From Salibacteraceae bacterium (GTDB taxonomy: Bacteria; Bacteroidota; Bacteroidia; Flavobacteriales_G; Salibacteraceae): a DNA stretch of 64,000 bases. Made by a program: the position numbers and the translations under genes. Position 1 is the first letter of the stretch, and the number at the start of each line of letters is the position of its first letter. The notes beneath the pieces were generated by a model, which did no database searches, was not told where the DNA came from, and was given only the letters and a program-made list of their open reading frames with translations. The stretch spans positions 1 through 64,000 of the forward strand of contig JAGYJZ010000008.1 in the NCBI GenBank assembly GCA_018401875.1, read 5' to 3'. This document shows positions 1 to 64,000 of this stretch, one piece after another.

Positions 1-1970
1 GAGCCACTTCATCTACTTGGGTCATTACTCCAAACACGGGCGTGACATTTGTCAACGGCACCTCTGCCACGACATTTCATGCTGACATTGTGGTAAACCA
101 AGTGGGTTTATACGATGTAAAACTGATCACTTCAAATGCCAATGGAACCGATTCAACAGAAGTGTTGGGTGCCATTGAGGTTACATCAGGATTGAGCTTA
201 CCGCTGTATGAAGATTTTGAAGACAACAGCCCGTGTTCGACCGGAGGTTGCAATACTTCGTGCAACAGCTTCGATTGGACAAACGTGCAGAACGGAAATG
301 GCGATGATGACGATTGGCGCACCGATTTTGGTGGAACGCCTTCACCAGGAACCGGTCCATCGGTAGATTTCGACCCCGGAACGAGCACGGGAAACTATAT
401 GTACATCGAATCATCGTGGTGCTTAAACCAAGTGGCTCATTTAGAAAGTCCGTGCATCAGTTTGACGAATTTGACCGTTCCTGAGATCAAATTTGCCTAT
501 CACCGGGCAGGAAACACAGCGCAGATGAACAACTTGAATGTTGACATTCTTTCGAATGGCACATGGACGAATTTGTGGACAATTACTGGTGTTCAGGGGG
601 TGAATTGGCAAGTAGACTCCATCAACCTTTCGAGTTACATCGGTCAGAATGTGAAACTGCGGTTTAACGGAACTTCAGGCAGCGAATGGCAATCAGACAT
701 GGCCATTGACGCCATCGAATTAACAGCCAAACCATTAGCGCTTTTCGAGGCGAGCGATACCATAACGTGCATCGACAACGCCATAACATTGACCGATTTA
801 TCGACCCAAAACCCCATTTCATGGCTTTGGACGATCACGCCCGCTTCGTATCAATTTACGAGCGGATCGAATCAAACGAGTCAAAACCCCACAGTGCTAT
901 TTTTAGACACCACAGTATACACCATCACGCTGCAAGCAACGAATGCCACGGGCAGCCACTCTGCGACACAGTCAAATTATGTTTCAGTGTATTCACCGAC
1001 TGTAAACCTTGCAACCAACAAGCAGGAAAACATATTTTGCGATGGCGACACCGTAAACTTGTCGTCCAACTCAGGATATTCCTTTTATAAATACTACCGA
1101 AATGGTTCGTTGATTCAGCAAGGGTTAAATCCGAATGCATTCGTATTTGACCCACAAAGCAACGATGAAGTTTTAGTAAATGTTACAGACAATACAGGAT
1201 GCACTGCCGAAGAAAGTTTGGTGATAACGGTGCTTGAAAACCCAACATCCGTATTGACGAGTGATGCTGAGAATAACACCATCTGTTTTGGCGATACGGT
1301 GACGTTTACAAATTCAGGCGATTCGCTTGTGAATCACGCGTTTTTCTTGCAAGGATTTGTTGAGCAACAAGACAGCACCAACACTTGGACGAGTAATTTC
1401 ATCGATGATGAAGACTCTGTGCGGGTGAGAGTTACTGACATCAACGGCTGTAAAGCCTGGTCAAACGCGATATACATGAACGTGACCCCACTTCCTCCTA
1501 CTCCAAGCATCGCGGTAGTGCAAGACAGCATTAGCACTTTTTCAATTGCGTTAAATTACGATTGGCTTTTCAATGACAGCAGCACGATCACTACAGAAAA
1601 CACCTTCCCGAAAATGGGCGATGGAACCTATGCGTTGCGCGTCTTTGAGGAAGGCTGCTGGAGTTTGTGGTCGGAGCCCTTAATGATCACCGGCATCAAT
1701 GAACTCAATGGGATGACTGTCAAGTTATATCCATCTCCCGCCAAAGAATCGATCTTCCTCAAGCTCGTGAACGGTGGAAACTTGCACAACGTAGACATCA
1801 TTATTTATGACATGCAAGGAAAACGTGTGAAACAGCTGATGAAAACCACATTTAACGGATCAGAAGAAATGGCCATTGGCATTGGCGAACTGAGCACTGG
1901 CATGTATAATCTGGTGATCACTTCAGGCGAGAACCAACTTACGTTGCCGTTTATAAAAGAAAAGCAATAA
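1..1970 (+). CDS. T9SS-sorted secreted multidomain protein with PKD domains (5' truncated)
   Basis: The reading frame is open from the window edge (codons from position 3), so the true start lies upstream; the GTG at 42 is internal to a PKD-like domain. About 655 residues are visible. In order they are the end of a PKD domain, a MAM/jelly-roll-like domain starting near LPLYEDFEDNSPC, a second PKD-type domain (LWTITPASYQFTSG), cysteine-containing Ig-like segments, and a C-terminal type A sorting domain (VKLYPSPAKESIFLKL, then YDMQGKRV and LSTGMYNLVI). Such domains direct export through the type IX system and anchoring at the cell surface. No catalytic domain is visible in this part; adhesion is plausible, but a missing N-terminal enzyme cannot be excluded. 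Confidence 0.85.
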   Translation, partial: ATSSTWVITPNTGVTFVNGTSATTFHADIVVNQVGLYDVKLITSNANGTDSTEVLGAIEVTSGLSLPLYEDFEDNSPCSTGGCNTSCNSFDWTNVQNGNGDDDDWRTDFGGTPSPGTGPSVDFDPGTSTGNYMYIESSWCLNQVAHLESPCISLTNLTVPEIKFAYHRAGNTAQMNNLNVDILSNGTWTNLWTITGVQGVNWQVDSINLSSYIGQNVKLRFNGTSGSEWQSDMAIDAIELTAKPLALFEASDTITCIDNAITLTDLSTQNPISWLWTITPASYQFTSGSNQTSQNPTVLFLDTTVYTITLQATNATGSHSATQSNYVSVYSPTVNLATNKQENIFCDGDTVNLSSNSGYSFYKYYRNGSLIQQGLNPNAFVFDPQSNDEVLVNVTDNTGCTAEESLVITVLENPTSVLTSDAENNTICFGDTVTFTNSGDSLVNHAFFLQGFVEQQDSTNTWTSNFIDDEDSVRVRVTDINGCKAWSNAIYMNVTPLPPTPSIAVVQDSISTFSIALNYDWLFNDSSTITTENTFPKMGDGTYALRVFEEGCWSLWSEPLMITGINELNGMTVKLYPSPAKESIFLKLVNGGNLHNVDIIIYDMQGKRVKQLMKTTFNGSEEMAIGIGELSTGMYNLVITSGENQLTLPFIKEKQ

Positions 1971-1975
1971 AATGC

Positions 1976-2005
1976 TTGAGAATTAAAATAAGTCACTTAC
2001 ATTTG
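1976..2005 (+). promoter_or_regulatory. Bacteroidota-type promoter of rpmH
   Basis: A -33 TTG at 1976-1978 is followed after 19 nt by TACATTTG at 1998-2005, a perfect match to the Bacteroidota -7 consensus TAnnTTTG. The predicted start near 2011-2013 leaves a short leader before the rpmH ATG at 2029. The spacing fits the known consensus, and the position between two genes supports it. Confidence 0.7.
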
Positions 2006-2019
2006 CAGCCCTTTTATAA

Positions 2020-2187
<168 letters not shown>

Positions 2188-2210
2188 TTCTTCTTTTCAA
2201 TAGAACTGAA

Positions 2211-2243
2211 AAGGCGACTCAAATTTGGGTCGCCTTTTTTTAT
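2211..2243 (+). terminator. Rho-independent terminator of rpmH
   Basis: A 10-bp stem (AAGGCGACTC at 2211-2220 pairing with 2227-2236, one G-T wobble) closes an AAATTT loop and runs into a T tract. The T tract contains the complement of the stop codon of the convergent minus-strand gene at 2240-2242. Confidence 0.85.
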
Positions 2244-2392
2244 TTTCTTGGATTGCGCTTAGCGGCCTTCAGCTGCTGATTCAACATCCATTCTATTTGG
2301 CCATTTACAGAGCGAAACTCTTCATTAGCCCATTTTTCAATGGCCTTCATCATCTCTTCATCAACCCTTAATGCAAATGGTTTTTTCGCCAT
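2240..2392 (-). CDS. Arc-family ribbon-helix-helix-like small protein
   Basis: A 50-residue ORF starting MAKKPFALRVDEEMMKAIEK. The N-terminal beta strand (KPFALRVD) followed by two helices with a GQIEWML segment is the layout of Arc/MetJ ribbon-helix-helix DNA-binding proteins, where residues of the strand contact the major groove. It is the last gene of a minus-strand trio with a DUF4177-like protein and an SPFH protein, separated from the former by one base. Autoregulation of the trio is an inference. The function is unproven, and no toxin partner is visible. Confidence 0.7.
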   Translation of the reverse strand: MAKKPFALRVDEEMMKAIEKWANEEFRSVNGQIEWMLNQQLKAAKRNPRK

Positions 2393-2393
2393 A

Positions 2394-2546
2394 CTATTTC
2401 TTTCGTTCCATCAATACGAGCACACTTCCACCTTCTGACGACATTGAAATTGCCTGCCATCCTTCGTTGCTCATTGAATTGATTCGTTCTTCAAATGCCG
2501 TAAGCTTTTCGAACACTCCTTTTTGGATCAGTTTATAATTTCCCAT
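2394..2546 (-). CDS. Small DUF4177-like protein
   Basis: A 50-residue ORF beginning MGNYKLIQKGVFEKLTAF. The pattern of an N-terminal strand, a helix with ERINSMSNEGWQAIS and a final strand VLVLMERKK resembles DUF4177 (LNxxGxEGWELV). An in-frame extension to 2612 is possible but would run into the SPFH gene; the ATG at 2546 lies 4 nt after the SPFH stop and is preferred. Function unknown; it is probably co-transcribed with its neighbours. Confidence 0.6.
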   Translation of the reverse strand: MGNYKLIQKGVFEKLTAFEERINSMSNEGWQAISMSSEGGSVLVLMERKK

Positions 2547-2550
2547 GATA

Positions 2551-3408
2551 CTATTGGTATAATGAACCCGTGTTAACCACCGGTGTAACTTCCTTATCAG
2601 AACATAATACAACCATCAAGTTGCTCACCATAGAGGCTTTCTTGTCTTGGTCAAACTCTACGATGCCTTTTTCAGAGAGTTGAGCCAGTGCGTTCTCTAC
2701 CATTCCCACTGCTCCTTCAAAAATCTTCTCTCGCGCGGCAATGATGGCCGTGGCTTGCTGGCGCTTGAGCATCGAACTGGCAATTTCTTCAGCGTAGGCT
2801 AAATATCCGATGCGCGCTTCCAACACTTCAATTCCTGCAATCTCTAGTCGCTCGCTCAATTCATCTTCCAAAGCTTTGTTTACCTCATTCATTCCTGATC
2901 GAAGCGTGATTTTGTAATCGTCATTATCTTCCCAATCATCATACGGATATGAACCGGCCATTTTTCGCACCGCGGCATCGGTTTGAACTCTAACAAAGTT
3001 TTCATAATTATCCACCTCAAAGGCTGCCTTGAAGGTGTTTCGCACCTTCCACACCAAAATCACAGAAATCATTACAGGATTTCCCAATTTGTCGTTCACT
3101 TTTACCCGCTCACTGTCAAAATTTCGAGCGCGCAATGAAATCTGCTTCTTCGTAAAAAACGGATTGGCCCAAAAGAACCCATTGGCCTTCACTGTGCCTT
3201 TGTAATCGCCAAACAACGTCATCACGCGAGAACCATTGGGATTGATAAAAAAGAACCCCGGCAGCATTAACAACACGCCCAAAGACACAATTAGCGCTAT
3301 TGGAATAAGGCGAAAAACAATCGATGCTATGGCTGCAGCTATCAAAACAAACAGCACGAGCAAAGCGATGTATCCGCTAGACGACTTCATTTCTTTTTCT
3401 TGTTTCAT
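2551..3408 (-). CDS. SPFH/Band 7 domain membrane protein
   Basis: 285 residues. Two adjacent hydrophobic segments (about residues 12-54) are followed by an SPFH/stomatin-like domain (from about 65, [19 protein letters not shown]) with the typical [11 protein letters not shown], and a helical tail with the conserved [14 protein letters not shown] segment. Family members oligomerise on the membrane, organise microdomains and often bind membrane proteases; no NfeD partner is present here. It is the first gene of the SPFH / DUF4177-like / RHH trio. An alternative ATG lies six codons in. Confidence 0.85.
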
Positions 3409-3517
3409 GGTAGTAATTATTTGATTTTTTTTGCATTACAATGATATCAATTTAATATCACAAAAAGCCAAAAAAATTACCGCTGGTAAAATAAATGGAT
3501 GAAAGGAAAAAATTAAA

Positions 3518-4804
3518 CTAGTAGTTATAACGGCCCTTCCACTTCGAACGCAGAAAATCACGCACGCTTTTTTCTTTTTGGTTATCGGCAGGCTCGTAGA
3601 ACTTCACTTTTGAAAGTTCATCGGGCAAAAACTCTTGATCGACAAAATTACCCGCGTGAGAATGGGCGTATTTATAGTCTTTTCCATACCCCAACTCTTG
3701 CATCAGCTTGGTGGGTGCGTTTCGAATGTGCAACGGCACTGACAAGTCGCCTGTTTCGCGCACTTTCGCTAGAGCGTCATCGATGGCTTTGTAAGTTGAG
3801 TTGCTCTTAGCCGAAGTGGCCAAATAAACGGTGGTTTGCGAAAGGATGATTCTGCATTCTGGATATCCAATGGCGTGCACCGCTTGGTAACAGGTATTTG
3901 CCATCACCAATGCGGTTGGATTTGCGAGGCCAATGTCTTCACTGGAGAGAATGAGCAATCTGCGCGCGATAAACATCGGGTCTTCGCCACCTTCAATCAT
4001 TCGTGCCAGCCAATAAAGGGCTGCATTTGGGTCGCTACCGCGGATGCTTTTGATGAAGGCCGAGATGATGTCATAGTGTTGCTCGCCCGTTTTATCATAG
4101 CGCACCATTTTCTGCTTCACCACACGGGTCACAAACTCATCTGTAATTTCCAAATTATCAGCCGCTGCCGATTGGGCTACAAGCTCAAGTGTGTTGAGCA
4201 TCTTACGTCCATCGCCACCGCTCAATTGAAAGAGTGCTTTCTTTTCTTTGAGCTTGATGTTTTGTGATTTCAGCCATTCATCTTCCTTCAAGGCGCGCTC
4301 TAAAAGCGTTTCGAGTTCGTTCACCCCAAACGCTTCAAGCACATATACTTGACACCGCGAAAGCAAGGCAGGGATAACTTCGAAGGATGGATTTTCGGTT
4401 GTTGCTCCGAGCAAAGTAACCACACCTTTTTCTACTGCACCAAGCAAACTGTCTTGCTGACTTTTACTAAAACGGTGAATCTCATCGATAAACAAAAGCG
4501 GTTTTTGGGTAGAAAGAAGGTCTTTGCGGGAGGCCCGTTCGATCACTTCGCGCACATCTTTCACACCACTACTGATGGCACTGAGAATAAAAATGGGGCG
4601 ATTCAGTTCGGATGCCAAAATCTGAGCTAAGGTGGTTTTCCCAACGCCTGGAGGACCCCAAAAAATTATCGAAGGCAACGAACCAGCTCGAATAGAAAGC
4701 CTGATAGGTCCGTCCTTCCCAACAATCTGTTCTTGACCGATATAATCGTCCAGCGTTTTTGGTCGGAGGCGCTCAGCTAGAGGAATTGCGTTGTGATCAT
4801 CCAT
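3518..4804 (-). CDS. rarA: Replication-associated recombination protein A (AAA+ ATPase)
   Basis: 428 residues, normal RarA/MgsA length. Walker A GPPGVGKTT at about residues 50-58, Walker B LLFIDEIHRF at about 103-112, a sensor segment GATTENPSFEV, and the C-terminal MgsA tetramerisation region (GSDPNAALYWLARMIEGGEDP, with ARRLL). RarA acts at stalled forks and gaps and resembles clamp-loader and RuvB ATPases. It lies 24 nt from the next upstream gene on the same strand, a lipoprotein gene, so co-transcription is possible. Confidence 0.95.
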   Translation of the reverse strand: MDDHNAIPLAERLRPKTLDDYIGQEQIVGKDGPIRLSIRAGSLPSIIFWGPPGVGKTTLAQILASELNRPIFILSAISSGVKDVREVIERASRKDLLSTQKPLLFIDEIHRFSKSQQDSLLGAVEKGVVTLLGATTENPSFEVIPALLSRCQVYVLEAFGVNELETLLERALKEDEWLKSQNIKLKEKKALFQLSGGDGRKMLNTLELVAQSAAADNLEITDEFVTRVVKQKMVRYDKTGEQHYDIISAFIKSIRGSDPNAALYWLARMIEGGEDPMFIARRLLILSSEDIGLANPTALVMANTCYQAVHAIGYPECRIILSQTTVYLATSAKSNSTYKAIDDALAKVRETGDLSVPLHIRNAPTKLMQELGYGKDYKYAHSHAGNFVDQEFLPDELSKVKFYEPADNQKEKSVRDFLRSKWKGRYNY

Positions 4805-4828
4805 TGTATATCAATGGAGCAAACATAC

Positions 4829-5581
4829 CTACTCTTCTGGTATTCCGAAGCTCGAAATGCGCACATATTGGAACACCAAAAAGGATTGCGTGCTGGATTG
4901 AGATGAAGAAAGCGAAACCTCTAAATGCTCATTAGTGCCATCGTGATTGAGGTTGAGGATGTTGCCTGATTCCGCGGAAAAATCGGGTTCCCACGCTATT
5001 CCATTCAGGCTGAAATCCGTGAATGTTTCCTCAATAGCAAAAACAAACACGCCATTTGCATCAACAAAGACCGTATCGGGCGGAAACACCTGCCTCATAA
5101 TGGGCGCCACGTCAAGGTCGAATTCTACTTCACGGTATTTTAAGCGCAAGCGCAATTCTGCAAACTCGGTCAGGCGCAATTCGCTGAACGTAAATTCAAA
5201 CTTCCAATTATCCCAATAATCTGAAGCGATCTCTTCCTTGCGAAAGGGCGATTTTACGGTGACGTTGAGGTCACACACCAACGTATCAGGCACCAATTGC
5301 ATCGAAATAAACCCGCGTTGTTGATTGATTTCATTCAAGACATAAAGATTAATATTGGAGGGCTCTTTGCATCCTTCTTGAGAACGTTCAACGGTCCAAT
5401 TCTCTTTTTTTAAGCCTTTGTCATCATTGTCTGCAGTAATAATCTCACGGGTCATGTGCTTCACCGTTGTGGGCTGCTGTTCAGTGTCTGGGAAATCAAA
5501 AGGATCGTCATCTTCTTTTTTTTCGCAGCCAACAAACATGAACATTGCAGCTAAGGCAAGCAGGGGTAAAAAATTTTTCAT
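4829..5581 (-). CDS. Hypothetical lipoprotein
   Basis: 250 residues with a clear lipoprotein signal: Lys-3, a hydrophobic core and a lipobox ending FVGC (Cys-19), followed by an acidic linker EKKEDDD. The mature part is rich in beta-strand patterns (LRLRLKYREVEFDLDV) without a motif I recognise. The acidic stretch after the Cys resembles the lipoprotein export signal used for surface exposure in Bacteroidota; applying it here is an inference. Function unknown. Confidence 0.75.
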   Translation of the reverse strand: MKNFLPLLALAAMFMFVGCEKKEDDDPFDFPDTEQQPTTVKHMTREIITADNDDKGLKKENWTVERSQEGCKEPSNINLYVLNEINQQRGFISMQLVPDTLVCDLNVTVKSPFRKEEIASDYWDNWKFEFTFSELRLTEFAELRLRLKYREVEFDLDVAPIMRQVFPPDTVFVDANGVFVFAIEETFTDFSLNGIAWEPDFSAESGNILNLNHDGTNEHLEVSLSSSQSSTQSFLVFQYVRISSFGIPEE

Positions 5582-5683
5582 CGTACATCAAATCTAACCT
5601 GTACAACTGAAACGCACAACTTTCCTCTCTGAAAATGAGTATTTCGCAGAATGAATGGATTGAACGGTGGCATTAACGACTAT

Positions 5684-6610
5684 TTACGCTAACCAAAGAC
5701 CTATTCCCAGCAAGAGTGAAAACAAAAATGTGGAAAGTGCCAGTTGCTTTAAATAAGGATCGAGGTCAGCTGCGTTCTCGATTGAGCAGACTTTAAATGC
5801 ATTCAACACAAAGAGCGGAAACGAAAATAAAAACAGCCATTGCCAACCCCACGCAAAATGAACGCTTGCATACAGCAAAAACGACAAACACCCGATTGTG
5901 ATTAATACCGCATGGTAGATTCGCGCTTTTCTCGGACCGAGTTTCACTGCCAAGGTTATTTTTCCTGATTGCTGATCGTTGACTGCATCGCGGGTATTGT
6001 TGATATTTAAAACGCCCGTACTAAACGCCCCAATGGAAATCGCGGCAAGAATCACGTCATAATCGAACGTTCCTGTTTGGCACAAATACGAACCAAGAAC
6101 ACCCAGTATTCCAAAAAAAGCCATCACTGAAACATCTCCCAGCCCACGGTAACCATAGGGATTCTTTCCCGCAGTGTATTTGATTGATACATAAATGGCA
6201 GCCACGCCAAAAAGGAAGAGCACAGCGCGAGTGACCCAATCTAATGGTGAAAGCAAGAGCAATACAATTCCTGAAATCAACGACAAACTTGATGCGAGCA
6301 TAATGGCCTTGCGCATTTCCGGTTCGTTGATCGCACCTGATTGCATGGCGCGCTGCGGCCCAACTCGTTTCTCATTATCAGTGCCGTGCGAAAAATCGCC
6401 ATAGTCGTTCGCTAAATTGCTATTTACCTGAAGAAAAACCGTAGTCAATGCGGTGAATAACAACACCCATCCGTTGAGGGCGTAATGATCCATTGCCAAA
6501 AACGCTCCGGTAAGTGTTGAAGCCAATGCCAGCGGCAAGGTGCGCAATCGCATCGCGCTGAACCAAGCGGTTGTTTTATTCTTCTTAATAATTGGTGTTT
6601 CTACATCCAT
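5684..6610 (-). CDS. menA: 1,4-dihydroxy-2-naphthoate polyprenyltransferase
   Basis: 308 residues, an integral membrane UbiA-superfamily protein with about eight or nine hydrophobic segments. The first Asp-rich motif is NDYGDFSHGTD and the second is NNTRDAVNDQQSGK; both coordinate the Mg-diphosphate of the prenyl donor. MenA joins the polyprenyl tail to DHNA in menaquinone synthesis. The gene is divergent from truA with only 25 nt between start codons. The start is an ATG with a short hydrophilic N terminus. Confidence 0.92.
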   Translation of the reverse strand: MDVETPIIKKNKTTAWFSAMRLRTLPLALASTLTGAFLAMDHYALNGWVLLFTALTTVFLQVNSNLANDYGDFSHGTDNEKRVGPQRAMQSGAINEPEMRKAIMLASSLSLISGIVLLLLSPLDWVTRAVLFLFGVAAIYVSIKYTAGKNPYGYRGLGDVSVMAFFGILGVLGSYLCQTGTFDYDVILAAISIGAFSTGVLNINNTRDAVNDQQSGKITLAVKLGPRKARIYHAVLITIGCLSFLLYASVHFAWGWQWLFLFSFPLFVLNAFKVCSIENAADLDPYLKQLALSTFLFSLLLGIGLWLA

Positions 6611-6620
6611 TAAGTCAAGT

Positions 6621-6628
6621 TACTTTTG
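6621..6628 (+). promoter_or_regulatory. -7 promoter element of truA
   Basis: TACTTTTG matches TAnnTTTG exactly and ends 7 nt before the preferred truA ATG. The -33 region is only TTT-like. It favours the short start at 6636, since the longer frame start at 6540 would lie upstream of the promoter and inside menA. Confidence 0.5.
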
Positions 6629-6635
6629 TCGGCCC

Positions 6636-7388
6636 ATGGCAAATCGCTACTTTATCGAGCTTTCATACGATGGTACTCCATTTCATGGTTGGCAAATCCA
6701 ACCAAACGCCAAAACTATTCAGGAATCGTTGAATTTTACACTTTCAACGATACTTCAACGCGAAATTTACGCGGTTGGCTGCGGCAGGACAGATACTGGT
6801 GTGCACGCCAAATTGTTTTACGCGCATTTTGATGCCGAATCTTCCATTGGCGACTTGGAGCAACTGACTTACAAAAGCAACCGAATGCTCGACCCTGCCA
6901 TTGCTGTTCACCGCATTTTTGAGGTGGATGAAAACGCCCACGCTCGTTTTTCGGCTTTGAGTCGGAGCTACGAATACATCATTATTCAACAGAAAGACCC
7001 ATTCGCTGTTCATCGGAAATGGGAAATGCGCGAAACATTGAATATGGATGCGATGAATGAAGCCGCAACTGCATTGTTGGAATATGAAGATTTTACGAGC
7101 TTTTCAAAATCGAATACGCAAACGGAGACCAATTTATGCGCGATTTCAAAGGCCGTTTGGACAAAAAAAGGCAATGAATTCACCTTTGAAATCACAGCAA
7201 ACCGGTTCTTGAGAAACATGGTGCGATCGATTGTGGGCACCACCATCGAAGTTGGAAAAGAAAAGATAAATACAGCAGAATTTAAGGCTATCATTGAAGC
7301 GAAAAATCGAAGTCGAGCAGGACTTTCAGTTCCAGCACATGGCCTTTACTTGACGAATATTGTGTACCCTGAAGGAATGATAGCATGA
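6636..7388 (+). CDS. truA: tRNA pseudouridine(38-40) synthase
   Basis: 250 residues from MANRYFIELSYDGTPFHGW, the typical TruA N terminus. The catalytic Asp lies in GCGRTDTGVHA; a second conserved block is ANRFLRNMVRSIVGT. The enzyme converts U38-U40 in the anticodon stem-loop of many tRNAs. The in-frame extension to 6540 is rejected because it overlaps divergent menA and adds non-family sequence. The stop overlaps the start of the ABC exporter by 4 nt (ATGA), so the two are translationally coupled. Confidence 0.95.
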   Translation: MANRYFIELSYDGTPFHGWQIQPNAKTIQESLNFTLSTILQREIYAVGCGRTDTGVHAKLFYAHFDAESSIGDLEQLTYKSNRMLDPAIAVHRIFEVDENAHARFSALSRSYEYIIIQQKDPFAVHRKWEMRETLNMDAMNEAATALLEYEDFTSFSKSNTQTETNLCAISKAVWTKKGNEFTFEITANRFLRNMVRSIVGTTIEVGKEKINTAEFKAIIEAKNRSRAGLSVPAHGLYLTNIVYPEGMIA

Positions 7389-9145
7389 GCGGAACGAAAG
7401 ACAAATCAATCAGCGGAAAAGCATTTGATATGAGCTTGTTTATGCGGGTGATGAAATACGTAAACCCGTACAAAACACTGTTCATTTTCACCAGCTTTTT
7501 GGTTTTACTTTCTGCAGGCATTACGCCACTGAGGCCTTGGTTGATTCAATACACCCTCGACAATTCGATCATCATTCCAGACACCGAACTCCTCAAGTTT
7601 CTCACAATGGTCATTGTAGGCCTCTTGGTGTTAGAAGGCTTAGTGCAATTCCTTCAAACCTATTTGGCGAATTGGCTCGGACAATCGGTGATTCGTGATT
7701 TGCGCGTAGATGTTTACCACAAAATATCGCATTTCAAGCTAAAATACTTCGATCAAACACCTATCGGAACGCTCGTTACGCGCGCTGTTTCGGACATCGA
7801 AACCATCGCTGATATTTTCGCAGAAGGCGTGTTGACCATTTTAGGCGAACTGATCAAACTGACCGTGGTAATTGCCTTTATGTTTTACCTCGACTGGCGG
7901 CTCACCATCATGTGTTTGATTCCGATTCCAATTCTGCTGTGGGCCACTAACGTGTTTAAAAATTACATCAAGTTGGCGTTTCAAGACGTGAGAAACGAAG
8001 TGGCCAAACTAAACGCCTATGTTCAAGAACACATCACAGGAATGTTCATCGTGCAGATTTTCAACCGTGAAAAGCAAGAAATGGACAAATTCAAAACCAT
8101 CAATGCGCGCCACCGCGATGCACATTTGAGAACTGTTTTTGCCAACTCGTTATTCTTTCCTGTAGTTGAAATTTTGAGCGCGCTGTCTATCGCCTTGCTC
8201 ATTTGGTGGGGCAGCAGCGAAGTATTGAAAGGCTCGGTGACCTATGGAAACTTGGTTGCCTTCATCTTATATATCTACATGCTTTTCAGACCAATCAGGC
8301 AATTGGCTGATCGATTCAACACGCTTCAAATGGGCATGGTAGCCAGCGAACGGGTATTCAAAATTCTCGATACTGAAGCGCAAATTGAAGGTTCAGGCAA
8401 AAACCTCACTCCGGCCATTCACGGTGATATTTCGTTCAAGGATGTGCATTTCGCTTACAACAACGAAGATTGGGTGCTCAAAGGAATTTCGTTTGAGGTG
8501 AAAAAAGGACAAAAAATCGCGATTGTTGGAGCCACAGGAGCTGGAAAATCGAGCATCATAAACTTATTGAGCCGCTCATACGAATACAACAAAGGAAGCA
8601 TATCAGTAGACGGCACTGAATTGCGCGACTTCGACTCGGCTTACCTCAGCAGGCAAGTGGGTGTGGTGCTTCAAGATGTCTTTCTGTTTTCAGATAGCAT
8701 TTACAACAACATCACCCTCAACAATCCGAAAATCAGTCTAGAAGAAGTGAAAACCGCAGCCAAAAAAGTGGGTGCGCATCGCTTTATCGATCGCCTGCCT
8801 GAAGGGTATAACTTCAACGTAAAAGAGCGCGGTGGAATGCTCTCTGTAGGACAAAGACAATTGTTAGCGTTCATTCGGGCCTACATTTACAACCCGTCCA
8901 TCTTGGTGTTGGATGAAGCCACGAGTTCTGTGGACACCGAAACCGAGCAAATGATCAACGAAGCTATAGAATTCATCACTAAAGACCGCACGTCCATCAT
9001 CATCGCGCACCGTCTCGCCACTGTGCAATATGCCGATGTAATCATTGTGATGGACCAAGGAAAAATCGTTGAAATGGGAAGCCATCAAGCCTTATTGCGC
9101 GCTGATGGCGAATACAAAAAACTCTACGATTTGCAGTTTGCTTAA
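7385..9145 (+). CDS. ABC exporter, fused permease and ATPase (MsbA/MdlB-like)
   Basis: 586 residues: a six-helix ABC transmembrane domain (about 1-320) then a nucleotide-binding domain. Walker A GATGAGKSS, Q-loop VLQDVFLFSD, signature LSVGQRQLLAF, Walker B LVLDEATSSVD and the H-loop IIAHRLAT are all intact, so it should hydrolyse ATP. The signature is SVGQ rather than SGGQ. These half-transporters work as homo- or heterodimers exporting lipids or drugs; the substrate cannot be read from sequence. It ends in a 4-nt stop-stop overlap with uvrA. Confidence 0.9.
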   Translation: MSGTKDKSISGKAFDMSLFMRVMKYVNPYKTLFIFTSFLVLLSAGITPLRPWLIQYTLDNSIIIPDTELLKFLTMVIVGLLVLEGLVQFLQTYLANWLGQSVIRDLRVDVYHKISHFKLKYFDQTPIGTLVTRAVSDIETIADIFAEGVLTILGELIKLTVVIAFMFYLDWRLTIMCLIPIPILLWATNVFKNYIKLAFQDVRNEVAKLNAYVQEHITGMFIVQIFNREKQEMDKFKTINARHRDAHLRTVFANSLFFPVVEILSALSIALLIWWGSSEVLKGSVTYGNLVAFILYIYMLFRPIRQLADRFNTLQMGMVASERVFKILDTEAQIEGSGKNLTPAIHGDISFKDVHFAYNNEDWVLKGISFEVKKGQKIAIVGATGAGKSSIINLLSRSYEYNKGSISVDGTELRDFDSAYLSRQVGVVLQDVFLFSDSIYNNITLNNPKISLEEVKTAAKKVGAHRFIDRLPEGYNFNVKERGGMLSVGQRQLLAFIRAYIYNPSILVLDEATSSVDTETEQMINEAIEFITKDRTSIIIAHRLATVQYADVIIVMDQGKIVEMGSHQALLRADGEYKKLYDLQFA

Positions 9146-11949
9146 AGCTGCTTTTTCAAGTAATGGCCTGTAAAGCTGTCTTTGCTTTTCACAATGCCTT
9201 CGGGCGTTCCTTCAAACACAATCACGCCACCTCTATCGCCTCCTTCAGGACCAAGATCAATGATCCAATCGGCTTGTTTGATTACTTCCAGATTGTGTTC
9301 GATCACCAAAATGGTGTGGCCCAAATCGATCAATTTATTAAAACTGGCCATCAGCTTTCGAATGTCGTGGGTGTGCAAACCGGTGGTTGGTTCGTCAAAT
9401 AAGAAGAACGTACCGCCATTTTCTGAAGTTTGTCCTTTTCCGATAAAGGAAGCCAGCTTGATGCGCTGTGCTTCACCTCCACTCAAGGTACTCGAACTCT
9501 GTCCCAAGGACACATATCCTAACCCAACTTCTTGCAGCGGAGTAAGTTTTTGAATGATCTTTTTCTCACTCGCTTTGCGGGCGTGCAATTCAAAAAATGC
9601 GATGGCTTCATCTACCGATAGTTCGAGGATGTCGTTGACGTTTTTGTCGTTATACATCACTTCCAGCACTTCCTCTTTAAATCGCTTTCCGTGGCATGTT
9701 TCGCACGTAAGGTGAATGTCGGGCATAAACTGCATCTCAACGGTAATTTCACCCTCTCCTTGACAGGTTTCGCACCTTCCACCATCCACATTGAATGAAA
9801 AATGTGAAGGTTTAAACCCGCGCATCTTCGCCAATGGAAGATCAGCAAACAGCGCTCGTATATCATCAAACGCCTTGGTAAAGGTGACCGGATTGCTGCG
9901 GGAAGAGCGACCAATCGGATTCTGATCGATAAACTCAACGGCCTCTACCCGATTCAAATTTCCTTCGATCGATTTAAACACGCCTGATTGCACTGAAGTA
10001 TGTCCACCGATGCGCTTCGCCAATGCCGGATGCAACACCTTTCGAATCAGTGATGATTTCCCAGAACCGCTTACGCCAGTAACTACTGTAAAAACACCCA
10101 GCGGAATTTTCACATCCACATTCTTCAAGTTGTTTTCATTGGCTCCTTTCAACTCGATGAAGTATTTCCAAGGCCTTCGCACCGATGGAACTGGAATTTT
10201 CTCCAATCCATTCAAGTAGCGCGCGGTGATACTCTTGGTTTCTTTAGCGATATCTTCTTGATTGCCTTGAAAAATAAGATGACCACCGTTTACGCCTGCT
10301 TCGGGTCCCAAATCAATCAACTCGTCTGCCGATCGCATGATGTCTTCGTCATGCTCCACAATGATGAGTGTGTTCCCCACTTTTTGAAGGTTCTTCAGCA
10401 CACCAATCAACCGTTCGGTATCGCGCGGATGCAACCCAATACTCGGTTCATCCAAAATATACATCGAACCCACCAAAGCGCTTCCCAGCGAAGTCGCCAA
10501 TTGAATGCGCTGCGACTCCCCTCCTGAAAGTGTATTCGACAATCGGTTGAGGGTTAAATACGAAAGTCCAACATCGGTGAGGTATTGCAGTCGGTTGTTG
10601 ATTTCCACCAACAGTCGTTTGGCCACTTTGGCTTCGTATTCACCCAACTTCATCTGCTCAAAATGCGCTTTCAGTTCGTCAATCGGCATCAACAACAGCT
10701 CTGAAATTGACACTCCAGCCACCTTTACATAGTTGGCATCTTTTCGCAAGCGCGTGCCGTTGCATTCAGGACACAATGTTTTTCCACGATAGCGAGAAAG
10801 CATTACGCGGTATTGAATTTTGTAGGCCTTTTCTTCGAGGTAAGTAAAAAACGCATTGATTCCTTTGAAATACTTATTGCCTTTCCAAAGCAATTCCTGC
10901 TCTTTTTTCGTGAGTTCATCATACGCTCTGTGTATCGGGAAATCAAACTTTGATGCCGAATCTACCAATGCTTGTTTCCATTCGCTCATCTTTTCGCCTT
11001 TCCAGCATACAATAGCTTCTTGATACACGCTGAGCGATTTATCCGGAATCACCAAATCTGCGTCAATCCCAATCACACTGCCAAATCCTTCGCACTTTTT
11101 ACACGCACCACGCGGGTTATTGAAGCTCAAAAAATGTACGTCTGGCTCTTCGAATCGAATGCCATCCATTTCAAATAAATTCGAAAACTGGGTGGATGCA
11201 TTGGGGTTGTCGAATTCACGCACGTGCACAATACCGCGGCCTTCATAAAATGCCAATTCTACAGAATCGGCCAATCGGTTTCTAAAGCCTTCGTCTTCAC
11301 GATTGACTACGATGCGGTCAACAATCAATCGGTAATCGCCATCTTCAGGCATCTCGATCTGTGATAGACGTTCAACTTTTTCGTTGACCAATACTCTCGC
11401 AAAACCATTTTGTTCGAGGAGGTCGAGCTTTTGTTTCAATTCTTCCAGGTCGGTGTAAGCAATATCAATGGTGAGCAATAGCTTGGCACCTTCTTCGTGC
11501 TGCATCACAAAATCCACCACATCCATGACGGTGTGTTTCTTCACTTCCAATCCACTTTCCGGTGAATAGGTGCGACCAGCGCGTGCGTAGAGCAACTTAA
11601 TGTAGTCGTAAAGTTCGGTGCTGGTGCCAACGGTGGATCGTGGATTTCGCGTATTCACCTTCTGCTCTATGGCCACAGCAGGAGAGATTCCGCGTATGTA
11701 ATCGACTTTTGGCTTTTCGATTTTCCCGAGAAACTGGCGTGCATACGAAGAAAGACTTTCGATGTACCTTCTCTGACCTTCAGCATACAAGGTATCAAAT
11801 GCCAATGACGATTTTCCAGAACCCGACAATCCAGAAACAACCGTAAAGCTATTTCGCTTGATGGCCACATCAACATCGCGGAGGTTATGCATCTTAGCAC
11901 CTTTAATGATGATATACTTTTTTGAATCCAGGTCTTCGATCTTTCTCAT
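9142..11949 (-). CDS. uvrA: Excinuclease ABC subunit A
   Basis: 935 residues, full UvrA length. There are two ABC ATPase modules with Walker A boxes SGLSGSGKSS and TGVSGSGKSS, two LSGGE signatures, and zinc-finger cysteine pairs CKKC, CPEC, CETC and CETC. UvrA recognises bulky DNA damage and loads UvrB in nucleotide excision repair. A perfect -7 element lies about 40 nt upstream of the start. The gene is convergent with the ABC exporter, with no room for a terminator between them. Confidence 0.97.
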   Translation of the reverse strand: MRKIEDLDSKKYIIIKGAKMHNLRDVDVAIKRNSFTVVSGLSGSGKSSLAFDTLYAEGQRRYIESLSSYARQFLGKIEKPKVDYIRGISPAVAIEQKVNTRNPRSTVGTSTELYDYIKLLYARAGRTYSPESGLEVKKHTVMDVVDFVMQHEEGAKLLLTIDIAYTDLEELKQKLDLLEQNGFARVLVNEKVERLSQIEMPEDGDYRLIVDRIVVNREDEGFRNRLADSVELAFYEGRGIVHVREFDNPNASTQFSNLFEMDGIRFEEPDVHFLSFNNPRGACKKCEGFGSVIGIDADLVIPDKSLSVYQEAIVCWKGEKMSEWKQALVDSASKFDFPIHRAYDELTKKEQELLWKGNKYFKGINAFFTYLEEKAYKIQYRVMLSRYRGKTLCPECNGTRLRKDANYVKVAGVSISELLLMPIDELKAHFEQMKLGEYEAKVAKRLLVEINNRLQYLTDVGLSYLTLNRLSNTLSGGESQRIQLATSLGSALVGSMYILDEPSIGLHPRDTERLIGVLKNLQKVGNTLIIVEHDEDIMRSADELIDLGPEAGVNGGHLIFQGNQEDIAKETKSITARYLNGLEKIPVPSVRRPWKYFIELKGANENNLKNVDVKIPLGVFTVVTGVSGSGKSSLIRKVLHPALAKRIGGHTSVQSGVFKSIEGNLNRVEAVEFIDQNPIGRSSRSNPVTFTKAFDDIRALFADLPLAKMRGFKPSHFSFNVDGGRCETCQGEGEITVEMQFMPDIHLTCETCHGKRFKEEVLEVMYNDKNVNDILELSVDEAIAFFELHARKASEKKIIQKLTPLQEVGLGYVSLGQSSSTLSGGEAQRIKLASFIGKGQTSENGGTFFLFDEPTTGLHTHDIRKLMASFNKLIDLGHTILVIEHNLEVIKQADWIIDLGPEGGDRGGVIVFEGTPEGIVKSKDSFTGHYLKKQL

Positions 11950-11990
11950 ACGGTTTTGATGCTCTTCACTTAATTTTAGAAAACGGTCGG

Positions 11991-11998
11991 CAAATGTA
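11991..11998 (-). promoter_or_regulatory. -7 promoter element of uvrA
   Basis: On the minus strand this reads TACATTTG, a perfect TAnnTTTG match, about 40 nt upstream of the uvrA ATG. The -33 region is weak (TTC-like). I see no LexA-like palindrome next to it, and the LexA consensus of this lineage is not certain. Confidence 0.5.
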
Positions 11999-12168
11999 AA
12001 GCCCTCATTTGTACATTCGCTGAAGTAAAATGTTTAGTGCAAACAATAACAACCCAAACCTTTCGTTCTTTGTTTGCGTCTAACCTATCACAAACCAAAA
12101 AATCTCATACGCCTATAGCCTCATATCTACCTTGAATTTTTTCTAAGCGCAACTTAAAGGTTAATGAT

Positions 12169-12753
12169 ATGATGTATGAGAAAGAAGACGACCAAGTCTT
12201 AGTTGGTCAGTATTTGGCTGGTAATGAATCCGCTTTCGAGGTTTTACTCCGCAGACACAAGAGTCGAGTTTACGGCTACATAAGAATGATGGTAAAAGAT
12301 GGCCAGCTGGCAGAAGATATTTTTCAAGATGTTTTCGTAAAGGCCGTGCTCACCATGAAACGTGGAAGCTACAACGAAGAAGGAAAATTCCTTCCTTGGA
12401 TTATGCGCATCGCCCACAATTTAGTCATTGACACTTTTCGCAAAAACAAGCGCTATCCGACTGTCGATGGCGGCCCCGATTTTGACATTTTCAATGTGAT
12501 CAAAGACGATGAACGCATCATCGATGAAGAACTCGTGGTGGGGCAAATACACTCAGACGTTCGAAAACTCATCGAATTTTTACCCAAAGAACAACGCGAT
12601 GTGCTGATCATGAGGCACTACAATGACATGAGCTTTAAAGAAATTGCAGAAGACACCAACGTGAGCATCAATACTGCCCTCGGCAGAATGCGATACGCGT
12701 TGATCAATCTGCGCAAGCTCATCGAAGAACACAACGTAGTGCTCACCCAATAA
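12169..12753 (+). CDS. ECF-type RNA polymerase sigma factor
   Basis: 194 residues. Region 2 covers about residues 14-85 (GYIRMMVKDGQLAEDIFQDV, then the LPWIMRIAHNLVIDTFRK block), and region 4 covers about 135-190 (PKEQRDVLIMRHY, KEIAEDTNVSINTALGRMR as helix-turn-helix). Tandem ATGs at 12169 and 12172 allow either start. No anti-sigma gene of normal size follows; instead a 65-residue protein is encoded 74 nt downstream. The regulon is not deducible. Confidence 0.92.
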   Translation: MMYEKEDDQVLVGQYLAGNESAFEVLLRRHKSRVYGYIRMMVKDGQLAEDIFQDVFVKAVLTMKRGSYNEEGKFLPWIMRIAHNLVIDTFRKNKRYPTVDGGPDFDIFNVIKDDERIIDEELVVGQIHSDVRKLIEFLPKEQRDVLIMRHYNDMSFKEIAEDTNVSINTALGRMRYALINLRKLIEEHNVVLTQ

Positions 12754-12827
12754 TTTCATCGAGGCGAATGCAATAAGTTGTGACGGTGGGCGTTTTGAAT
12801 GCATGTTTAACCTAAAAACAGTATTTC

Positions 12828-13025
12828 ATGAAGAACGCTTACACGCTAGACACACTTGCAACATTTGTAAAAGAGGAGGACTCAGCGCTTGAGAAAGTGG
12901 GACTAAAACCTTTTCACAATAACGGCCCTTCTGAATTTTCAATTCAAAAGATTCTTGGCTTCTCGAAGCAATTGAGCATTCGCCCATCCAAGACACTCGG
13001 CAATTACGAGCAAAACTTAAACTAA
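12828..13025 (+). CDS. Small uncharacterised protein downstream of the sigma factor
   Basis: 65 residues starting MKNAYTLDTLATFVKEEDSA. It has an acidic N-terminal helix and a C-terminal segment PSKTLGNYEQNL, with no transmembrane or signal segment. I do not recognise a named family. Small proteins of this kind follow sigma-factor genes next to nth in other Flavobacteriia as far as I recall, so a role as a sigma-factor partner is possible but speculative. Its stop overlaps the nth stop by 4 nt (CTAA). Confidence 0.65.
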   Translation: MKNAYTLDTLATFVKEEDSALEKVGLKPFHNNGPSEFSIQKILGFSKQLSIRPSKTLGNYEQNLN

Positions 13026-13663
13026 GGTTTTGGCAAACGAGATTTAACCCCAATTGAAGCATCGATTGGGGATTTTTCTATCCTAAAACCTCGTGCAGGA
13101 CTGTATTCCCGTCCATAGAAAATAATCTGCAGATGCAGCTTATTCCATCGTTCAGAAGGAAAGAGTTTTTTAGCATCCCGTTCGGTTTGTTCCACATTCT
13201 TTCCTGAGGTTAATCCCCATCGATACATCAAGCGATGGATGTGCGTATCCACTGGAAATGCTGGAACGCCAAAAGCCTGACTCATCACTACCGAGGCAGT
13301 TTTATGTCCAACTCCGGGCAGCGATTCCAACCCTTCAAACGATTGTGGCACTTCACCACCATACTTATCGATCAAAATATGTGAAAGATTCCAAATGGCT
13401 TTCGACTTTGCTGGAGATAAACCGCACGGCCGAATAATTTCCTTTATTTCTTCGATGCTCAACTTCACCATATCAAATGGATTATCAGCCCTCGCAAATA
13501 AAATGGGCGTAATCTGATTCACGCGCACATCGGTGCATTGCGCGCTCAACAGCACAGCGATGGTCAGTGTGTATGGATCGTGATGCTCGAGAGGAATAGG
13601 CACCTCCGGATACAAACGCTCCAACTCATCCATTACAAACTGCGCTTTTTGTTTTCGTGTCAT
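13022..13663 (-). CDS. nth: Endonuclease III (HhH-GPD DNA glycosylase) lacking the Fe-S cysteines
   Basis: 213 residues with the full HhH-GPD fold. The hairpin-helix-hairpin motif LPGVGHKTASVV carries the catalytic Lys-121, and VDTHIHRL carries the catalytic Asp-139, so glycosylase/AP-lyase activity on oxidised pyrimidines is expected. The C-terminal region that normally holds the four [4Fe-4S] cysteines contains no Cys; Ser-188, Ser-198 and Ser-203 occupy likely ligand positions (YSPARG, KSPIDAS). It overlaps the upstream acylphosphatase gene by 4 nt and the convergent small gene by 4 nt. Confidence 0.93.
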   Translation of the reverse strand: MTRKQKAQFVMDELERLYPEVPIPLEHHDPYTLTIAVLLSAQCTDVRVNQITPILFARADNPFDMVKLSIEEIKEIIRPCGLSPAKSKAIWNLSHILIDKYGGEVPQSFEGLESLPGVGHKTASVVMSQAFGVPAFPVDTHIHRLMYRWGLTSGKNVEQTERDAKKLFPSERWNKLHLQIIFYGREYSPARGFRIEKSPIDASIGVKSRLPKP

Positions 13664-13929
13664 TCGATTTCAAATGAGTTAAATCCTAGCACTTCGGCTT
13701 TGGTGAGTTTTAATTGCTGCACATCAGCCAATTGTGGCCCATGACTGCACCACCCCAAAAACTCAGACATGGCGGGTTCATCGCCCTCTACTTCGATGAA
13801 TACACTTCCATCTTCGAGGTTCTTGACACTGCCGTTTAATCCGAGTTTACGCGCTTCTTGCTGCGTACTTTTCCGAAACCACACGCCCTGCACTTTACCA
13901 AAAACCGCTATTTTCCAGTGAATTTTCAT
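13660..13929 (-). CDS. Acylphosphatase
   Basis: 89 residues, typical length. The signature GKVQGVWFRKSTQQEARKLG contains the phosphate-binding loop with the catalytic Arg; GSVKNLEDGSVFIEVEG contains the catalytic Asn. It hydrolyses acylphosphates such as carbamoyl phosphate. The family is stable and cytosolic, and no signal peptide is present. Translationally coupled to nth through a 4-nt overlap. Confidence 0.93.
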   Translation of the reverse strand: MKIHWKIAVFGKVQGVWFRKSTQQEARKLGLNGSVKNLEDGSVFIEVEGDEPAMSEFLGWCSHGPQLADVQQLKLTKAEVLGFNSFEIE

Positions 13930-14038
13930 TAACTTTTTCGCAATGTAAATAGATTACGTTGTGCGCAGCTTTTCTTTGCGTAGTGTTAAACAATTCAATG
14001 CACGATTGTTTATTCATAAGAACCAATTATTTTGCAAC

Positions 14039-14506
14039 ATGAACAAAATTAACGAAGGAGAAAAAGCACCAAACTTTAGCGGAAAAGATCAACATGGAAA
14101 AACCATTTCACTGGCCGATTACGCTGGTAAAAAAGTGGTGATTTATTTTTACCCGAAAGACGACACACCAGGCTGCACGGCCGAAGCATGCAGCTTGAGA
14201 GACAACTACAAAGCGCTTATCGATCAAGGGATAGAGGTCATTGGAGTGAGTGCTGACACCGCTTCAAAGCATCAAAAATTTATTGAAAAGTATGACTTAC
14301 CTTTCCCGCTTATTGCAGACACCGAAAAGGAAGTGATCGAGGCGTTTGGAGTTTGGGGAGAGAAGAAATTTATGGGTAAAGTATACGATGGCATTCATCG
14401 CATCACCTACATCATTGATGAACACGGGGTCGTGATAAAGCGATTTGACAGCGTAAAAACCAAAGAACACGCTGAGCAAATTTTAGAAGCATTAAACTTG
14501 AATTAA
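14039..14506 (+). CDS. bcp: Thioredoxin-dependent thiol peroxidase (Bcp/PrxQ)
   Basis: 155 residues from MNKINEGEKAPNFSGKDQHG. The peroxidatic and resolving cysteines lie five apart in PGCTAEACSLRD, the PrxQ arrangement. It reduces hydrogen and organic peroxides using thioredoxin. An in-frame extension to 13961 adds a basic stretch foreign to the family, so the ATG at 14039 is chosen. recA starts 15 nt downstream on the same strand, suggesting co-transcription of peroxide defence and DNA repair. Confidence 0.93.
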   Translation: MNKINEGEKAPNFSGKDQHGKTISLADYAGKKVVIYFYPKDDTPGCTAEACSLRDNYKALIDQGIEVIGVSADTASKHQKFIEKYDLPFPLIADTEKEVIEAFGVWGEKKFMGKVYDGIHRITYIIDEHGVVIKRFDSVKTKEHAEQILEALNLN

Positions 14507-14521
14507 TTAGAAATTACCACT

Positions 14522-15547
14522 ATGGCAGCAGAAGTATCAAAAGAAAAACTAAAAGCGCTCCAACTCACTTTGGATCGCATGGAGAAAACCTATGGCAAAG
14601 GAGCCATCATGAGAATGGGCGATTCAGCCGTTGAACCAATGGAAGTGATTTCATCCGGCTCACTTGGCCTTGACTTAGCATTGGGTGTTGGCGGTTATCC
14701 GAGGGGACGCGTAGTCGAAATTTACGGTCCAGAATCATCCGGTAAAACAACCTTAGCGATTCACGCCATGGCCGAAGTGCAAAAGGCGGGTGGCATCGCA
14801 GCGATTATAGATGCGGAACACGCATTCGACCGATTTTACGCAGAGCATCTAGGTGTAGATACTGAAAACCTGCTCATCTCTCAACCCGACAATGGTGAGC
14901 AAGCCCTGGAAATTGCAGACAACTTAATACGCTCAGGCGCGGTTGATTTGGTGGTAATTGACTCCGTGGCTGCATTAACACCTAAGGCTGAAATTGAAGG
15001 TGAAATGGGCGATAGCAAGATGGGACTTCAAGCCCGATTGATGTCGCAAGCCTTAAGAAAATTGACTGGATCGATCAGTAAGACGCATTGCACATGCATC
15101 TTCATCAACCAGCTCAGGGATAAAATTGGGGTGATGTTTGGAAGTCCAGAAACCACCACGGGCGGTAATGCCCTTAAATTTTACGCCTCCATCAGATTGG
15201 ATATCCGAAGAATAGGACAGATAAAAGCCGGTGAAGAAAATGTTGGAAACAACGTGCGCGTGAAAGTGGTGAAAAACAAAGTGGCGCCACCGTTTAAGAA
15301 GGCGGAATTTGACATCATGTTTGGCCGCGGCATTTCAAAATCAGGCGAATTGGTTGATATTGGAGTGTTGCAAAACATCGTCAAGAAAAGCGGTTCGTGG
15401 TTTTCGTATGGTGAAACAAAACTCGGACAAGGCCGCGATTCAGTGAAGCAACTCCTTGAAGACAATCCTGAATTGGCCGCAGAAATCGAAGAAAAAATCT
15501 TCAATTCGTTCAAAGAGCAACCCGTGGCAGCGAAGGAAGAAAAATAA
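14522..15547 (+). CDS. recA: Recombinase A
   Basis: 341 residues, normal RecA length. Walker [10 protein letters not shown], Walker [11 protein letters not shown], the L2 loop around [18 protein letters not shown], and the conserved [14 protein letters not shown] block. RecA forms the nucleoprotein filament for homologous recombination and triggers SOS where LexA exists. The C-terminal tail is acidic but ends with KEEK. A hairpin terminator follows directly. Confidence 0.97.
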
Positions 15548-15573
15548 CGATTTACCAAAAACTAAATCACAGA

Positions 15574-15605
15574 AAAGGCTGAGCAAATTGTTCAGCCTTT
15601 CCTTT
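15574..15605 (+). terminator. Rho-independent terminator of recA
   Basis: AAAGGCTGA at 15574-15582 pairs with TCAGCCTTT at 15592-15600 across a 9-nt loop, followed by a pyrimidine-rich tract (CCTTTT). The U tract is imperfect. Confidence 0.65.
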
Positions 15606-15617
15606 TATGTTTGAACC

Positions 15618-16637
15618 ATGAAAATAAAATTCATTCTATTCCTCGTTGCTAGCTTGACCGTGATGTCATGTCAAGAAAACAACACAGCCAAGTTAGAAGA
15701 TAACACAGCCGATCGATCGCCTTTTCAACAGCAAATGGACAGCATCAACAGCGTGATCAAATCTGACCCCAACAACCCTGAATTGTATTTCGAACGCGCG
15801 AAGATGCACTATGGAAACAAAGACTTGGTTTCGAGCCTCAGCGATTTAGGTCGCTCGTTGAAACTCGACAGTGCCAATGCTGAATATTTCATGCTTTACG
15901 CTGACCTGAAGTTGCTCGACAAGGAGAGCCGCGCTTCAAAAGACGCCCTGTTATACGCCAACACGATTGACCCCAACAATGTGGATGTATTAGTGCGATT
16001 GGGAGAGTTGTTTATGGTGGTTCAAGACGCGGAAGAATCATTTAAATACCTCAATCAAGCCTTAAAACTGGATGTGTACAACTCCACTGCCTACCGACTG
16101 AAAGGATTCAACTATAAATATTTAGGCGACACTACCAATGCGGTTTCCAGTTTTCAGACGGCCGTAGAGCAAAATCCAAACGACTACGACTCATACATGC
16201 AGCTCGGTTTACTGTATTCGTCAGCCCAACACGACCTCGCGTTGGACTATTATAACAACGCCTTGAAAGTGCGACCAACGAGCTACGAAGCCTTGTATGC
16301 AAAAGGATTGCACCAACAAGTTACGGGCAAGCCAAGAGACGCCATCAACACCTACCGCCAGCTCATTGCACTCAATCATGAATACTTTGATGCGTGGTAT
16401 AACATCGGGTATATCTATTTGGAGATGATCGACAAGTTTGACAGCGCTGCGTATTCATTTACCAAAGCTATAGAAGTTGGCCCCAATCGATATGGCACAG
16501 CGCTTTACAACCGCGGCCTCAGCTACGAGCGCATGGGCGATCTTGAGAAAGCAAAAGCAGAGTACGAAAAAGCGCTGGAAGCCGATCCACAATTCGATTT
16601 AGCTGCTCGAGGCTTGAGTCGTGTGATGGGCGAATAA
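15618..16637 (+). CDS. TPR-repeat lipoprotein
   Basis: 339 residues with a lipoprotein signal peptide ending VMSC (Cys-18). The mature protein is a tandem array of about seven to eight tetratricopeptide repeats (SNPEL/DPNNPELYFERAKMHYG to DPQFDLAARGLSR), a helical scaffold for protein-protein contacts on the inner or outer membrane. No catalytic domain is visible. It lies between the recA terminator and a bidirectional terminator, so it is probably a single-gene unit. Confidence 0.88.
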   Translation: MKIKFILFLVASLTVMSCQENNTAKLEDNTADRSPFQQQMDSINSVIKSDPNNPELYFERAKMHYGNKDLVSSLSDLGRSLKLDSANAEYFMLYADLKLLDKESRASKDALLYANTIDPNNVDVLVRLGELFMVVQDAEESFKYLNQALKLDVYNSTAYRLKGFNYKYLGDTTNAVSSFQTAVEQNPNDYDSYMQLGLLYSSAQHDLALDYYNNALKVRPTSYEALYAKGLHQQVTGKPRDAINTYRQLIALNHEYFDAWYNIGYIYLEMIDKFDSAAYSFTKAIEVGPNRYGTALYNRGLSYERMGDLEKAKAEYEKALEADPQFDLAARGLSRVMGE

Positions 16638-16668
16638 AAAAAAGCCTCAGTGGTATTCTGAGGCTTCA
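16637..16668. terminator. Bidirectional terminator between convergent genes
   Basis: AAGCCTCA at 16642-16649 pairs with TGAGGCTT at 16659-16666. The upstream A run (16635-16643) is a strong U tract for the minus-strand gene ending at 16689; the plus-strand side has only a weak tract. Confidence 0.7.
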
Positions 16669-16688
16669 CAATTTAAAGAAAGGCGTGC

Positions 16689-18440
16689 TTATTCTGCGTC
16701 TTTACCCACGTAGAATTCAACCATTTTTTCGCTGGTATTGCCCAATTTGTCTTTGGCAATTACTTTCACTTCGTACTTCTTGTTTTTTCTAAACTTGCTC
16801 ACTTCAGAGGCATCCAAGGTTTGAGGCGATGAGTATAATTGCGGAGTTGCACCATCTATTCCGTAGTAAATTGATTCTGTTCCCACCTTTTTATCGGTGG
16901 CTGAAACGTACATTCTGGTGTAGTTTGGATAAACCGGTTTGCCGTTTTTAGAACCAATTTGCTCGATACTGAATTTTATGAAAATTTCAGGAGCAGTGTT
17001 GTCGATGTAACAACTTGACGACTTCACCTCTTCGGTATTATTCACATTATCTACCGATTTAAAATCAATGGTGTGGTAACCTTCAGCAGGCAGAGTAAAC
17101 TGTGCATACGATTTAAATCCACCACCATCGGTTTGGTATTCGGTTTTCTGCACTCCAGAAGCATCGTCTCTCATTTTCAAGCTGATGTTGCTCTTGCTTG
17201 TGATGAACAATGTATCGCGATCCATAAATTGTGGATTGGCATAGATGATTCCAGTTTCTGGAGCATCAGCATCCATAAACACGTTGATGTATTTATTGCC
17301 ACTCAAATTCTCAACTTGGTCGTTGGCGTCATACTTCACGCTGTGCACACCCCTATTTGATGGCATTTTAAACTCCGATGAAAAAGTACTTCGCTCGCCA
17401 CCATCGATGCGGTAGTAGATATTTTTTACGCCCGCCTTATTGTCTGTTGCAGCAAGTGCGATGGTCGTGCGCGGAGAAATGTAGAGGTAGTTTCCTTTGT
17501 ATTGATCGCCTTTTACTTCGTGTGTTGGCACAGGAGCAATTTTATCCATGTAAAAACTGAACGTTGAAGCACTTGCTCCCCCATCACCGCCTTCGGTGTT
17601 TTTTACATTGTCTGTGGCATAGTACTTAATGGTGTGTTCGCCATCGCTCAGGCCACCCACATTCACTGGACCTGAATACGCTCTTGCTGAACCACCATCA
17701 AATACATAATACGTGGTGCGCACTCCAGATAGGTTATCGTTGCTGGTCAATTTTACCGATGCCGAAGGCGCTAAAATATTTCCTGCTTTGTTGATTCCAA
17801 CTACTTCGTATTTCGTGGTTGGCGCTGTAAGGTCAACCGTAAATGATGACGATTTGGTGGCTTCGGCATTTCCTACGAAGTCAAACGAATAGTAATACAA
17901 TGTTTGTGCACCTTCTTTCGATGCGCTTACGGCATTCGAATAATCATTATAACCATTGCCAAGCGCATACTGTGTTCCTTTTACTCCTGACACGCCATCC
18001 CTGGCTGAAAGTGTAAAGGTCAGGTTCTTGCCAAAGTAAGTTGTTCCACCGCTGGTGTATCTGGGTGCATCGGCAAATTTGTGGTTTGTTATTGGCGCCA
18101 ATCCGTCAGCGTTTACTTCGTAGAGCACTTCTTGCTCAGGTTGCACGGTTCGTTTTGTTTCAGGATCAACGGCATATTTACTGCGGATGTAGTTTGGCCC
18201 TTCCGTATCGAGGTACATCGGTTCTGAATATGCTGGCACCTTTCCTTTGAGGTCGTAGTTTTCACCTGATGGACTGGTAGAGAATTTCAAGTACATCGGA
18301 AGTTCTTTCTGCACGAAAATGTCGCCATCACCATTGATGTACACCTGCTTCTCATAGGCAGGTTTACTCGGTTCGTTTTGTGCATTTACCTCCAATGCTA
18401 CTCCTGCCATCAATCCACACGCTAGTAAAACTCTCTTCAT
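16689..18440 (-). CDS. Secreted protein with OmpL47-type Ig-like repeats
   Basis: 583 residues with a signal peptide (LLACGLMAGVALEVNAQ). After an N-terminal part of about 120 residues come about five repeats of 85-95 residues. Each has the pattern DxTAPxTxxEV, TIxLxATDNxSGVxxxYYxxDGG and GxHTIKYxAxDNVxNxE, the hallmark of OmpL47/bacterial Ig-like modules. Cysteines are almost absent and no T9SS sorting domain is visible, so it probably stays periplasmic or is otherwise displayed. Ligand unknown. Confidence 0.8.
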   Translation of the reverse strand: MKRVLLACGLMAGVALEVNAQNEPSKPAYEKQVYINGDGDIFVQKELPMYLKFSTSPSGENYDLKGKVPAYSEPMYLDTEGPNYIRSKYAVDPETKRTVQPEQEVLYEVNADGLAPITNHKFADAPRYTSGGTTYFGKNLTFTLSARDGVSGVKGTQYALGNGYNDYSNAVSASKEGAQTLYYYSFDFVGNAEATKSSSFTVDLTAPTTKYEVVGINKAGNILAPSASVKLTSNDNLSGVRTTYYVFDGGSARAYSGPVNVGGLSDGEHTIKYYATDNVKNTEGGDGGASASTFSFYMDKIAPVPTHEVKGDQYKGNYLYISPRTTIALAATDNKAGVKNIYYRIDGGERSTFSSEFKMPSNRGVHSVKYDANDQVENLSGNKYINVFMDADAPETGIIYANPQFMDRDTLFITSKSNISLKMRDDASGVQKTEYQTDGGGFKSYAQFTLPAEGYHTIDFKSVDNVNNTEEVKSSSCYIDNTAPEIFIKFSIEQIGSKNGKPVYPNYTRMYVSATDKKVGTESIYYGIDGATPQLYSSPQTLDASEVSKFRKNKKYEVKVIAKDKLGNTSEKMVEFYVGKDAE

Positions 18441-18578
18441 TTTGGGTTAGTTAAAGTTTAGGAATGAACAATATTAACAAAAAAGGGGGGCTTTAGGCTC
18501 AATTTTATAGTCTGTGGCATTTATCCAAGTGGCAATGGTATTGGAAATGACGAACCAATGTTGATCTAATCCGATTTA
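18441..18578. other. Intergenic DNA without a recognisable gene
   Basis: Upstream of the OmpL47-type gene. It contains a run of A then G (AAAAAAGGGGGG near 18480) and no ORF with family character. The minus-strand promoter must lie here, but I see no clean TAnnTTTG match. Confidence 0.5.
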
Positions 18579-18711
18579 TAGTTGTTCTCGCATCGCCTGC
18601 GGCAAGCCTTTGGCGGCCGAGGGATACGATCTGATTAGTCTATTGTCTGTCTACAGATAGTAATCGGTATCGAGTGTCTCGCCACAAGCGGGATGTATTG
18701 AGAAGCAGACG
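18579..18711. repeat. Degenerate copy of the inverted-repeat unit (arms in swapped order)
   Basis: 18579-18631 matches the right arm of the units at 20.4-21.5 kb, including the GCCTGCGGCAAGCC module between TTCTCG and GATACGATC. 18640-18711 is a decayed left arm (GTCTGTC, then TATCGAGTG, TATTGAGAAGCAGAC). The order right arm then left arm is what remains at the junction of two adjacent units. Confidence 0.7.
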
Positions 18712-18720
18712 TACGGATTT

Positions 18721-18861
18721 TACGAATTTTTTTCTTGTAAAATCAAAAGAAATGAAGAAGAAATGCGTTTTGACGGCAACAAATTGACTTCAGGCATCTA
18801 CATTGCGTCTTTCATTACAAACCATGGCACTTCTGAAACCATTCGCATTGTTAAGCACTAA
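18721..18861 (+). pseudogene. Fossil T9SS sorting-domain C terminus
   Basis: The frame ending at the TAA at 18859-18861 reads FDGNKLTSGIYIASFITNHG followed by TSETIRIVKH. This is the last part of a type A T9SS sorting domain (LxSGIYIxxF and a final basic strand). No upstream coding is left in that frame beyond about 18721, where degenerate repeat DNA begins. It overlaps the N-terminal codons of the next gene in a different frame. I infer a deleted secreted-protein gene whose tail remains. Confidence 0.65.
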
Positions 18862-20431
18862 ATCGTATAAGTTCATTCTTACAACAGCACTCCTTGTGGG
18901 GTGCTGTTTTTGCTTTCAATCGGTGATAGCGCAGTCTCCTTACTTTTTTAAGAGACTTGAAACCAAGCAAAATGCACTAGAAGGAGGTTTGAATGTTTTA
19001 GAGACTTCACCCTATCAATATTCCGCAATATTTAGTTCAATTTGGCCTAGCAAACCGTCTTGGTATGTCTATCATTTCAGAATTGATGGCAATTCAGGAG
19101 AACTCATCGATAGTGTTTATGTGGGACATAATGACACTTTAAGTGCTTGGCCCGGATTGAAAGGTTCCGCTTTTATCGATAAACAAAACAAAAATATTGT
19201 CATTGGAGGTGGGGGGTATGGAACCCCCATTACGAAAGCAAACCCAGTGGTTATAAAATTTTCCCTTCTTGATGTTGACTCCACATATGTTCTAATGTCA
19301 GAAGTAGACAGTTTCAATTACTATTCACAAGGAAAAGAAACTGTAGATGGAAACTACATTTTCTCAGGACAATCAGATATTGGCCCATCAAAGTATCCAA
19401 ACATGACGTTAACAAAAACAGATACCAACGGTAATGTGCTTTGGGAGGAATTTTATGGTACCGCTTGGCCAGACTATGGGTTAAGTGTCAACCTTAGCAC
19501 GGATGGCGGCTATTTTCTACTGGGAGAATCGGCAGGTTATGGACAAGACTTGTTGTATTCTTCAGATGCCATTCTCATCAAAACCGATAGCTTAGGCAAC
19601 GAGCAATGGCGCAGCACTTGGGGCGGCTATTACAGTGACTGCGCCTGGAATGTTGAACCCTTGGCTGATGGTGGTGCGGTGATTTGCGGCTGCGTTAGTA
19701 ATAACGAGTCCACAGAACAAATTGAAGGCTATATTAGAAGAATTGATCCATTTGGCGGATTGGTTTGGGAAAAAGCATTTGACTTTATACATCCGCTAGA
19801 AGGTGGTTGGCCAAATGTATTTAATATGTGTAGAATTCTACCCAATGGAAATATTGTTACCGCAGGATCTGGCCAAATAGTTACAACGGATTCAATAAGT
19901 GGTAGAGAAGTCCCTTGGCTCACTATTCTATCACCATCGGGCGAGGTACTTATGGATAGGGCATATATCAGCATAATCGGCACTCATTCTTCAGCTGTGT
20001 TTCAAGACATTCGGCTTACGCAAGATGGTGGGTTTATTGCTGGCGGCACCTACAATCCAAGCCAAAACGACTCGGGCAATCAAGATGTGTTCATCTTAAA
20101 ACTGGACGAGCGCGGCTGTGAATATCCTGAGTGTATTCCGCCTTTGGCGGTGGAGGAGCTAAAGGCTGAGAACGTAAATGTTATCGCTTATCCTAATCCT
20201 GCGCGCGACATACTTATTCTAAAATCAGACGCGCCAATCGTTAGCTATAGCATTGTAGATGCCATGGGCAAAAACATGCTGCATCCTTATTCAAAACCCA
20301 GTGGCTCGTCTACTGGCGGTTCTCATCGACTTGAAATTGATGTACGCGGTTTGCTTCCAGGGTTGTATTTCGTTCAACTCAACACTTCTGAGGGGTTGCA
20401 GGTGTTGAAGTTTGTGAGAGCTGCGAGGTAG
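18824..20431 (+). CDS. T9SS-sorted secreted protein, beta-propeller-like
   Basis: 535 residues if the ATG at 18824 is used; an in-frame TTG at 18803 would add seven residues. The hydrophobic signal segment (FILTTALLVGCC) ends at VIAQS. The body has repeated blade-like segments containing DGGYFLLGES, DGGAVICGC, NGNIVTAGSG and DGGFIAGGTY about 60-90 residues apart, typical of secreted beta-propellers. The C terminus is a type A sorting domain (AYPNPARDILILKS, LLPGLYFVQL). The start overlaps a fossil sorting domain, so the leader may have been rebuilt. Ligand or activity unknown. Confidence 0.82.
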   Translation: MALLKPFALLSTKSYKFILTTALLVGCCFCFQSVIAQSPYFFKRLETKQNALEGGLNVLETSPYQYSAIFSSIWPSKPSWYVYHFRIDGNSGELIDSVYVGHNDTLSAWPGLKGSAFIDKQNKNIVIGGGGYGTPITKANPVVIKFSLLDVDSTYVLMSEVDSFNYYSQGKETVDGNYIFSGQSDIGPSKYPNMTLTKTDTNGNVLWEEFYGTAWPDYGLSVNLSTDGGYFLLGESAGYGQDLLYSSDAILIKTDSLGNEQWRSTWGGYYSDCAWNVEPLADGGAVICGCVSNNESTEQIEGYIRRIDPFGGLVWEKAFDFIHPLEGGWPNVFNMCRILPNGNIVTAGSGQIVTTDSISGREVPWLTILSPSGEVLMDRAYISIIGTHSSAVFQDIRLTQDGGFIAGGTYNPSQNDSGNQDVFILKLDERGCEYPECIPPLAVEELKAENVNVIAYPNPARDILILKSDAPIVSYSIVDAMGKNMLHPYSKPSGSSTGGSHRLEIDVRGLLPGLYFVQLNTSEGLQVLKFVRAAR

Positions 20432-20440
20432 GTACTTGTC

Positions 20441-20613
20441 TGTCACTTCGAGTGGCGCGACCATAGGGAGCGATGTATCGAGAAGCAGACAGACATTAGA
20501 AACTTTCCTAGTCGTTCTCGCATCGCCTGCGGCAAGCCTTTGGCGGCCGAGGGATACGATCGGTGGGCTTTCGCGTTGAAAAGGTTAATCAACCGCGATC
20601 ACTCGAACTGACA
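20441..20613. repeat. Inverted-repeat unit U1 (no gene)
   Basis: 173 bp. Outer arms TGTCACTTCGAGTG and CACTCGAACTGACA are complementary at 13 of 14 positions; inner arms TATCGAGAA and TTCTCG...GATA are complementary but split by a 32-bp GC-rich module. Between them lie GCAGACAGACA and a short centre. It begins 10 nt after the stop of the T9SS protein. A 14-nt spacer (TAGATTTTATTGTT) joins it to the next unit. Confidence 0.85.
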
Positions 20614-20627
20614 TAGATTTTATTGTT

Positions 20628-21090
20628 TGTCACTTCGAGTGGCGCGACCGTAGGGAGCGATGTATCGAGAAGCAGACAGACAGTGCACTAAATAAACTTT
20701 TTCTTGCTTAAATTCTGAATTCGGTCCCAATCATCATTGATTAAGGCTTGCTTTTTGGCTTTTGACCATTTTTTCAATTGTTTCTCTTTTTCAATGGCAT
20801 GTTCTATTCTGGTGAAAGAACCAAACCATTTTAATTCAACGGGTCTTTTAGAAAAGGTATAACTTTCCTTATTCGATCCGCTTATATGTTCCTTTAGTCT
20901 TCTTTCGAGGTCATTTGTGACTCCAGTGTAAAATGATCCATCGGAACATTCTAATATGTAAACGAAATATGCCATTCTGGATGAGCAAAATAATCAAGAA
21001 TTATTAAACTTTTAGCATAGTCGTTCTCGATACGATCGGTAGGCTTTTGCGTTGTAAAGATTGTTTCAATTGCGATCACTCGAACTGACA
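20628..21090. mobile_element. Inverted-repeat element carrying a GIY-YIG nuclease gene (unit U2)
   Basis: The left arm (20628-about 20684) is nearly identical to the left arms of U1 and U4, and the right arm (21018-21090) to that of U3. The GIY-YIG gene lies between them where U1, U3 and U4 have only about 20 nt. Outer ends TGTCACTTCGAGTG / CACTCGAACTGACA and inner ends TATCGAGAA / TTCTCGATA are inverted repeats. I infer a 463-bp autonomous element with the other units as gene-less derivatives. No transposase is present, and no target-site duplication is evident. Confidence 0.6.
20688..20975 (-). CDS. GIY-YIG nuclease-family protein
   Basis: 95 residues starting MAYFVYILECSDGSFYTGVT. The GIY and YIG motifs appear as VYIL and YTG, followed by NDLERRLKEH (catalytic-Arg helix) and IEHAIEKEKQLKKW (with the metal-ligand Glu), the UPF0213/YhbQ-type single-domain layout. 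The domain cuts DNA with one metal ion. The tail is very basic (KAKKQALIND, SKKKFI), fitting DNA binding. It is embedded between the arms of an inverted-repeat unit, which suggests it acts on that repeat, as RAYT proteins do on REP sequences; that is an inference. Confidence 0.88.
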   Translation of the reverse strand: MAYFVYILECSDGSFYTGVTNDLERRLKEHISGSNKESYTFSKRPVELKWFGSFTRIEHAIEKEKQLKKWSKAKKQALINDDWDRIQNLSKKKFI

Positions 21091-21104
21091 TAGATTTTAT
21101 TGTC

Positions 21105-21252
21105 TGTCACTTCGAGTGTTTTTCGAAGCTTCAGCGGAGAAAAAAGTATCGAGAAGCAGACAGACATTGGACACTTTCCTAGTCGTTCTCGATACGATCG
21201 GTAAGTTTTTGCGTTGTAAAGATTATTTCAATTGCGATCACTCGAACTGACA
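21105..21252. repeat. Inverted-repeat unit U3 (variant left-arm module)
   Basis: 148 bp with intact outer and inner arms. Between CGAGTG and TATCGAGAA it carries an AT-flanked module (CGAAGCTTCAGCGGAG at 21124-21139) instead of the GCGCGACC...AGGGAGCGATG module of U1, U2 and U4. The right arm lacks the 32-bp GC-rich module. The spacer before it (TAGATTTTATTGTC) is nearly the one between U1 and U2. Confidence 0.85.
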
Positions 21253-21269
21253 GGGTGATGCTCATTGGC

Positions 21270-21452
21270 TGTCACTTCGAGTGGCGCGACCGCAGGGAGC
21301 GATGTATCGAGAAGCAGACAGACATTGGACACTTTCCTAGTCGTTCTCGCATCGCCTGCGGCAAGCCTTTGGCGGCCGAGGGATACGATCCGCCAGCTGT
21401 CGGATCACTCGAAGCGCCTCTGCAGAGCAGCTTTAGCGCTCGCAGACTGACA
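21270..21452. repeat. Inverted-repeat unit U4 (insertion in right arm)
   Basis: 183 bp. The left arm matches U1 and U2, and the inner right arm carries the 32-bp GC-rich module as in U1. The outer right arm is split: CACTCGA, then about 33 extra bases, then ACTGACA. The insert is itself partly self-complementary (CTGCAGAGCAG). Confidence 0.8.
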
Positions 21453-21466
21453 TTGAGATTATTGTC

Positions 21467-21513
21467 TGTCACTCCGAGTGGCGCGACCACAGGGAGTGAT
21501 GTATCGAGAAGCC
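21467..21513. repeat. Left half of an inverted-repeat unit (U5)
   Basis: TGTCACTCCGAGTG to TATCGAGAAGC, one mismatch in the outer arm relative to the others. The right half is missing; the rplT terminator follows directly, so the unit was truncated there or inserted only in part. Confidence 0.75.
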
Positions 21514-21530
21514 AACACCCCCAAAACAAA

Positions 21531-21563
21531 AAACCCGCACTGAATAAACAGTTGCGGGTTTTA
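21531..21563 (-). terminator. Rho-independent terminator of the thrS-infC-rpmI-rplT operon
   Basis: On the minus strand AAACCCGCAAC pairs with the GTGCGGGTTT copy across a 10-nt loop, followed by TTTTTTGTTTTGG. It lies 22 nt past the rplT stop. Confidence 0.85.
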
Positions 21564-21584
21564 AAATGAGTTTGAAATGAAATC

Positions 21585-21929
21585 TTACTTTACCTTCTCG
21601 ATGATGGCTTTGAAAGCTTCCGGGTTATTCATTGCTAAATCAGCAAGAACTTTTCTGTTAAGTTCGATTCCTGATTTGTTCAATTTACCCATGAATGCGC
21701 TGTAAGACAATCCGTGCTCTCTGGTTCCTGCGTTGATACGCTGAATCCAAAGTGAGCGGAAGTTTCTTTTCTTATGCTTACGTCCAACATACGAATAGCC
21801 CATTGCTTTTTCAACGGCATTCTTTGATACGGTCCACACATTTTTTCTACGACCAAAGTATCCTTTGGCCTGTTTCATGATTTTCTTGCGTCTTGCGCGT
21901 GACGCTACGCTGTTTACTGATCTTGGCAT
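21585..21929 (-). CDS. rplT: 50S ribosomal protein L20
   Basis: 114 residues, normal length: [32 protein letters not shown], then [15 protein letters not shown] in its local variant form ([16 protein letters not shown]). L20 is an early assembly protein of the large subunit and in several bacteria represses its own operon by binding mRNA. I see no clear L20-binding pseudoknot in the 101-nt space before it. Last gene of the thrS operon. Confidence 0.97.
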
Positions 21930-22030
21930 TTCTAATTTTGCTTTTTGGTTGTAAGCGCTCTCATTTCACTGAGGGACTTTATGCTCACACCCTGGTTAAA
22001 CACGATGTTCACCTTGCGATGAACAAACCT

Positions 22031-22228
22031 TTATTTAAGAGACAACAACTTTAAGATGTTATTCATGTCTCCTGGATGAACAAGCGTTGTTTTCGTCAAT
22101 CTTCTCTTTCTATCTTTCGACTTCTTAGTTAAGATGTGACTCTTAAACGCGTGCTTTCTCTTGATTTTCCCGGTACCTGTAAAGCGGAAACGCTTCTTAG
22201 CACTGGAATTGGTTTTCATTTTAGGCAT
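22031..22228 (-). CDS. rpmI: 50S ribosomal protein L35
   Basis: 65 residues, normal length: [20 protein letters not shown], a strongly basic protein ending [10 protein letters not shown]. It lies between infC and rplT, the order conserved across most bacteria. Confidence 0.97.
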
Positions 22229-22264
22229 CGCTTCCTATGTATTAAACTATTGATTAATTACTAC

Positions 22265-22804
22265 TTACTTTTTCTTCTTTGGGGCGAGCATCATAATCAT
22301 GCGCTTCCCTTCTAACTTCGGCATTTGCTCTACCATTCCTACTTCTTCCACTTCGGTGGCTAACTTCAACAACAAGATTTCACCTTTGTCTTTGAATAAA
22401 ATAGAACGGCCTTTAAAGAACACAAACGCCTTGATCTTCGATCCTTCTTCTAAAAACTTCAGTGCATGCTTCTTTTTGAATTCATAGTCATGCTCATCGG
22501 TGTTAGGCCCAAATCGAATCTCTTTTACAACAACCTTTTGCGCCTTGCTTTTGATCTCCTTTTGCTTCTTCTTTTGGTCGTACAAGAATTTCTTGTAATC
22601 CAAAATCTTCACAACAGGTGGATCAGCTTTTTCAGAAATGATAACGAGGTCAAGACCAGCCTCCTTGGCTAGCTTTAACGCTTCACTGGTTGGCAAAACT
22701 TGAGGTTCACCATCTCCTACAATTCTTACACGCGGAACCCGGATGTTTTCGTTGATCGGGTGTTCCGGTTCTTCTCTTCTCGGTTTTCTGAACGGCTTTC
22801 TAAT
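22265..22804 (-). CDS. infC: Translation initiation factor IF-3, AUU start
   Basis: 179 residues. Family sequence extends upstream of the first ATG-initiated frame: [20 protein letters not shown] is coded without a stop and belongs to the IF3 N domain. In this frame a TAA lies at 22811-22813, leaving only GAA, GAT and ATT before the family sequence, so the start must be ATT at 22804-22802. IF3 prevents premature subunit joining and proofreads start codons; an AUU start lets it repress its own translation, as established in E. coli. The C domain ends in MLAPKKKK. Confidence 0.95.
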
Positions 22805-22819
22805 ATCTTCTTAAATTAA

Positions 22820-24760
22820 TTATACTTCTAGTTGACTCTTCACTTCATTCGTAACGAATTGCGCGAATTCTTCAATCGACATTGTCCCTTGATCTCCTTC
22901 TCCTTGCTTTCTCACAGATACCTTTCCTTCTTCCAATTCCTTTTCACCTATCACTAGCATGATCGGAACCTTAGCAATTTCGGCATCTCTGATCTTCTTC
23001 CCTACTTTCTCGCCCCTTTCGTCAATGGAGGCGCGAATATCGTAATTTTCAAGGGATTGTAAAATGTTTTTGCATCCCTCGTTGAATTTTTCACTGATTG
23101 GTAAAATTCGAACCTGCTCTGGAGCCAACCAAAGTGGAAATTTACCGGCATAATGTTCGATCAAAAATCCAATAAAACGCTCGTGTGTTCCAAGCGGGGC
23201 GCGGTGTATGACGATCGGGTGCTCTTGTTCATTCTTCGCATTCGTAAACGTTAAATTAAAACTCAGCGGCTGAGCAAAATCTACTTGATTTGTTGCCAAC
23301 GTAAATTCTTTTCCGATCACACTGTAAATCTGAACGTCAATCTTCGGACCGTAAAAAGCGGCTTCATCGGCTACCTCCTTGTAAGGAATTCCAGAATTGA
23401 TAAGCACTTCGCGCACCATATCTTCCGTTTCTTTCCACAATTCAGGTTTATCCACATATTTTTTGCCCAACTTGGCAGGGTCGTGGGTTGAAAAGCGCAT
23501 GATGTATTTATCGACTCCAAAAATCTTGAAGTACTTAATGTACATCTCGTTTACGGCCCTAAACTCAGCTTCAAACTGATCTTTCGTGCAGTAAATGTGT
23601 GCGTCATTCATTTGGAGAGAACGCACGCGCATCAACCCGAATAACTCGCCTGATTTTTCATAGCGGTAGCACGTTCCATATTCCGCCAATCGCAACGGTA
23701 GGTCTTTGTAGCTTTTAGGAGTCGCATCAAAAATCTTGTGGTGATGCGGGCAGTTCATTGCCTTTAAATAGTAGGTGCTTCCATCCAACTCCATCGGAGG
23801 AAACATACTGTCTTTATAGTAAGGCAAGTGTCCGCTGGTTAAATACAAACTCTCTTTGGCGATGTGCGGAGAACGCACCCTTTTGTAACCTGCTTTTTTC
23901 TCCGTTTTCTTCGCTAATTCTTCCAATTGCTCGATTAAAAAAGCTCCGTTTGGCAACCACAATGGCAATCCAGGTCCGATGTCGTCATCGAAGGTAAAAA
24001 GCTCCAATTCTTTTCCGAGTTTTCGGTGGTCGCGCTTTTTTGCTTCTTCCAGCATTTCGAGGTAGTCCTCCAACTCTTTTTGCTTTGGAAAAGTAATCCC
24101 GTAAATACGAGTGAGCATTTTGTTTTTCTCATCACCACGCCAGTAGGCGCCTGCTACTGAAAGCAATTTCACTGCTTTGATATAGCCGGTGTGCGGAATG
24201 TGCGGACCGCGACACAAATCTGTAAAATTTCCCTGTGTGTAAAAGGTAATGCTACCGTCTTCAAGGTCGTTGATCAATTCGAGTTTGTACGGATCTTTTC
24301 GTTCTTGAAAATATGCGAGGGCATCTGCTTTTGATATTTCTTGACGCACAAACTGGTTTTTCTCGCGCGCCAATTCCACCATTTTCTTCTCTACCTTTTG
24401 GAGGTCTTCGTCAGAGAAATTATAGTCTTCAAAATCGATGTCGTAGTAAAAACCATTCTCTATCGGTGGTCCGATCGCGAGTTTTATACCCGGGTAAAAG
24501 AACTCGAGTGCCTCGGCCATCAGGTGTGCAGAGCTGTGCCACATGGTTGATTTTCCTTCCTCATCATTCCATGTGAGCAACTGCAATTGAGCATCATGAT
24601 TGATGGGGCGACTGGCATCCCAAACCTGTCCATTAACTTTGGCTGATAGCACATTACGAGCAAGTCCTTCGCTGATTGATAACGCCACATCCATTGCGGT
24701 TGTTCCCGCTTCGAACTGCTTTACAGATCCGTCAGGCAATGAAATATTGATGTTGCTCAT
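22820..24760 (-). CDS. thrS: Threonine-tRNA ligase
   Basis: 646 residues with the standard order: TGS domain (1-60), the second editing domain with HSSAHLMAEALE, and a class II catalytic core with MNCPHHHKIF, RYEKSGELFGLMRVR and the C-terminal anticodon-binding domain. It charges tRNA-Thr. It heads the thrS-infC-rpmI-rplT operon; infC follows after 15 nt. A perfect TAnnTTTG element lies upstream. No T-box or Thr-tRNA-like operator is evident in the short leader. Confidence 0.97.
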   Translation of the reverse strand: MSNINISLPDGSVKQFEAGTTAMDVALSISEGLARNVLSAKVNGQVWDASRPINHDAQLQLLTWNDEEGKSTMWHSSAHLMAEALEFFYPGIKLAIGPPIENGFYYDIDFEDYNFSDEDLQKVEKKMVELAREKNQFVRQEISKADALAYFQERKDPYKLELINDLEDGSITFYTQGNFTDLCRGPHIPHTGYIKAVKLLSVAGAYWRGDEKNKMLTRIYGITFPKQKELEDYLEMLEEAKKRDHRKLGKELELFTFDDDIGPGLPLWLPNGAFLIEQLEELAKKTEKKAGYKRVRSPHIAKESLYLTSGHLPYYKDSMFPPMELDGSTYYLKAMNCPHHHKIFDATPKSYKDLPLRLAEYGTCYRYEKSGELFGLMRVRSLQMNDAHIYCTKDQFEAEFRAVNEMYIKYFKIFGVDKYIMRFSTHDPAKLGKKYVDKPELWKETEDMVREVLINSGIPYKEVADEAAFYGPKIDVQIYSVIGKEFTLATNQVDFAQPLSFNLTFTNAKNEQEHPIVIHRAPLGTHERFIGFLIEHYAGKFPLWLAPEQVRILPISEKFNEGCKNILQSLENYDIRASIDERGEKVGKKIRDAEIAKVPIMLVIGEKELEEGKVSVRKQGEGDQGTMSIEEFAQFVTNEVKSQLEV

Positions 24761-24788
24761 GTGCTTATTTTTTCAAAACAAAGGGCGG

Positions 24789-24796
24789 CAAAGGTA
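24789..24796 (-). promoter_or_regulatory. -7 promoter element of the thrS operon
   Basis: Minus strand TACCTTTG, a perfect TAnnTTTG match, about 29 nt upstream of the thrS ATG. The -33 position 19 nt further up reads TTTA rather than TTTG. Confidence 0.55.
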
Positions 24797-24850
24797 AGGC
24801 GTTCAATCAGGATATAAATGATCTGGAAAAGAAAACTCACGCGGAGATAA

Positions 24851-26506
24851 TTAACGCAACACTTTTCTTACAAAAGCCACTGAAAAATAGCCCATTAAAA
24901 ACACGCCAACATAACCTTCGAGGCTGGCGAAAAAGCGCATGATTCCCACCGGATAAAACTCACCGTAGCCAATGGTTAAAAACGTAATTGCGCTGTAATA
25001 GAACGCCTTGCCCACCGGATTCATATTCTCGAGCACCTCTCCTCCACCCGTGTCGATGTAGGTATCAGCTACCAGGGGAAGCACCAAATACAACACACTA
25101 AACAACGTGTAAATGACGGATACAGAAAAGAGCACGCGCAGCGGTTCGGTGGCATACAATCCAATTTTATCGAACAGCAACCATTTCGAAAATGCAGTTG
25201 GATAGGCCCACAGCGCACTCACAGGATTGTTCTTTATTGAGTATTCCACATCGGCTTTCAATTCGAAGCGCTTGTACCAAATGTAGGCCCGATCTTCATC
25301 GCTGTATCGGCCAGTGCTGTTGTAGCTTTCCTTCAAAACGAGGAATTGATCAGATTTTTGGCGCTGTGTGGTTTCTTCCTGGGATAGAATTAAGTTAAGC
25401 ACATCGTTGCGCTCCCAATCGATGTAAAGATTTCCCAAATTCCGCATTCCGCTAAACACCATTTGCTTCATGCGCACCGGAGCTTTTGATGTGGGCATAA
25501 GGTCGATGATGTCGCGCACGATGGTATCAGACAAATCGAGCACTTCCACTTCATTCACGCGCAAGTCAACGTAGTTATTAAACTGACAAAGCTTGAAAGA
25601 CAACATGCGCGCTGAAGCGTTGAAGAATGACAAACTTCCATTGCCAAACGTGGCATTGTCGAAAATAAAATCAGAAGTGGAAGTGGCTTCCTGAAAATTG
25701 ATGTTGCCATCGCCAAACACGGCCGATCGAAAAACCACTTTCCCTGACTTGAAATCTGCTTCTGAAAAATCGATTTCACCGTTGCCAAAATTTGTCCGTT
25801 TGAAATCCACTTTCCCCTCGCCAAAGTCGACCCGCTTGAAAGAAACTTCACTTCCACCAAACGTTGATTTATCGAATGTAATCAAGCCTTTACCAAAACA
25901 GGTGTAGTGAAAATCAACCTTTCCAAGACCAAAGTTTACTTCTCGGAAACTGATGTTTGCGTCACCAAAATCGCAGTTTACAAATTGAATATCACCGGTT
26001 TCAAACAATGCGTGGTCAAACGACACTGTTTTTGATTGGAACGAAGCGTATTGAAAATTGGCCGCTCCGGCACCAAAATGACTCAGCGAGAAATCGGTGA
26101 TGGAGGCACAGAACTTAGCCGTAAAAAACGACAACGGGCCGTCACCAAAAAGTGAGTTGGCAAAGCTTGTAGAGCTTCCTGTGAAATTGGCAAAACTAAA
26201 GTCGCACGGTTCAACACCATCAAAATACGCCCAGCAAGCGCTAAAATCAAGTAAATCGATAACACAATCGGGAGAAAGCGACCTGGTTTTTCGGTAGTGC
26301 TTCAGTGAGAAATCTTTGACATACCTCATGTCCAACACTACGGATTGTTTTTCGTCAATGCGTTGATAAACTTCTTCAGCCGTCACGATGCCTAGTCGAA
26401 GACGCTCTTGTTGACGCCCGTGCATATCAGTAAGCGAAACAATTACACTTTCGCGGCAATCTTCAAATGGTTCCTTCGAAAATTCGAGTTCAATATGTGT
26501 TGGCAA
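24851..26506 (-). CDS. Beta-solenoid protein fused to a two-TM potassium-channel pore
   Basis: 551 residues. An N-terminal part of about 100 residues is followed by about 15 tandem dodecapeptide repeats (about 104-305) of the type FGxGxVxFxxxx, for example FGEGKVDFKRTN; this is a pentapeptide-related right-handed beta-helix. The C terminus is a channel: TM1 (LRVLFSVSVIYTLFSVLYL), pore helix and selectivity filter TIGYGE at 511-516, then TM2 (GYVGVFLMGYFSVAFV). The filter predicts K+ conduction as a tetramer. The solenoid probably forms a large cytoplasmic gating or sensing domain. No RCK or cyclic-nucleotide domain is present. Confidence 0.85.
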   Translation of the reverse strand: MPTHIELEFSKEPFEDCRESVIVSLTDMHGRQQERLRLGIVTAEEVYQRIDEKQSVVLDMRYVKDFSLKHYRKTRSLSPDCVIDLLDFSACWAYFDGVEPCDFSFANFTGSSTSFANSLFGDGPLSFFTAKFCASITDFSLSHFGAGAANFQYASFQSKTVSFDHALFETGDIQFVNCDFGDANISFREVNFGLGKVDFHYTCFGKGLITFDKSTFGGSEVSFKRVDFGEGKVDFKRTNFGNGEIDFSEADFKSGKVVFRSAVFGDGNINFQEATSTSDFIFDNATFGNGSLSFFNASARMLSFKLCQFNNYVDLRVNEVEVLDLSDTIVRDIIDLMPTSKAPVRMKQMVFSGMRNLGNLYIDWERNDVLNLILSQEETTQRQKSDQFLVLKESYNSTGRYSDEDRAYIWYKRFELKADVEYSIKNNPVSALWAYPTAFSKWLLFDKIGLYATEPLRVLFSVSVIYTLFSVLYLVLPLVADTYIDTGGGEVLENMNPVGKAFYYSAITFLTIGYGEFYPVGIMRFFASLEGYVGVFLMGYFSVAFVRKVLR

Positions 26507-26802
26507 GGCATAATGGATTTAGACGACTAAAATGCAATTTCTTGGTGAAACTTCATGCAAAGAATGGATTTCAACCAATTCGAGAATAACTATTGCTCGC
26601 TATTGCATAGCCGATGGAGATGGCTTATCATTGCTTATAATCTATCGATCACTCAATTGGATTTGCAAAAAATCGTAAATCCATCAAACAGAATTTTAAT
26701 AAATAACTCAGCTTTTAAAAGGCTAACAGGCGATGAGAACGAAAACAAATAAACGTGCATCGATCTTTAGACAACTGTTAGCGCACATTAAAAATTAAAA
26801 AC
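26507..26802. other. AT-rich intergenic stretch at the start of the cassette region
   Basis: About 296 bp. A 65-codon plus-strand frame (26555-26752) has no family character and I do not call it. Near the end, ACAACTGTTAGCGCACATT at 26772-26790 resembles the right end of the hairpin sites found between the following genes. Confidence 0.4.
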
Positions 26803-27227
26803 ATGAATCGACTACAATTACTATTTTACCCTAAAGAAGTTCAACATCTAATTCTCGAATTAGATTTATTATGGAGTAAGTATGACAGTAACGAGTTCAT
26901 ATCAACAACGTCTTGTGTACCTATCCTTAAGCCTCACATTGACTTAGCAATTAAGAAGAACAGTCAGATATAGCCAACGTACTTCGGAACGGTACAAAGC
27001 CAAGCATTATGGCTTTAACTATGATAGCAAATTTAGCTGGTGATTGGCTAGAGACTGGAAAATATCATATGTACCGAGGTGTTCTAAATCCATTAACAGG
27101 CGGAGAAAGTCTACTAAGAGTTTATAATGGAACAGTTGACCGACTTGAAGAAGTGGGGGAAATTTCAAAAGACGATGCAGAGCGAAACAAAAAACAACTT
27201 CTAGACAATATAAAATCGAACGGTTAA
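26803..27227 (+). pseudogene. Uncharacterised cassette gene interrupted by a -1 frameshift
   Basis: The first frame (26803-26973, MNRLQLLFYPKEVQHLILEL to AIKKNSQI) stops where a second frame is already coding: EEQSDIANVLRNGTKPSIMA continues without a stop into MIANLAGDWLETGKYHMYRG and ends at 27227. The in-frame region of the second frame starts at 26955, upstream of any start codon, so the two are halves of one protein of about 141 residues. Adding one A at 26953-26954 (AAG AAG to AAA GAA GAA) restores it. No family is recognised; it looks soluble and acidic. Genuine mutation or sequence error cannot be separated here. Confidence 0.65.
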
Positions 27228-27263
27228 ATCAAGCAATACTCTTTTAGCACTTTAATTCAAATA

Positions 27264-27872
27264 ATGGCAGATAAAAAGCAATTTACGGATGATGAAAAAG
27301 CTAATTTACCAGGCAATGGTGACTATCGTGACTGGGTTTTGTACATGGCTTCTCAGGAACATAGGAATTGGACATATAGCTACTACGAGTACAACAATGA
27401 GTTCCCTAAGATAAAAAAGGGAGAGCTAGCCAGACTTCAAATTTCACTTACAGAACTTGAAGAAGGTGGCTATGCCGTAAAAAGAAAATCGTTTGGTATT
27501 TATGACATTACACCCAAGGGAGTGGCCCTTTGGGATAAAGGAGGTTTTGCTGCAAAAGAGACCAAAGAAAAAGAGAAGGAAAATTTAGAATTTGAGCTTA
27601 CTAAGTCGACAAAAGACTCGATCTCTTTTTCAAAAATTACGACTATTGGCTCGCTAATAGTCGCAGCGGGTTCACTCGGAGTGGCATATTTTTCAAGCGA
27701 AGACTCTAAAGAAACATTATTACGGCAACAAGAATTGATATTGAAATCGCAAACACAAATAGAGAATTTACAAGGACAAGTAGAACAAACTACCAGTTAT
27801 CAACTACAAATTGAGACTTTGAAATTGGAAGTCCAAGAATTAACTAATAAATTAGATTCAACATCTCCCTGA
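27264..27872 (+). CDS. Uncharacterised membrane protein with N-terminal helical domain, one TM and coiled coil
   Basis: 202 residues. The N-terminal 90 residues have a winged-helix-like pattern (GELARLQISLTELEEGGYAV, SFGIYDITPKGVALW), as in proteins with a small HTH domain. A charged linker (KETKEKEKENLEFEL) leads to one transmembrane segment (ITTIGSLIVAAGSLGVAYF, about 125-143) and a C-terminal heptad coiled coil (QIENLQGQVEQT, LKLEVQELTNKL). The stop is followed by a hairpin site. I recognise no family. A membrane-tethered sensor or an effector of a defence-type cassette are possibilities only. Confidence 0.75.
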   Translation: MADKKQFTDDEKANLPGNGDYRDWVLYMASQEHRNWTYSYYEYNNEFPKIKKGELARLQISLTELEEGGYAVKRKSFGIYDITPKGVALWDKGGFAAKETKEKEKENLEFELTKSTKDSISFSKITTIGSLIVAAGSLGVAYFSSEDSKETLLRQQELILKSQTQIENLQGQVEQTTSYQLQIETLKLEVQELTNKLDSTSP

Positions 27873-27899
27873 AAATTGGAGAGAAAAAAAATAAAAAAC

Positions 27900-28078
27900 A
27901 TGCGCCAACAAAACCTAAAAAAACATGGGAAGAAACGTACTGAAAACTAGCATAGAACTTCGTAGGTTGGTTCGTCACGCCTTGCTCCGCTGAAGCTTCG
28001 CGAAGGCGAGGCCGGACAGAAACGTACTTCGAACCCGATAGCTATCGGGTCCCACGTTTCTTAGCTAACCCGCAGGGC
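27900..28078. repeat. Hairpin intercassette site 1 with 80-bp repeat
   Basis: Imperfect dyad between two cassette genes: AAGAAACGT near 27938-27946 pairs with ACGTTTCTT near 28053-28061. Inside lies an 80-bp segment (27981-28060) repeated at 28701-28780 with about 90% identity, containing CTCCGCTGAAGCTTCG and the perfect palindrome CCCGATAGCTATCGGG at 28034-28049. The right end, TTAGCTAACCCGCAGGGCAC, resembles the ends of gene-cassette sites. Confidence 0.65.
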
Positions 28079-28088
28079 ACAATTTTAA

Positions 28089-28613
28089 ATGAAACTAACA
28101 TTAGCAATATCAACGATATTAATCTGCACCAAACTCTCTGGACAGGAACTAATAATTAGTACTGACACCTTTTCCCAAACTTCACAATCGCTATTCCCAA
28201 CTGAGCTTGTAACAACAACATTTGTTTGTACAACTTCGGTTGGAAATATTGAGAACGGACTTAGAAATGGAATATGGAACTTTAACCTCTGTGACAAATC
28301 ATTTTTGTGGAACAATACAAGATTCCAAACTCCGATCGCAACAGTTGATTACCATGACGGACAACTGGCAGGAAATTACATTTCCTATTACCCCGACTCA
28401 ACTATTAAGTCTGAATTTCACTTCCAAAATGGGCGATTAGATGGAACGTTTGCGTGTTATAACGAGAAAAGAATAATGATTTATCAAGGAACAGTTGACC
28501 CAATTCAAGAATTGGCTAATGGTAAAGAATTCAACTCGACAGGGTCATTTAAAGGAGATAGGACATTTCTAATTGAAACCCTTCGAAGAGATTGGGTGAA
28601 TGAAATTGAATAA
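28089..28613 (+). CDS. Secreted MORN/YwqK-like protein
   Basis: 174 residues with a signal peptide (LTLAISTILICTKLSGQ). The mature part has two or three MORN-like turns: ENGLRNGIWNF, YHDGQLAGNYISYYPDSTIK and HFQNGRLDGTFACYNEK, the GxxxGxWxxYyxxG pattern of the YwqK-like repeat family. It contains several Thr/Cys-rich segments before the repeats. The gene is bracketed by the two 80-bp direct repeats and by hairpin sites, as expected for a mobile gene cassette. Function unknown. Confidence 0.75.
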   Translation: MKLTLAISTILICTKLSGQELIISTDTFSQTSQSLFPTELVTTTFVCTTSVGNIENGLRNGIWNFNLCDKSFLWNNTRFQTPIATVDYHDGQLAGNYISYYPDSTIKSEFHFQNGRLDGTFACYNEKRIMIYQGTVDPIQELANGKEFNSTGSFKGDRTFLIETLRRDWVNEIE

Positions 28614-28616
28614 AAA

Positions 28617-28806
28617 AACCGCGCATAACAGCGGCTGCAACTAATGCTTGCTTGAAACTAAAAAATGATGTTTTGTGCTTTCAATAACCACCCTCTTGAC
28701 CTTGCTCCGCTGAAGCTTCGCGAAGACGAGGCAGGACAGAAAAGTGCTTCAAACCCGATAGCTATCGGGTCCCACGTTTCCAAGCCAAACATTTAACAGT
28801 AATATG
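28617..28806. repeat. Hairpin intercassette site 2 with 80-bp repeat
   Basis: Starts GCGCATAACAGCGGCTGCAA and ends CCAAACATTTAACAGTAAT. TGCTTGCTTGAAAC pairs imperfectly with GTTTCCAAGCC. It contains the second 80-bp copy (28701-28780) with the palindrome CCCGATAGCTATCGGG at 28754-28769. Layout and orientation match site 1, 720 bp away. Confidence 0.65.
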
Positions 28807-28847
28807 AAAATGAATCTAGATAAGTATGATTCATGATTGACAAACAC

Positions 28848-29567
28848 CTACTTTCCTTTCTTCCTAAGTTGCATATTGAGCACTTCCACCATTAATGAAA
28901 AGAACACCGCGAAGTAAATGAAGCCTTTGGGCACGTGCACACCACCGATGGGTAAGCCTTCAACCAACAGCATAAATCCGATCAAGATTAAGAATGACAA
29001 GGCGAGCACTTGAAGTGTGGGCTGACCGTTGATAAATGCACTGATGCGTGAAGCAAAAATCATCATGATGATAATCGCGATGATTACCGCGGCAATCATT
29101 ACAGGCAAATCGTTTGACATTCCCACAGCCGTCAAAATACTATCAAATGAAAAAACGATGTCGAGCAAAACGATTTGAAAAATAATATTTGAGAAAGACA
29201 CCTTTTTCGGTTTGGCTTCAATGGCGTGCTCATCTCCCGAAACTTTCGCGTGTATTTCAGAAGTGCTTTTAGCCAGCAAAAAGAGTCCACCTGACATGAG
29301 TATGAGGTTTCTACCGCTGAATGGAATTGAAGCAATGGTGAACAAAGGCTCCGTTAACCCGATCAGCCACGAAATCCCCATCAGCATTACGATGCGCACA
29401 CCAAGCGCTAGAACTAATCCAATGGTTCGTGCCTTTGGCTGCTGGTGTGTGGGAAGTTTGTTGGCGACAATCGATATAAAAATGATGTTGTCGATACCCA
29501 GCACCACTTCTAAAAAAGTTAGTGTGAGAAGCGCAATCCAAGCTTCGGGTTGCAAGAAAATTTCCAT
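28848..29567 (-). CDS. TerC-family integral membrane protein
   Basis: 239 residues, about seven transmembrane segments. The motif [17 protein letters not shown] near residue 20 and the mirrored [16 protein letters not shown] in the second half are the two acidic metal-binding motifs of TerC/Alx proteins, which handle manganese and supply metal to secreted enzymes. A cysteine-rich lipoprotein gene lies 7 nt upstream on the same strand. The gene ends beside the second hairpin site, so it marks the edge of the cassette segment. Confidence 0.92.
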
Positions 29568-29574
29568 TTCTTAA

Positions 29575-29823
29575 TTAATTACACTCGCAATTCCAAAGCT
29601 TCTCGTAGGCCTTAATGTCATCGCGCCACTCTCTGCGATTGGCGTAATAATCCTTCGCTTCCGAATAGCAGATTTCGCTGACATTCATGTCTTGTTCGCC
29701 TGCAGGGCAAGTGGCACATACGTCACACCCTGTGCATTCGACACAATTTTTGCAAGCGCTTAAAGCGATAAACACCGAAAGCATAATAATGAATCGAAAA
29801 GTATGCATGGTTTTGAACATCAA
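29575..29823 (-). CDS. Small cysteine-rich lipoprotein
   Basis: 82 residues (or 77 from an internal Met). The signal sequence ends LSAC, and the lipid-modified Cys is the first of six cysteines spaced by exactly two residues (C-x2-C repeated through CATC), followed by further Cys residues in SEIC and NCEC. This resembles a metal-binding or disulfide-rich cluster. It precedes terC by 7 nt, so a shared role in metal handling at the envelope is plausible. I recognise no family. Confidence 0.75.
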   Translation of the reverse strand: MMFKTMHTFRFIIMLSVFIALSACKNCVECTGCDVCATCPAGEQDMNVSEICYSEAKDYYANRREWRDDIKAYEKLWNCECN

Positions 29824-30159
29824 TTAAACATCAAAAGTGAGAAAATGACTTCAAACTGCACTATTAAATAAAAAAAGCATGAAAATATTCTGAAAAATCA
29901 GTCATTTTCTGCTGTGGAAGATGGGTTTAGCTTCGCTGGACCCTAGTATCTTCTGTTTGACCTTCAATGCAAAACCCCACGCTTTCAGCGCGGGTTGGTT
30001 TTTTGTTTTTGCAGCCTTATGAAAATGATGGGTTTAGCTCCGCTGGACCCTAGTATCTTCTGTTTGACCTTCAAAGAAAAACCCCACGCTTTCAGCGCGG
30101 GTTGGTTTTTTGTTTTTGCAGCCTTATGAAAATGAATTTTCAACGGCTGCAAAAACAAA
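29824..30159. repeat. Gene-free region with a 107-bp tandem duplication
   Basis: Two units, 29920-30026 and 30027-30133, differ at only a few positions. Each holds a hairpin (GGGTTTAGC...GCTGGACCC inside GATG...ATCTTC) and then a terminator-like stem (CCCCACGCT with AGCGCGGG) followed by TTTTTTGTTTTTGCAGCC. The last string occurs inverted next to the tRNA-His terminator. The start of unit 1 (TGGAAGATGGGT) matches the 3' end of the tRNA-His gene, which suggests descent from a tRNA-terminator segment. The only long minus-strand frame here runs through tRNA and terminators and is not a gene. Confidence 0.75.
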
Positions 30160-30187
30160 AAACCCCTCAAACAAGTTTGAGGGGTTT
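30160..30187 (-). terminator. Rho-independent terminator downstream of tRNA-His
   Basis: Minus strand AAACCCCTCAAAC pairs perfectly with GTTTGAGGGGTTT across a 2-nt gap (effective loop 4 nt), followed by TTTTTTGTTTTTGC. It starts 7 nt after the tRNA 3' end. Confidence 0.85.
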
Positions 30188-30194
30188 TACTTTG

Positions 30195-30268
30195 GGTGGA
30201 AGATGGGTCTCGAACCCACGACCTCCTGAACCACAATCAGGCGCTCTAACCAACTGAGCTACAACCAC
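30195..30268 (-). tRNA. tRNA-His (anticodon GTG)
   Basis: Cloverleaf on the minus strand: D-arm GCTCAGTTGGTTAGAGC, anticodon stem CCTGA/TCAGG with loop TTGTGGT (anticodon GTG), T-arm GTGGG-TTCGAGA-CCCAT. Discriminator C73 and a G immediately 5' (complement of 30269) fit the tRNA-His identity elements G-1 and C73. CCA is not encoded. Positions 5-68 and 6-67 of the acceptor stem are T-T mismatches. A 5'-half fragment of the same gene lies just upstream. Confidence 0.9.
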
Positions 30269-30282
30269 CATTTAGTTGTCTT

Positions 30283-30331
30283 GGCGCTCTAACCATCCCG
30301 ATAGCTATCGGGAGAGCTGCAACCACCATTT
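30283..30331 (-). pseudogene. tRNA-His 5'-half fragment with a palindrome in the D-loop
   Basis: On the minus strand it reads GGTGGTTGCAGCTC, then TCCCGATAGCTATCGGGA, then TGGTTAGAGCGCC. Flanking parts match the 5' half of the intact tRNA-His with one change (T to C at the ninth base quoted), and the palindrome replaces three D-loop bases. There is no anticodon arm or 3' half. It lies 14 nt upstream of the intact gene. Confidence 0.8.
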
Positions 30332-30435
30332 CACGTCCGTTTTTTACAAACGGGCTGCGAAAATAATTCAACAAATCAACATACAAGTGCCCCAAGCAAA
30401 ATTTGACGACTAAATTTGAACAGAATTTAAATGTC

Positions 30436-32562
30436 ATGGAAGAAGAAAGATTGAGTTTGAAGGTAGAAGGCATGACTTGCAATCACTGTGCGTCAACCGT
30501 TCAAGGCATTATAAAACAAGAAGGGGGCGATGACATTCGTGTGGATTACCTCATGGGTGAGGCCAATTTTGATTTAAAGAACACCCAAAATCTTGAGAAA
30601 ATCTTAAAGCGATTAGACGCAGCCGGATACAAATCAAACGCTGAAGGCAAAGAAAACTACAGCAAGGGCTCATTGAGCGATATCGAGAAAAAGTTTCTCA
30701 TCACATTGCCGTTTTCATTGGTGTTGTTTTCTCACATGTTTGCTCCGCACCACTGGTGGATCAACGATGTGTGGGTGCAGTTTTTTCTATGTCTTCCTGT
30801 GTATATGATGGGGCTCTACCATTTTGGTAAGAGCACGTTCGAAGCGATAAAAAGCGGCCACAACAACATGGATATTCTCATCTTGATCGGATCGAGCAGT
30901 GCGTTTTTCTACAGTGTGTGCGGTGCGATAGCGCACAGCGGATCAGATACTGTTCACGACTTTTTATTTTTTGAAACCACGTCAACCATCATCACCTTGG
31001 TTTTACTCGGTTATGTGATCGAACACCGCGCAGTGCAGCGCACCACATTGATTTTGCGCGACCTGTATAAAACCCAACCCGACAAAGCCAAAAAGCTTGT
31101 TCAAAATGGAATGAACCAAGATCTGGAAGTAGTAAACGCCAGTTCGCTGGTAAAAGACGACATTATTTTGGTGAATTCTGGCGACCGCATTCCAGCAGAT
31201 GGCATGATCATTCATGGCAGCCTAACACTCGATGAAGCCATGCTGACAGGCGAATCAGAACACCTTCAGAAAAACAAAGGTCAGGAAGTGCTTTCGGGTA
31301 GTTTGATTGTTGATGGTAATGGTACGCTCAAGGTGACAAAAACCGGCAAGGAGAGCACCATCGGAAAAATCATTGAATTGGTAAAGCAAAGCCGATCTGA
31401 CAAACCCGCTGTTCAAAAGCTTGCCGATAGAATCAGCGCGATCTTCGTTCCAGCCATCATCGGTATTGCAGCCCTCACCTTTGTGATCAACTATTTTGTG
31501 GTTGAGAGTGGAACAGCCGACTCTATTTTGAGAAGCATTGCAGTGCTCGTCATTGCTTGTCCATGTGCCATGGGATTAGCCACTCCAACCGCTGTAAGTG
31601 TTGGCCTGGGCTTGGCTGCTAAGATGGGAATCATCGTAAAGAAAGCCTCGGTATTTGAAGAGATCAACGCGATTCAAACCATCGTTTTCGATAAAACGGG
31701 CACCTTGACATCAGGCGATTTGCAGGTTTCGATGAATGACGTGGATACGAATTATGGACAAGAAGTGGTGTGGGGAATAATTAAAAGCTTAGAACAACGT
31801 TCAAACCATCCCATTGCTCACCGCATTCTTTCATTGACAGAACATATTTCAGAAACACCCTTGAACGACATTGAAGAAATAAAAGGCCGTGGTTTGCAAG
31901 CACGATACAACAACCAAGCGGTGAAATTCGGCTCGGCCACTTTCGTAAGTGCCACTGACAACAATGCAGATTTGTACCTGAGCATTGACGGAAAGGTGGT
32001 AGCCACATTTAACGTTTCAGACGAATTAAAACCTGACGCAGCTGAAACCATCGCGTTTTTCGCAAAAAAGAAACTCCACACGCTGATGCTGAGTGGCGAT
32101 AGTGAAAAGAAAACTGCTTTTGCCGCGAAGCAATTGCACATTGCCGATTATCAAGGCGCTCAATTGCCTGAAGACAAGTTGGCTAAACTGAAGGAACTAA
32201 AAAGCAACAGCAAAGTGGCAATGGTTGGCGATGGCGTCAATGATTCGCCTTCGCTGGCATTAGCTGATGTGGGAATCAGTATTGGAAATTCCAACGCACT
32301 GGCGGTTGACAGTGCCAAAGTGGTGATCGTAGGAAGCAAACTTGGGTTGCTCCAACAATTGTTTAAAATCAGCGACAAAGTGGTGCTCACGATTAAGCAG
32401 AATTTGTTTTGGGCTTTTTCTTACAACTTGGTGGCGATTCCATTGGCTGCAGCTGGTTATCTCGACCCCATGCTCGCGGCACTTTCCATGGCTTTTAGCG
32501 ATGTAATTGTGATTGGAAATTCACTGCGATTGAAAATGATTCTTCCAAATTCCATTCGTTGA
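30436..32562 (+). CDS. Copper-translocating P-type ATPase (CopA-like)
   Basis: 708 residues from MEEERLSLKVEGMTCNHC; a TTG 33 nt upstream is an unlikely alternative. Order: one N-terminal heavy-metal domain with GMTCNHC, membrane helices, actuator domain (LTGES), the CPC ion-binding motif in IACPCAMGLATP, phosphorylation motif DKTGTLTSG, the HP motif in SNHPIAHRI, and the hinge GDGVNDSPSLA. This is the P1B-1 pattern for Cu+/Ag+ export. The glycosyltransferase gene overlaps its stop by 4 nt. Confidence 0.93.
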   Translation: MEEERLSLKVEGMTCNHCASTVQGIIKQEGGDDIRVDYLMGEANFDLKNTQNLEKILKRLDAAGYKSNAEGKENYSKGSLSDIEKKFLITLPFSLVLFSHMFAPHHWWINDVWVQFFLCLPVYMMGLYHFGKSTFEAIKSGHNNMDILILIGSSSAFFYSVCGAIAHSGSDTVHDFLFFETTSTIITLVLLGYVIEHRAVQRTTLILRDLYKTQPDKAKKLVQNGMNQDLEVVNASSLVKDDIILVNSGDRIPADGMIIHGSLTLDEAMLTGESEHLQKNKGQEVLSGSLIVDGNGTLKVTKTGKESTIGKIIELVKQSRSDKPAVQKLADRISAIFVPAIIGIAALTFVINYFVVESGTADSILRSIAVLVIACPCAMGLATPTAVSVGLGLAAKMGIIVKKASVFEEINAIQTIVFDKTGTLTSGDLQVSMNDVDTNYGQEVVWGIIKSLEQRSNHPIAHRILSLTEHISETPLNDIEEIKGRGLQARYNNQAVKFGSATFVSATDNNADLYLSIDGKVVATFNVSDELKPDAAETIAFFAKKKLHTLMLSGDSEKKTAFAAKQLHIADYQGAQLPEDKLAKLKELKSNSKVAMVGDGVNDSPSLALADVGISIGNSNALAVDSAKVVIVGSKLGLLQQLFKISDKVVLTIKQNLFWAFSYNLVAIPLAAAGYLDPMLAALSMAFSDVIVIGNSLRLKMILPNSIR

Positions 32563-33578
32563 GGAATGCCATTTACATATCGTCAGGCATCGGCAATGCA
32601 CTTTTGCTGGTTCCATTAATCAAATCACTCAAAGCAAAAGGCAGCCTCACGGCATTAAGTACATCACCTTTTGGCGCTCGACACATTTTTGACGGTGTGA
32701 ATGAAGCCCTGTTTGACGATGTTATTTCACTTGAAACATCGGTAGAATGGATGAAGAACACGGCCACCTTTACGCGCAAATTTGACGGCATTTATATGGA
32801 TCATTTTGCATCGCGCAGGAAGAACATGATTTTGTCGCACATGAACAGTAAAGAGGTGATCACCAACACCATTCCGCTCAAGCTTCCCAGCCTTTTTAAG
32901 TCGCGCATCAGAAAAATAGAACCTAAAGTGGGTATCCACGAAGCCACACAGTACATGCGCTATATTGATCCAGATTTCACGGATGCACACCTCACAGATT
33001 CACTTTTCACGCTCACCTCAAAAGAGCACACAGCGGTCTCTGAAGAAAAATACATCACCATTCAACCGGGAAGCGGAAACAACATCGCCCCGTGGAAAAC
33101 CTTGCCCACCAAAAAATGGACAAAAGTGATCGAGCAGATTCTAGAAAACTATGCCGATATCAACATCGTGGTGCTTGGGGATGACACTGAAACAGCGTTG
33201 ATTCAGCACCTACCAAAAGACGACCGTGTGATCAAAGCCATCGGAAAAACAGAAGTGAGAGACCTTCCCGGAATTGTTTCAAAATCGATGCTCCATTTGG
33301 GCAACGACAGTGGAATAATGCATTTAGCAGGTTGTGTAGGAACGCCAACAGTGAGCGTTTGGGGCGGTTCGGATCCGAATTTATACGGCTGGCATAAAAT
33401 CAACGCAGCGAAGCACAAAGTGATCCACTACCCGCTCGAATGCGGACCTTGCAGCCGTTGGATCGAACCCAATCATTCAAAAGTAGAAGTGCCCTCGATG
33501 TGTCCTGATTTCAAATGCCTTTCGCAAATCAGCGTCAATGAAATCATGAAAAATGTTGACCAGTTTTTAGCCCGTTGA
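32559..33578 (+). CDS. Glycosyltransferase family 9 (heptosyltransferase-like)
   Basis: 339 residues. The N-terminal block NAIYISSGIGNALLLVPLIK and the C-terminal nucleotide-sugar site (QPGSGNNIAPWKTLPTKKW; LGNDSGIMHLAGCVGTPTVS) are GT9/ADP-heptose:LPS heptosyltransferase features. The start is TTG at 32559, overlapping the ATPase stop as TTGA; no ATG is available until well inside the domain. It probably adds a sugar to LPS core or another surface glycan and is coupled to a flippase gene downstream. Confidence 0.85.
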   Translation: MRNAIYISSGIGNALLLVPLIKSLKAKGSLTALSTSPFGARHIFDGVNEALFDDVISLETSVEWMKNTATFTRKFDGIYMDHFASRRKNMILSHMNSKEVITNTIPLKLPSLFKSRIRKIEPKVGIHEATQYMRYIDPDFTDAHLTDSLFTLTSKEHTAVSEEKYITIQPGSGNNIAPWKTLPTKKWTKVIEQILENYADINIVVLGDDTETALIQHLPKDDRVIKAIGKTEVRDLPGIVSKSMLHLGNDSGIMHLAGCVGTPTVSVWGGSDPNLYGWHKINAAKHKVIHYPLECGPCSRWIEPNHSKVEVPSMCPDFKCLSQISVNEIMKNVDQFLAR

Positions 33579-34864
33579 TCAAGAACATTATCCATACGCT
33601 GAGCAGCAGATTCATGGTGTCTGCGATGAACCTCGTGCTCCTTTTCATCACGACCCGCATCATGGGTGCTGAAAACAAAGGTGAAATCAGCCTGCTCATT
33701 CTCAATTTATCCATCGCTGCCATCTTTAGCGGCTTGTTTGGCGGCCCGTCATTGGTTTACCTTATTCCGAGGTTCAACCTGAAAAACATTCTCATTCTAA
33801 ACTACACCTGGAGCGTCATCACCGCAGGATTGGTGGCCTTGCTCAACGCGCTCGATGTGCTTCCTTCAGGAGTAAGTTCGTTGGAATTGTTTGCGATGGC
33901 GTTGCTGGAATGCTTGATTGCCACACACATGATGATTTTACTCGGGCAAGAACGCATTAAGGCGCACAATTGGATTCAAATCATCAAAGTGTCGTTGACA
34001 GTGGTGATTTTGTTCTTTTCATACTCCCAAACTGGATCGCTGGATGCGCGATCGTTTGTCAACGCATATTTCGCTACGCTGGGTATTTCATATTTGGTGG
34101 CGTTGATTTTCATTGCCGCAAAACGCCAAAACAATCAAGCCAAAGAAGATAATCTGAAATCTACCGTGTTGGCGTGCTTGAAATACGGCTCGCTGGTGCA
34201 AATCGGAAGCATTTCACAGTTGTTAAACTACCGCTTGAGCTTTTATTTTTTAGAATTGCTCATCACCCCACTTCCTGTGGCATTGGTCAGAATTGGAATT
34301 TACAGTGCCTCGCTTCAAGTGGCAGAAGCACTTTGGCAGTTTGCTCGCAGCATCAGCACAGTGCAGTATGCCACGGTTTCGAATACTACAGACAATGATC
34401 GAGCGATCGACATTTCGCTCAAACTCGGGAAGCTCAATTACTTTGTCACTGGATTGGGAATTGTCTTTTTATTGCTGATCCCCGCGAGTGTGTATAGCGC
34501 GCTGTTTGGAAGCGAATTCATTGAAATAAAGAAGCATTTTGTGTTGTTGGCCCCTGGCATTTTCGCGTTGAGCTTATCCAACGCACTGAGTCATTATTTT
34601 GCCGGTGTTGGGCGGCATAAAGTGAACACATTGTCGTCAGCTTTCGGACTTATTTTGACCGTAATTATCGGATTCCTGCTCATTGACTCATTGGGCACAC
34701 TCGGAGCTGCAATTGCGGCATCCATCGTTTATGTGAGTCAAACGGCCTATCAGCTGATCATTCTAGAACGAACCACAAGCGTTGCCTACCGCGATCTTTT
34801 ACTCGGAAAGGAAGATTTTAGAAATTTCATCGAACTCGCACGGAAGCGGATACGGAAGGTTTAG
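33575..34864 (+). CDS. Polysaccharide flippase (Wzx/MATE-like oligosaccharide exporter)
   Basis: 429 residues with about 12-14 transmembrane segments and the N-terminal MVSAMNLVLLFITTRIMGAE block typical of the polysaccharide-synthesis/MVF superfamily. Such proteins flip lipid-linked oligosaccharides across the inner membrane. The start is again TTG in a TTGA overlap with the preceding gene. It ends in a 4-nt stop overlap with the convergent bshB1 gene. Specific substrate unknown. Confidence 0.85.
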   Translation: MIKNIIHTLSSRFMVSAMNLVLLFITTRIMGAENKGEISLLILNLSIAAIFSGLFGGPSLVYLIPRFNLKNILILNYTWSVITAGLVALLNALDVLPSGVSSLELFAMALLECLIATHMMILLGQERIKAHNWIQIIKVSLTVVILFFSYSQTGSLDARSFVNAYFATLGISYLVALIFIAAKRQNNQAKEDNLKSTVLACLKYGSLVQIGSISQLLNYRLSFYFLELLITPLPVALVRIGIYSASLQVAEALWQFARSISTVQYATVSNTTDNDRAIDISLKLGKLNYFVTGLGIVFLLLIPASVYSALFGSEFIEIKKHFVLLAPGIFALSLSNALSHYFAGVGRHKVNTLSSAFGLILTVIIGFLLIDSLGTLGAAIAASIVYVSQTAYQLIILERTTSVAYRDLLLGKEDFRNFIELARKRIRKV

Positions 34865-35586
34865 AACACATCGTTCAAATCTTGAACACCCAGTGGACGC
34901 TCAATCAGGAATCCTTCACCAAAGTCAACATTGACGTATCGTCCAAAGTTTTGAGCCCTACCTTTTAGAATTTCAAGAAAAGACTTACTTGAAATGGGCG
35001 ATTCAGGATCTTTGCTGTCTGGATTATAGAATTGAGAACTGTAGGCCAAAATGCTTTCCATTTTCTTATCCCAATGTCCTGTAATATCTACCACCACGTT
35101 GGGCTCGGCAAAATAATCTTGGATGTAGTGAAACACTTGTTTCGGTCGCCATTCGGCCTGTTGAACGCCTTCCCACGTAGTTTCAATTTTTCTCAGTCCC
35201 GACAAAAAACAAGCTATTTTCTCCAGCTCAGCACTGCGCGCATGGTCCGGATGTCTGTCGCGCAGGGCGTTGCACAGCACAATCTCAGGCTTACACGCTC
35301 TGATCACAGCGATAATCTTTCGTTGCGCTTCTTCATCACTTTGAAAAAATCCATCTTTCAATCCGAGGTTTACCCGAAACGAAGCACCGATCACTTTTCG
35401 TGCGTTTTCTGCTTCAACCAATCGTAGTTCGCCACTTCCGCGCGTTCCGAGTTCACCGTGGGTTAAGTCGAGCAACCCCACTTTCTTGCCTTCGAGCACA
35501 CTTTTTATAAGGGTTCCACTGCAACTTAACTCCACATCGTCAGGGTGAACGCCAATTGCGAGGATGTTTACTTTTTCTAATGCCAT
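34861..35586 (-). CDS. bshB1: Bacillithiol biosynthesis deacetylase BshB1
   Basis: 241 residues, LmbE/PIG-L fold. The zinc-binding motif is GVHPDDVELSCSG and the second block RDRHPDHARS supplies further ligands; the GSGELRLVEA and DLTHGELGTRG segments match BshB1. It deacetylates GlcNAc-malate to GlcN-malate in bacillithiol synthesis, which is known in Bacteroidota. bshA and bshC are not in this window. Confidence 0.93.
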   Translation of the reverse strand: MALEKVNILAIGVHPDDVELSCSGTLIKSVLEGKKVGLLDLTHGELGTRGSGELRLVEAENARKVIGASFRVNLGLKDGFFQSDEEAQRKIIAVIRACKPEIVLCNALRDRHPDHARSAELEKIACFLSGLRKIETTWEGVQQAEWRPKQVFHYIQDYFAEPNVVVDITGHWDKKMESILAYSSQFYNPDSKDPESPISSKSFLEILKGRAQNFGRYVNVDFGEGFLIERPLGVQDLNDVF

Positions 35587-35614
35587 GAATTATTAATGAT
35601 TAAGCTCTAAACTT

Positions 35615-36277
35615 GTGGCTGAATTGAAGAATTTAACCGCAATATTAGTCAAAGAGTTTAAGTCGGATTTTAGAAATCCTTACGTGCTTGGCGGTGCTGG
35701 GCTGTTTTTACTCTCCACATTATTTGTGTGCTACATAACTATAAAGCGTATCCATCAGCCATCCATATGGGTCGCCTTGTTTTGGATCATTATGTTATTT
35801 ACGAGTTTTAATGCCGTTGCCAAAAGTTTTATGAATGAATCGAGGGCCCGCATGCTGTATTTATACACCTTGATTGGCCCTTCAATTTTCATTGTATCAA
35901 AGATGATTTACCACGCCACCATTATGCTTGTGTTGTCGATGGTCGCTGTTTTGGTGTACACTACGTTTTTTGAAATCACCATCGAAGATCGTTTGGTATT
36001 TTTTGCTTCAGTTGTGTTGGGAAGCACCGGACTAGCGATCACGCTGAGTTTACTTTCAACCATCGCTTCAAAAGCAGGAAATAATCTCACTCTGCTGGCA
36101 ATATTAGGACTGCCGATTTTATTGCCATTGTTGATGGTGGCGACTACGCTGATGAAAAACTCCATCGATGGAATTGACCTTTCTGTGCAGTATAAATACT
36201 TGTTTGTATTATTTGGCTTGAATCTCTCAAGTCTTGGGCTGTCAATCGTCTTGTTTCCGTACCTTTGGCGCGAATAA
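35615..36277 (+). CDS. ccmB: Haem exporter permease CcmB
   Basis: 220 residues with six transmembrane segments and the CcmB pattern (LVKEFKSDFRNP start; SKMIYHATIMLVLSMVAVL; ATTLMKNS). It starts at GTG (35615). CcmB works with CcmA and CcmC in haem delivery to CcmE. It opens the ccmBCDEF cluster, 28 nt from divergent bshB1. No ccmA is in the window. Confidence 0.88.
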   Translation: MAELKNLTAILVKEFKSDFRNPYVLGGAGLFLLSTLFVCYITIKRIHQPSIWVALFWIIMLFTSFNAVAKSFMNESRARMLYLYTLIGPSIFIVSKMIYHATIMLVLSMVAVLVYTTFFEITIEDRLVFFASVVLGSTGLAITLSLLSTIASKAGNNLTLLAILGLPILLPLLMVATTLMKNSIDGIDLSVQYKYLFVLFGLNLSSLGLSIVLFPYLWRE

Positions 36278-36285
36278 AAAGTTCT

Positions 36286-36948
36286 ATGCAAAGGCTTCCC
36301 TTAAGCTTTAAAATCACCACCATTATTCTTGTGTTTTACACGCTAATAGCGGGTTTGTTGATTGATGTTCCTGCATTGAACATTTTGAATGAAACCATTC
36401 GAAACTTATTTTTTCATGTCACTTCGTGGTTTGCAATGGTGTTTTTGTTTTTCGCATCGTTCGTTTACAGCATTAAGTATTTGAGGACGGCCAATGAACG
36501 AGACGACCTATTGGCGCGGCTATTTGTGCAAGTAGGAATGGTGTTTGGCGCGGCAGGAATGCTGACTGGAATGCTTTGGGCAAACTACACTTGGGGCTCT
36601 TATTGGGTTCCCGACCCGAAATTGAACGGTGCGGCCATCGCTATGTTGGCCTATTTGGCTTATGGCGTATTGCGAAACAGTTTTCAAGACAACATCCAGC
36701 GCGGAAAAGTAAGTGCCGTGTACAACATCTTCGCTTTTGTGATGATGCTGTTATTTGTGTTTATTCTGCCGCGAATGACCGACTCGTTGCACCCGGGAAA
36801 TGGTGGCAATCCGGCTTTTAGTGGTTACGACCTCGACAATACGATGCGCTTGGTGTTCTATCCTGCGTCTATAGGTTGGATATTTCTCGGAGTATGGATT
36901 ACTGAGATGCGCTTCAGAATGGAAGGACTTAAACAGAGAAAGAAATGA
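36286..36948 (+). CDS. ccmC: Cytochrome c biogenesis protein CcmC
   Basis: 220 residues from MQRLPLSFKITTIILV; an in-frame TTG at 36265 inside ccmB is less likely. Six transmembrane segments with the haem-handling motif NYTWGSYWVPDPKLNGAAIA, the local form of the WWD (WGxxWxWD) motif, and conserved His residues (FHVTSWF, LHPGNGG). It loads haem on CcmE. It overlaps ccmD by 4 nt. Confidence 0.93.
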   Translation: MQRLPLSFKITTIILVFYTLIAGLLIDVPALNILNETIRNLFFHVTSWFAMVFLFFASFVYSIKYLRTANERDDLLARLFVQVGMVFGAAGMLTGMLWANYTWGSYWVPDPKLNGAAIAMLAYLAYGVLRNSFQDNIQRGKVSAVYNIFAFVMMLLFVFILPRMTDSLHPGNGGNPAFSGYDLDNTMRLVFYPASIGWIFLGVWITEMRFRMEGLKQRKK

Positions 36949-37154
36949 AGAAGATCAGTTCAACCTTAGCGTTGGTATTGCTGTTTATAACTGCAATCGG
37001 TCAACAAGCTGAAATGGCAGACCAGATGCGGGAAAGTGGGAAGATTTATGTAGTGGTTGGCGTAATTGTATTGATTTTCATTGTGCTTTTCGCTTACTTG
37101 ATTTACATGGACGTTCGTTTGAGAAAAATTGAAAAAGAAGAAAACGAAAGATGA
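36945..37154 (+). CDS. CcmD-family small membrane protein
   Basis: 69 residues: an N-terminal hydrophobic segment, perhaps a signal (LALVLLFITAIGQQ), then one transmembrane helix (IYVVVGVIVLIFIVLFAYLI) followed by a short basic/acidic tail with YMDVRLRKIEKEE, the CcmD pattern. CcmD releases holo-CcmE from CcmABC. Overlaps both ccmC and ccmE by 4 nt. Confidence 0.8.
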   Translation: MKKISSTLALVLLFITAIGQQAEMADQMRESGKIYVVVGVIVLIFIVLFAYLIYMDVRLRKIEKEENER

Positions 37155-37552
37155 AAAAAACACACATCATTATTGTTGTTGTAATTGCAGTGCTTATTGG
37201 AGCCATGATTGGGGCGATAAGCGATTCAAGTTCATACGCTGATTTTGAAGAGGCATTTGAAAATCCAGAAAGTGAATTTCATGTGGTAGGTCAATTGGTG
37301 AAAGAGAAAGAGATGATCTACGACCCGGTGAGCAATCCTGACTTATTCACCTTTTGGTTGCGCGATATCAATGGCGTTGAAAAACAAGTGTTGCTTCACA
37401 AAAGCAAACCGCAAGATTTTGAGCGCTCTGAGCAAATTGTGTTGATTGGAAACGCAAAAGATCAGGTTTTTGAAGCCAACGAAATTCTGATGAAATGCCC
37501 GTCAAAGTACACGGATGGCGAAGTACAATCGAAAGAATCGGCTAGTATTTAA
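37151..37552 (+). CDS. ccmE: Haem chaperone CcmE, CxxxY type
   Basis: 133 residues: an N-terminal transmembrane anchor and a periplasmic OB-fold domain (FHVVGQLVKEKEM; EQIVLIGNA). The haem-binding motif at the C terminus is CPSKY (Cys-116, Tyr-120) where classical CcmE has HxxxY, so haem is expected to bind through a cysteine. Such CxxxY CcmE is known from archaeal and deltaproteobacterial system I* loci. Overlap with ccmD by 4 nt; ccmF follows after 2 nt. Confidence 0.92.
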   Translation: MKKTHIIIVVVIAVLIGAMIGAISDSSSYADFEEAFENPESEFHVVGQLVKEKEMIYDPVSNPDLFTFWLRDINGVEKQVLLHKSKPQDFERSEQIVLIGNAKDQVFEANEILMKCPSKYTDGEVQSKESASI

Positions 37553-37554
37553 GC

Positions 37555-39945
37555 ATGGAATACATCGGTGAACACCTTTTGATTGGTGAAATAGGCAACC
37601 TTTTTTTACTCATTGCTTTTGCCTTCGGAATTCTTTCTACAGCATCTTATTTTATTGCTGAATTTAAGCAAAAAGACGACTGGAGACGCCTCGGACGCTA
37701 TGCGTTTTGGATGCACAGCATTGGAGTGATTGGGATGGTGGTAACGCTATTTACCATGATTTTCAATCAGTATTTTGAATACCATTACGTTTGGCAGCAC
37801 AGCAGCACTGAGCTTCCATTGCGATTTATTTTTTCATGTTTTTGGGAAGGAATCGAAGGCAGCTTTATGCTCTGGATGTTTTGGCATGTGGTGTTGGCAA
37901 ACATCTTGCTTCTCGTCATTAGAAACTGGGAAAGTCCAGTAATGACAGTCGTTGCATCAATTCAAGTATTTCTCACTTCCATGCTTTTGGGCGTCTATAT
38001 TTTAGAGTACAAATTGGGTAGCAATCCATTTACTGTGCTCACGCGAGAACACCCTGATTTTGTAAATCTTCCAATATTTAAAATGCCCGATTACACCTCG
38101 GTTTTAGATGGCCGCGGTTTGAATCCGCTGCTTCAAAACTATTGGATGACCATTCATCCGCCCACTTTGTTCCTCGGCTTTTCATTGACAATGATTCCGT
38201 TTGCCTACGCCATTGCTGGACTATGGCGAAAAGACTATACAGGTTGGGTGAAACCGACTTTGTCATGGACTTTTCTCGGAATTGGAATTCTAGGAGTAGG
38301 CATCTTAATGGGTGGTGCATGGGCTTATGAAGCATTGAGTTTTGGTGGGTTTTGGGCGTGGGACCCGGTGGAAAACGCCTCGTTGGTTCCGTGGTTGATC
38401 CTTGTGGGTGCCGGCCATTTGATGCTTATTCAGCGTAAAAAAGGCACGTCTCTTTTTACATTGTTTCTGCTTACAACGCTCTCTTTCATCTTGATCCAAT
38501 ATTCTTCCTTCCTCACAAAAAGCGGCATCTTAGGAGACAGCAGTGTACACTCATTCACCGACCTCGGAATGACGGGTCAGCTGGCGATCTCACTGCTCTT
38601 TTATGTGGTGCTGTCTGCCGTGCTCATCGCTTGGCGATGGAAAGATTTTCCGAAAAATGAAAACGAAGACCACATTTGGTCACGCGAATTCTGGATGTTT
38701 ATGGGTGCGTTGATCTTATTGATTTCGGCTTTCCAGATTGAGTTCAGTACATCGTTTCCGGTGATCAACAAAATATTCGGCACCAATTTGGCACAATCGG
38801 CAGAGCGCGTTGAATACTACAATAAATGGCAACTTCCGCTGGCTATTGTTATCTCAGCCATCATTGGTTTTGGTCAGTTTCTGAAGTACAAAAAGACCGA
38901 TCCAAAAGATTTATTTAAAAAACTATCGTTGTCGATCGTGCTGAGTTTAGCGATTGCCGCTATTACCGCTTGGGCATTCACAATCACTAATCCGTTGGTA
39001 ATTCTTTTCATCTTCACGTCTCTCTTTGCAGTGCTCGCCAACATGGATTACTTCATCAGAATCGTATCTGGAAAATTGGCTCATGCAGGTTCGAGCATCG
39101 CACACATCGGGTTTGGCCTTGTGATGTTGGGCGCGTTAATATCAACAAGCCAAAGCGATGTGATTTCTGAAAATACCAGTCTTTATGACGTAAGTGTGTT
39201 GGGCGAAGATTTCAACAACAATGAGAATATCTTATTGATGAAGGACGACACCTTGTTGCTCGGAGAGTATTTCGTGTGTTATCGAGGCAAAGAGAAGGAG
39301 GGGATTTTTGTGCGCTACGAGGTAGATTATATGCAAGCGAATGAAGAGGGCGAATTAGAAAGTGTGTTTACCCTCTACCCTTTTGTGCAGTTAAATCCAC
39401 GAATGGGCAACGTTGCCGAACCTTACACCAAGCACTATTTAGACCGCGACATTTACACCCACATCACGTATGCTGAATTAGAAGAACGTGAAAAGTCTGA
39501 TAAATTTAGCGAGCACAGTATCAATTTAGGCGATACTATTTTCGGCAAAAACACCTTTATGGTGTTGGACTCATTGAATCGAAATCCGAGCAGAGAAAAC
39601 CGAGGACTATCAGAATCTGATTTAGCCTTGGGTGCAAATTTCACCTTATATGATGTACAAACCAATGCACATCAAATACAACCGCTATTTGTGATCAGAG
39701 ATCGGCAATATTCGTTTTCTATTCCCGACAGTGTGCCAGATGTGGGTGTTTCCATTTCGTTTGAGGGAATCGATCCCGAAGCTGAATCGTTTGCCTTCAA
39801 GCTCAAAGAGAGCGATCCCAAATACAAAGAGTTTATCGTGATGAAGGCCATTATTTTTCCTTGGATCAATGTGCTTTGGATTGGTTGCATCATCATGACA
39901 TTGGGAACATTTTTAGCCGTTTATCACCGGCTCAAGAAACGATGA
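37555..39945 (+). CDS. ccmF: Cytochrome c haem lyase subunit CcmF
   Basis: 796 residues with about 15 transmembrane segments. It carries the WWD motif in FGGFWAWDPVENASL, the conserved NPLLQNYWMTIHPPTLFLG block and a large C-terminal periplasmic portion. CcmF joins haem from CcmE to apocytochrome c. No ccmH-type gene is adjacent. Its stop overlaps the next start by 4 nt. Confidence 0.93.
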   Translation: MEYIGEHLLIGEIGNLFLLIAFAFGILSTASYFIAEFKQKDDWRRLGRYAFWMHSIGVIGMVVTLFTMIFNQYFEYHYVWQHSSTELPLRFIFSCFWEGIEGSFMLWMFWHVVLANILLLVIRNWESPVMTVVASIQVFLTSMLLGVYILEYKLGSNPFTVLTREHPDFVNLPIFKMPDYTSVLDGRGLNPLLQNYWMTIHPPTLFLGFSLTMIPFAYAIAGLWRKDYTGWVKPTLSWTFLGIGILGVGILMGGAWAYEALSFGGFWAWDPVENASLVPWLILVGAGHLMLIQRKKGTSLFTLFLLTTLSFILIQYSSFLTKSGILGDSSVHSFTDLGMTGQLAISLLFYVVLSAVLIAWRWKDFPKNENEDHIWSREFWMFMGALILLISAFQIEFSTSFPVINKIFGTNLAQSAERVEYYNKWQLPLAIVISAIIGFGQFLKYKKTDPKDLFKKLSLSIVLSLAIAAITAWAFTITNPLVILFIFTSLFAVLANMDYFIRIVSGKLAHAGSSIAHIGFGLVMLGALISTSQSDVISENTSLYDVSVLGEDFNNNENILLMKDDTLLLGEYFVCYRGKEKEGIFVRYEVDYMQANEEGELESVFTLYPFVQLNPRMGNVAEPYTKHYLDRDIYTHITYAELEEREKSDKFSEHSINLGDTIFGKNTFMVLDSLNRNPSRENRGLSESDLALGANFTLYDVQTNAHQIQPLFVIRDRQYSFSIPDSVPDVGVSISFEGIDPEAESFAFKLKESDPKYKEFIVMKAIIFPWINVLWIGCIIMTLGTFLAVYHRLKKR

Positions 39946-40709
39946 GCAAGCCGTTGAAAATAGCGATCGTTGGCATGGGGAATGTCGGCTGGAACTTGGT
40001 GCAGCGCCTCGATTCAAAAGGCTTCAAGATTACTCAAATCGTTGCTGTTAAGAACGAACATCGCAAAAAGCTAGCGAAGGCATTAGAAGCAGACTTGATA
40101 AAATCAGTTTCGGAATTAGACAAAAAAAATGACCTTGTTTTCTTGTGTATCCCAGACGATCAGTTGGTCGAAACTGCCGCAAAAATCAAATCTAACGCAG
40201 CGCTTATTCATTGTTCAGGAAGCACTGCACTATTAGAAACAAAGCATTCTGGTGTTTTTTATCCGTTTCAAACATTCACCAAATTTTTTCCAGCTGAATG
40301 GAAAGGTGTTCCAATTTTCATCGAAAGCAACGACAAAGACTTGCGCAATCAGTTGCTCAAAATCGCCAATGACATCACTGGCAACGCAAAAGAAGTGAGC
40401 TTCGAACAGCGGCAAGCCATTCATATGTCGGGCGTGTTTGGAGCCAATTTCGTGAATCATATTTTATTCATGGCGAAAGAAATATTGGACGATCAGAGCG
40501 TTGATTTCGAAGTATTGGAGCCCCTTTTACTTGAAACCGTTCGCAAAGCATTTGAGCACAGTCCGGCAGGAAGTCAAACCGGGCCCGCGCGCAGAGGCGA
40601 TGTGAAAATGATTAGCAAGCACCTAGCGCTTTTGAAAAGCAAAGGCAATTTGGCGGAGTATTATAAGTTGTTTAGTGACGATATTTCCTCGATTTACAAA
40701 AAATCATGA
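39942..40709 (+). CDS. Rossmann-fold/DUF2520 oxidoreductase-like protein
   Basis: 255 residues from MSKPLKIAIVGMGNVGWNLV; the longer in-frame extension lies inside ccmF and is rejected. The N-terminal glycine-rich loop GMGNVG is a dinucleotide-binding Rossmann motif as in F420-dependent NADP reductase/ProC-like enzymes; the helical DUF2520 domain follows (AIHMSGVFGANFVNHI; SQTGPARRGDVKMISKHL). The substrate is unknown. Overlaps of 4 nt on both sides put it in the run from ccmF to the KdsC-like gene. Confidence 0.9.
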   Translation: MSKPLKIAIVGMGNVGWNLVQRLDSKGFKITQIVAVKNEHRKKLAKALEADLIKSVSELDKKNDLVFLCIPDDQLVETAAKIKSNAALIHCSGSTALLETKHSGVFYPFQTFTKFFPAEWKGVPIFIESNDKDLRNQLLKIANDITGNAKEVSFEQRQAIHMSGVFGANFVNHILFMAKEILDDQSVDFEVLEPLLLETVRKAFEHSPAGSQTGPARRGDVKMISKHLALLKSKGNLAEYYKLFSDDISSIYKKS

Positions 40710-41245
40710 GCTATTTAGATTTATTCAAAGCGGTTAAAGCCTTTGTTTTTGATGTGGATGGTGTACTCACCAACGGCCAAGTGGTGCTATTGCCAGACGG
40801 ACAGCAGATGCGTCAAATGCATTCGAAAGATGGCTATGCCTTGCAACTGGCTGTAAAAAAAGGCTACCATGTGTGCATTATCACTGGTGGAAACAGCATT
40901 CAAGTGAAAGAAAGACTGACAGCACTAGGCATCACAGATGTGTATTTGAAGAGTGCGCACAAAGACGAGTCGATGAGTGATTTCATGCATAGCTACGACT
41001 TAAAGCCCGAAGAAATCATGTACATGGGTGACGATATTCCTGACATTGCAGCCCTAAATATGATCGGTTTGCCTGCTTGTCCAGCCGATGCAAGTCCTGA
41101 GATAAAAGTCATAAGCCAGTTTGTTTCTAAAAAGAATGGTGGCGAAGGATGCGTGAGAGACATCATTGAACAAATAATGCGTTCACAAGAAAAATGGTAC
41201 AACCATGAGCAAAACCTTGATAACTTAGCAGAATTCACATGGTAA
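40706..41245 (+). CDS. KdsC-like HAD phosphatase
   Basis: 179 residues, HAD fold without a large cap: motif I FVFDVDGVLTNG, motif II IITGGNS, conserved Lys in KSAHKDE, motif IV MGDDIPDIAAL. This is the C-zero type of KDO-8-phosphate phosphatase (KdsC), which makes KDO for lipopolysaccharide. A Maf gene two genes downstream and the prior Rossmann protein share this order in many Bacteroidota as far as I recall. Confidence 0.88.
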   Translation: MSYLDLFKAVKAFVFDVDGVLTNGQVVLLPDGQQMRQMHSKDGYALQLAVKKGYHVCIITGGNSIQVKERLTALGITDVYLKSAHKDESMSDFMHSYDLKPEEIMYMGDDIPDIAALNMIGLPACPADASPEIKVISQFVSKKNGGEGCVRDIIEQIMRSQEKWYNHEQNLDNLAEFTW

Positions 41246-42204
41246 CAGTACTTGCATACTTTAGGTTGGTTCGTTTTCCAATATTGGCGCTCATCGCGCT
41301 TATTCAATACAGTGTACGCTACTTTATTCTCGAGCCGATGCTGCACATTAACGGCTATGAGCTAATCATGACCGATAGGCAGTTTTTCTACTTGGTATTC
41401 AGCACTGTGCTAATCGCTGCTGGTGGATACGCCATCAACGATTATTTTGACATTAAAACCGATCGGGTCAACAAGCTGAAACGCGTCATTGTTGACCGCT
41501 ATGTGAAGCGCAGGGTAGCGATGACTCTGCATATTGTGCTTACATCGCTCGGTTTTGTGATGGCTTCATACTTGTCATACAAGTTGGGTATGTGGCGCAT
41601 GTCATCACTCTTCATCTTTGTCATTTTCACATTGTGGTTTTACTCAACCAACCTACAGCATCAAACGTTGACGGGCAATTTAGCCATTGCCTTGATGGCG
41701 GCTTTTGTTCCTTTGATTGTTGGCCTATTTGAAATTCCGCTTCAAAATGCAGCACACCCTGAATTGATAGCAGAATATGGTTATTCCATTTTCAATATTC
41801 CCGCTTATTGGGTCATTGCATTTTCGGTAGTACTATTCATGCTCACCCTAATCCGCGAGGTCACCAAAGATGTGATCGACATTCGAGGCGATAAAATGTT
41901 TGGTTCATTCACATTCCCCATTCGCTTTGGTGTAAAAGCTTCGAAATCGTTGATCATCGTGCTCTACGCCCTTTTTGGCGTTGGTTTAACGTGGGCTTAT
42001 TTCAACTTTTTGAGCGTGCACATAGGCATGGGGACGGTTTTTTCAGTCTTAGTCCTTCTTCTCATTTTTCAGTTCATATTAATTTTCCGCGCAAAAACGA
42101 AGAAGCATTTCCTGTATTCTTCCAACCTCAACAACGCCATCACCGTGATCATGATTGTGAGTTTGTACCTCATCAAAATCAGTATTGAAATTTATTTTTC
42201 TTGA
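41239..42204 (+). CDS. UbiA-family prenyltransferase (geranylgeranylglycerol-phosphate type)
   Basis: 321 residues with eight to nine transmembrane segments. First Asp motif NDYFDIKTDRVNK, second EVTKDVIDIRGDK. The sequence class is the UbiA subgroup that in flavobacteria is annotated as geranylgeranylglycerol-phosphate geranylgeranyltransferase. It differs from the MenA in this window. The 7-nt overlap with the KdsC-like gene indicates coupling. Product not determined by sequence. Confidence 0.85.
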   Translation: MVTVLAYFRLVRFPILALIALIQYSVRYFILEPMLHINGYELIMTDRQFFYLVFSTVLIAAGGYAINDYFDIKTDRVNKLKRVIVDRYVKRRVAMTLHIVLTSLGFVMASYLSYKLGMWRMSSLFIFVIFTLWFYSTNLQHQTLTGNLAIALMAAFVPLIVGLFEIPLQNAAHPELIAEYGYSIFNIPAYWVIAFSVVLFMLTLIREVTKDVIDIRGDKMFGSFTFPIRFGVKASKSLIIVLYALFGVGLTWAYFNFLSVHIGMGTVFSVLVLLLIFQFILIFRAKTKKHFLYSSNLNNAITVIMIVSLYLIKISIEIYFS

Positions 42205-42797
42205 TGACTCTGAGCACAATTAAAGCGCTAGAAGAACGAACCATCATTTTAGCATCGAAGTCGCCTCGAAGGAAAATGCTGCTCGAAGCGTTGGGATTTC
42301 CATTTAAAGTAAAGATCCATGAGGTGGATGAATCCTTTTCATTGGAACTCAAAGGCGGAGAAATTCCAGAATATTTGGCGCGCAAAAAAGCCGAAGCATT
42401 TGACCAAGAAATTGATGGTAACGAAATCATAATCACTGCCGATACCGTAGTTTGGGTGAACGGTCATGCCCTAAACAAGCCTGAATCGCACGAAGAAGCG
42501 AAAGCCATGCTCGAGGAATTAAGCGGTGCCATACACTCTGTTTTTACGGGCGTTTGTTTGAAAACAAAAAGCAAGACACACAGCTTTTTCGAAGAGACGA
42601 AGGTGGTGTTTAATGCACTTACAGAAGAAGAAATCGAGCACTACTTAGCGCATTACCGTCCGTTCGACAAAGCCGGTGCATATGGAATACAAGAATTTAT
42701 CGGACTCATCGGCATTCAAAAGATCGAAGGCGATTTTTACAATGTGGTGGGCTTTCCTGTTCAGCGCTTTTGGAAGGAGCTATCTTTCGTCTTGTAA
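42204..42797 (+). CDS. Maf-family nucleoside triphosphate pyrophosphatase
   Basis: 197 residues from the ATG at 42204, which shares its first base with the preceding stop. The Maf signature ASKSPRRKMLLEALGF is followed by the active-site Asp/Lys segment ITADTVVWVNG and GAYGIQEFIG. Maf proteins hydrolyse dTTP, UTP and modified nucleotides. A weak hairpin (AGAAGC with GCTTCT) follows near 42830. Confidence 0.93.
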   Translation: MTLSTIKALEERTIILASKSPRRKMLLEALGFPFKVKIHEVDESFSLELKGGEIPEYLARKKAEAFDQEIDGNEIIITADTVVWVNGHALNKPESHEEAKAMLEELSGAIHSVFTGVCLKTKSKTHSFFEETKVVFNALTEEEIEHYLAHYRPFDKAGAYGIQEFIGLIGIQKIEGDFYNVVGFPVQRFWKELSFVL

Positions 42798-42868
42798 TAG
42801 TATAATCGTTAATAGCACGTTAACAATTAGAAGCAAAGGCTTCTCTCTTAACTAGTTTTGATCAACCC

Positions 42869-44158
42869 ATGAGTAGAGGCACGATTCGCATTATTATTTT
42901 TCTGGCCGCAGCACTTTTTATCGGCTTGGTTACAACCCAAATATTTTGGGTAAAAAAGGCCTATGAAATCACGCAAAACCAAATCCAGCACGAAATAGAA
43001 CTGGCGCTGGTCAATGTAGTGCAGGACATTAAAGAGCACACAGAAGACTCGACATTTTTGGTAGATCCCGTGACTATGGTTTCACCGAATTTTTTTCGAG
43101 TTCAGATCAATGAAGAGCTTCAGCCTTTTTACCTCGAGTCGATGCTCCAAACCGAATTTCTCAACCGAGAGATCAACTATAAATTTCAGTACAGCATTTA
43201 CAATTGCTTCAACGACTCGGTGGTTTATACGAAGGCCGTTGGAACTTCAACGAATAAGCCTAATAGCGGGGAAATAAGTGTTCCGCCTTCCGTTGAGTGG
43301 GACGATGACAACCATTACTTCTCTGTCTTTTTCCCGAGTTTAGATTTTGAAATAATCTCTCAGATGCGTTTTTGGGTTTTTTCATCTGTCATGTTGATCG
43401 CTGTGCTGATCTTCTTCACCTATGTGATCAGTGTGATTTTAAAGCAGAAACGGCTATCTGAAATCAAAAATGACTTCATCAACAATATGACACACGAACT
43501 CAAAACGCCCATTTCAACCATCGCTTTAGCGAGTGATGTACTGATGCAAAGCGGAATTGAGTCGAATCCAGAGCGATTAAAAAATTACGCCCGCATCATA
43601 AGAGATGAGAATCAACGGTTGCAAAACCAAGTTGAACGCGTCCTTCAAATTGCACGTCTTGAGAAGGAGGAACTCGAAATGAACAAGCAGCAATTCGATC
43701 TCCATGAATTAATTGAACTAGCCGTGCCTACCATTGAAATGAATTTTGCGGAAAAAGAATTGAAAATTTCCACGCGACTAAACTCGAGCAACCCCATTAT
43801 TTGGGGCGATGAAATGCACATTACAAACGTGATTTTCAACTTGCTTGATAATGCTGCAAAGTACGGAGGAGACTTGCCTGAAATTGATGTAGAAACGCGT
43901 CAGTCAGAAAAAGGAATTTTTCTTTCGGTGAGCGACAAAGGTCTTGGAATTCCAAAGGAACAGCAGAAAGACATATTCGAGAAATTTTATCGTGTCTCCA
44001 CGGGAAATGTGCACGATGTAAAAGGATTTGGATTGGGCTTGCACTATGTTAAAACCATTGTTGACGCGCACGGAGGGAAAATAAAGTTGAACAGTAAACT
44101 CGGAGAAGGCAGTCAATTTGAACTGTTCTTCCCTTATGGAACAGAACTTGTAAACTAG
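42869..44158 (+). CDS. Two-component sensor histidine kinase
   Basis: 429 residues. Two transmembrane segments (about 7-26 and 170-190) bracket a periplasmic sensor of about 140 residues. HisKA with NNMTHELKTPISTIALASDV, then HATPase_c with NLLDNAAKYGG (N box), DKGLGIP (G1) and GFGLGLHYVK (G2). Its stop overlaps a potential GTG of the response-regulator gene. A TAGTTTTG element ends 8 nt before its ATG, perhaps a -7 box of a near-leaderless transcript. Confidence 0.93.
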   Translation: MSRGTIRIIIFLAAALFIGLVTTQIFWVKKAYEITQNQIQHEIELALVNVVQDIKEHTEDSTFLVDPVTMVSPNFFRVQINEELQPFYLESMLQTEFLNREINYKFQYSIYNCFNDSVVYTKAVGTSTNKPNSGEISVPPSVEWDDDNHYFSVFFPSLDFEIISQMRFWVFSSVMLIAVLIFFTYVISVILKQKRLSEIKNDFINNMTHELKTPISTIALASDVLMQSGIESNPERLKNYARIIRDENQRLQNQVERVLQIARLEKEELEMNKQQFDLHELIELAVPTIEMNFAEKELKISTRLNSSNPIIWGDEMHITNVIFNLLDNAAKYGGDLPEIDVETRQSEKGIFLSVSDKGLGIPKEQQKDIFEKFYRVSTGNVHDVKGFGLGLHYVKTIVDAHGGKIKLNSKLGEGSQFELFFPYGTELVN

Positions 44159-44163
44159 TGGTC

Positions 44164-44871
44164 ATGAGTAAAAAAGAACGAACGAAAGTGCTCTTGGTGG
44201 AGGACGATATGAATTTAGGATTTGTAATACAAGACCATTTGCGCAACATTGGTTACCAAGCCGACCTCGAAAAAGACGGCTTTGCAGGGTTCCAAAAATT
44301 CTACAACAGCGGATACGATTTATGCATTCTTGATGTCATGCTTCCAAAGAAAGACGGCTTCACGTTGGCAGAAGACATTCGAAAAATAGACCAGCATGTG
44401 CCCATTTTATTCTTGACTGCAAAGAGCATGACTGAGGATAAAATCAGAGGTTTTAAATTAGGTGCCGATGATTATCTGACAAAACCATTCAGTTTTGATG
44501 AACTCGATTTGAGGATAAAAGCAATCTTGAAGCGTGTAAAACCAAATGAGGAGGACGAAAGCGTTATAAGAGGTGTTTTTCAGCTTGGAAACTACAAGTT
44601 TGACTACGATAACCTATCACTCAAAATTGATAAAAGCGACAAATTACTGACCAAAAAGGAGGCCGAGTTATTGCGCATGCTTTGTTTGCATAAAGACCAA
44701 GTGCTCACACGAGAGATGGCACTGACGGTGGTTTGGGGTAGTGATGATTATTTCCTTGGCCGATCAATGGATGTATTTATCACCAAGCTCAGGAAATACC
44801 TGAAAGCCGATGAACGCATCAAAATCATGAATGTGCATGGGGTTGGATTTAAATTGATCATCGATGAGTGA
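44164..44871 (+). CDS. OmpR/PhoB-family response regulator
   Basis: 235 residues from the ATG at 44164; the GTG at 44158 is possible. The receiver domain has the acidic pocket VEDD, phospho-Asp in DLCILDVMLPKKDG, the conserved Thr in FLTAKS and Lys in LTKPFSFDEL. The C-terminal winged helix contains LTKKEAELLRMLCLHK and a recognition helix in SMDVFITKLRKYL. It pairs with the preceding histidine kinase. DUF493 overlaps its 3' end. Confidence 0.94.
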   Translation: MSKKERTKVLLVEDDMNLGFVIQDHLRNIGYQADLEKDGFAGFQKFYNSGYDLCILDVMLPKKDGFTLAEDIRKIDQHVPILFLTAKSMTEDKIRGFKLGADDYLTKPFSFDELDLRIKAILKRVKPNEEDESVIRGVFQLGNYKFDYDNLSLKIDKSDKLLTKKEAELLRMLCLHKDQVLTREMALTVVWGSDDYFLGRSMDVFITKLRKYLKADERIKIMNVHGVGFKLIIDE

Positions 44872-45139
44872 AGTTGATCCATTTGCCGGGTTACTGGCTA
44901 AACTCAAAGAGCAAAAAAACTGGCCAATGGTGTATTTATTCAAATTCATCATTCCAAATGACAATCATAAATTGGCCTTAGCGCAAGGTCTTTTTGGGTC
45001 AGAGGCTCAAGTAACCATAAACAAAAGCCGAACGGGCAAATATTTAAGCATCAGCGCAAAAGAAATGATGATCAGTCCTGAAGAAGTGATTGAGCGCTAT
45101 AAAAAAGCGGATGCTATTGAAGGCTTAATTTCTCTCTAA
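44864..45139 (+). CDS. DUF493 family protein
   Basis: 91 residues. The ACT-like/DUF493 (YbeD) fold pattern is PMVYLFKFIIPND near the start, then the second half SRTGKYLSISAKEMMISPEEVIERY. Function of the family is unclear. It overlaps the response regulator by 8 nt and the convergent sensor kinase by 4 nt (CTAA). Confidence 0.85.
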   Translation: MSEVDPFAGLLAKLKEQKNWPMVYLFKFIIPNDNHKLALAQGLFGSEAQVTINKSRTGKYLSISAKEMMISPEEVIERYKKADAIEGLISL

Positions 45140-47142
45140 GCCGAAATGGCATCGCTTTGCATGGCTGACTTTATATCTGCACGCTGCTTTTCGAGTCCTA
45201 CAAATTCAATTTTAAAATAGCTTCCCGGCTTCTTGATTCGTTCTATGGTTCCATCGAGTTGCGAAGAAAGCGTTACCACCAGTTCCATTCCTAGCGTTTG
45301 GGCGCTATTAAATGTAAAGTCTTCGGGCAATCCCACACCGTTATCGCCAATTTCTAATACAAACTTTCCATCATGCGAACGATCGAGCTTTACGGTGATC
45401 ACGCCATTTTCTTGCTCATCGGTGAATGCATGTTTTAAAGAGTTTGAAATTAACTCATTGAGTAACAAACCTAAAGGAATCAACGTGTCTAATGTCAGGG
45501 TTTGAACCTTCACATCGATATCTAATTCAACGTGCTTATTTAAGCGATAACTTCTAAGCAAGTTGAGTGAAAGCTCTGAAATGTATTCTTGAATATTGAT
45601 GTTTGATAAGTCGTGGGCTTCGTACATTTTCTCGTGGATCAAGGCCATTGAAATGATGCGGTTTTGGCATTCATCAAAGAGGTCGAGCGCCACTTGATCG
45701 TCTGTATATGCGCATTGCAAGCGAATCAAGCTATTGATTACCTGCAAGTTATTTTTTACGCGGTGATGAATTTCTTTCAATAAAACTTCCTTTTCATCCT
45801 TTTGCTTCTTGATGCTTTCGTTTTGTTTCTGCAATAGATGAAATGCCTTCTTGCGCTCTCGATTGGTTCGTGCATACAACACCACCGATATGAGCGCGAG
45901 CACTAAGCCTATGGTAAATGAGAGGATCAGAATTCGGTTTCTACCCAATTGCAATTCTTGAATTTCGTTCTCTCTTTTTAATATTTCAATCTCTTTGGTT
46001 TTATTCTCATTCTCAAATTTCGCTTCGAGGTTCGTTGCTATTTCTTTCGTTTGCTCACTAAAAAGGGTGTCCTTCATTTCGGCATACCTTGTTTTATAGT
46101 TGAACGCTTTTTCAAAATCTCCTTGCCGGATATAAATTTTGCTAATCTCATCGTATGCATCTCGCAGCTCTTTCTTCGCGCCAATTTCTGACGAGATCGC
46201 TATAACGTCCTTCATGTATATGAGTGCTTGTTGTGAGTTGCCAGAAAGCGATTGCACGCGCGCTAGACCTTGTATCGAGCTGAGCATGCCTTTTTTATCG
46301 CCCAACTCTTCTTGAATTGCAAGGGCCTTTTTTTGATATTCCATGGCCTTTTGGAGAATTTCTTGCGCAGCATACACATCACCAATATTGGTGAATGATG
46401 TAGCCATTCCACGCTGATTTCCTGTTCCTTGGCGGCCATCTAATGATTTAAAATGATACTCTAACGATTCCTCATATTCGCCTTTTTCAAAGGAAATAAT
46501 ACCGAGGTTGTTAATGATATCTGATATGACACCTTGATTATTGAATGCTTTTAGAATGTCGAGCGCCTTTGAATAATAGGACTCCGCTTGGTCATAATTT
46601 CCTTGTAAATAATACACCAGCCCGATGTTGTTGTATGACTTACCCACGCCCTCTTGGTCATTCATTTCTTCTAAAATTCGAATCGAATTGAGGTATTGTT
46701 CAATGGCCAAGGCATATTCACCTTGCTGTGTATATACCGCACCCTTGTTATTGAACGAGCCCGCCATCCCTTTTCTGTTGCCAATTTCTGACATGATTTC
46801 AAGCGACCGATCGTGATAGGTGAGTGCAACATTGTACACTGCTTTGTAATAGTTTATGATTCCAAGGTTGTTGTAGGACATCGCGATGCCCTTTTTATAT
46901 CCCAATCGCTCAGATAAAAACAAGGCGCGGTTAGAGTATTTTTCAGCCCTATCAATGTCGCTATTGAAAAACTCACGTGATAAATTATAGAGCAGAAGCA
47001 CCTTATGAGTATCCTGTTTTGATGTTCTCAACACTTGAAAAAGGCTGTCAATCGTGGGTTGATCTTGCCCGTAATTAACCTTCGCAAACAACAATGCAGC
47101 GATAAGTAGGATCGGCTTGGTATAGTTGAGCACTTTATTCAC
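45136..47142 (-). CDS. TPR-containing sensor histidine kinase (HisKA_2 type)
   Basis: 668 residues from a GTG at 47142, giving a clean signal peptide (LNYTKPILLIAALLFAKV). The frame also allows a TTG at 47196, but the extra residues are charged and lie before the signal. About nine tetratricopeptide repeats (about 40-380) occupy the periplasm; one transmembrane helix ([20 protein letters not shown]) leads to HisKA_2 with KEIHHRVKNNLQVINSLIRL and a HATPase_c domain. No response regulator is adjacent. Such orphan kinases are common in Bacteroidota. Confidence 0.88.
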   Translation of the reverse strand: MNKVLNYTKPILLIAALLFAKVNYGQDQPTIDSLFQVLRTSKQDTHKVLLLYNLSREFFNSDIDRAEKYSNRALFLSERLGYKKGIAMSYNNLGIINYYKAVYNVALTYHDRSLEIMSEIGNRKGMAGSFNNKGAVYTQQGEYALAIEQYLNSIRILEEMNDQEGVGKSYNNIGLVYYLQGNYDQAESYYSKALDILKAFNNQGVISDIINNLGIISFEKGEYEESLEYHFKSLDGRQGTGNQRGMATSFTNIGDVYAAQEILQKAMEYQKKALAIQEELGDKKGMLSSIQGLARVQSLSGNSQQALIYMKDVIAISSEIGAKKELRDAYDEISKIYIRQGDFEKAFNYKTRYAEMKDTLFSEQTKEIATNLEAKFENENKTKEIEILKRENEIQELQLGRNRILILSFTIGLVLALISVVLYARTNRERKKAFHLLQKQNESIKKQKDEKEVLLKEIHHRVKNNLQVINSLIRLQCAYTDDQVALDLFDECQNRIISMALIHEKMYEAHDLSNINIQEYISELSLNLLRSYRLNKHVELDIDVKVQTLTLDTLIPLGLLLNELISNSLKHAFTDEQENGVITVKLDRSHDGKFVLEIGDNGVGLPEDFTFNSAQTLGMELVVTLSSQLDGTIERIKKPGSYFKIEFVGLEKQRADIKSAMQSDAISA

Positions 47143-47238
47143 AATTAATCTTCTAAGGTAATCATAACAGCGTTTTAATCGTCTTGGTTTAGCCAAAAGA
47201 AATACCAGCGTATTATCTTCACACCATCAATTCAACAT

Positions 47239-48900
47239 ATGAAGCATCTCCTTCTTTTCTTCTTTCTGTTTTCAATCTCGATCGATGTAAGAGCGCAGAA
47301 TGCTTCGGTGCAGCTCATTCATGCGATTTCCGACACTAATTTTCAAACAGTCGACATTTGGTTATCAAACACAAAAATTGCAGACAATATTTCTTTTCGA
47401 CAAGCCACCAGCTTTATTTCATTTCCCGCAGTAATTGAAGCTAAAGTGCGCATTTGTGATTCGGCAAGCACAGACACCATCAATCCTTTATTCCTTTTCA
47501 CAGAGCAGCTTGTAGTTGGCGAAAAATACATCATGGTGGCAACGGGAATAGCGGATTCAAACGCAAACTACTCTCCTTACAAACCACTCAATTTTCACCT
47601 CACATCAGGTGCCCGCCAACTTTCGCAATTCACGGGTTATTCTGACGTAGTCTTTTTTCATGCTTCCACTGATACAGAAACACTATCAATACGAGAAACA
47701 CGCGAACTAGATGTTGAGTTAGAATCTGCGCTTTCTTACGGCACATTCAGTGACTACAATGAACTCGAAACATCGAATTATCGCTTGCGTTTGTCTGAAA
47801 CAACACTCGCTTTTCCGATGGGTGAGTTTGATGCCTTCCTCGCCTCTTCAGACCTGGAAGACAGCGCATTGACAGTGCTAATTAGCGGGTTTCAGCAGCC
47901 TGAGCAAAACAGCAACGGCCCAGCACTTGGCATCGATGTGGTGACCTCAAGTGGCGCTGTTCACAGCCTACCGATCAGTCATGGAAAAGTTCAATTTCTC
48001 CACAACAGCGCAGATCCAGAACTGGAAGAAATCGACATTTACGTAAACGGCAATCAAGCACTCAACAGCCTTGATTTCCTAACTGCCTCGGGCTATCTTA
48101 CATTCCCCTCAGGAAAAGAATTACGCCTTGCGATCACCTCAGATAGCGCCAGTGGCAGTTCAGAGTCGATCTATGAAGAATCAATCGTGATTGATGCCAA
48201 CAGCGAAAATATTACGGTTCTGCACGGTTTAAATGGAACCGAATTTTCGCCCATTGAAGCATTAAACCTTTCGATGAAGCGATCAAAAACAGAAGCAGAC
48301 ATCGCATCAAATTGCGACATTTTATTTTTCAACGGTTCAACTGATTTTGGCTCTGCCACACTCAAAGAAGAAACGATTGTCAATACAGAAATATTTAGCC
48401 AAACTGCATACGGTCAATTTTCCGACTATGCATCACTGCCTGCTGCAAACTACAATGTTGACCTCTATCGCACTTCTGAATTATACGCATCGAACGGACT
48501 GAATTTAGACGGTTATAATTTGACAGGATCGGCAATTACATTAATGACAGTAGGCTTCGTTGACACGCTAGCCAATCAAAACGGTGAAGAATTTGGACTT
48601 TGGTTTGCGCGCTCTACCTCGGGGAAATTTACAAGACTCTCGGCTCCGTTGGGTGTGAAAAATGGTTCAGCGCAAGCCCCTAAGCTTTTCCCAAATCCCA
48701 CCTCATCGTTTGTAGAAATATTATCCGACCAACCCATCGAAGAACTGCGCATCTATAACACGCAAGGACAATTGGTCCTTCACACTATAGCAGACAATTC
48801 AAGCAATCGAATTGACATTCAAAACTTTAATCCAGGCATTTACATTGTTGAGTTTCTTTCGGAAGGTCGACTGCGATGCGAGAAGCTTATTGTGGAATAA
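47239..48900 (+). CDS. T9SS-sorted protein with DUF4397 repeats
   Basis: 553 residues: signal peptide (LLLFFFLFSISIDVRAQ), two or more DUF4397 domains (ASVQLIHAISDTNFQTVDIW; then GKVQFLHNSADPELEEIDIY), a third related segment (CDILFFNGSTDFG), and a type A sorting domain (LFPNPTSSFVEILS, LRIYNTQGQLVLH, FNPGIYIVEF). It should be cell-surface exposed. DUF4397 is a lipoprotein-type beta-sandwich of unknown role. The start is ATG with a short leader. Confidence 0.9.
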   Translation: MKHLLLFFFLFSISIDVRAQNASVQLIHAISDTNFQTVDIWLSNTKIADNISFRQATSFISFPAVIEAKVRICDSASTDTINPLFLFTEQLVVGEKYIMVATGIADSNANYSPYKPLNFHLTSGARQLSQFTGYSDVVFFHASTDTETLSIRETRELDVELESALSYGTFSDYNELETSNYRLRLSETTLAFPMGEFDAFLASSDLEDSALTVLISGFQQPEQNSNGPALGIDVVTSSGAVHSLPISHGKVQFLHNSADPELEEIDIYVNGNQALNSLDFLTASGYLTFPSGKELRLAITSDSASGSSESIYEESIVIDANSENITVLHGLNGTEFSPIEALNLSMKRSKTEADIASNCDILFFNGSTDFGSATLKEETIVNTEIFSQTAYGQFSDYASLPAANYNVDLYRTSELYASNGLNLDGYNLTGSAITLMTVGFVDTLANQNGEEFGLWFARSTSGKFTRLSAPLGVKNGSAQAPKLFPNPTSSFVEILSDQPIEELRIYNTQGQLVLHTIADNSSNRIDIQNFNPGIYIVEFLSEGRLRCEKLIVE

Positions 48901-48991
48901 GCAGCACGTAATGCGGTTTTTCAAACAATGACGTTTGATAAAAAAAACACTAGACTGAGCAGTTCGATACAGAATGGATTAGCATTGTTCC

Positions 48992-49537
48992 ATGAAAATT
49001 TCGTGGGCAATACGAATTGTGTTTTTGGTGTTTTTGGTAACCCAAATCTCCTGCTCGCGCAACAAAAAAGCGACAAAAAAGAAGTTGGCCCATACAACTG
49101 AGCAAGTTTCTAGAAACAATGACGGTTTAAAGGAGAAGTATGCGCGCTCATTGGGCGTTGACGCTAAAGACATTCAAAACATTGCGCTCTACCAATTCAT
49201 AGACGAATGGTACGGTGTGCCGTATAAATTTGGTGGCACCACGAAGGCCGGTGCCGACTGCTCAGGATTTGTGGGGCAATTATACGATACAGTCTATCGC
49301 AAATCGCTTCCGCGAAGTACAAATGAGATCGACAAAGCGTGCTCAAATGTTTCGAAATCTTCTCTTAAAGAAGGTGATTTGGTCTTTTTTGACATCAACA
49401 AAAAGAAAGTCTCACACGTTGGTGTCTACCTACAAAACAACAAGTTTGTGCATGCTTCAACGAGCAAAGGCGTAATCATATCCGACTTAGAAAACCCTTA
49501 CTATCAAAAATCTTTCTCGAAGGGCGGACGGAAGTAA
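48992..49537 (+). CDS. NlpC/P60 (C40) peptidase lipoprotein
   Basis: 181 residues with a lipoprotein signal ending TQISC (Cys-22). The NlpC/P60 domain has the catalytic Cys in GADCSGFVGQLY, His in VSHVGVYL and the third His in FVHAST, so it should cut cell-wall stem peptides (D-gamma-Glu-mDAP). Basic linker RNKKATKKK after the Cys. A single-gene unit between two secreted-protein genes. Confidence 0.92.
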   Translation: MKISWAIRIVFLVFLVTQISCSRNKKATKKKLAHTTEQVSRNNDGLKEKYARSLGVDAKDIQNIALYQFIDEWYGVPYKFGGTTKAGADCSGFVGQLYDTVYRKSLPRSTNEIDKACSNVSKSSLKEGDLVFFDINKKKVSHVGVYLQNNKFVHASTSKGVIISDLENPYYQKSFSKGGRK

Positions 49538-49620
49538 ATCCACTTATCGCTCAAATCTGCCACTCAAGGGTCAAAATTCGCACCTCAATGATTGACTCAA
49601 CGATGCTATGAATCTAATGC

Positions 49621-49628
49621 TATTTTTG
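49621..49628 (+). promoter_or_regulatory. -7 promoter element of the TonB-dependent receptor gene
   Basis: TATTTTTG, a perfect TAnnTTTG match, 21 nt upstream of the preferred ATG at 49649. A TTG 26 nt further up is too far for the standard spacing. The site excludes the longer in-frame start at 49592. Confidence 0.45.
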
Positions 49629-49648
49629 GCCTCCTTAATTTCTTAGCT

Positions 49649-51955
49649 ATGATGCGATGGTTACTCTTGATGCCTTTAAGTTTCCTCAGTTTAATCTCTC
49701 TTGCTCAAACGGGCACTATTAGAGGATTTGTATATGACAAAGCATCGGGTGAACCAATCATTTTCATCAATGTATACTTAGAGGGGACACAAATTGGAAC
49801 CTCCACAGATGTAAATGGATACTACTCTGTTACACAAGTTCCTCCGGGCAATTACAACCTGGTTGTAGAAGCACTCGGATACCAGAAAGTCTCTGAAAAC
49901 ATTGACCTAAAAGCGGGTCAAATCATCAACAAGAAGTTATTTGCTGCCCAACAAGCCAAATTACTCGGAACTATTGAGGTTTCTGCCGACAGGGCCGAAG
50001 CGCGGAATGACGTGCAAATGTCGGTGCAGAAAATCACACCAAAAGAAATCGACAAGCTCCCGAGCATCGGTGGCGAACCTGATATAGCGCAATACATGCA
50101 AGTATTGCCGGGCGTTGTTTTCACAGGCGACCAAGGTGGGCAGCTGTACATCCGCGGAGGCTCGCCAGTGCAGAATAAGGTTTTGCTAGACGGAATGATC
50201 GTTTATAACCCCTTCCACTCTATCGGTTTATTTTCGGTATTTGACACCGACATTATTCGAAATGCTGACATCTACACTGGAGGGTTTGGCGCTGAATATG
50301 GAGGACGAATTTCATCCATCATGGACGTGACGACTATTGACGGCAACCAAAATGAATTTGAAGGAAATGTTTCAGTAAGCACCTTTGGCGCAAAAGTAAA
50401 CGCAGAAATTCCGATCGTGAAACCAAAGAAAATTGGTGGCTCAGGCGTTTCCTCGGTAATCAGCGCAAAGCACAGTTACCTTGATCAGAGTTCGCGAATT
50501 TTTTATGACTACATCGATCCAGACGGGCTTCCTTTCAACTTTACAGACCTCTACGGAAAAGTAACATTTAGTGGTGAAAATGGCAGTAAGGCTAATGTTT
50601 TCGGCCTGTATTATGACGATCAAGTGCGCTACCAAGCCGTGTCAGACTTAAACTGGAACAACCAAGGTATTGGCGGTAACTTCATTCTTATTCCTTCTGC
50701 CAATCCAGTGTTAATCGAAGGAAATTTCGCCTATTCTCAATATACGATTCGTCTCCAAGAAGAAAACCTAAGAGACCGCACAAGTTCGATCAATGGATTC
50801 AACGGTGGACTTGGGTTTACTTATTTTAAGGGTGATGATGAAATAAAATACGGACTTGAGATTGTGGGTTTCTCTACTGACTTTTTCTATTTTAATGCAG
50901 CAAACCGGGAAGTCAGTCAACGAGAAAATACGACAGAATTAGGTGCCTACGTGCGTTACAAGAAAAAAATCGGAAAATTGGTCATAGACCCGAGTTTCCG
51001 TCTGCAATACTACGCTTCGCTGAGCACGCCTTCATTTGAGCCTCGTATAGGTGCGAAATACAACGTAAACGACAATTTTAGACTGAAACTTGCCGCAGGT
51101 GTTTACAGCCAAAACCTTATTGCAGCTAATTCAGATCGTGACGTGGTAAACCTTTTCAATGGCTTTGTTTCAGGCCCAAGCACCCTTCAGAAAGAAGTTA
51201 CTAACGAAGAGGGTGAGACCAGAGACGTAAAGCATTCCCTCCAAAAAGCAAATCACTTCATAATAGGTGCTGAAGTTGATTTCACAAGACGTTTTAGCCT
51301 CAATGTGGAAGGATATTTTAAGCGATTTACTCAACTCACAAACATCAATAGAAACAAAGTATTTAATGGACCTGAACCAGGATTAGAAGAATACCTCTAC
51401 CTCGATTACATCATCGAAACGGGTGATGCTTATGGTATTGACTTTGTGTTCAACTACGATTTACCGAGCATCAATCTTTATGCGGTTTACTCCTTGGGTA
51501 AAACAACCCGTTGGGATGGAGTACAGACCTACGCACCGGTATTTGACCGAAGACACAACGTAAACCTTGTTGGTTCTTACAAATTTGGAAAGACGAGGTT
51601 GTGGGAATTTGATGTGCGTTGGAACATGGGATCAGGATTTCCGTTTACCCAAACACAAGGTTTTTACGAGCAGTTTCCGTTTCAAGACGGAACCTCTACC
51701 GATGTTGTCAACTCAAACGGTGAACTCGGAGTGGTGTATGGCGAGCTAAACGGAGGACGTTTACCGTACTATCATCGCCTCGATATGACCTTGAAAAGAG
51801 AATTTATCATATCAACAAGCTCAACCCTCGAAGCAAATATTGGTTTAACGAATGCTTACAACCGAGAAAACATCTTCTACTTTGACAGGGTTAACTTTGA
51901 ACGGGTGAACCAATTACCTTTTATGCCATCAGCAGGCTTGAAGATGAATTTCTAA
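49649..51955 (+). CDS. TonB-dependent receptor with CarboxypepD_reg-like domain
   Basis: 768 residues: signal peptide (LLLMPLSFLSLISLAQ), an N-terminal CarboxypepD_reg-like domain (about 20-105, TIRGFVYDKASGEPIIFINV), a plug domain (QYMQVLPGVVFTGDQGGQLY; DIIRNADIYTGGFGAEYGGR) and a 22-strand barrel ending in Phe (AGLKMNF). Receptors of this type import metals or nutrients using TonB energy; no substrate-binding SusD partner is adjacent, so a Sus-type polysaccharide locus is unlikely. A substrate cannot be named. Confidence 0.92.
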   Translation: MMRWLLLMPLSFLSLISLAQTGTIRGFVYDKASGEPIIFINVYLEGTQIGTSTDVNGYYSVTQVPPGNYNLVVEALGYQKVSENIDLKAGQIINKKLFAAQQAKLLGTIEVSADRAEARNDVQMSVQKITPKEIDKLPSIGGEPDIAQYMQVLPGVVFTGDQGGQLYIRGGSPVQNKVLLDGMIVYNPFHSIGLFSVFDTDIIRNADIYTGGFGAEYGGRISSIMDVTTIDGNQNEFEGNVSVSTFGAKVNAEIPIVKPKKIGGSGVSSVISAKHSYLDQSSRIFYDYIDPDGLPFNFTDLYGKVTFSGENGSKANVFGLYYDDQVRYQAVSDLNWNNQGIGGNFILIPSANPVLIEGNFAYSQYTIRLQEENLRDRTSSINGFNGGLGFTYFKGDDEIKYGLEIVGFSTDFFYFNAANREVSQRENTTELGAYVRYKKKIGKLVIDPSFRLQYYASLSTPSFEPRIGAKYNVNDNFRLKLAAGVYSQNLIAANSDRDVVNLFNGFVSGPSTLQKEVTNEEGETRDVKHSLQKANHFIIGAEVDFTRRFSLNVEGYFKRFTQLTNINRNKVFNGPEPGLEEYLYLDYIIETGDAYGIDFVFNYDLPSINLYAVYSLGKTTRWDGVQTYAPVFDRRHNVNLVGSYKFGKTRLWEFDVRWNMGSGFPFTQTQGFYEQFPFQDGTSTDVVNSNGELGVVYGELNGGRLPYYHRLDMTLKREFIISTSSTLEANIGLTNAYNRENIFYFDRVNFERVNQLPFMPSAGLKMNF

Positions 51956-52013
51956 CGCAAAAACGTGGTTCAATAATTTTTTATTTTTTCATAGTCTAGC
52001 CGATCATCTATCT

Positions 52014-52021
52014 TACCTTTG
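52014..52021 (+). promoter_or_regulatory. -7 promoter element of pyrG
   Basis: TACCTTTG, a perfect TAnnTTTG match, 29 nt upstream of the GTG start of pyrG. The -33 region is a T run rather than a clear TTTG. Confidence 0.5.
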
Positions 52022-52038
52022 GTTCCCGTATTAAATAA

Positions 52039-53673
<1,635 letters not shown>

Positions 53674-53679
53674 GCTACC

Positions 53680-54243
53680 ATGCTTGAAACCATCATACAA
53701 ATAGATCAAGCAGTAACGTTAATCATCAATCATTTCAGCAACGCTTCGGCTGATGCTTTGATGATTGCCATAAGTGACAAGCAAACTTGGCTTCCACTTT
53801 ATTTGGCGCTGTTGATCCTTTTTTACAAAGTTTTCGGATGGAAACACAGCTTGGTTATTATAGTTGCTGTTGTGCTCAACTTGGTGCTTACAGACCAAAT
53901 CTCGGTAATGTTTAAGGAATTTTTCATGCGGTTAAGACCCTGCCATGAAGCGTCATTCATGGATGTTTTAAAACTTCCTGATGGATGTGGCGGGAAATTC
54001 GGATTCGTATCTTCACACGCGGCAAATACGATGGGTCTAGCAGTATTAGTATCAATGATTCTCAAAAACAAGTGGATTTCAATGGCCATGTTTTCATTTG
54101 CATTTGTCAATGGATACTCCCGAATTTACCTTGGCAAGCACTATTTCCTCGATGTGATAGGAGGCTTCATTCTAGGAGCATTTTTGGCTTGGCTAGTCTA
54201 TCAAGCCATGGTTTATTCCATCAAAAAATTCAAACTGCGATGA
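53680..54243 (+). CDS. PAP2-family membrane phosphatase
   Basis: 187 residues, about five to six membrane segments. The three catalytic motifs are KEFFMRLRP, SSHAANTMGLA and SRIYLGKHYFLDVIGG. It dephosphorylates lipid phosphates, for example phosphatidic acid or undecaprenyl diphosphate; which one is unknown. Overlaps crcB by 4 nt. Confidence 0.93.
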   Translation: MLETIIQIDQAVTLIINHFSNASADALMIAISDKQTWLPLYLALLILFYKVFGWKHSLVIIVAVVLNLVLTDQISVMFKEFFMRLRPCHEASFMDVLKLPDGCGGKFGFVSSHAANTMGLAVLVSMILKNKWISMAMFSFAFVNGYSRIYLGKHYFLDVIGGFILGAFLAWLVYQAMVYSIKKFKLR

Positions 54244-54608
54244 ACATGATTGGCGCGATAGCAGTATTTGTAGGTGGAGGCTTAGGAAGTTTACTGCGCT
54301 ATGGAATCAGTCATTTTGTGAAGGGTTTTTCATCTTCCATCTTGCCGTATGCCACGCTTTCGTCAAATTTATTGAGCACGGCAATCTTAGGATTTGTCAT
54401 TTACAAACTTCCCCCAACAGTAAATCAAACGCTCTATTTATTCTTGGCGATAGGTTTTTGTGGCGGATTTAGCACTTTTTCAACATTCAGTCTTGAAACA
54501 TTTCAGCTTTTAAAAAATGGTCAAACCGTGTGGGCCATCTCCAATATTGTCATTAGCATTTTAGCTTGCCTTACCTTATTATTCTTGATTTTAAAACCCA
54601 TCAAATGA
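54240..54608 (+). CDS. crcB: Fluoride channel Fluc/CrcB
   Basis: 122 residues from the ATG at 54240 (ATGA overlap with PAP2); another ATG lies two codons later. Four membrane segments with GGGLGSLLRYGIS and the conserved GFCGGFSTFSTFS. It exports fluoride as a dual-topology dimer. No fluoride riboswitch fits upstream, since the start is inside the PAP2 gene. The long in-frame extension to 53985 is a shadow of PAP2. Confidence 0.93.
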   Translation: MNMIGAIAVFVGGGLGSLLRYGISHFVKGFSSSILPYATLSSNLLSTAILGFVIYKLPPTVNQTLYLFLAIGFCGGFSTFSTFSLETFQLLKNGQTVWAISNIVISILACLTLLFLILKPIK

Positions 54609-56224
54609 AAGCGATCATCTTAGTCCTTCTCGGTTTACTTTCTTTCCAAACGATTGCTCAAAATCAACCTAAGCTCGTTGTAGGAGTTGTGGTAGATCAA
54701 ATGCGGATGGATTACATCTACCGCTATTGGGACAAATACTCTGAAAACGGATTCAAAAAGCTGATGAGCGAAGGCTTTACCTGTAAAAACGCTCACTTCA
54801 ACTACATTCCTACCTACACCGGCCCCGGGCACGCTTCTATTTTCACGGGTGCCACACCGATGAATCATGGAATTATCGCCAATGATTGGTACGACAAAGC
54901 ATCAGGAAAAGAAATCTATTGTGTTTCTGACTCGCTGCGCAACAGCATAGGCACTAAAAACAAACAAGGTAAGATGAGTCCTTCATTGTTGCTCGCGCCT
55001 ACGCTCGGTGATGCGTTTAAAGTATCAACTCAATTTCGAGGAAAAACCATCGGTATTTCATTGAAAGATCGCGGTGCAGTGCTACCGGCAGGCCACAGTG
55101 CTGACGCTGCTTATTGGATGGACTATGAATCAGGGCATTTTATTTCGAGCGACCATTACATGAGCAGCTTGCCTAAATGGGTAAAAGCCTTTAACGCAGA
55201 AAAGCATGCCGATAAACTGGCTAAAGAAGGTTGGCAAACACTGCTTGCCCTCGAGAAATACACTGAAAGTACTGAAGACAACACGCCTTATGAAAAAATC
55301 TACAACAAGAACGGATATCCTGTTTTTCCGTACGATTTGCCGCAGTTAATCAAGGATAAAGGCTACTACGCCTTTGCAAATTCACCTTTTGGAAATACCA
55401 TTGTAAGGCAATTTGCCGAGCAAGCAATCATCAATGAAGATTTAGGAGAAGATGAGTTTTTGGATTTGTTGACCATTTCATTTTCATCGCCCGACATGGT
55501 CGGACATTCATTTGGCCCACAATCGATTGAAATTGAAGACACTTACATTCGCTTAGATTTGGAAATCGCTGAACTAATTTCTTCGCTCAACGAGCGCGTT
55601 GGCGAGGGCAATTACACCCTTTTCCTCACGGCCGATCACGCAGCCGCGCAAGTGCCTGCTTATTTGAAGGATCATAAAATACCAACCGATTATTTTGAAA
55701 CAGAACGATTCGAATCAGAATTGAATGCCATGCTTGTCGCGCAATTTGGAGCGGGAAATTGGGTTCTAAGTTTCAGCAATCAACAGCTCTTTTTAAACCA
55801 CGCGTTGATTGATTCTAAAGTGATCAATGAAGAGGAAATGCTGAATAGCATTCAAGACTTTGCACTGGATTTCAAAGGCGTTGCATCGGTGTTGAGCGCC
55901 AAACAGCTTCAACATCCGCTGCCCAACGATCAATTTGCCTCGATGGCACAACGCGGTTGGAACCCGCTGCGATCTGGTGATATGGTAGTTCAGTTTTTAC
56001 CCGGATGGATGAGCTATGGACACCAAGGAACGACACACGGATCATCGTACAACTACGACTCTCATGTGCCAATAATGTTTTACGGTTTTGGTGTTAAACA
56101 GGGCGTGGAGTTGAATCCTGTGGATATCACCCAAATTGCTCCTACGATAAGCATCATCACCTCAACCGCTTTCCCGATGCTTTCTGACCACAGGCCTATC
56201 GTGAACGCAATCGCTACGCCTTAA
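54605..56224 (+). CDS. PafA-like secreted alkaline phosphatase
   Basis: 539 residues from the ATG at 54605 (ATGA overlap with crcB). Signal peptide LVLLGLLSFQTIAQ. Alkaline-phosphatase superfamily core: metal-binding DQMRMDY, nucleophile Thr in PTYTGPGHAS, metal ligands in SSPDMVGHSFGP and TADHAAAQ, and a late His in YGHQGTTHGSS. PafA of flavobacteria is a phosphate-insensitive phosphatase that uses a Thr nucleophile. It ends in a stop overlap with the convergent DUF4197 gene. Confidence 0.9.
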   Translation: MKAIILVLLGLLSFQTIAQNQPKLVVGVVVDQMRMDYIYRYWDKYSENGFKKLMSEGFTCKNAHFNYIPTYTGPGHASIFTGATPMNHGIIANDWYDKASGKEIYCVSDSLRNSIGTKNKQGKMSPSLLLAPTLGDAFKVSTQFRGKTIGISLKDRGAVLPAGHSADAAYWMDYESGHFISSDHYMSSLPKWVKAFNAEKHADKLAKEGWQTLLALEKYTESTEDNTPYEKIYNKNGYPVFPYDLPQLIKDKGYYAFANSPFGNTIVRQFAEQAIINEDLGEDEFLDLLTISFSSPDMVGHSFGPQSIEIEDTYIRLDLEIAELISSLNERVGEGNYTLFLTADHAAAQVPAYLKDHKIPTDYFETERFESELNAMLVAQFGAGNWVLSFSNQQLFLNHALIDSKVINEEEMLNSIQDFALDFKGVASVLSAKQLQHPLPNDQFASMAQRGWNPLRSGDMVVQFLPGWMSYGHQGTTHGSSYNYDSHVPIMFYGFGVKQGVELNPVDITQIAPTISIITSTAFPMLSDHRPIVNAIATP

Positions 56225-56942
56225 TTTTCAGAGCCGAAAACTTCTTCTAATAGATCGGTAACGCGGTGTGCCGGGTCTTCGCGGATGAGCTTTTCTTCGT
56301 CACCTACTTTTTTAAAGATGCCTTTCAGCGCCCGATTCGTGGTGTGCTCACTCAACGAGTTAGACTCGATTTTATCGAAAAGAAAGCCATTAAGGGAAGC
56401 AGAATTGTACGTGTTAATCAATTTAGAGTAAGAACCTTCGGCAGATATGCCCAAGACAATTTCTTTGCTTAATGAGTTTTCAATCTTTGGCTTGAAGGCT
56501 TCGAATAATTTGTCGTAGGTCTTTCCTTTCAAGTAAAATGTTGCTGCTGTATCAGTTCCATTGAGGATTGCAAGGCCATCGTCAATCGTGATTTCGCTGA
56601 TGGCGTCAATAAAAATTGGTTTAGCCTCCACTGCAGCGTCTTCAGCTGCGCGATTTATGGTAAGTATGGTCTCGTCAAGCAATTCTCCGATGAGCGGAAT
56701 GCTGTTGAGTTTGGCATAGATGGGCTGCGCTTCTTCAGGCAATAAAATCTTGACCGCCTCATCCCTAAAAAACCCATCGGGAGCAGATAAATTGACTACA
56801 GCAGATCAGTGCCATGAGCCAAGGCTTCCTTTAAACCGAGTATGATTTTCTCGCTGCTAAGCTCATCCAAATCGAGAATCTCATCGCACGATGTGGTTGC
56901 AATACAAGCCAAAAGCGCGAATCCAAGTGCCAGTTTTTTCAT
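56221..56942 (-). pseudogene. DUF4197 lipoprotein gene with a one-base frameshift
   Basis: The start at 56942 gives a lipoprotein signal ending ATTSC (Cys-19) and reads to HGTD; a TAG then ends that frame. The second frame continues TAVVNLSAPDGFFRDEAVKI and runs to 56221 with full DUF4197 character (RDPAHRVTDLLEEVF-like end). Restoring one A in GATCTGCT near 56804-56806 (GAT ACT GCT) joins them into about 240 residues. Last gene of the M16-to-DUF4197 operon, 25 nt after the aldolase. A genuine lesion and a sequencing deletion look the same here. Confidence 0.8.
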
Positions 56943-56967
56943 GTGATAAAAGTATAGTTAATCCTGT

Positions 56968-57984
56968 TTAAATCAGTGTGGCAAGAAATTTCTTTGTGGT
57001 TTGAATCATTTCTGTCGTGATATTCAAATGGGTAACGAAGCGAATTTTTCCTGGTCCAAAACCCATAGCATAGACGCCCATATTCCTCAGCTTCTCCAAT
57101 ATCTCCTGCTGAGAAAAATCATCGCCAAGTTCTGCAACAACAATGTTTGTTTTTGAAGGCATCACCCTTTTCACCCAAGCACATGAGGTTAATGTTTCAG
57201 CAATTTCAGCCCCTTTTTCATGATCTTCCTTTAGCCTTTCAACGTGGTGGTCTAATGCATAAATGCCCGCTGCTGCCAACATTCCAGCTTGCCGCATGCC
57301 TCCACCAAACACTTTTCTCACCCTTCGCGCTTGCTTGATAAACTGAGCATCACCAATCAATAATGATCCTACAGGGCAGCCCAATCCCTTGCTCAAACAA
57401 ATGGAAACCGTGTCGAACATATTTCCGACTGATTCCGTAGTCTCGCCCGTTTCAACCAAGGCATTGAACAATCGCGCGCCATCAAGGTGAAAACTTAAAC
57501 CGTTCTTTTTACACACAACCGCAATTCGTTCTAATTCTTCTGAATCCCAAATAACACCACCGCCTTTATTGCACGTGTTTTCTGCCGAAACCAAACGTGA
57601 AACTGGACGGTGAATATCATCCGGGTTGATCGCATTTTTCACCATTTCAGCTGTAAACCTGCCGTGATCTCCGTCCAACAGCATGACCGAAGCTCCGGAG
57701 TTTCTGGCAATTCCTCCTCCTTCATAATAGTAGATATGAGAGAGTTTATCACAGATCACTTCGTCACCCGGAGAAGTGTGCACGTTGATTGCGATTTGGT
57801 TGGTCATGGTTCCTGACGCGCAGAACAATGCCGACTGTTTGCCAAACATTTCTGCAGCTTTTGCTTCCAAACGATTGATTGTTGGATCGTCACCAAAAAC
57901 ATCGTCACCAAGAGGCGCATTGTACATCGCCTCTGTCATTTCTGCAGTTGGCAGCGTTACCGTATCGCTTCTAAAATCTATCAT
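56968..57984 (-). CDS. Low-specificity L-threonine aldolase
   Basis: 338 residues, fold-type I PLP enzyme. N-terminal DFRSDTVTLPTAEM and GDDVFGDDPTI, the HLDGARLFNA segment, and the PLP lysine in SICLSKGLGCPVGSL. It cleaves threonine or allo-threonine to glycine and acetaldehyde. It lies 2 nt from the O-methyltransferase gene, inside a minus-strand operon. Confidence 0.93.
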   Translation of the reverse strand: MIDFRSDTVTLPTAEMTEAMYNAPLGDDVFGDDPTINRLEAKAAEMFGKQSALFCASGTMTNQIAINVHTSPGDEVICDKLSHIYYYEGGGIARNSGASVMLLDGDHGRFTAEMVKNAINPDDIHRPVSRLVSAENTCNKGGGVIWDSEELERIAVVCKKNGLSFHLDGARLFNALVETGETTESVGNMFDTVSICLSKGLGCPVGSLLIGDAQFIKQARRVRKVFGGGMRQAGMLAAAGIYALDHHVERLKEDHEKGAEIAETLTSCAWVKRVMPSKTNIVVAELGDDFSQQEILEKLRNMGVYAMGFGPGKIRFVTHLNITTEMIQTTKKFLATLI

Positions 57985-57986
57985 AA

Positions 57987-58631
57987 TTATGCTGTTTTTC
58001 TAGCTATGAGCAACCCATCGCGAATGGGTAGCAATACATTTTCAAGGTTTGGATTGGCATGAATGTTTTGAGCAAAGTCAAACAATGCTTTTGTGTCGGC
58101 ATCCATCGTCTCGTGTGCTTCGGTTACTTTTCCACTCCACAGCACATTATCGGCCACAATGTAACCGCCAACGCGCACTTTATCCATCACCAAGTCGAGG
58201 TATTTGCTGTAGTTTGACTTATCTGCATCTAAAAATACGATGTCAAATGGACCATCCAATTCCCTCAATTTTTCACTGGCATCGGCAATATGCAAAACAA
58301 TGTTTTTTGCGAATTTAGATCGATCAATAAACGATCGAATCTTAGACTCAAGTTCATCGTCAACCTCGATGGTGTGCACCAAGCCATGTTCAACGAGACC
58401 TTCGGCCCAACAAAGCGCAGAATAGCCGGTGTAAGTACCCACTTCAACCACCACTTTAGGACGAATCATCTTACTCAACATAGAGATTACTCTTCCTTGC
58501 AAATGCCCTGAAAGCATTCGGGGCTGGAGCACATTTGAGTGGGTGAATCGATTGAGTTCAGCCAACAACACAGGCTCATCGGTGGTTAATCGCTCGGCAT
58601 AACGTTCGATTTCTTCTGGTAAAAAATTCAT
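57987..58631 (-). CDS. Class I SAM-dependent O-methyltransferase (COMT-like)
   Basis: 214 residues. SAM motif I VVEVGTYTGYSALCW, motif with metal-binding acidic residues in DIVFLDADKSNYSKY, and DNVLWSGKV: the metal-dependent methyltransferase-3 family (catechol/caffeoyl-CoA type). Native substrate unknown. Overlaps the ligase gene by 4 nt. Confidence 0.92.
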   Translation of the reverse strand: MNFLPEEIERYAERLTTDEPVLLAELNRFTHSNVLQPRMLSGHLQGRVISMLSKMIRPKVVVEVGTYTGYSALCWAEGLVEHGLVHTIEVDDELESKIRSFIDRSKFAKNIVLHIADASEKLRELDGPFDIVFLDADKSNYSKYLDLVMDKVRVGGYIVADNVLWSGKVTEAHETMDADTKALFDFAQNIHANPNLENVLLPIRDGLLIARKTA

Positions 58632-60655
58632 TCTTCGTATAGATTCAGTTCGGTTTTTCCGTGCGGTAAATATTGATCAATTATTTCATCTACAAGGTCG
58701 CAATCTTCGTATTCTCCGCAATGTTTAAGCATATAAAAACACGCATCGATGTAGGCTTGACGTTCGAAGGAAATCCGGTTCAAAGCACATTTTTTAATTA
58801 CCGAAAGTGACCATTCAGGTGTGTTTCTGAAGGCTTCTAAAGTCTTCATCATCTTGCGATCGGGCACTTTGCCGATAAGTTGATTCAAGCTATCGATGGA
58901 CAATTGGGTGCCTAGTTGACGATAACGCGTTGTGCTTTGAGCTGAATCGGCCTTGATAAACGAACGCATTGCTTTTCGCCAATCACCATTACGATATTCG
59001 ATGCTCGCCACATTCAGCCAAGCTTCTTGATATGATGTTGTGTATTTAACTGCGCGATAAAAGCATTGCAATGCGCTGTCAAGATCGCCATTCTTTTCAG
59101 CACACAACCCCAAGTAGTTCCATGTTTCTGGATGGTGTGGATTCACGTTCAATGACTTCTCAAAACCAAAAGCTGCTTCGTTTATTTCACCTGATTTGAA
59201 TAGAGAAATGGCCGATTGATGAACGACTGGAACCGACCTTCCATCAACGTCAAACAGCAAATTTTCCGCTCTGGAGAATTGTGTGATACTTTCCGTCCAT
59301 AAAGTATCGCTTTGGGCGTTTTTTGCTTGTACAAAAGAAAGTTCACCGCTTATTCGCAGTATAAAAATGGTGAACACAACGATAGCAACCGTTATCAATG
59401 ACCCGCGCCACAATTTGACCTGTTTGACCCGCAGCGTTCTAAAACTCACCGTGAGCAACAACGCGAATAAGAGCATATACTCAGCACGCTCAGCAGGATA
59501 ACTTGTGAATGAGGCTATAATGTATCCTACCCAAGTGAGGGCGATTGCAAAATCAAACGCAGCGTTGCTTGCACGCCAATTTTTGAATGCGTTGAAAACC
59601 CCAACGGCATGCAAGGCCATAAAAGCACTTCCTGCAAAGAGCCCTGATTCTGATAGAACCAACAGATAATCGTTATGAGGCCTTTGGTAAAACATATTGG
59701 CAGCGTTGGTGAGCATTCCTTCTTGTTGATAGGCCATGATTTCAATGTTCCACATACCCGCACCGATACCGAAAAACGGACGCTGCACAAACAGCTCTAA
59801 ACTTCGCTGAGCCAAGAGCAAACGATCGCGCGATGTTCCTTCAGAAAAATCAAAAACCGTCTCAAAGTGATGGACAAAGGTGTAGAGTTCGTCTACAAGT
59901 AAAAACGTCAAAACCAGGCTCAAAAAACTAAAACCCGCTCCTATTTTTAGTAGGTTTTTCTTTTGATCGGAGATGTTTTCCTTTTCAAACCATAGCGATC
60001 CAAAAACGATAAGCGCATAAGCAAATAGCGTAAACCAAGCCGTTCTGTTGAGTAATACAATCACTAAAAAAAGCGCTAACAGCAGCGAAGCCACAGAGAT
60101 CGACTTCCATCTGCCGCCACTTGATAGCCCTACAGCGGAAATTGGCATCAATAAAACCAAAAACTGAACGAATAAATTACGGTGGCCAAATGACGCAGTA
60201 ACGCTGTAGGTGGCTTTATGCGTTAAGATGAAATTGTCCATTGCGATGATCAACTCTACCAAACCCCAAAATGAAAAAAGAAGCAATACGGCTGCTGCTG
60301 CCTTCGGAGCATACCGTTTCAATTGACTGACATCAGCCGATAGCGAGAACACGGCCACCAAGAGCATGACTAACACAAATCGCGCCATCACCATGAGACC
60401 ATCACCCCAGTTATTTGAAAGCAAGAGCGAAGGAATGGAGCAGGCCATGATGACGATTAAAAAGAATAGGGAGCCACTGCGATGAAGGAATCCGCTTGTG
60501 TACTTTGCGGCTAGCGCGATCAATGCAACGGCCGATAAGCCCAATAGTTTTGACGCATAACTGGCATCGTCAAGAAAAGGAACATAGAAAATCAAGCATA
60601 CAACCCACAATGCTGACCACAGGATTGATCGTTTGTTCGCCCCAAACCAGTGCAT
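58628..60655 (-). CDS. O-antigen ligase-like membrane protein with TPR tail
   Basis: 675 residues with about 12 membrane segments (1-440). The Wzy_C/ligase loop is RPHNDYLLVLSESGLF with the conserved His, and the C-terminal half is a TPR array (NPHHPETWNYLGLCAEKNGD). Such proteins join glycans to lipid A or polymerise O-units. The neighbours do not form a sugar cluster. The start overlaps the M16 stop by 1 nt. Confidence 0.88.
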   Translation of the reverse strand: MHWFGANKRSILWSALWVVCLIFYVPFLDDASYASKLLGLSAVALIALAAKYTSGFLHRSGSLFFLIVIMACSIPSLLLSNNWGDGLMVMARFVLVMLLVAVFSLSADVSQLKRYAPKAAAAVLLLFSFWGLVELIIAMDNFILTHKATYSVTASFGHRNLFVQFLVLLMPISAVGLSSGGRWKSISVASLLLALFLVIVLLNRTAWFTLFAYALIVFGSLWFEKENISDQKKNLLKIGAGFSFLSLVLTFLLVDELYTFVHHFETVFDFSEGTSRDRLLLAQRSLELFVQRPFFGIGAGMWNIEIMAYQQEGMLTNAANMFYQRPHNDYLLVLSESGLFAGSAFMALHAVGVFNAFKNWRASNAAFDFAIALTWVGYIIASFTSYPAERAEYMLLFALLLTVSFRTLRVKQVKLWRGSLITVAIVVFTIFILRISGELSFVQAKNAQSDTLWTESITQFSRAENLLFDVDGRSVPVVHQSAISLFKSGEINEAAFGFEKSLNVNPHHPETWNYLGLCAEKNGDLDSALQCFYRAVKYTTSYQEAWLNVASIEYRNGDWRKAMRSFIKADSAQSTTRYRQLGTQLSIDSLNQLIGKVPDRKMMKTLEAFRNTPEWSLSVIKKCALNRISFERQAYIDACFYMLKHCGEYEDCDLVDEIIDQYLPHGKTELNLYEE

Positions 60656-61884
60656 TATTCAGGAATATAACTTAAGGAGGCTAAGTTGTTGCTGTTAAAT
60701 GTTTCAGCAGCCAATTCCTGAATTTCGAGGGCAGAAATCTCGTGCACTTGGTCTTGAATTTCCTCAAATCGATCTACACAGTCAAACTGAAGTAAGGCTT
60801 TCCCCAATGAGAGCATGAGATTAGCGCGATTCTCTTGTGAAAGTGCAATCTGTCCTAAAAGCTGCTTCTTCGCCACCGATAGAAGTCGATCACTGAGGAC
60901 AATATCTTTAAGCGAGCGAAGTTCTTTCACAATCAGTTTGGCTACTTTTTTCTCGTGCCGTTTATCCGTTCCGAAATAGATTTGAAACACACCGGTATCG
61001 GCATAAGGCGTGTAACTCGACTCGATGTAATAGCAATAGCCGAATCGTTCTCTTATATTTAGATTCAGACGACTATTCAGCGCTGGCCCACCCAACACGT
61101 TGTTCATCAGCACCATCGCCCTTCTTCGATCATCGTCAAAGCCTATGGTTTTGCACCCCAACAACGAATGCACCTGATGCACGGTAGTTTGCTTCGAGTC
61201 GCTGAACATGGTTGATTGAGGTATGGTGCGGTAAGTTCTGTCGCTCTTTGTCGCAGGAATTTTCTCAAGAACATTCTTACAAAACGATTCCAATTTTTTC
61301 AAGCTTACATTGCCAACGCATGTAAACACGATTTGGTCGGTGGAGTAGTTTCTCTTGAGAAATTCCAAAATATCTTCCCGCGAAAAACCATTTACAAGAT
61401 CCGCAGTACCCAAAATTGATTTCCCTAATGGATGATCAGGAAAGAGTTTTTCCTCGAATTCATCCAACAGCATTTCATCTGGGTTATCTTTATTAGAGTT
61501 TATCTCATCAACAATTACGCTTTTTTCTTTCTCGATTTCTTTCTCAGGAAAGACCGAGGAGAACGTAATATCAACCAACAATTCCGCAGCGCGATAAAAA
61601 TGTTCTTTCAACGCGCTTGCATAAACACTCGTTTCTTCCTTGGTGGTATAGGCGTTAATTTCACCTCCAACAGAGTCGAGCCGTGTTAATATGTGAAAGG
61701 CTTTTCTGCGCTCAGTGCCTTTAAACATACAGTGTTCGATAAGATGGGCGATACCATTCTCTGTGGATAATTCATCGCGCGAACCTGCATTTATAATGAA
61801 GCCGCAATGCACCGTCATTATATTTTTGTCTTCGAAGTGCAGCACCCGCAGACCGTTAGTCAATCTTAGTATATCGAATTCCAT
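60655..61884 (-). CDS. M16-family zinc peptidase
   Basis: 409 residues, one M16 half-unit pair. The inverted zinc motif HLIEH at about residues 47-51 with a downstream Glu about 75 residues later (EKEKSVIVDEI) is complete, so the protein should be an active peptidase. Homologues are processing-type peptidases in the cytosol or periplasm; no signal peptide is visible. First gene of the five-gene minus-strand operon. Confidence 0.92.
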   Translation of the reverse strand: MEFDILRLTNGLRVLHFEDKNIMTVHCGFIINAGSRDELSTENGIAHLIEHCMFKGTERRKAFHILTRLDSVGGEINAYTTKEETSVYASALKEHFYRAAELLVDITFSSVFPEKEIEKEKSVIVDEINSNKDNPDEMLLDEFEEKLFPDHPLGKSILGTADLVNGFSREDILEFLKRNYSTDQIVFTCVGNVSLKKLESFCKNVLEKIPATKSDRTYRTIPQSTMFSDSKQTTVHQVHSLLGCKTIGFDDDRRRAMVLMNNVLGGPALNSRLNLNIRERFGYCYYIESSYTPYADTGVFQIYFGTDKRHEKKVAKLIVKELRSLKDIVLSDRLLSVAKKQLLGQIALSQENRANLMLSLGKALLQFDCVDRFEEIQDQVHEISALEIQELAAETFNSNNLASLSYIPE

Positions 61885-61973
61885 TAAGAATTCAAAGTTA
61901 GTAAACGGACTTATGGCTCATTCGCTCACTTGCATATATTGATATTTTTGGACATCATCAACTGTTTTGCTGC

Positions 61974-63942
61974 ATGCAATTTAGATTAAAAAAACCTACT
62001 GATTTCAGCCGTTTTAGTGCTTGTCACGAGCGTGTCGCTTAGCCAAGAAAATATGTCCGCTGCTTTCAAAAAAAGCTTGTACAATGCCGACCAACTTTTC
62101 AATGATGGCAATTACCTGAGGGCTTTAGCTGTTTACGACAGCTTATGGAATAAAAGACCCAACGACATCTACTTGCAATACAAAACAGGTATTTGTCATA
62201 TCTATCAATCCACAGGCAGGGAAAAGGCATACGACATCCTCAAAAATTTAGTGGGCGAACAAGGCTATGAAGACGTGATGTATTATTTGGCACGATCGAA
62301 GCATTTAAACTACCAATTCGAAGATGCCATTGACCTTTATAACGACTACATTACAACCTACCGCCCGACAGGAACAAGGCGTATCGAGACATTGCACTAC
62401 CTCTCTAATTGCCGAAACGGTATTGAGTTGATGAAAAGAAGGCTCGCTTTGAGTCTCGAAATATTAACACCACCGAGCAACGATAAAAACTCACAATACA
62501 GTCCAGTGATCAGTCCCGATGGTGAAAAGCTCTATTACGCCAATCGAGGTCCAGAAAGCAAAGGCGAAATGATGGATGAAAAGTCAAAAAAGAACGAGGT
62601 TGGTTCATACTATGAAGATGTCTTTGTTGCTACCAAAGTGAGCGGAGAAGATGAATTCACCTTTACCAATGGAGAAAGCATCAGTGACAACATCAACGAA
62701 GCCGATCGACACGAAGCACCATTAAGTGTTTCATACGACAACCAAATGCTATTTCTGTACTTAAGTGGGAATAAGGAAAGCGAAGACATTTATGTAAGCT
62801 ACAACCAAGGTGACACAGCATGGTCAAAGCCCAAGCCGCTGAAAGGAGTGAACACCCCCCAATGGGAAGGACATGCTTCGATGGCACCAGACGGAAAAAC
62901 GCTTTATTTTTCAACTGACAGGCCAGGTGGTTATGGCGGTCGCGACATCTACCGCGCCATCATGAAGCCAGATAGCACGTTTGGAAATGTCGAGAACATG
63001 GGACCGAAAATCAACACGCCATTCAATGAAGACTCTTCATTTATCTATTCCAATGGTTCTTCGCTCTACTTTGCCTCAGAATCGCACGGCTCGATGGGTG
63101 GTTATGATATTTTCTACATCAAATATGACAGTGTTAAAGCCCAGTGGCAAGATCCTGTGAACATGGGTTATCCAATCAACACTAATGATGACGACCGCTA
63201 CTATTATATTTCAAAGGATGGCGATTGGGGATACTTCAGTTCGGCACGCGCAAGTGGCGAAAACCTACACGACATCTACCGAATTCAACCGGGAACATTT
63301 GAGCGCTTGAATGCCTTAATCCTGCTTGTTGGAACAGTGTATGTTGACGAAGTAGAAAGTTCTGCTTTGGTGAAAATCATGGACGACAAAACTGGCGATG
63401 TACTGGCAACGATTATCGCTGACAGCACAACGGGTGAATTCGTTTACTCGCTCTTGCCTGGCCGCCAATATAAAATCAGCTTGCTGGCAGATGGTTTTTC
63501 ACCAAAAGTAGAATACGTTGAAGTGCCGCCACTCACCGAAGGTGTAACATGCATCGAACATCGATTTGATTTCTACACGATGGGATTCTTAAAGAGGCGT
63601 CAAGATTCTATGAATCTGCAAGCAGAGATTGATTCGAGGGTGCGACTGTCTGAAGAAGATGATGCCATTTGCATCGTTGAAAAAGAAAGAGATCAGCTGT
63701 CAGATTCTGAAATTGAAGCAGGATGTCGATTCAGGGTGCAAGTGGGCGCTTACCGCAATCCTGGGAAATTCAAATACGAATTCTTGAGGTCTATTGGTGA
63801 TGTGGAAATTAAAGGGTAACCTGATGGCATTACGCGTTATCTCATGGGGCAAAAATTCACTAACCGACAAGAGGCAGAAGTGCTTAGGCAGAAATGTGTG
63901 ATGGCCGGCCAGTGGGACGCTTGGATCACAGTTAGAAGATAA
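61974..63942 (+). pseudogene. PorE-like TPR/PD40/SPOR protein with two disruptions
   Basis: The frame open from 62017 lacks a usable start; an ATG at 61974 (MQFRLK) is joined to it if one A is removed from the A7 tract at 61988-61994, giving a normal signal peptide. The main part has TPRs (about 20-120), PD40/WD40-like repeats (SPVISPDGEKLYYANRGPES; PDGKTLYFSTDRPGGYGG), and a CarboxypepD_reg-like domain. A TAA at 63817-63819 interrupts a C-terminal SPOR domain that continues in the same frame to 63942 (DGITRYLMGQKF to WDAWITVRR). PorE has this order with OmpA instead of SPOR. About 655 residues if repaired. Confidence 0.75.
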
Positions 63943-63943
63943 A

Positions 63944-63968
63944 AAAAGGGAGCCTCGGCTCCCTTTTT
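63944..63968 (+). terminator. Rho-independent terminator
   Basis: AAAGGGAGCC and GGCTCCCTTT pair around a central TC (effective loop CTCG) 2 nt after the restored stop at 63942, followed by TTTTT-type sequence. Its position right after the distal stop supports 63942, not 63819, as the original gene end. Confidence 0.85.
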
Positions 63969-64000
63969 AATTTCTATTTAACGTGATTTAAATCTTATAA

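Follow-up and report, generated by a model that had tools for sequence, protein, structure and literature searches.

A small GIY-YIG nuclease gene keeps company with GTC-tagged REP palindromes and is a strong candidate for their mobiliser

Results

The window (the whole stretch of DNA that was analysed, 64,000 nucleotides) lies on contig C35 of a 2.62-Mb genome in 36 contigs and carries a row of palindrome units of two hairpins each, among which the unit at 20628-21090 alone holds a gene, for a GIY-YIG nuclease of 95 amino acids. This gene (20688-20975, minus strand; UPF0213-like, identified by Pfam PF01541, structures and invariant residues) occupies the spacer between the inner feet of the two hairpins of unit 2. 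On its 3′ side stands a C-ended, GTC-tagged REP hairpin (20628-20685, plus strand), which matches the hairpin rule given below and is 98% identical to the left hairpin of unit 1, and on its 5′ side a G-ended, GTC-tagged one (21018-21090, minus strand), which is 96% identical to 21180-21252. Three further units are gene-less: unit 1 (20441-20613) joins a C-ended hairpin at 20441-20496 to an inverted G-ended one at about 20509-20613 that has an extra inner hairpin, unit 3 (21105-21252) a C-ended hairpin at 21105-21170 to an inverted G-ended one at 21180-21252, and unit 4 (21270-21452) a C-ended hairpin at 21270-21326 to an inverted G-ended one whose end is split. A half unit follows at 21467-21513 (plus strand), a single C-ended hairpin (TGTCACTCCGAGTG...) with 91% identity over 46 nt to 20628-20673. 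The coordinates of the units, their ends and the position of the gene are all as the original prediction had placed them. It had also described the right end of unit 4 as split by an insert; the split, in which the insert separates tag from stem (21414-21452), is there, but it is no unique case, since the same split end recurs at locus L012 on contig C1, and it perhaps represents a nested subfamily of repeat ends.

The labels 'type I/II', 'C-/G-ended' and 'clade A/B' were coined in the present analysis. A type-I unit, the kind seen in the window, is a pair of imperfect hairpins inverted relative to each other, both with the GTC tag pointing outward, and not one long inverted repeat, as the 'long inverted-repeat unit' proposed earlier would have it. 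The C-ended form reads GTCA-CTTCGAG...CGAGAAG, i.e. GTCACTTCGAG...CGAGAAG, and the G-ended form, on the opposite strand, GTCA-GTTCGAG...CGAGAAC, i.e. GTCAGTTCGAG...CGAGAAC. Two G.A mismatches lie inside the outer stem of the window hairpins; tandem mismatches of the form 5′-pyrimidine-GA-purine-3′ are known to form stable sheared pairs in DNA. The pattern TTCGAGTN{4,34}GTATCGAGAA has 11 copies in the window's own genome against 0 for a reversed-pattern control, and therefore exceeds chance. The stem-closing base pair is complementary in 195 of 217 type-I copies (the window plus 79 other loci), and single hairpins show no unusual stability in a DNA folding model (six hairpins, z from -1.08 to +0.43); what supports the stem is base complementarity, and folding energy gives no signal. 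Where type-I hairpins stand inverted beside each other, 79 of 85 pairs combine a C-ended with a G-ended form, about half being expected under random end pairing, and the two hairpins of a unit are thus distinguishable ends. A search of 20300-22400 against Rfam gave no family up to E 1.

The 95-residue frame matches Pfam PF01541 at E 4.7e-19, and this is its only Pfam domain, with neither a second domain nor a Y1_Tnp match in the 95 residues. Because Y6, Y16, R26, H30, E64 and K75 are invariant in 110/110 aligned relatives, the nuclease centre appears intact. The nearest solved chains are the UPF0213 structures 1zg2 and 1ywl (sequence match to 1zg2, E 5.4e-22); a Foldseek search with an AlphaFold model of the protein (pLDDT 85) likewise returned these two first (E 1e-5 and 8e-4), followed by the branched-DNA nuclease Slx1-Slx4 at E 0.02 and weaker and also by UvrC. 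Judged by its sequence and its predicted fold, the window protein is a UPF0213/Slx1-like GIY-YIG protein.

For a first set, a PF01541 search of 41 genomes (the window's own included) and 80 loci gave at least 85 distinct proteins of at least 60 amino acids, six small GIY frames below 60 amino acids being excluded. The tree of these proteins splits in two: clade B (31 rows) contains the window protein and has a tRNA gene within 600 bp in 0/31, against 35/54 for the 54 rows of clade A. The flanks of clade-B genes share a common form, [GTC tag]-stem-GAG-loop-CGA-stem′, and a hairpin rule derived from these flanks finds hairpins within 250 bp of 24/32 clade-B genes (14 on both sides) and 7/55 clade-A genes in the same training set, and of 15/148 control open reading frames (ORFs) on either side and none on both, the controls having at least 100 bp of intergenic DNA on both sides. 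A multicopy flank on either side was seen for 12/32 GIY genes and 28/148 controls, a comparison that is uninformative for want of DNA per genome.

The test that counts is the one made out of sample, on the best 80 of at least 506 contig-scan matches to an 11-protein alignment. One locus (L134) was removed beforehand as a duplicate, its contig having the same length as training contig G015:C3, which left 79, and 75 of these 79 have a GTC-tagged hairpin, 56 of them on both sides. Another locus (L202) was retained despite 94% identity to training locus L065, whose flanks it shares; leaving L202 out gives 74/78. The four loci missed by the rule (L148, L165, L185 and L198) have hairpins when read by eye, with a stem mismatch, so that the observation named in advance as fatal to the prediction, GIY-YIG homologues lacking the arms, did not occur in this set. 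At a loop limit of 60, hairpins lie on either side of 75/79 GIY genes and on both sides of 59/79, against 19/51 and 6/51 for control ORFs with flanks separate from those of the GIY gene. A first control set, which contains neighbours with common flanks, gave 59/102 and 10/102, and all control ORFs 158/485 and 15/485. Inner GAG/CGA, the tandem G.A, is found at 53/79 genes, with 19 for the next distinct combination and a median of 1 over 256 combinations; the mismatch is therefore specific. GTC stands at the foot of 152/172 hairpins nearest the genes, against 97/179 rule matches far from genes, and orientation is convergent at 30 of the 59 two-sided loci (loop limit 60). The association of the GIY-YIG gene with tagged hairpins is general.

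A second hairpin form, CTGAGC..GTCGAAG, defines type II. Among 110 proteins (frames with internal stops, shorter than 70 amino acids or identical were left out of the tree), 44 have type I, 47 type II, seven another form and 12 none. Repeat type changes 16 times on this tree against a mean of 48.9 after shuffling, with 0/200 shuffles as low, so hairpin type follows nuclease phylogeny. Across 198 Bacteroidota genomes the nuclease profile matches 122 at a threshold of E 1e-8; at E 1e-23, the limit that we set for a close homologue, it matches 36. The type-I pattern is present in 16/36 genomes with a close homologue and 4/162 without (Fisher 1.6e-10, genome kinship being ignored), and three of those four appear to share one related, probably coding, sequence. 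At least two type-II copies occur in 19/36 genomes with a close homologue and 24/162 without; of the 13 among these 24 that were searched for GIY-YIG, nine have a small GIY frame and four yielded no intact one: G168 (26 type-II copies), G085 (seven), G073 (five) and G204 (six), the last with a weak split match only. Neither hairpin pattern was found in 8/36 genomes having a close homologue.

Clade A consists mostly of GIY-YIG genes of 80-90 amino acids beside tRNA genes (in the window's own genome L002/L058, L003/L083 and L004/L098; others among L052-L131). A same-strand tRNA lies within 200 bp of 32/55 of them against 22/944 control ORFs, and at 19 of 36 loci tested the tRNA 3′ half is partly duplicated, with the second copy across the gene. 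Within several subclades the tRNA isotype is the same (Met, Pro, Ala, Arg, Asp or Val, judged by eye and with exceptions). Elsewhere among the small GIY-YIG genes we saw two tandem arrays with repeated flanks, one of four (L091:7998-9443) and one of five (L129:7935-9823) very similar copies, and at L065:8277-8312 and L069:412-447 a type-II repeat (CCCTTCGACAAGCTCAGGG) encodes the C-terminus of the GIY protein, DPSTSSG, at the end of the reading frame.

The main rival to a single system of gene and palindromes is that an independent, homing-type GIY-YIG gene lands in hairpin DNA and that the REPs, spread by other means, are mere landing sites. GIY-YIG enzymes are classic homing endonucleases, the sister clade adjoins tRNA genes, a structured target presumably not dispersed by clade A, and some genomes have the hairpins and no intact small GIY gene. 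The concentration of hairpins in genomes with the gene, and the way in which hairpin type tracks the nuclease tree, speak against it, as do sites compared among relatives. The neighbour genes of two GIY loci in one Flavobacterium genome were searched in 121 genomes of the genus, where they matched in 57 and 48, and the best 30 of each were examined. At site 1 the GIY gene is present in 0/30; the next gene was found in 29, and these 29 have no hairpin by the strict rule and one by the relaxed rule, a solo degenerate REP in L277, while six gaps read by eye showed a REP-like terminator also in L276 and L286. At site 2 the gene is present in 3/30, all three with hairpins, and the other 26 scored have neither gene nor hairpin under either rule, which argues that the hairpins were not a standing target there. 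Over both sites, repeats are found in 3/3 relatives with the gene and 1/55 scored relatives without it. The original prediction was also to fall if the gene predated the arms; at these two sites the gene is never without hairpins among the relatives examined. At one site the modules of L307 and L329 are of type II and those of L257 and L305 of type I, and these are separate arrivals. We consider the landing-site explanation unlikely, weakened as it is by hairpin-free empty sites and by co-evolution, and kept alive by the tRNA-associated clade.

For the window itself, rplT was found in 11 relatives of its genus. In nine (L244-L246 and L248-L253) about 100 bp separate rplT from the counterpart of the gene at 16689-18440, and nuclease and palindromes are absent after rplT when read by eye; in L247 the contig ends after rplT, and in G006 some 800 bp with one degenerate hairpin follow. 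The insert in the window also contains an ORF at 18803-20431, so this locus alone cannot date the gene relative to the arms, and the intergenic flanks at the compared sites are too diverged to place junctions or define target-site duplications.

Among 52 gene pairs of at least 75% amino acid identity, in a synteny comparison made without control genes, 44 share no flanking genes, six share both sides and two could not be scored. The 44 of 50 scorable pairs without common flanks fit movement, and the six of 50 at the same place between species also fit vertical inheritance. These pairs bear on another explanation, in which the protein is a housekeeping structure-specific nuclease or cruciform clearer and the nearby REPs merely transcription terminators. 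Its fold kinship with Slx1 and UPF0213 proteins would suit such a role, and intergenic hairpins can serve as terminators; yet the hairpins flank most genes on both sides (the 56/79 above), most often inverted, the presence of the gene is patchy (122/198 genomes at the looser threshold and 36 at the stricter) and close pairs mostly lack common neighbours. We regard a housekeeping role as very improbable.

Still less credible, to the point of being nearly negligible, is that these are ordinary REPs of the HUH transposase RAYT and that the GIY gene hitchhikes on them. A Y1_Tnp match is indeed present in 20/24 genomes bearing these hairpins (76 matches in total), and one such match in the window genome lies 1.8-2.7 kb from type-II hairpins; however, no hairpin was found within 250 bp of a RAYT-like gene at any of the 20 loci examined (of the 76), many of which have other palindromes in their flanks, and 4/16 type-I genomes lack a Y1_Tnp match, including G069 with 25 copies and G124 with 18. 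A RAYT origin of the GTC-tagged REPs was accordingly rejected on those 0/20 loci. In the window's own genome one RAYT-like gene (L366, G000:C31:195500-204000) is surrounded by ACCCCTTCGGGGT palindromes, and this genome therefore appears to carry a second REP system.

The pairing of gene and hairpins recurs in several bacterial phyla, the genome scan having reached Ignavibacteriota, Nitrospirota and Nitrospinota. The window protein itself has no match in a plasmid collection, and the clade-B protein L101 matches 33 records there, 27 from alpha-Proteobacterial genera, of which we examined 14 loci, 12 of them Proteobacterial. Two of the records, NZ_AP026896.1 (Aeromonas caviae, 4.9 Mb) and NZ_CP119140.1 (Neisseria gonorrhoeae, 2.17 Mb), are chromosome-like in size. 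By a rule fixed before the flanks were seen, and looser than the published description of CGTC REPs (CGTC or TGTC tag, perfect stem of at least 6 bp, loop of 3-8), CGTC-type REPs lie within 300 bp of 10/14 genes, on both sides of eight, all 10 being among the 12 Proteobacterial loci; the background windows, drawn from these loci without matching to intergenic DNA and for the most part coding, gave 10/138. The Planktothrix and Spirosoma homologues have hairpins of the G.A rule in place of the CGTC type, and neither kind occurs at L394 and L396. In Azospirillum lipoferum 4B the GIY-YIG gene stands between sufB and sufC, and in Planktothrix agardhii (L392) a GIY-YIG gene with G.A hairpins has an MmeI-type restriction gene on one side and drmA of DISARM on the other.

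Discussion

We propose that gene and palindromes belong together as a single system, in which a small GIY-YIG nuclease is dedicated to a REP superfamily, and put the probability of this reading at roughly 0.75. The nuclease gene is found among GTC-tagged hairpins, mostly between inverted ones with their tags outward, and gene-less copies are dispersed. The original prediction, of REP palindromes served by a GIY-YIG enzyme of their own on the model of RAYT-REP, is supported by the homologue loci, the tree and the compared sites; its other wording, an autonomous element with MITE-like derivatives, is plausible only. Several observations count against a single system: neither pattern occurs in eight of the 36 genomes that have a close homologue, four genomes (G168, G085, G204 and G073) have hairpins and no intact GIY gene, convergence is not universal, L277 carries a solo REP, the GTC tag is also found far from genes (the 97/179 above), single hairpins have ordinary stability and some genes stay put.

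GIY-YIG enzymes hydrolyse DNA and form no covalent intermediate of the HUH type, so movement of a REP unit would need host repair or replication. In the mechanism that we infer, the nuclease, a relative of the Slx1 fold, would recognise an extruded or single-stranded REP hairpin and nick or cut it, probably at the GTC-tagged foot. Host repair or replication would then copy the cut unit in a homing-like manner rather than by strand transfer, and such mobility could yield both hairpin-gene-hairpin modules and gene-less pairs.

A wider proposition, which we consider about as likely as not, is that the small GIY-YIG nucleases make up a broad class of selfish genes guided by structure. Through hydrolytic cleavage of the tagged hairpin, one branch would be the dedicated mobiliser of CGTC/TGTC-tagged REPs in Bacteroidota, Proteobacteria, Nitrospinota and others, and a sister branch would have specialised on tRNA genes isotype by isotype, duplicating tRNA 3′ halves.

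Among known proteins, those of the UPF0213/Slx1-like group (1zg2, 1ywl and YhbQ) share both fold and sequence family with the window protein. A review assigns YhbQ to the Slx1 family, and its passages on Slx1 and YhbQ mention no association with repeats. GIY-YIG homing genes of the I-TevI type resemble the present gene in being small nuclease genes within a presumed target; they differ in that the window gene lies outside any intron or intein and has no second Pfam domain, and in that its target would be a multicopy palindrome. Among the matches listed in the open-access PMC literature, which was the scope of the search to the exclusion of preprints and subscription papers, no link between GIY-YIG and REPs is described: two papers that mention both RAYT and GIY-YIG draw none in the portions available, 'GIY' is absent from the available text of PMC6006769 and PMC8049555, and 'palindrom' from that of a phylogenomic study of GIY-YIG (PMC1564403).

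REPs are widespread bacterial repeats. The closest published relative of the hairpins described here is the CGTC-tagged superfamily, in which dispersed GTC-tagged hairpins often form inverted head-to-head dimers (Di Nocera, De Gregorio and Rocco 2013, PMC3733652), several families form heterodimers and a TGTC variant of the tag is described (PMC3733652). The tag is common to both, with TGTC in the window units and CGTC or TGTC at the plasmid-collection loci, and hairpins of the published form flank most of the Proteobacterial homologues examined. The published hairpins have stems of 8-9 bp, loops of 4-5 nt and mostly CCA tails (PMC3733652). Compared with the text of that paper, the window hairpins differ in their 4-bp outer stem, tandem G.A and long inner part, so that the window type does not fit these stem and loop lengths, and in their lack of a CCA tail; the Proteobacterial hairpins examined have perfect stems and short loops, and the tail is present in most of the copies. 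When REPs were surveyed in 2013, an enzyme (RAYT) was known for the GTAG superfamily alone; none is reported in that survey for CGTC REPs, and 'GIY' does not occur in the text (PMC3733652). For this family, one of the two large ones among bacterial REPs, the GIY-YIG enzyme is a strong candidate as the missing mobiliser. Its recurrent, co-evolving gene makes the question of the missing enzyme testable with one protein and one oligonucleotide.

The layout is that of RAYT-REP systems (REPtrons), with an enzyme gene flanked by tagged inverted REPs and gene-less REP pairs elsewhere. The two differ in the tag, GTAG there and GTC here (152/172 nearest hairpins), and in the enzyme, which here is a hydrolytic GIY-YIG protein and not an HUH/tyrosine Y1_Tnp transposase. 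If the proposal is correct, recruitment of a nuclease to drive palindromic repeats has happened a second time, with an enzyme of unrelated chemistry that cuts by hydrolysis where the HUH enzymes transfer strands.
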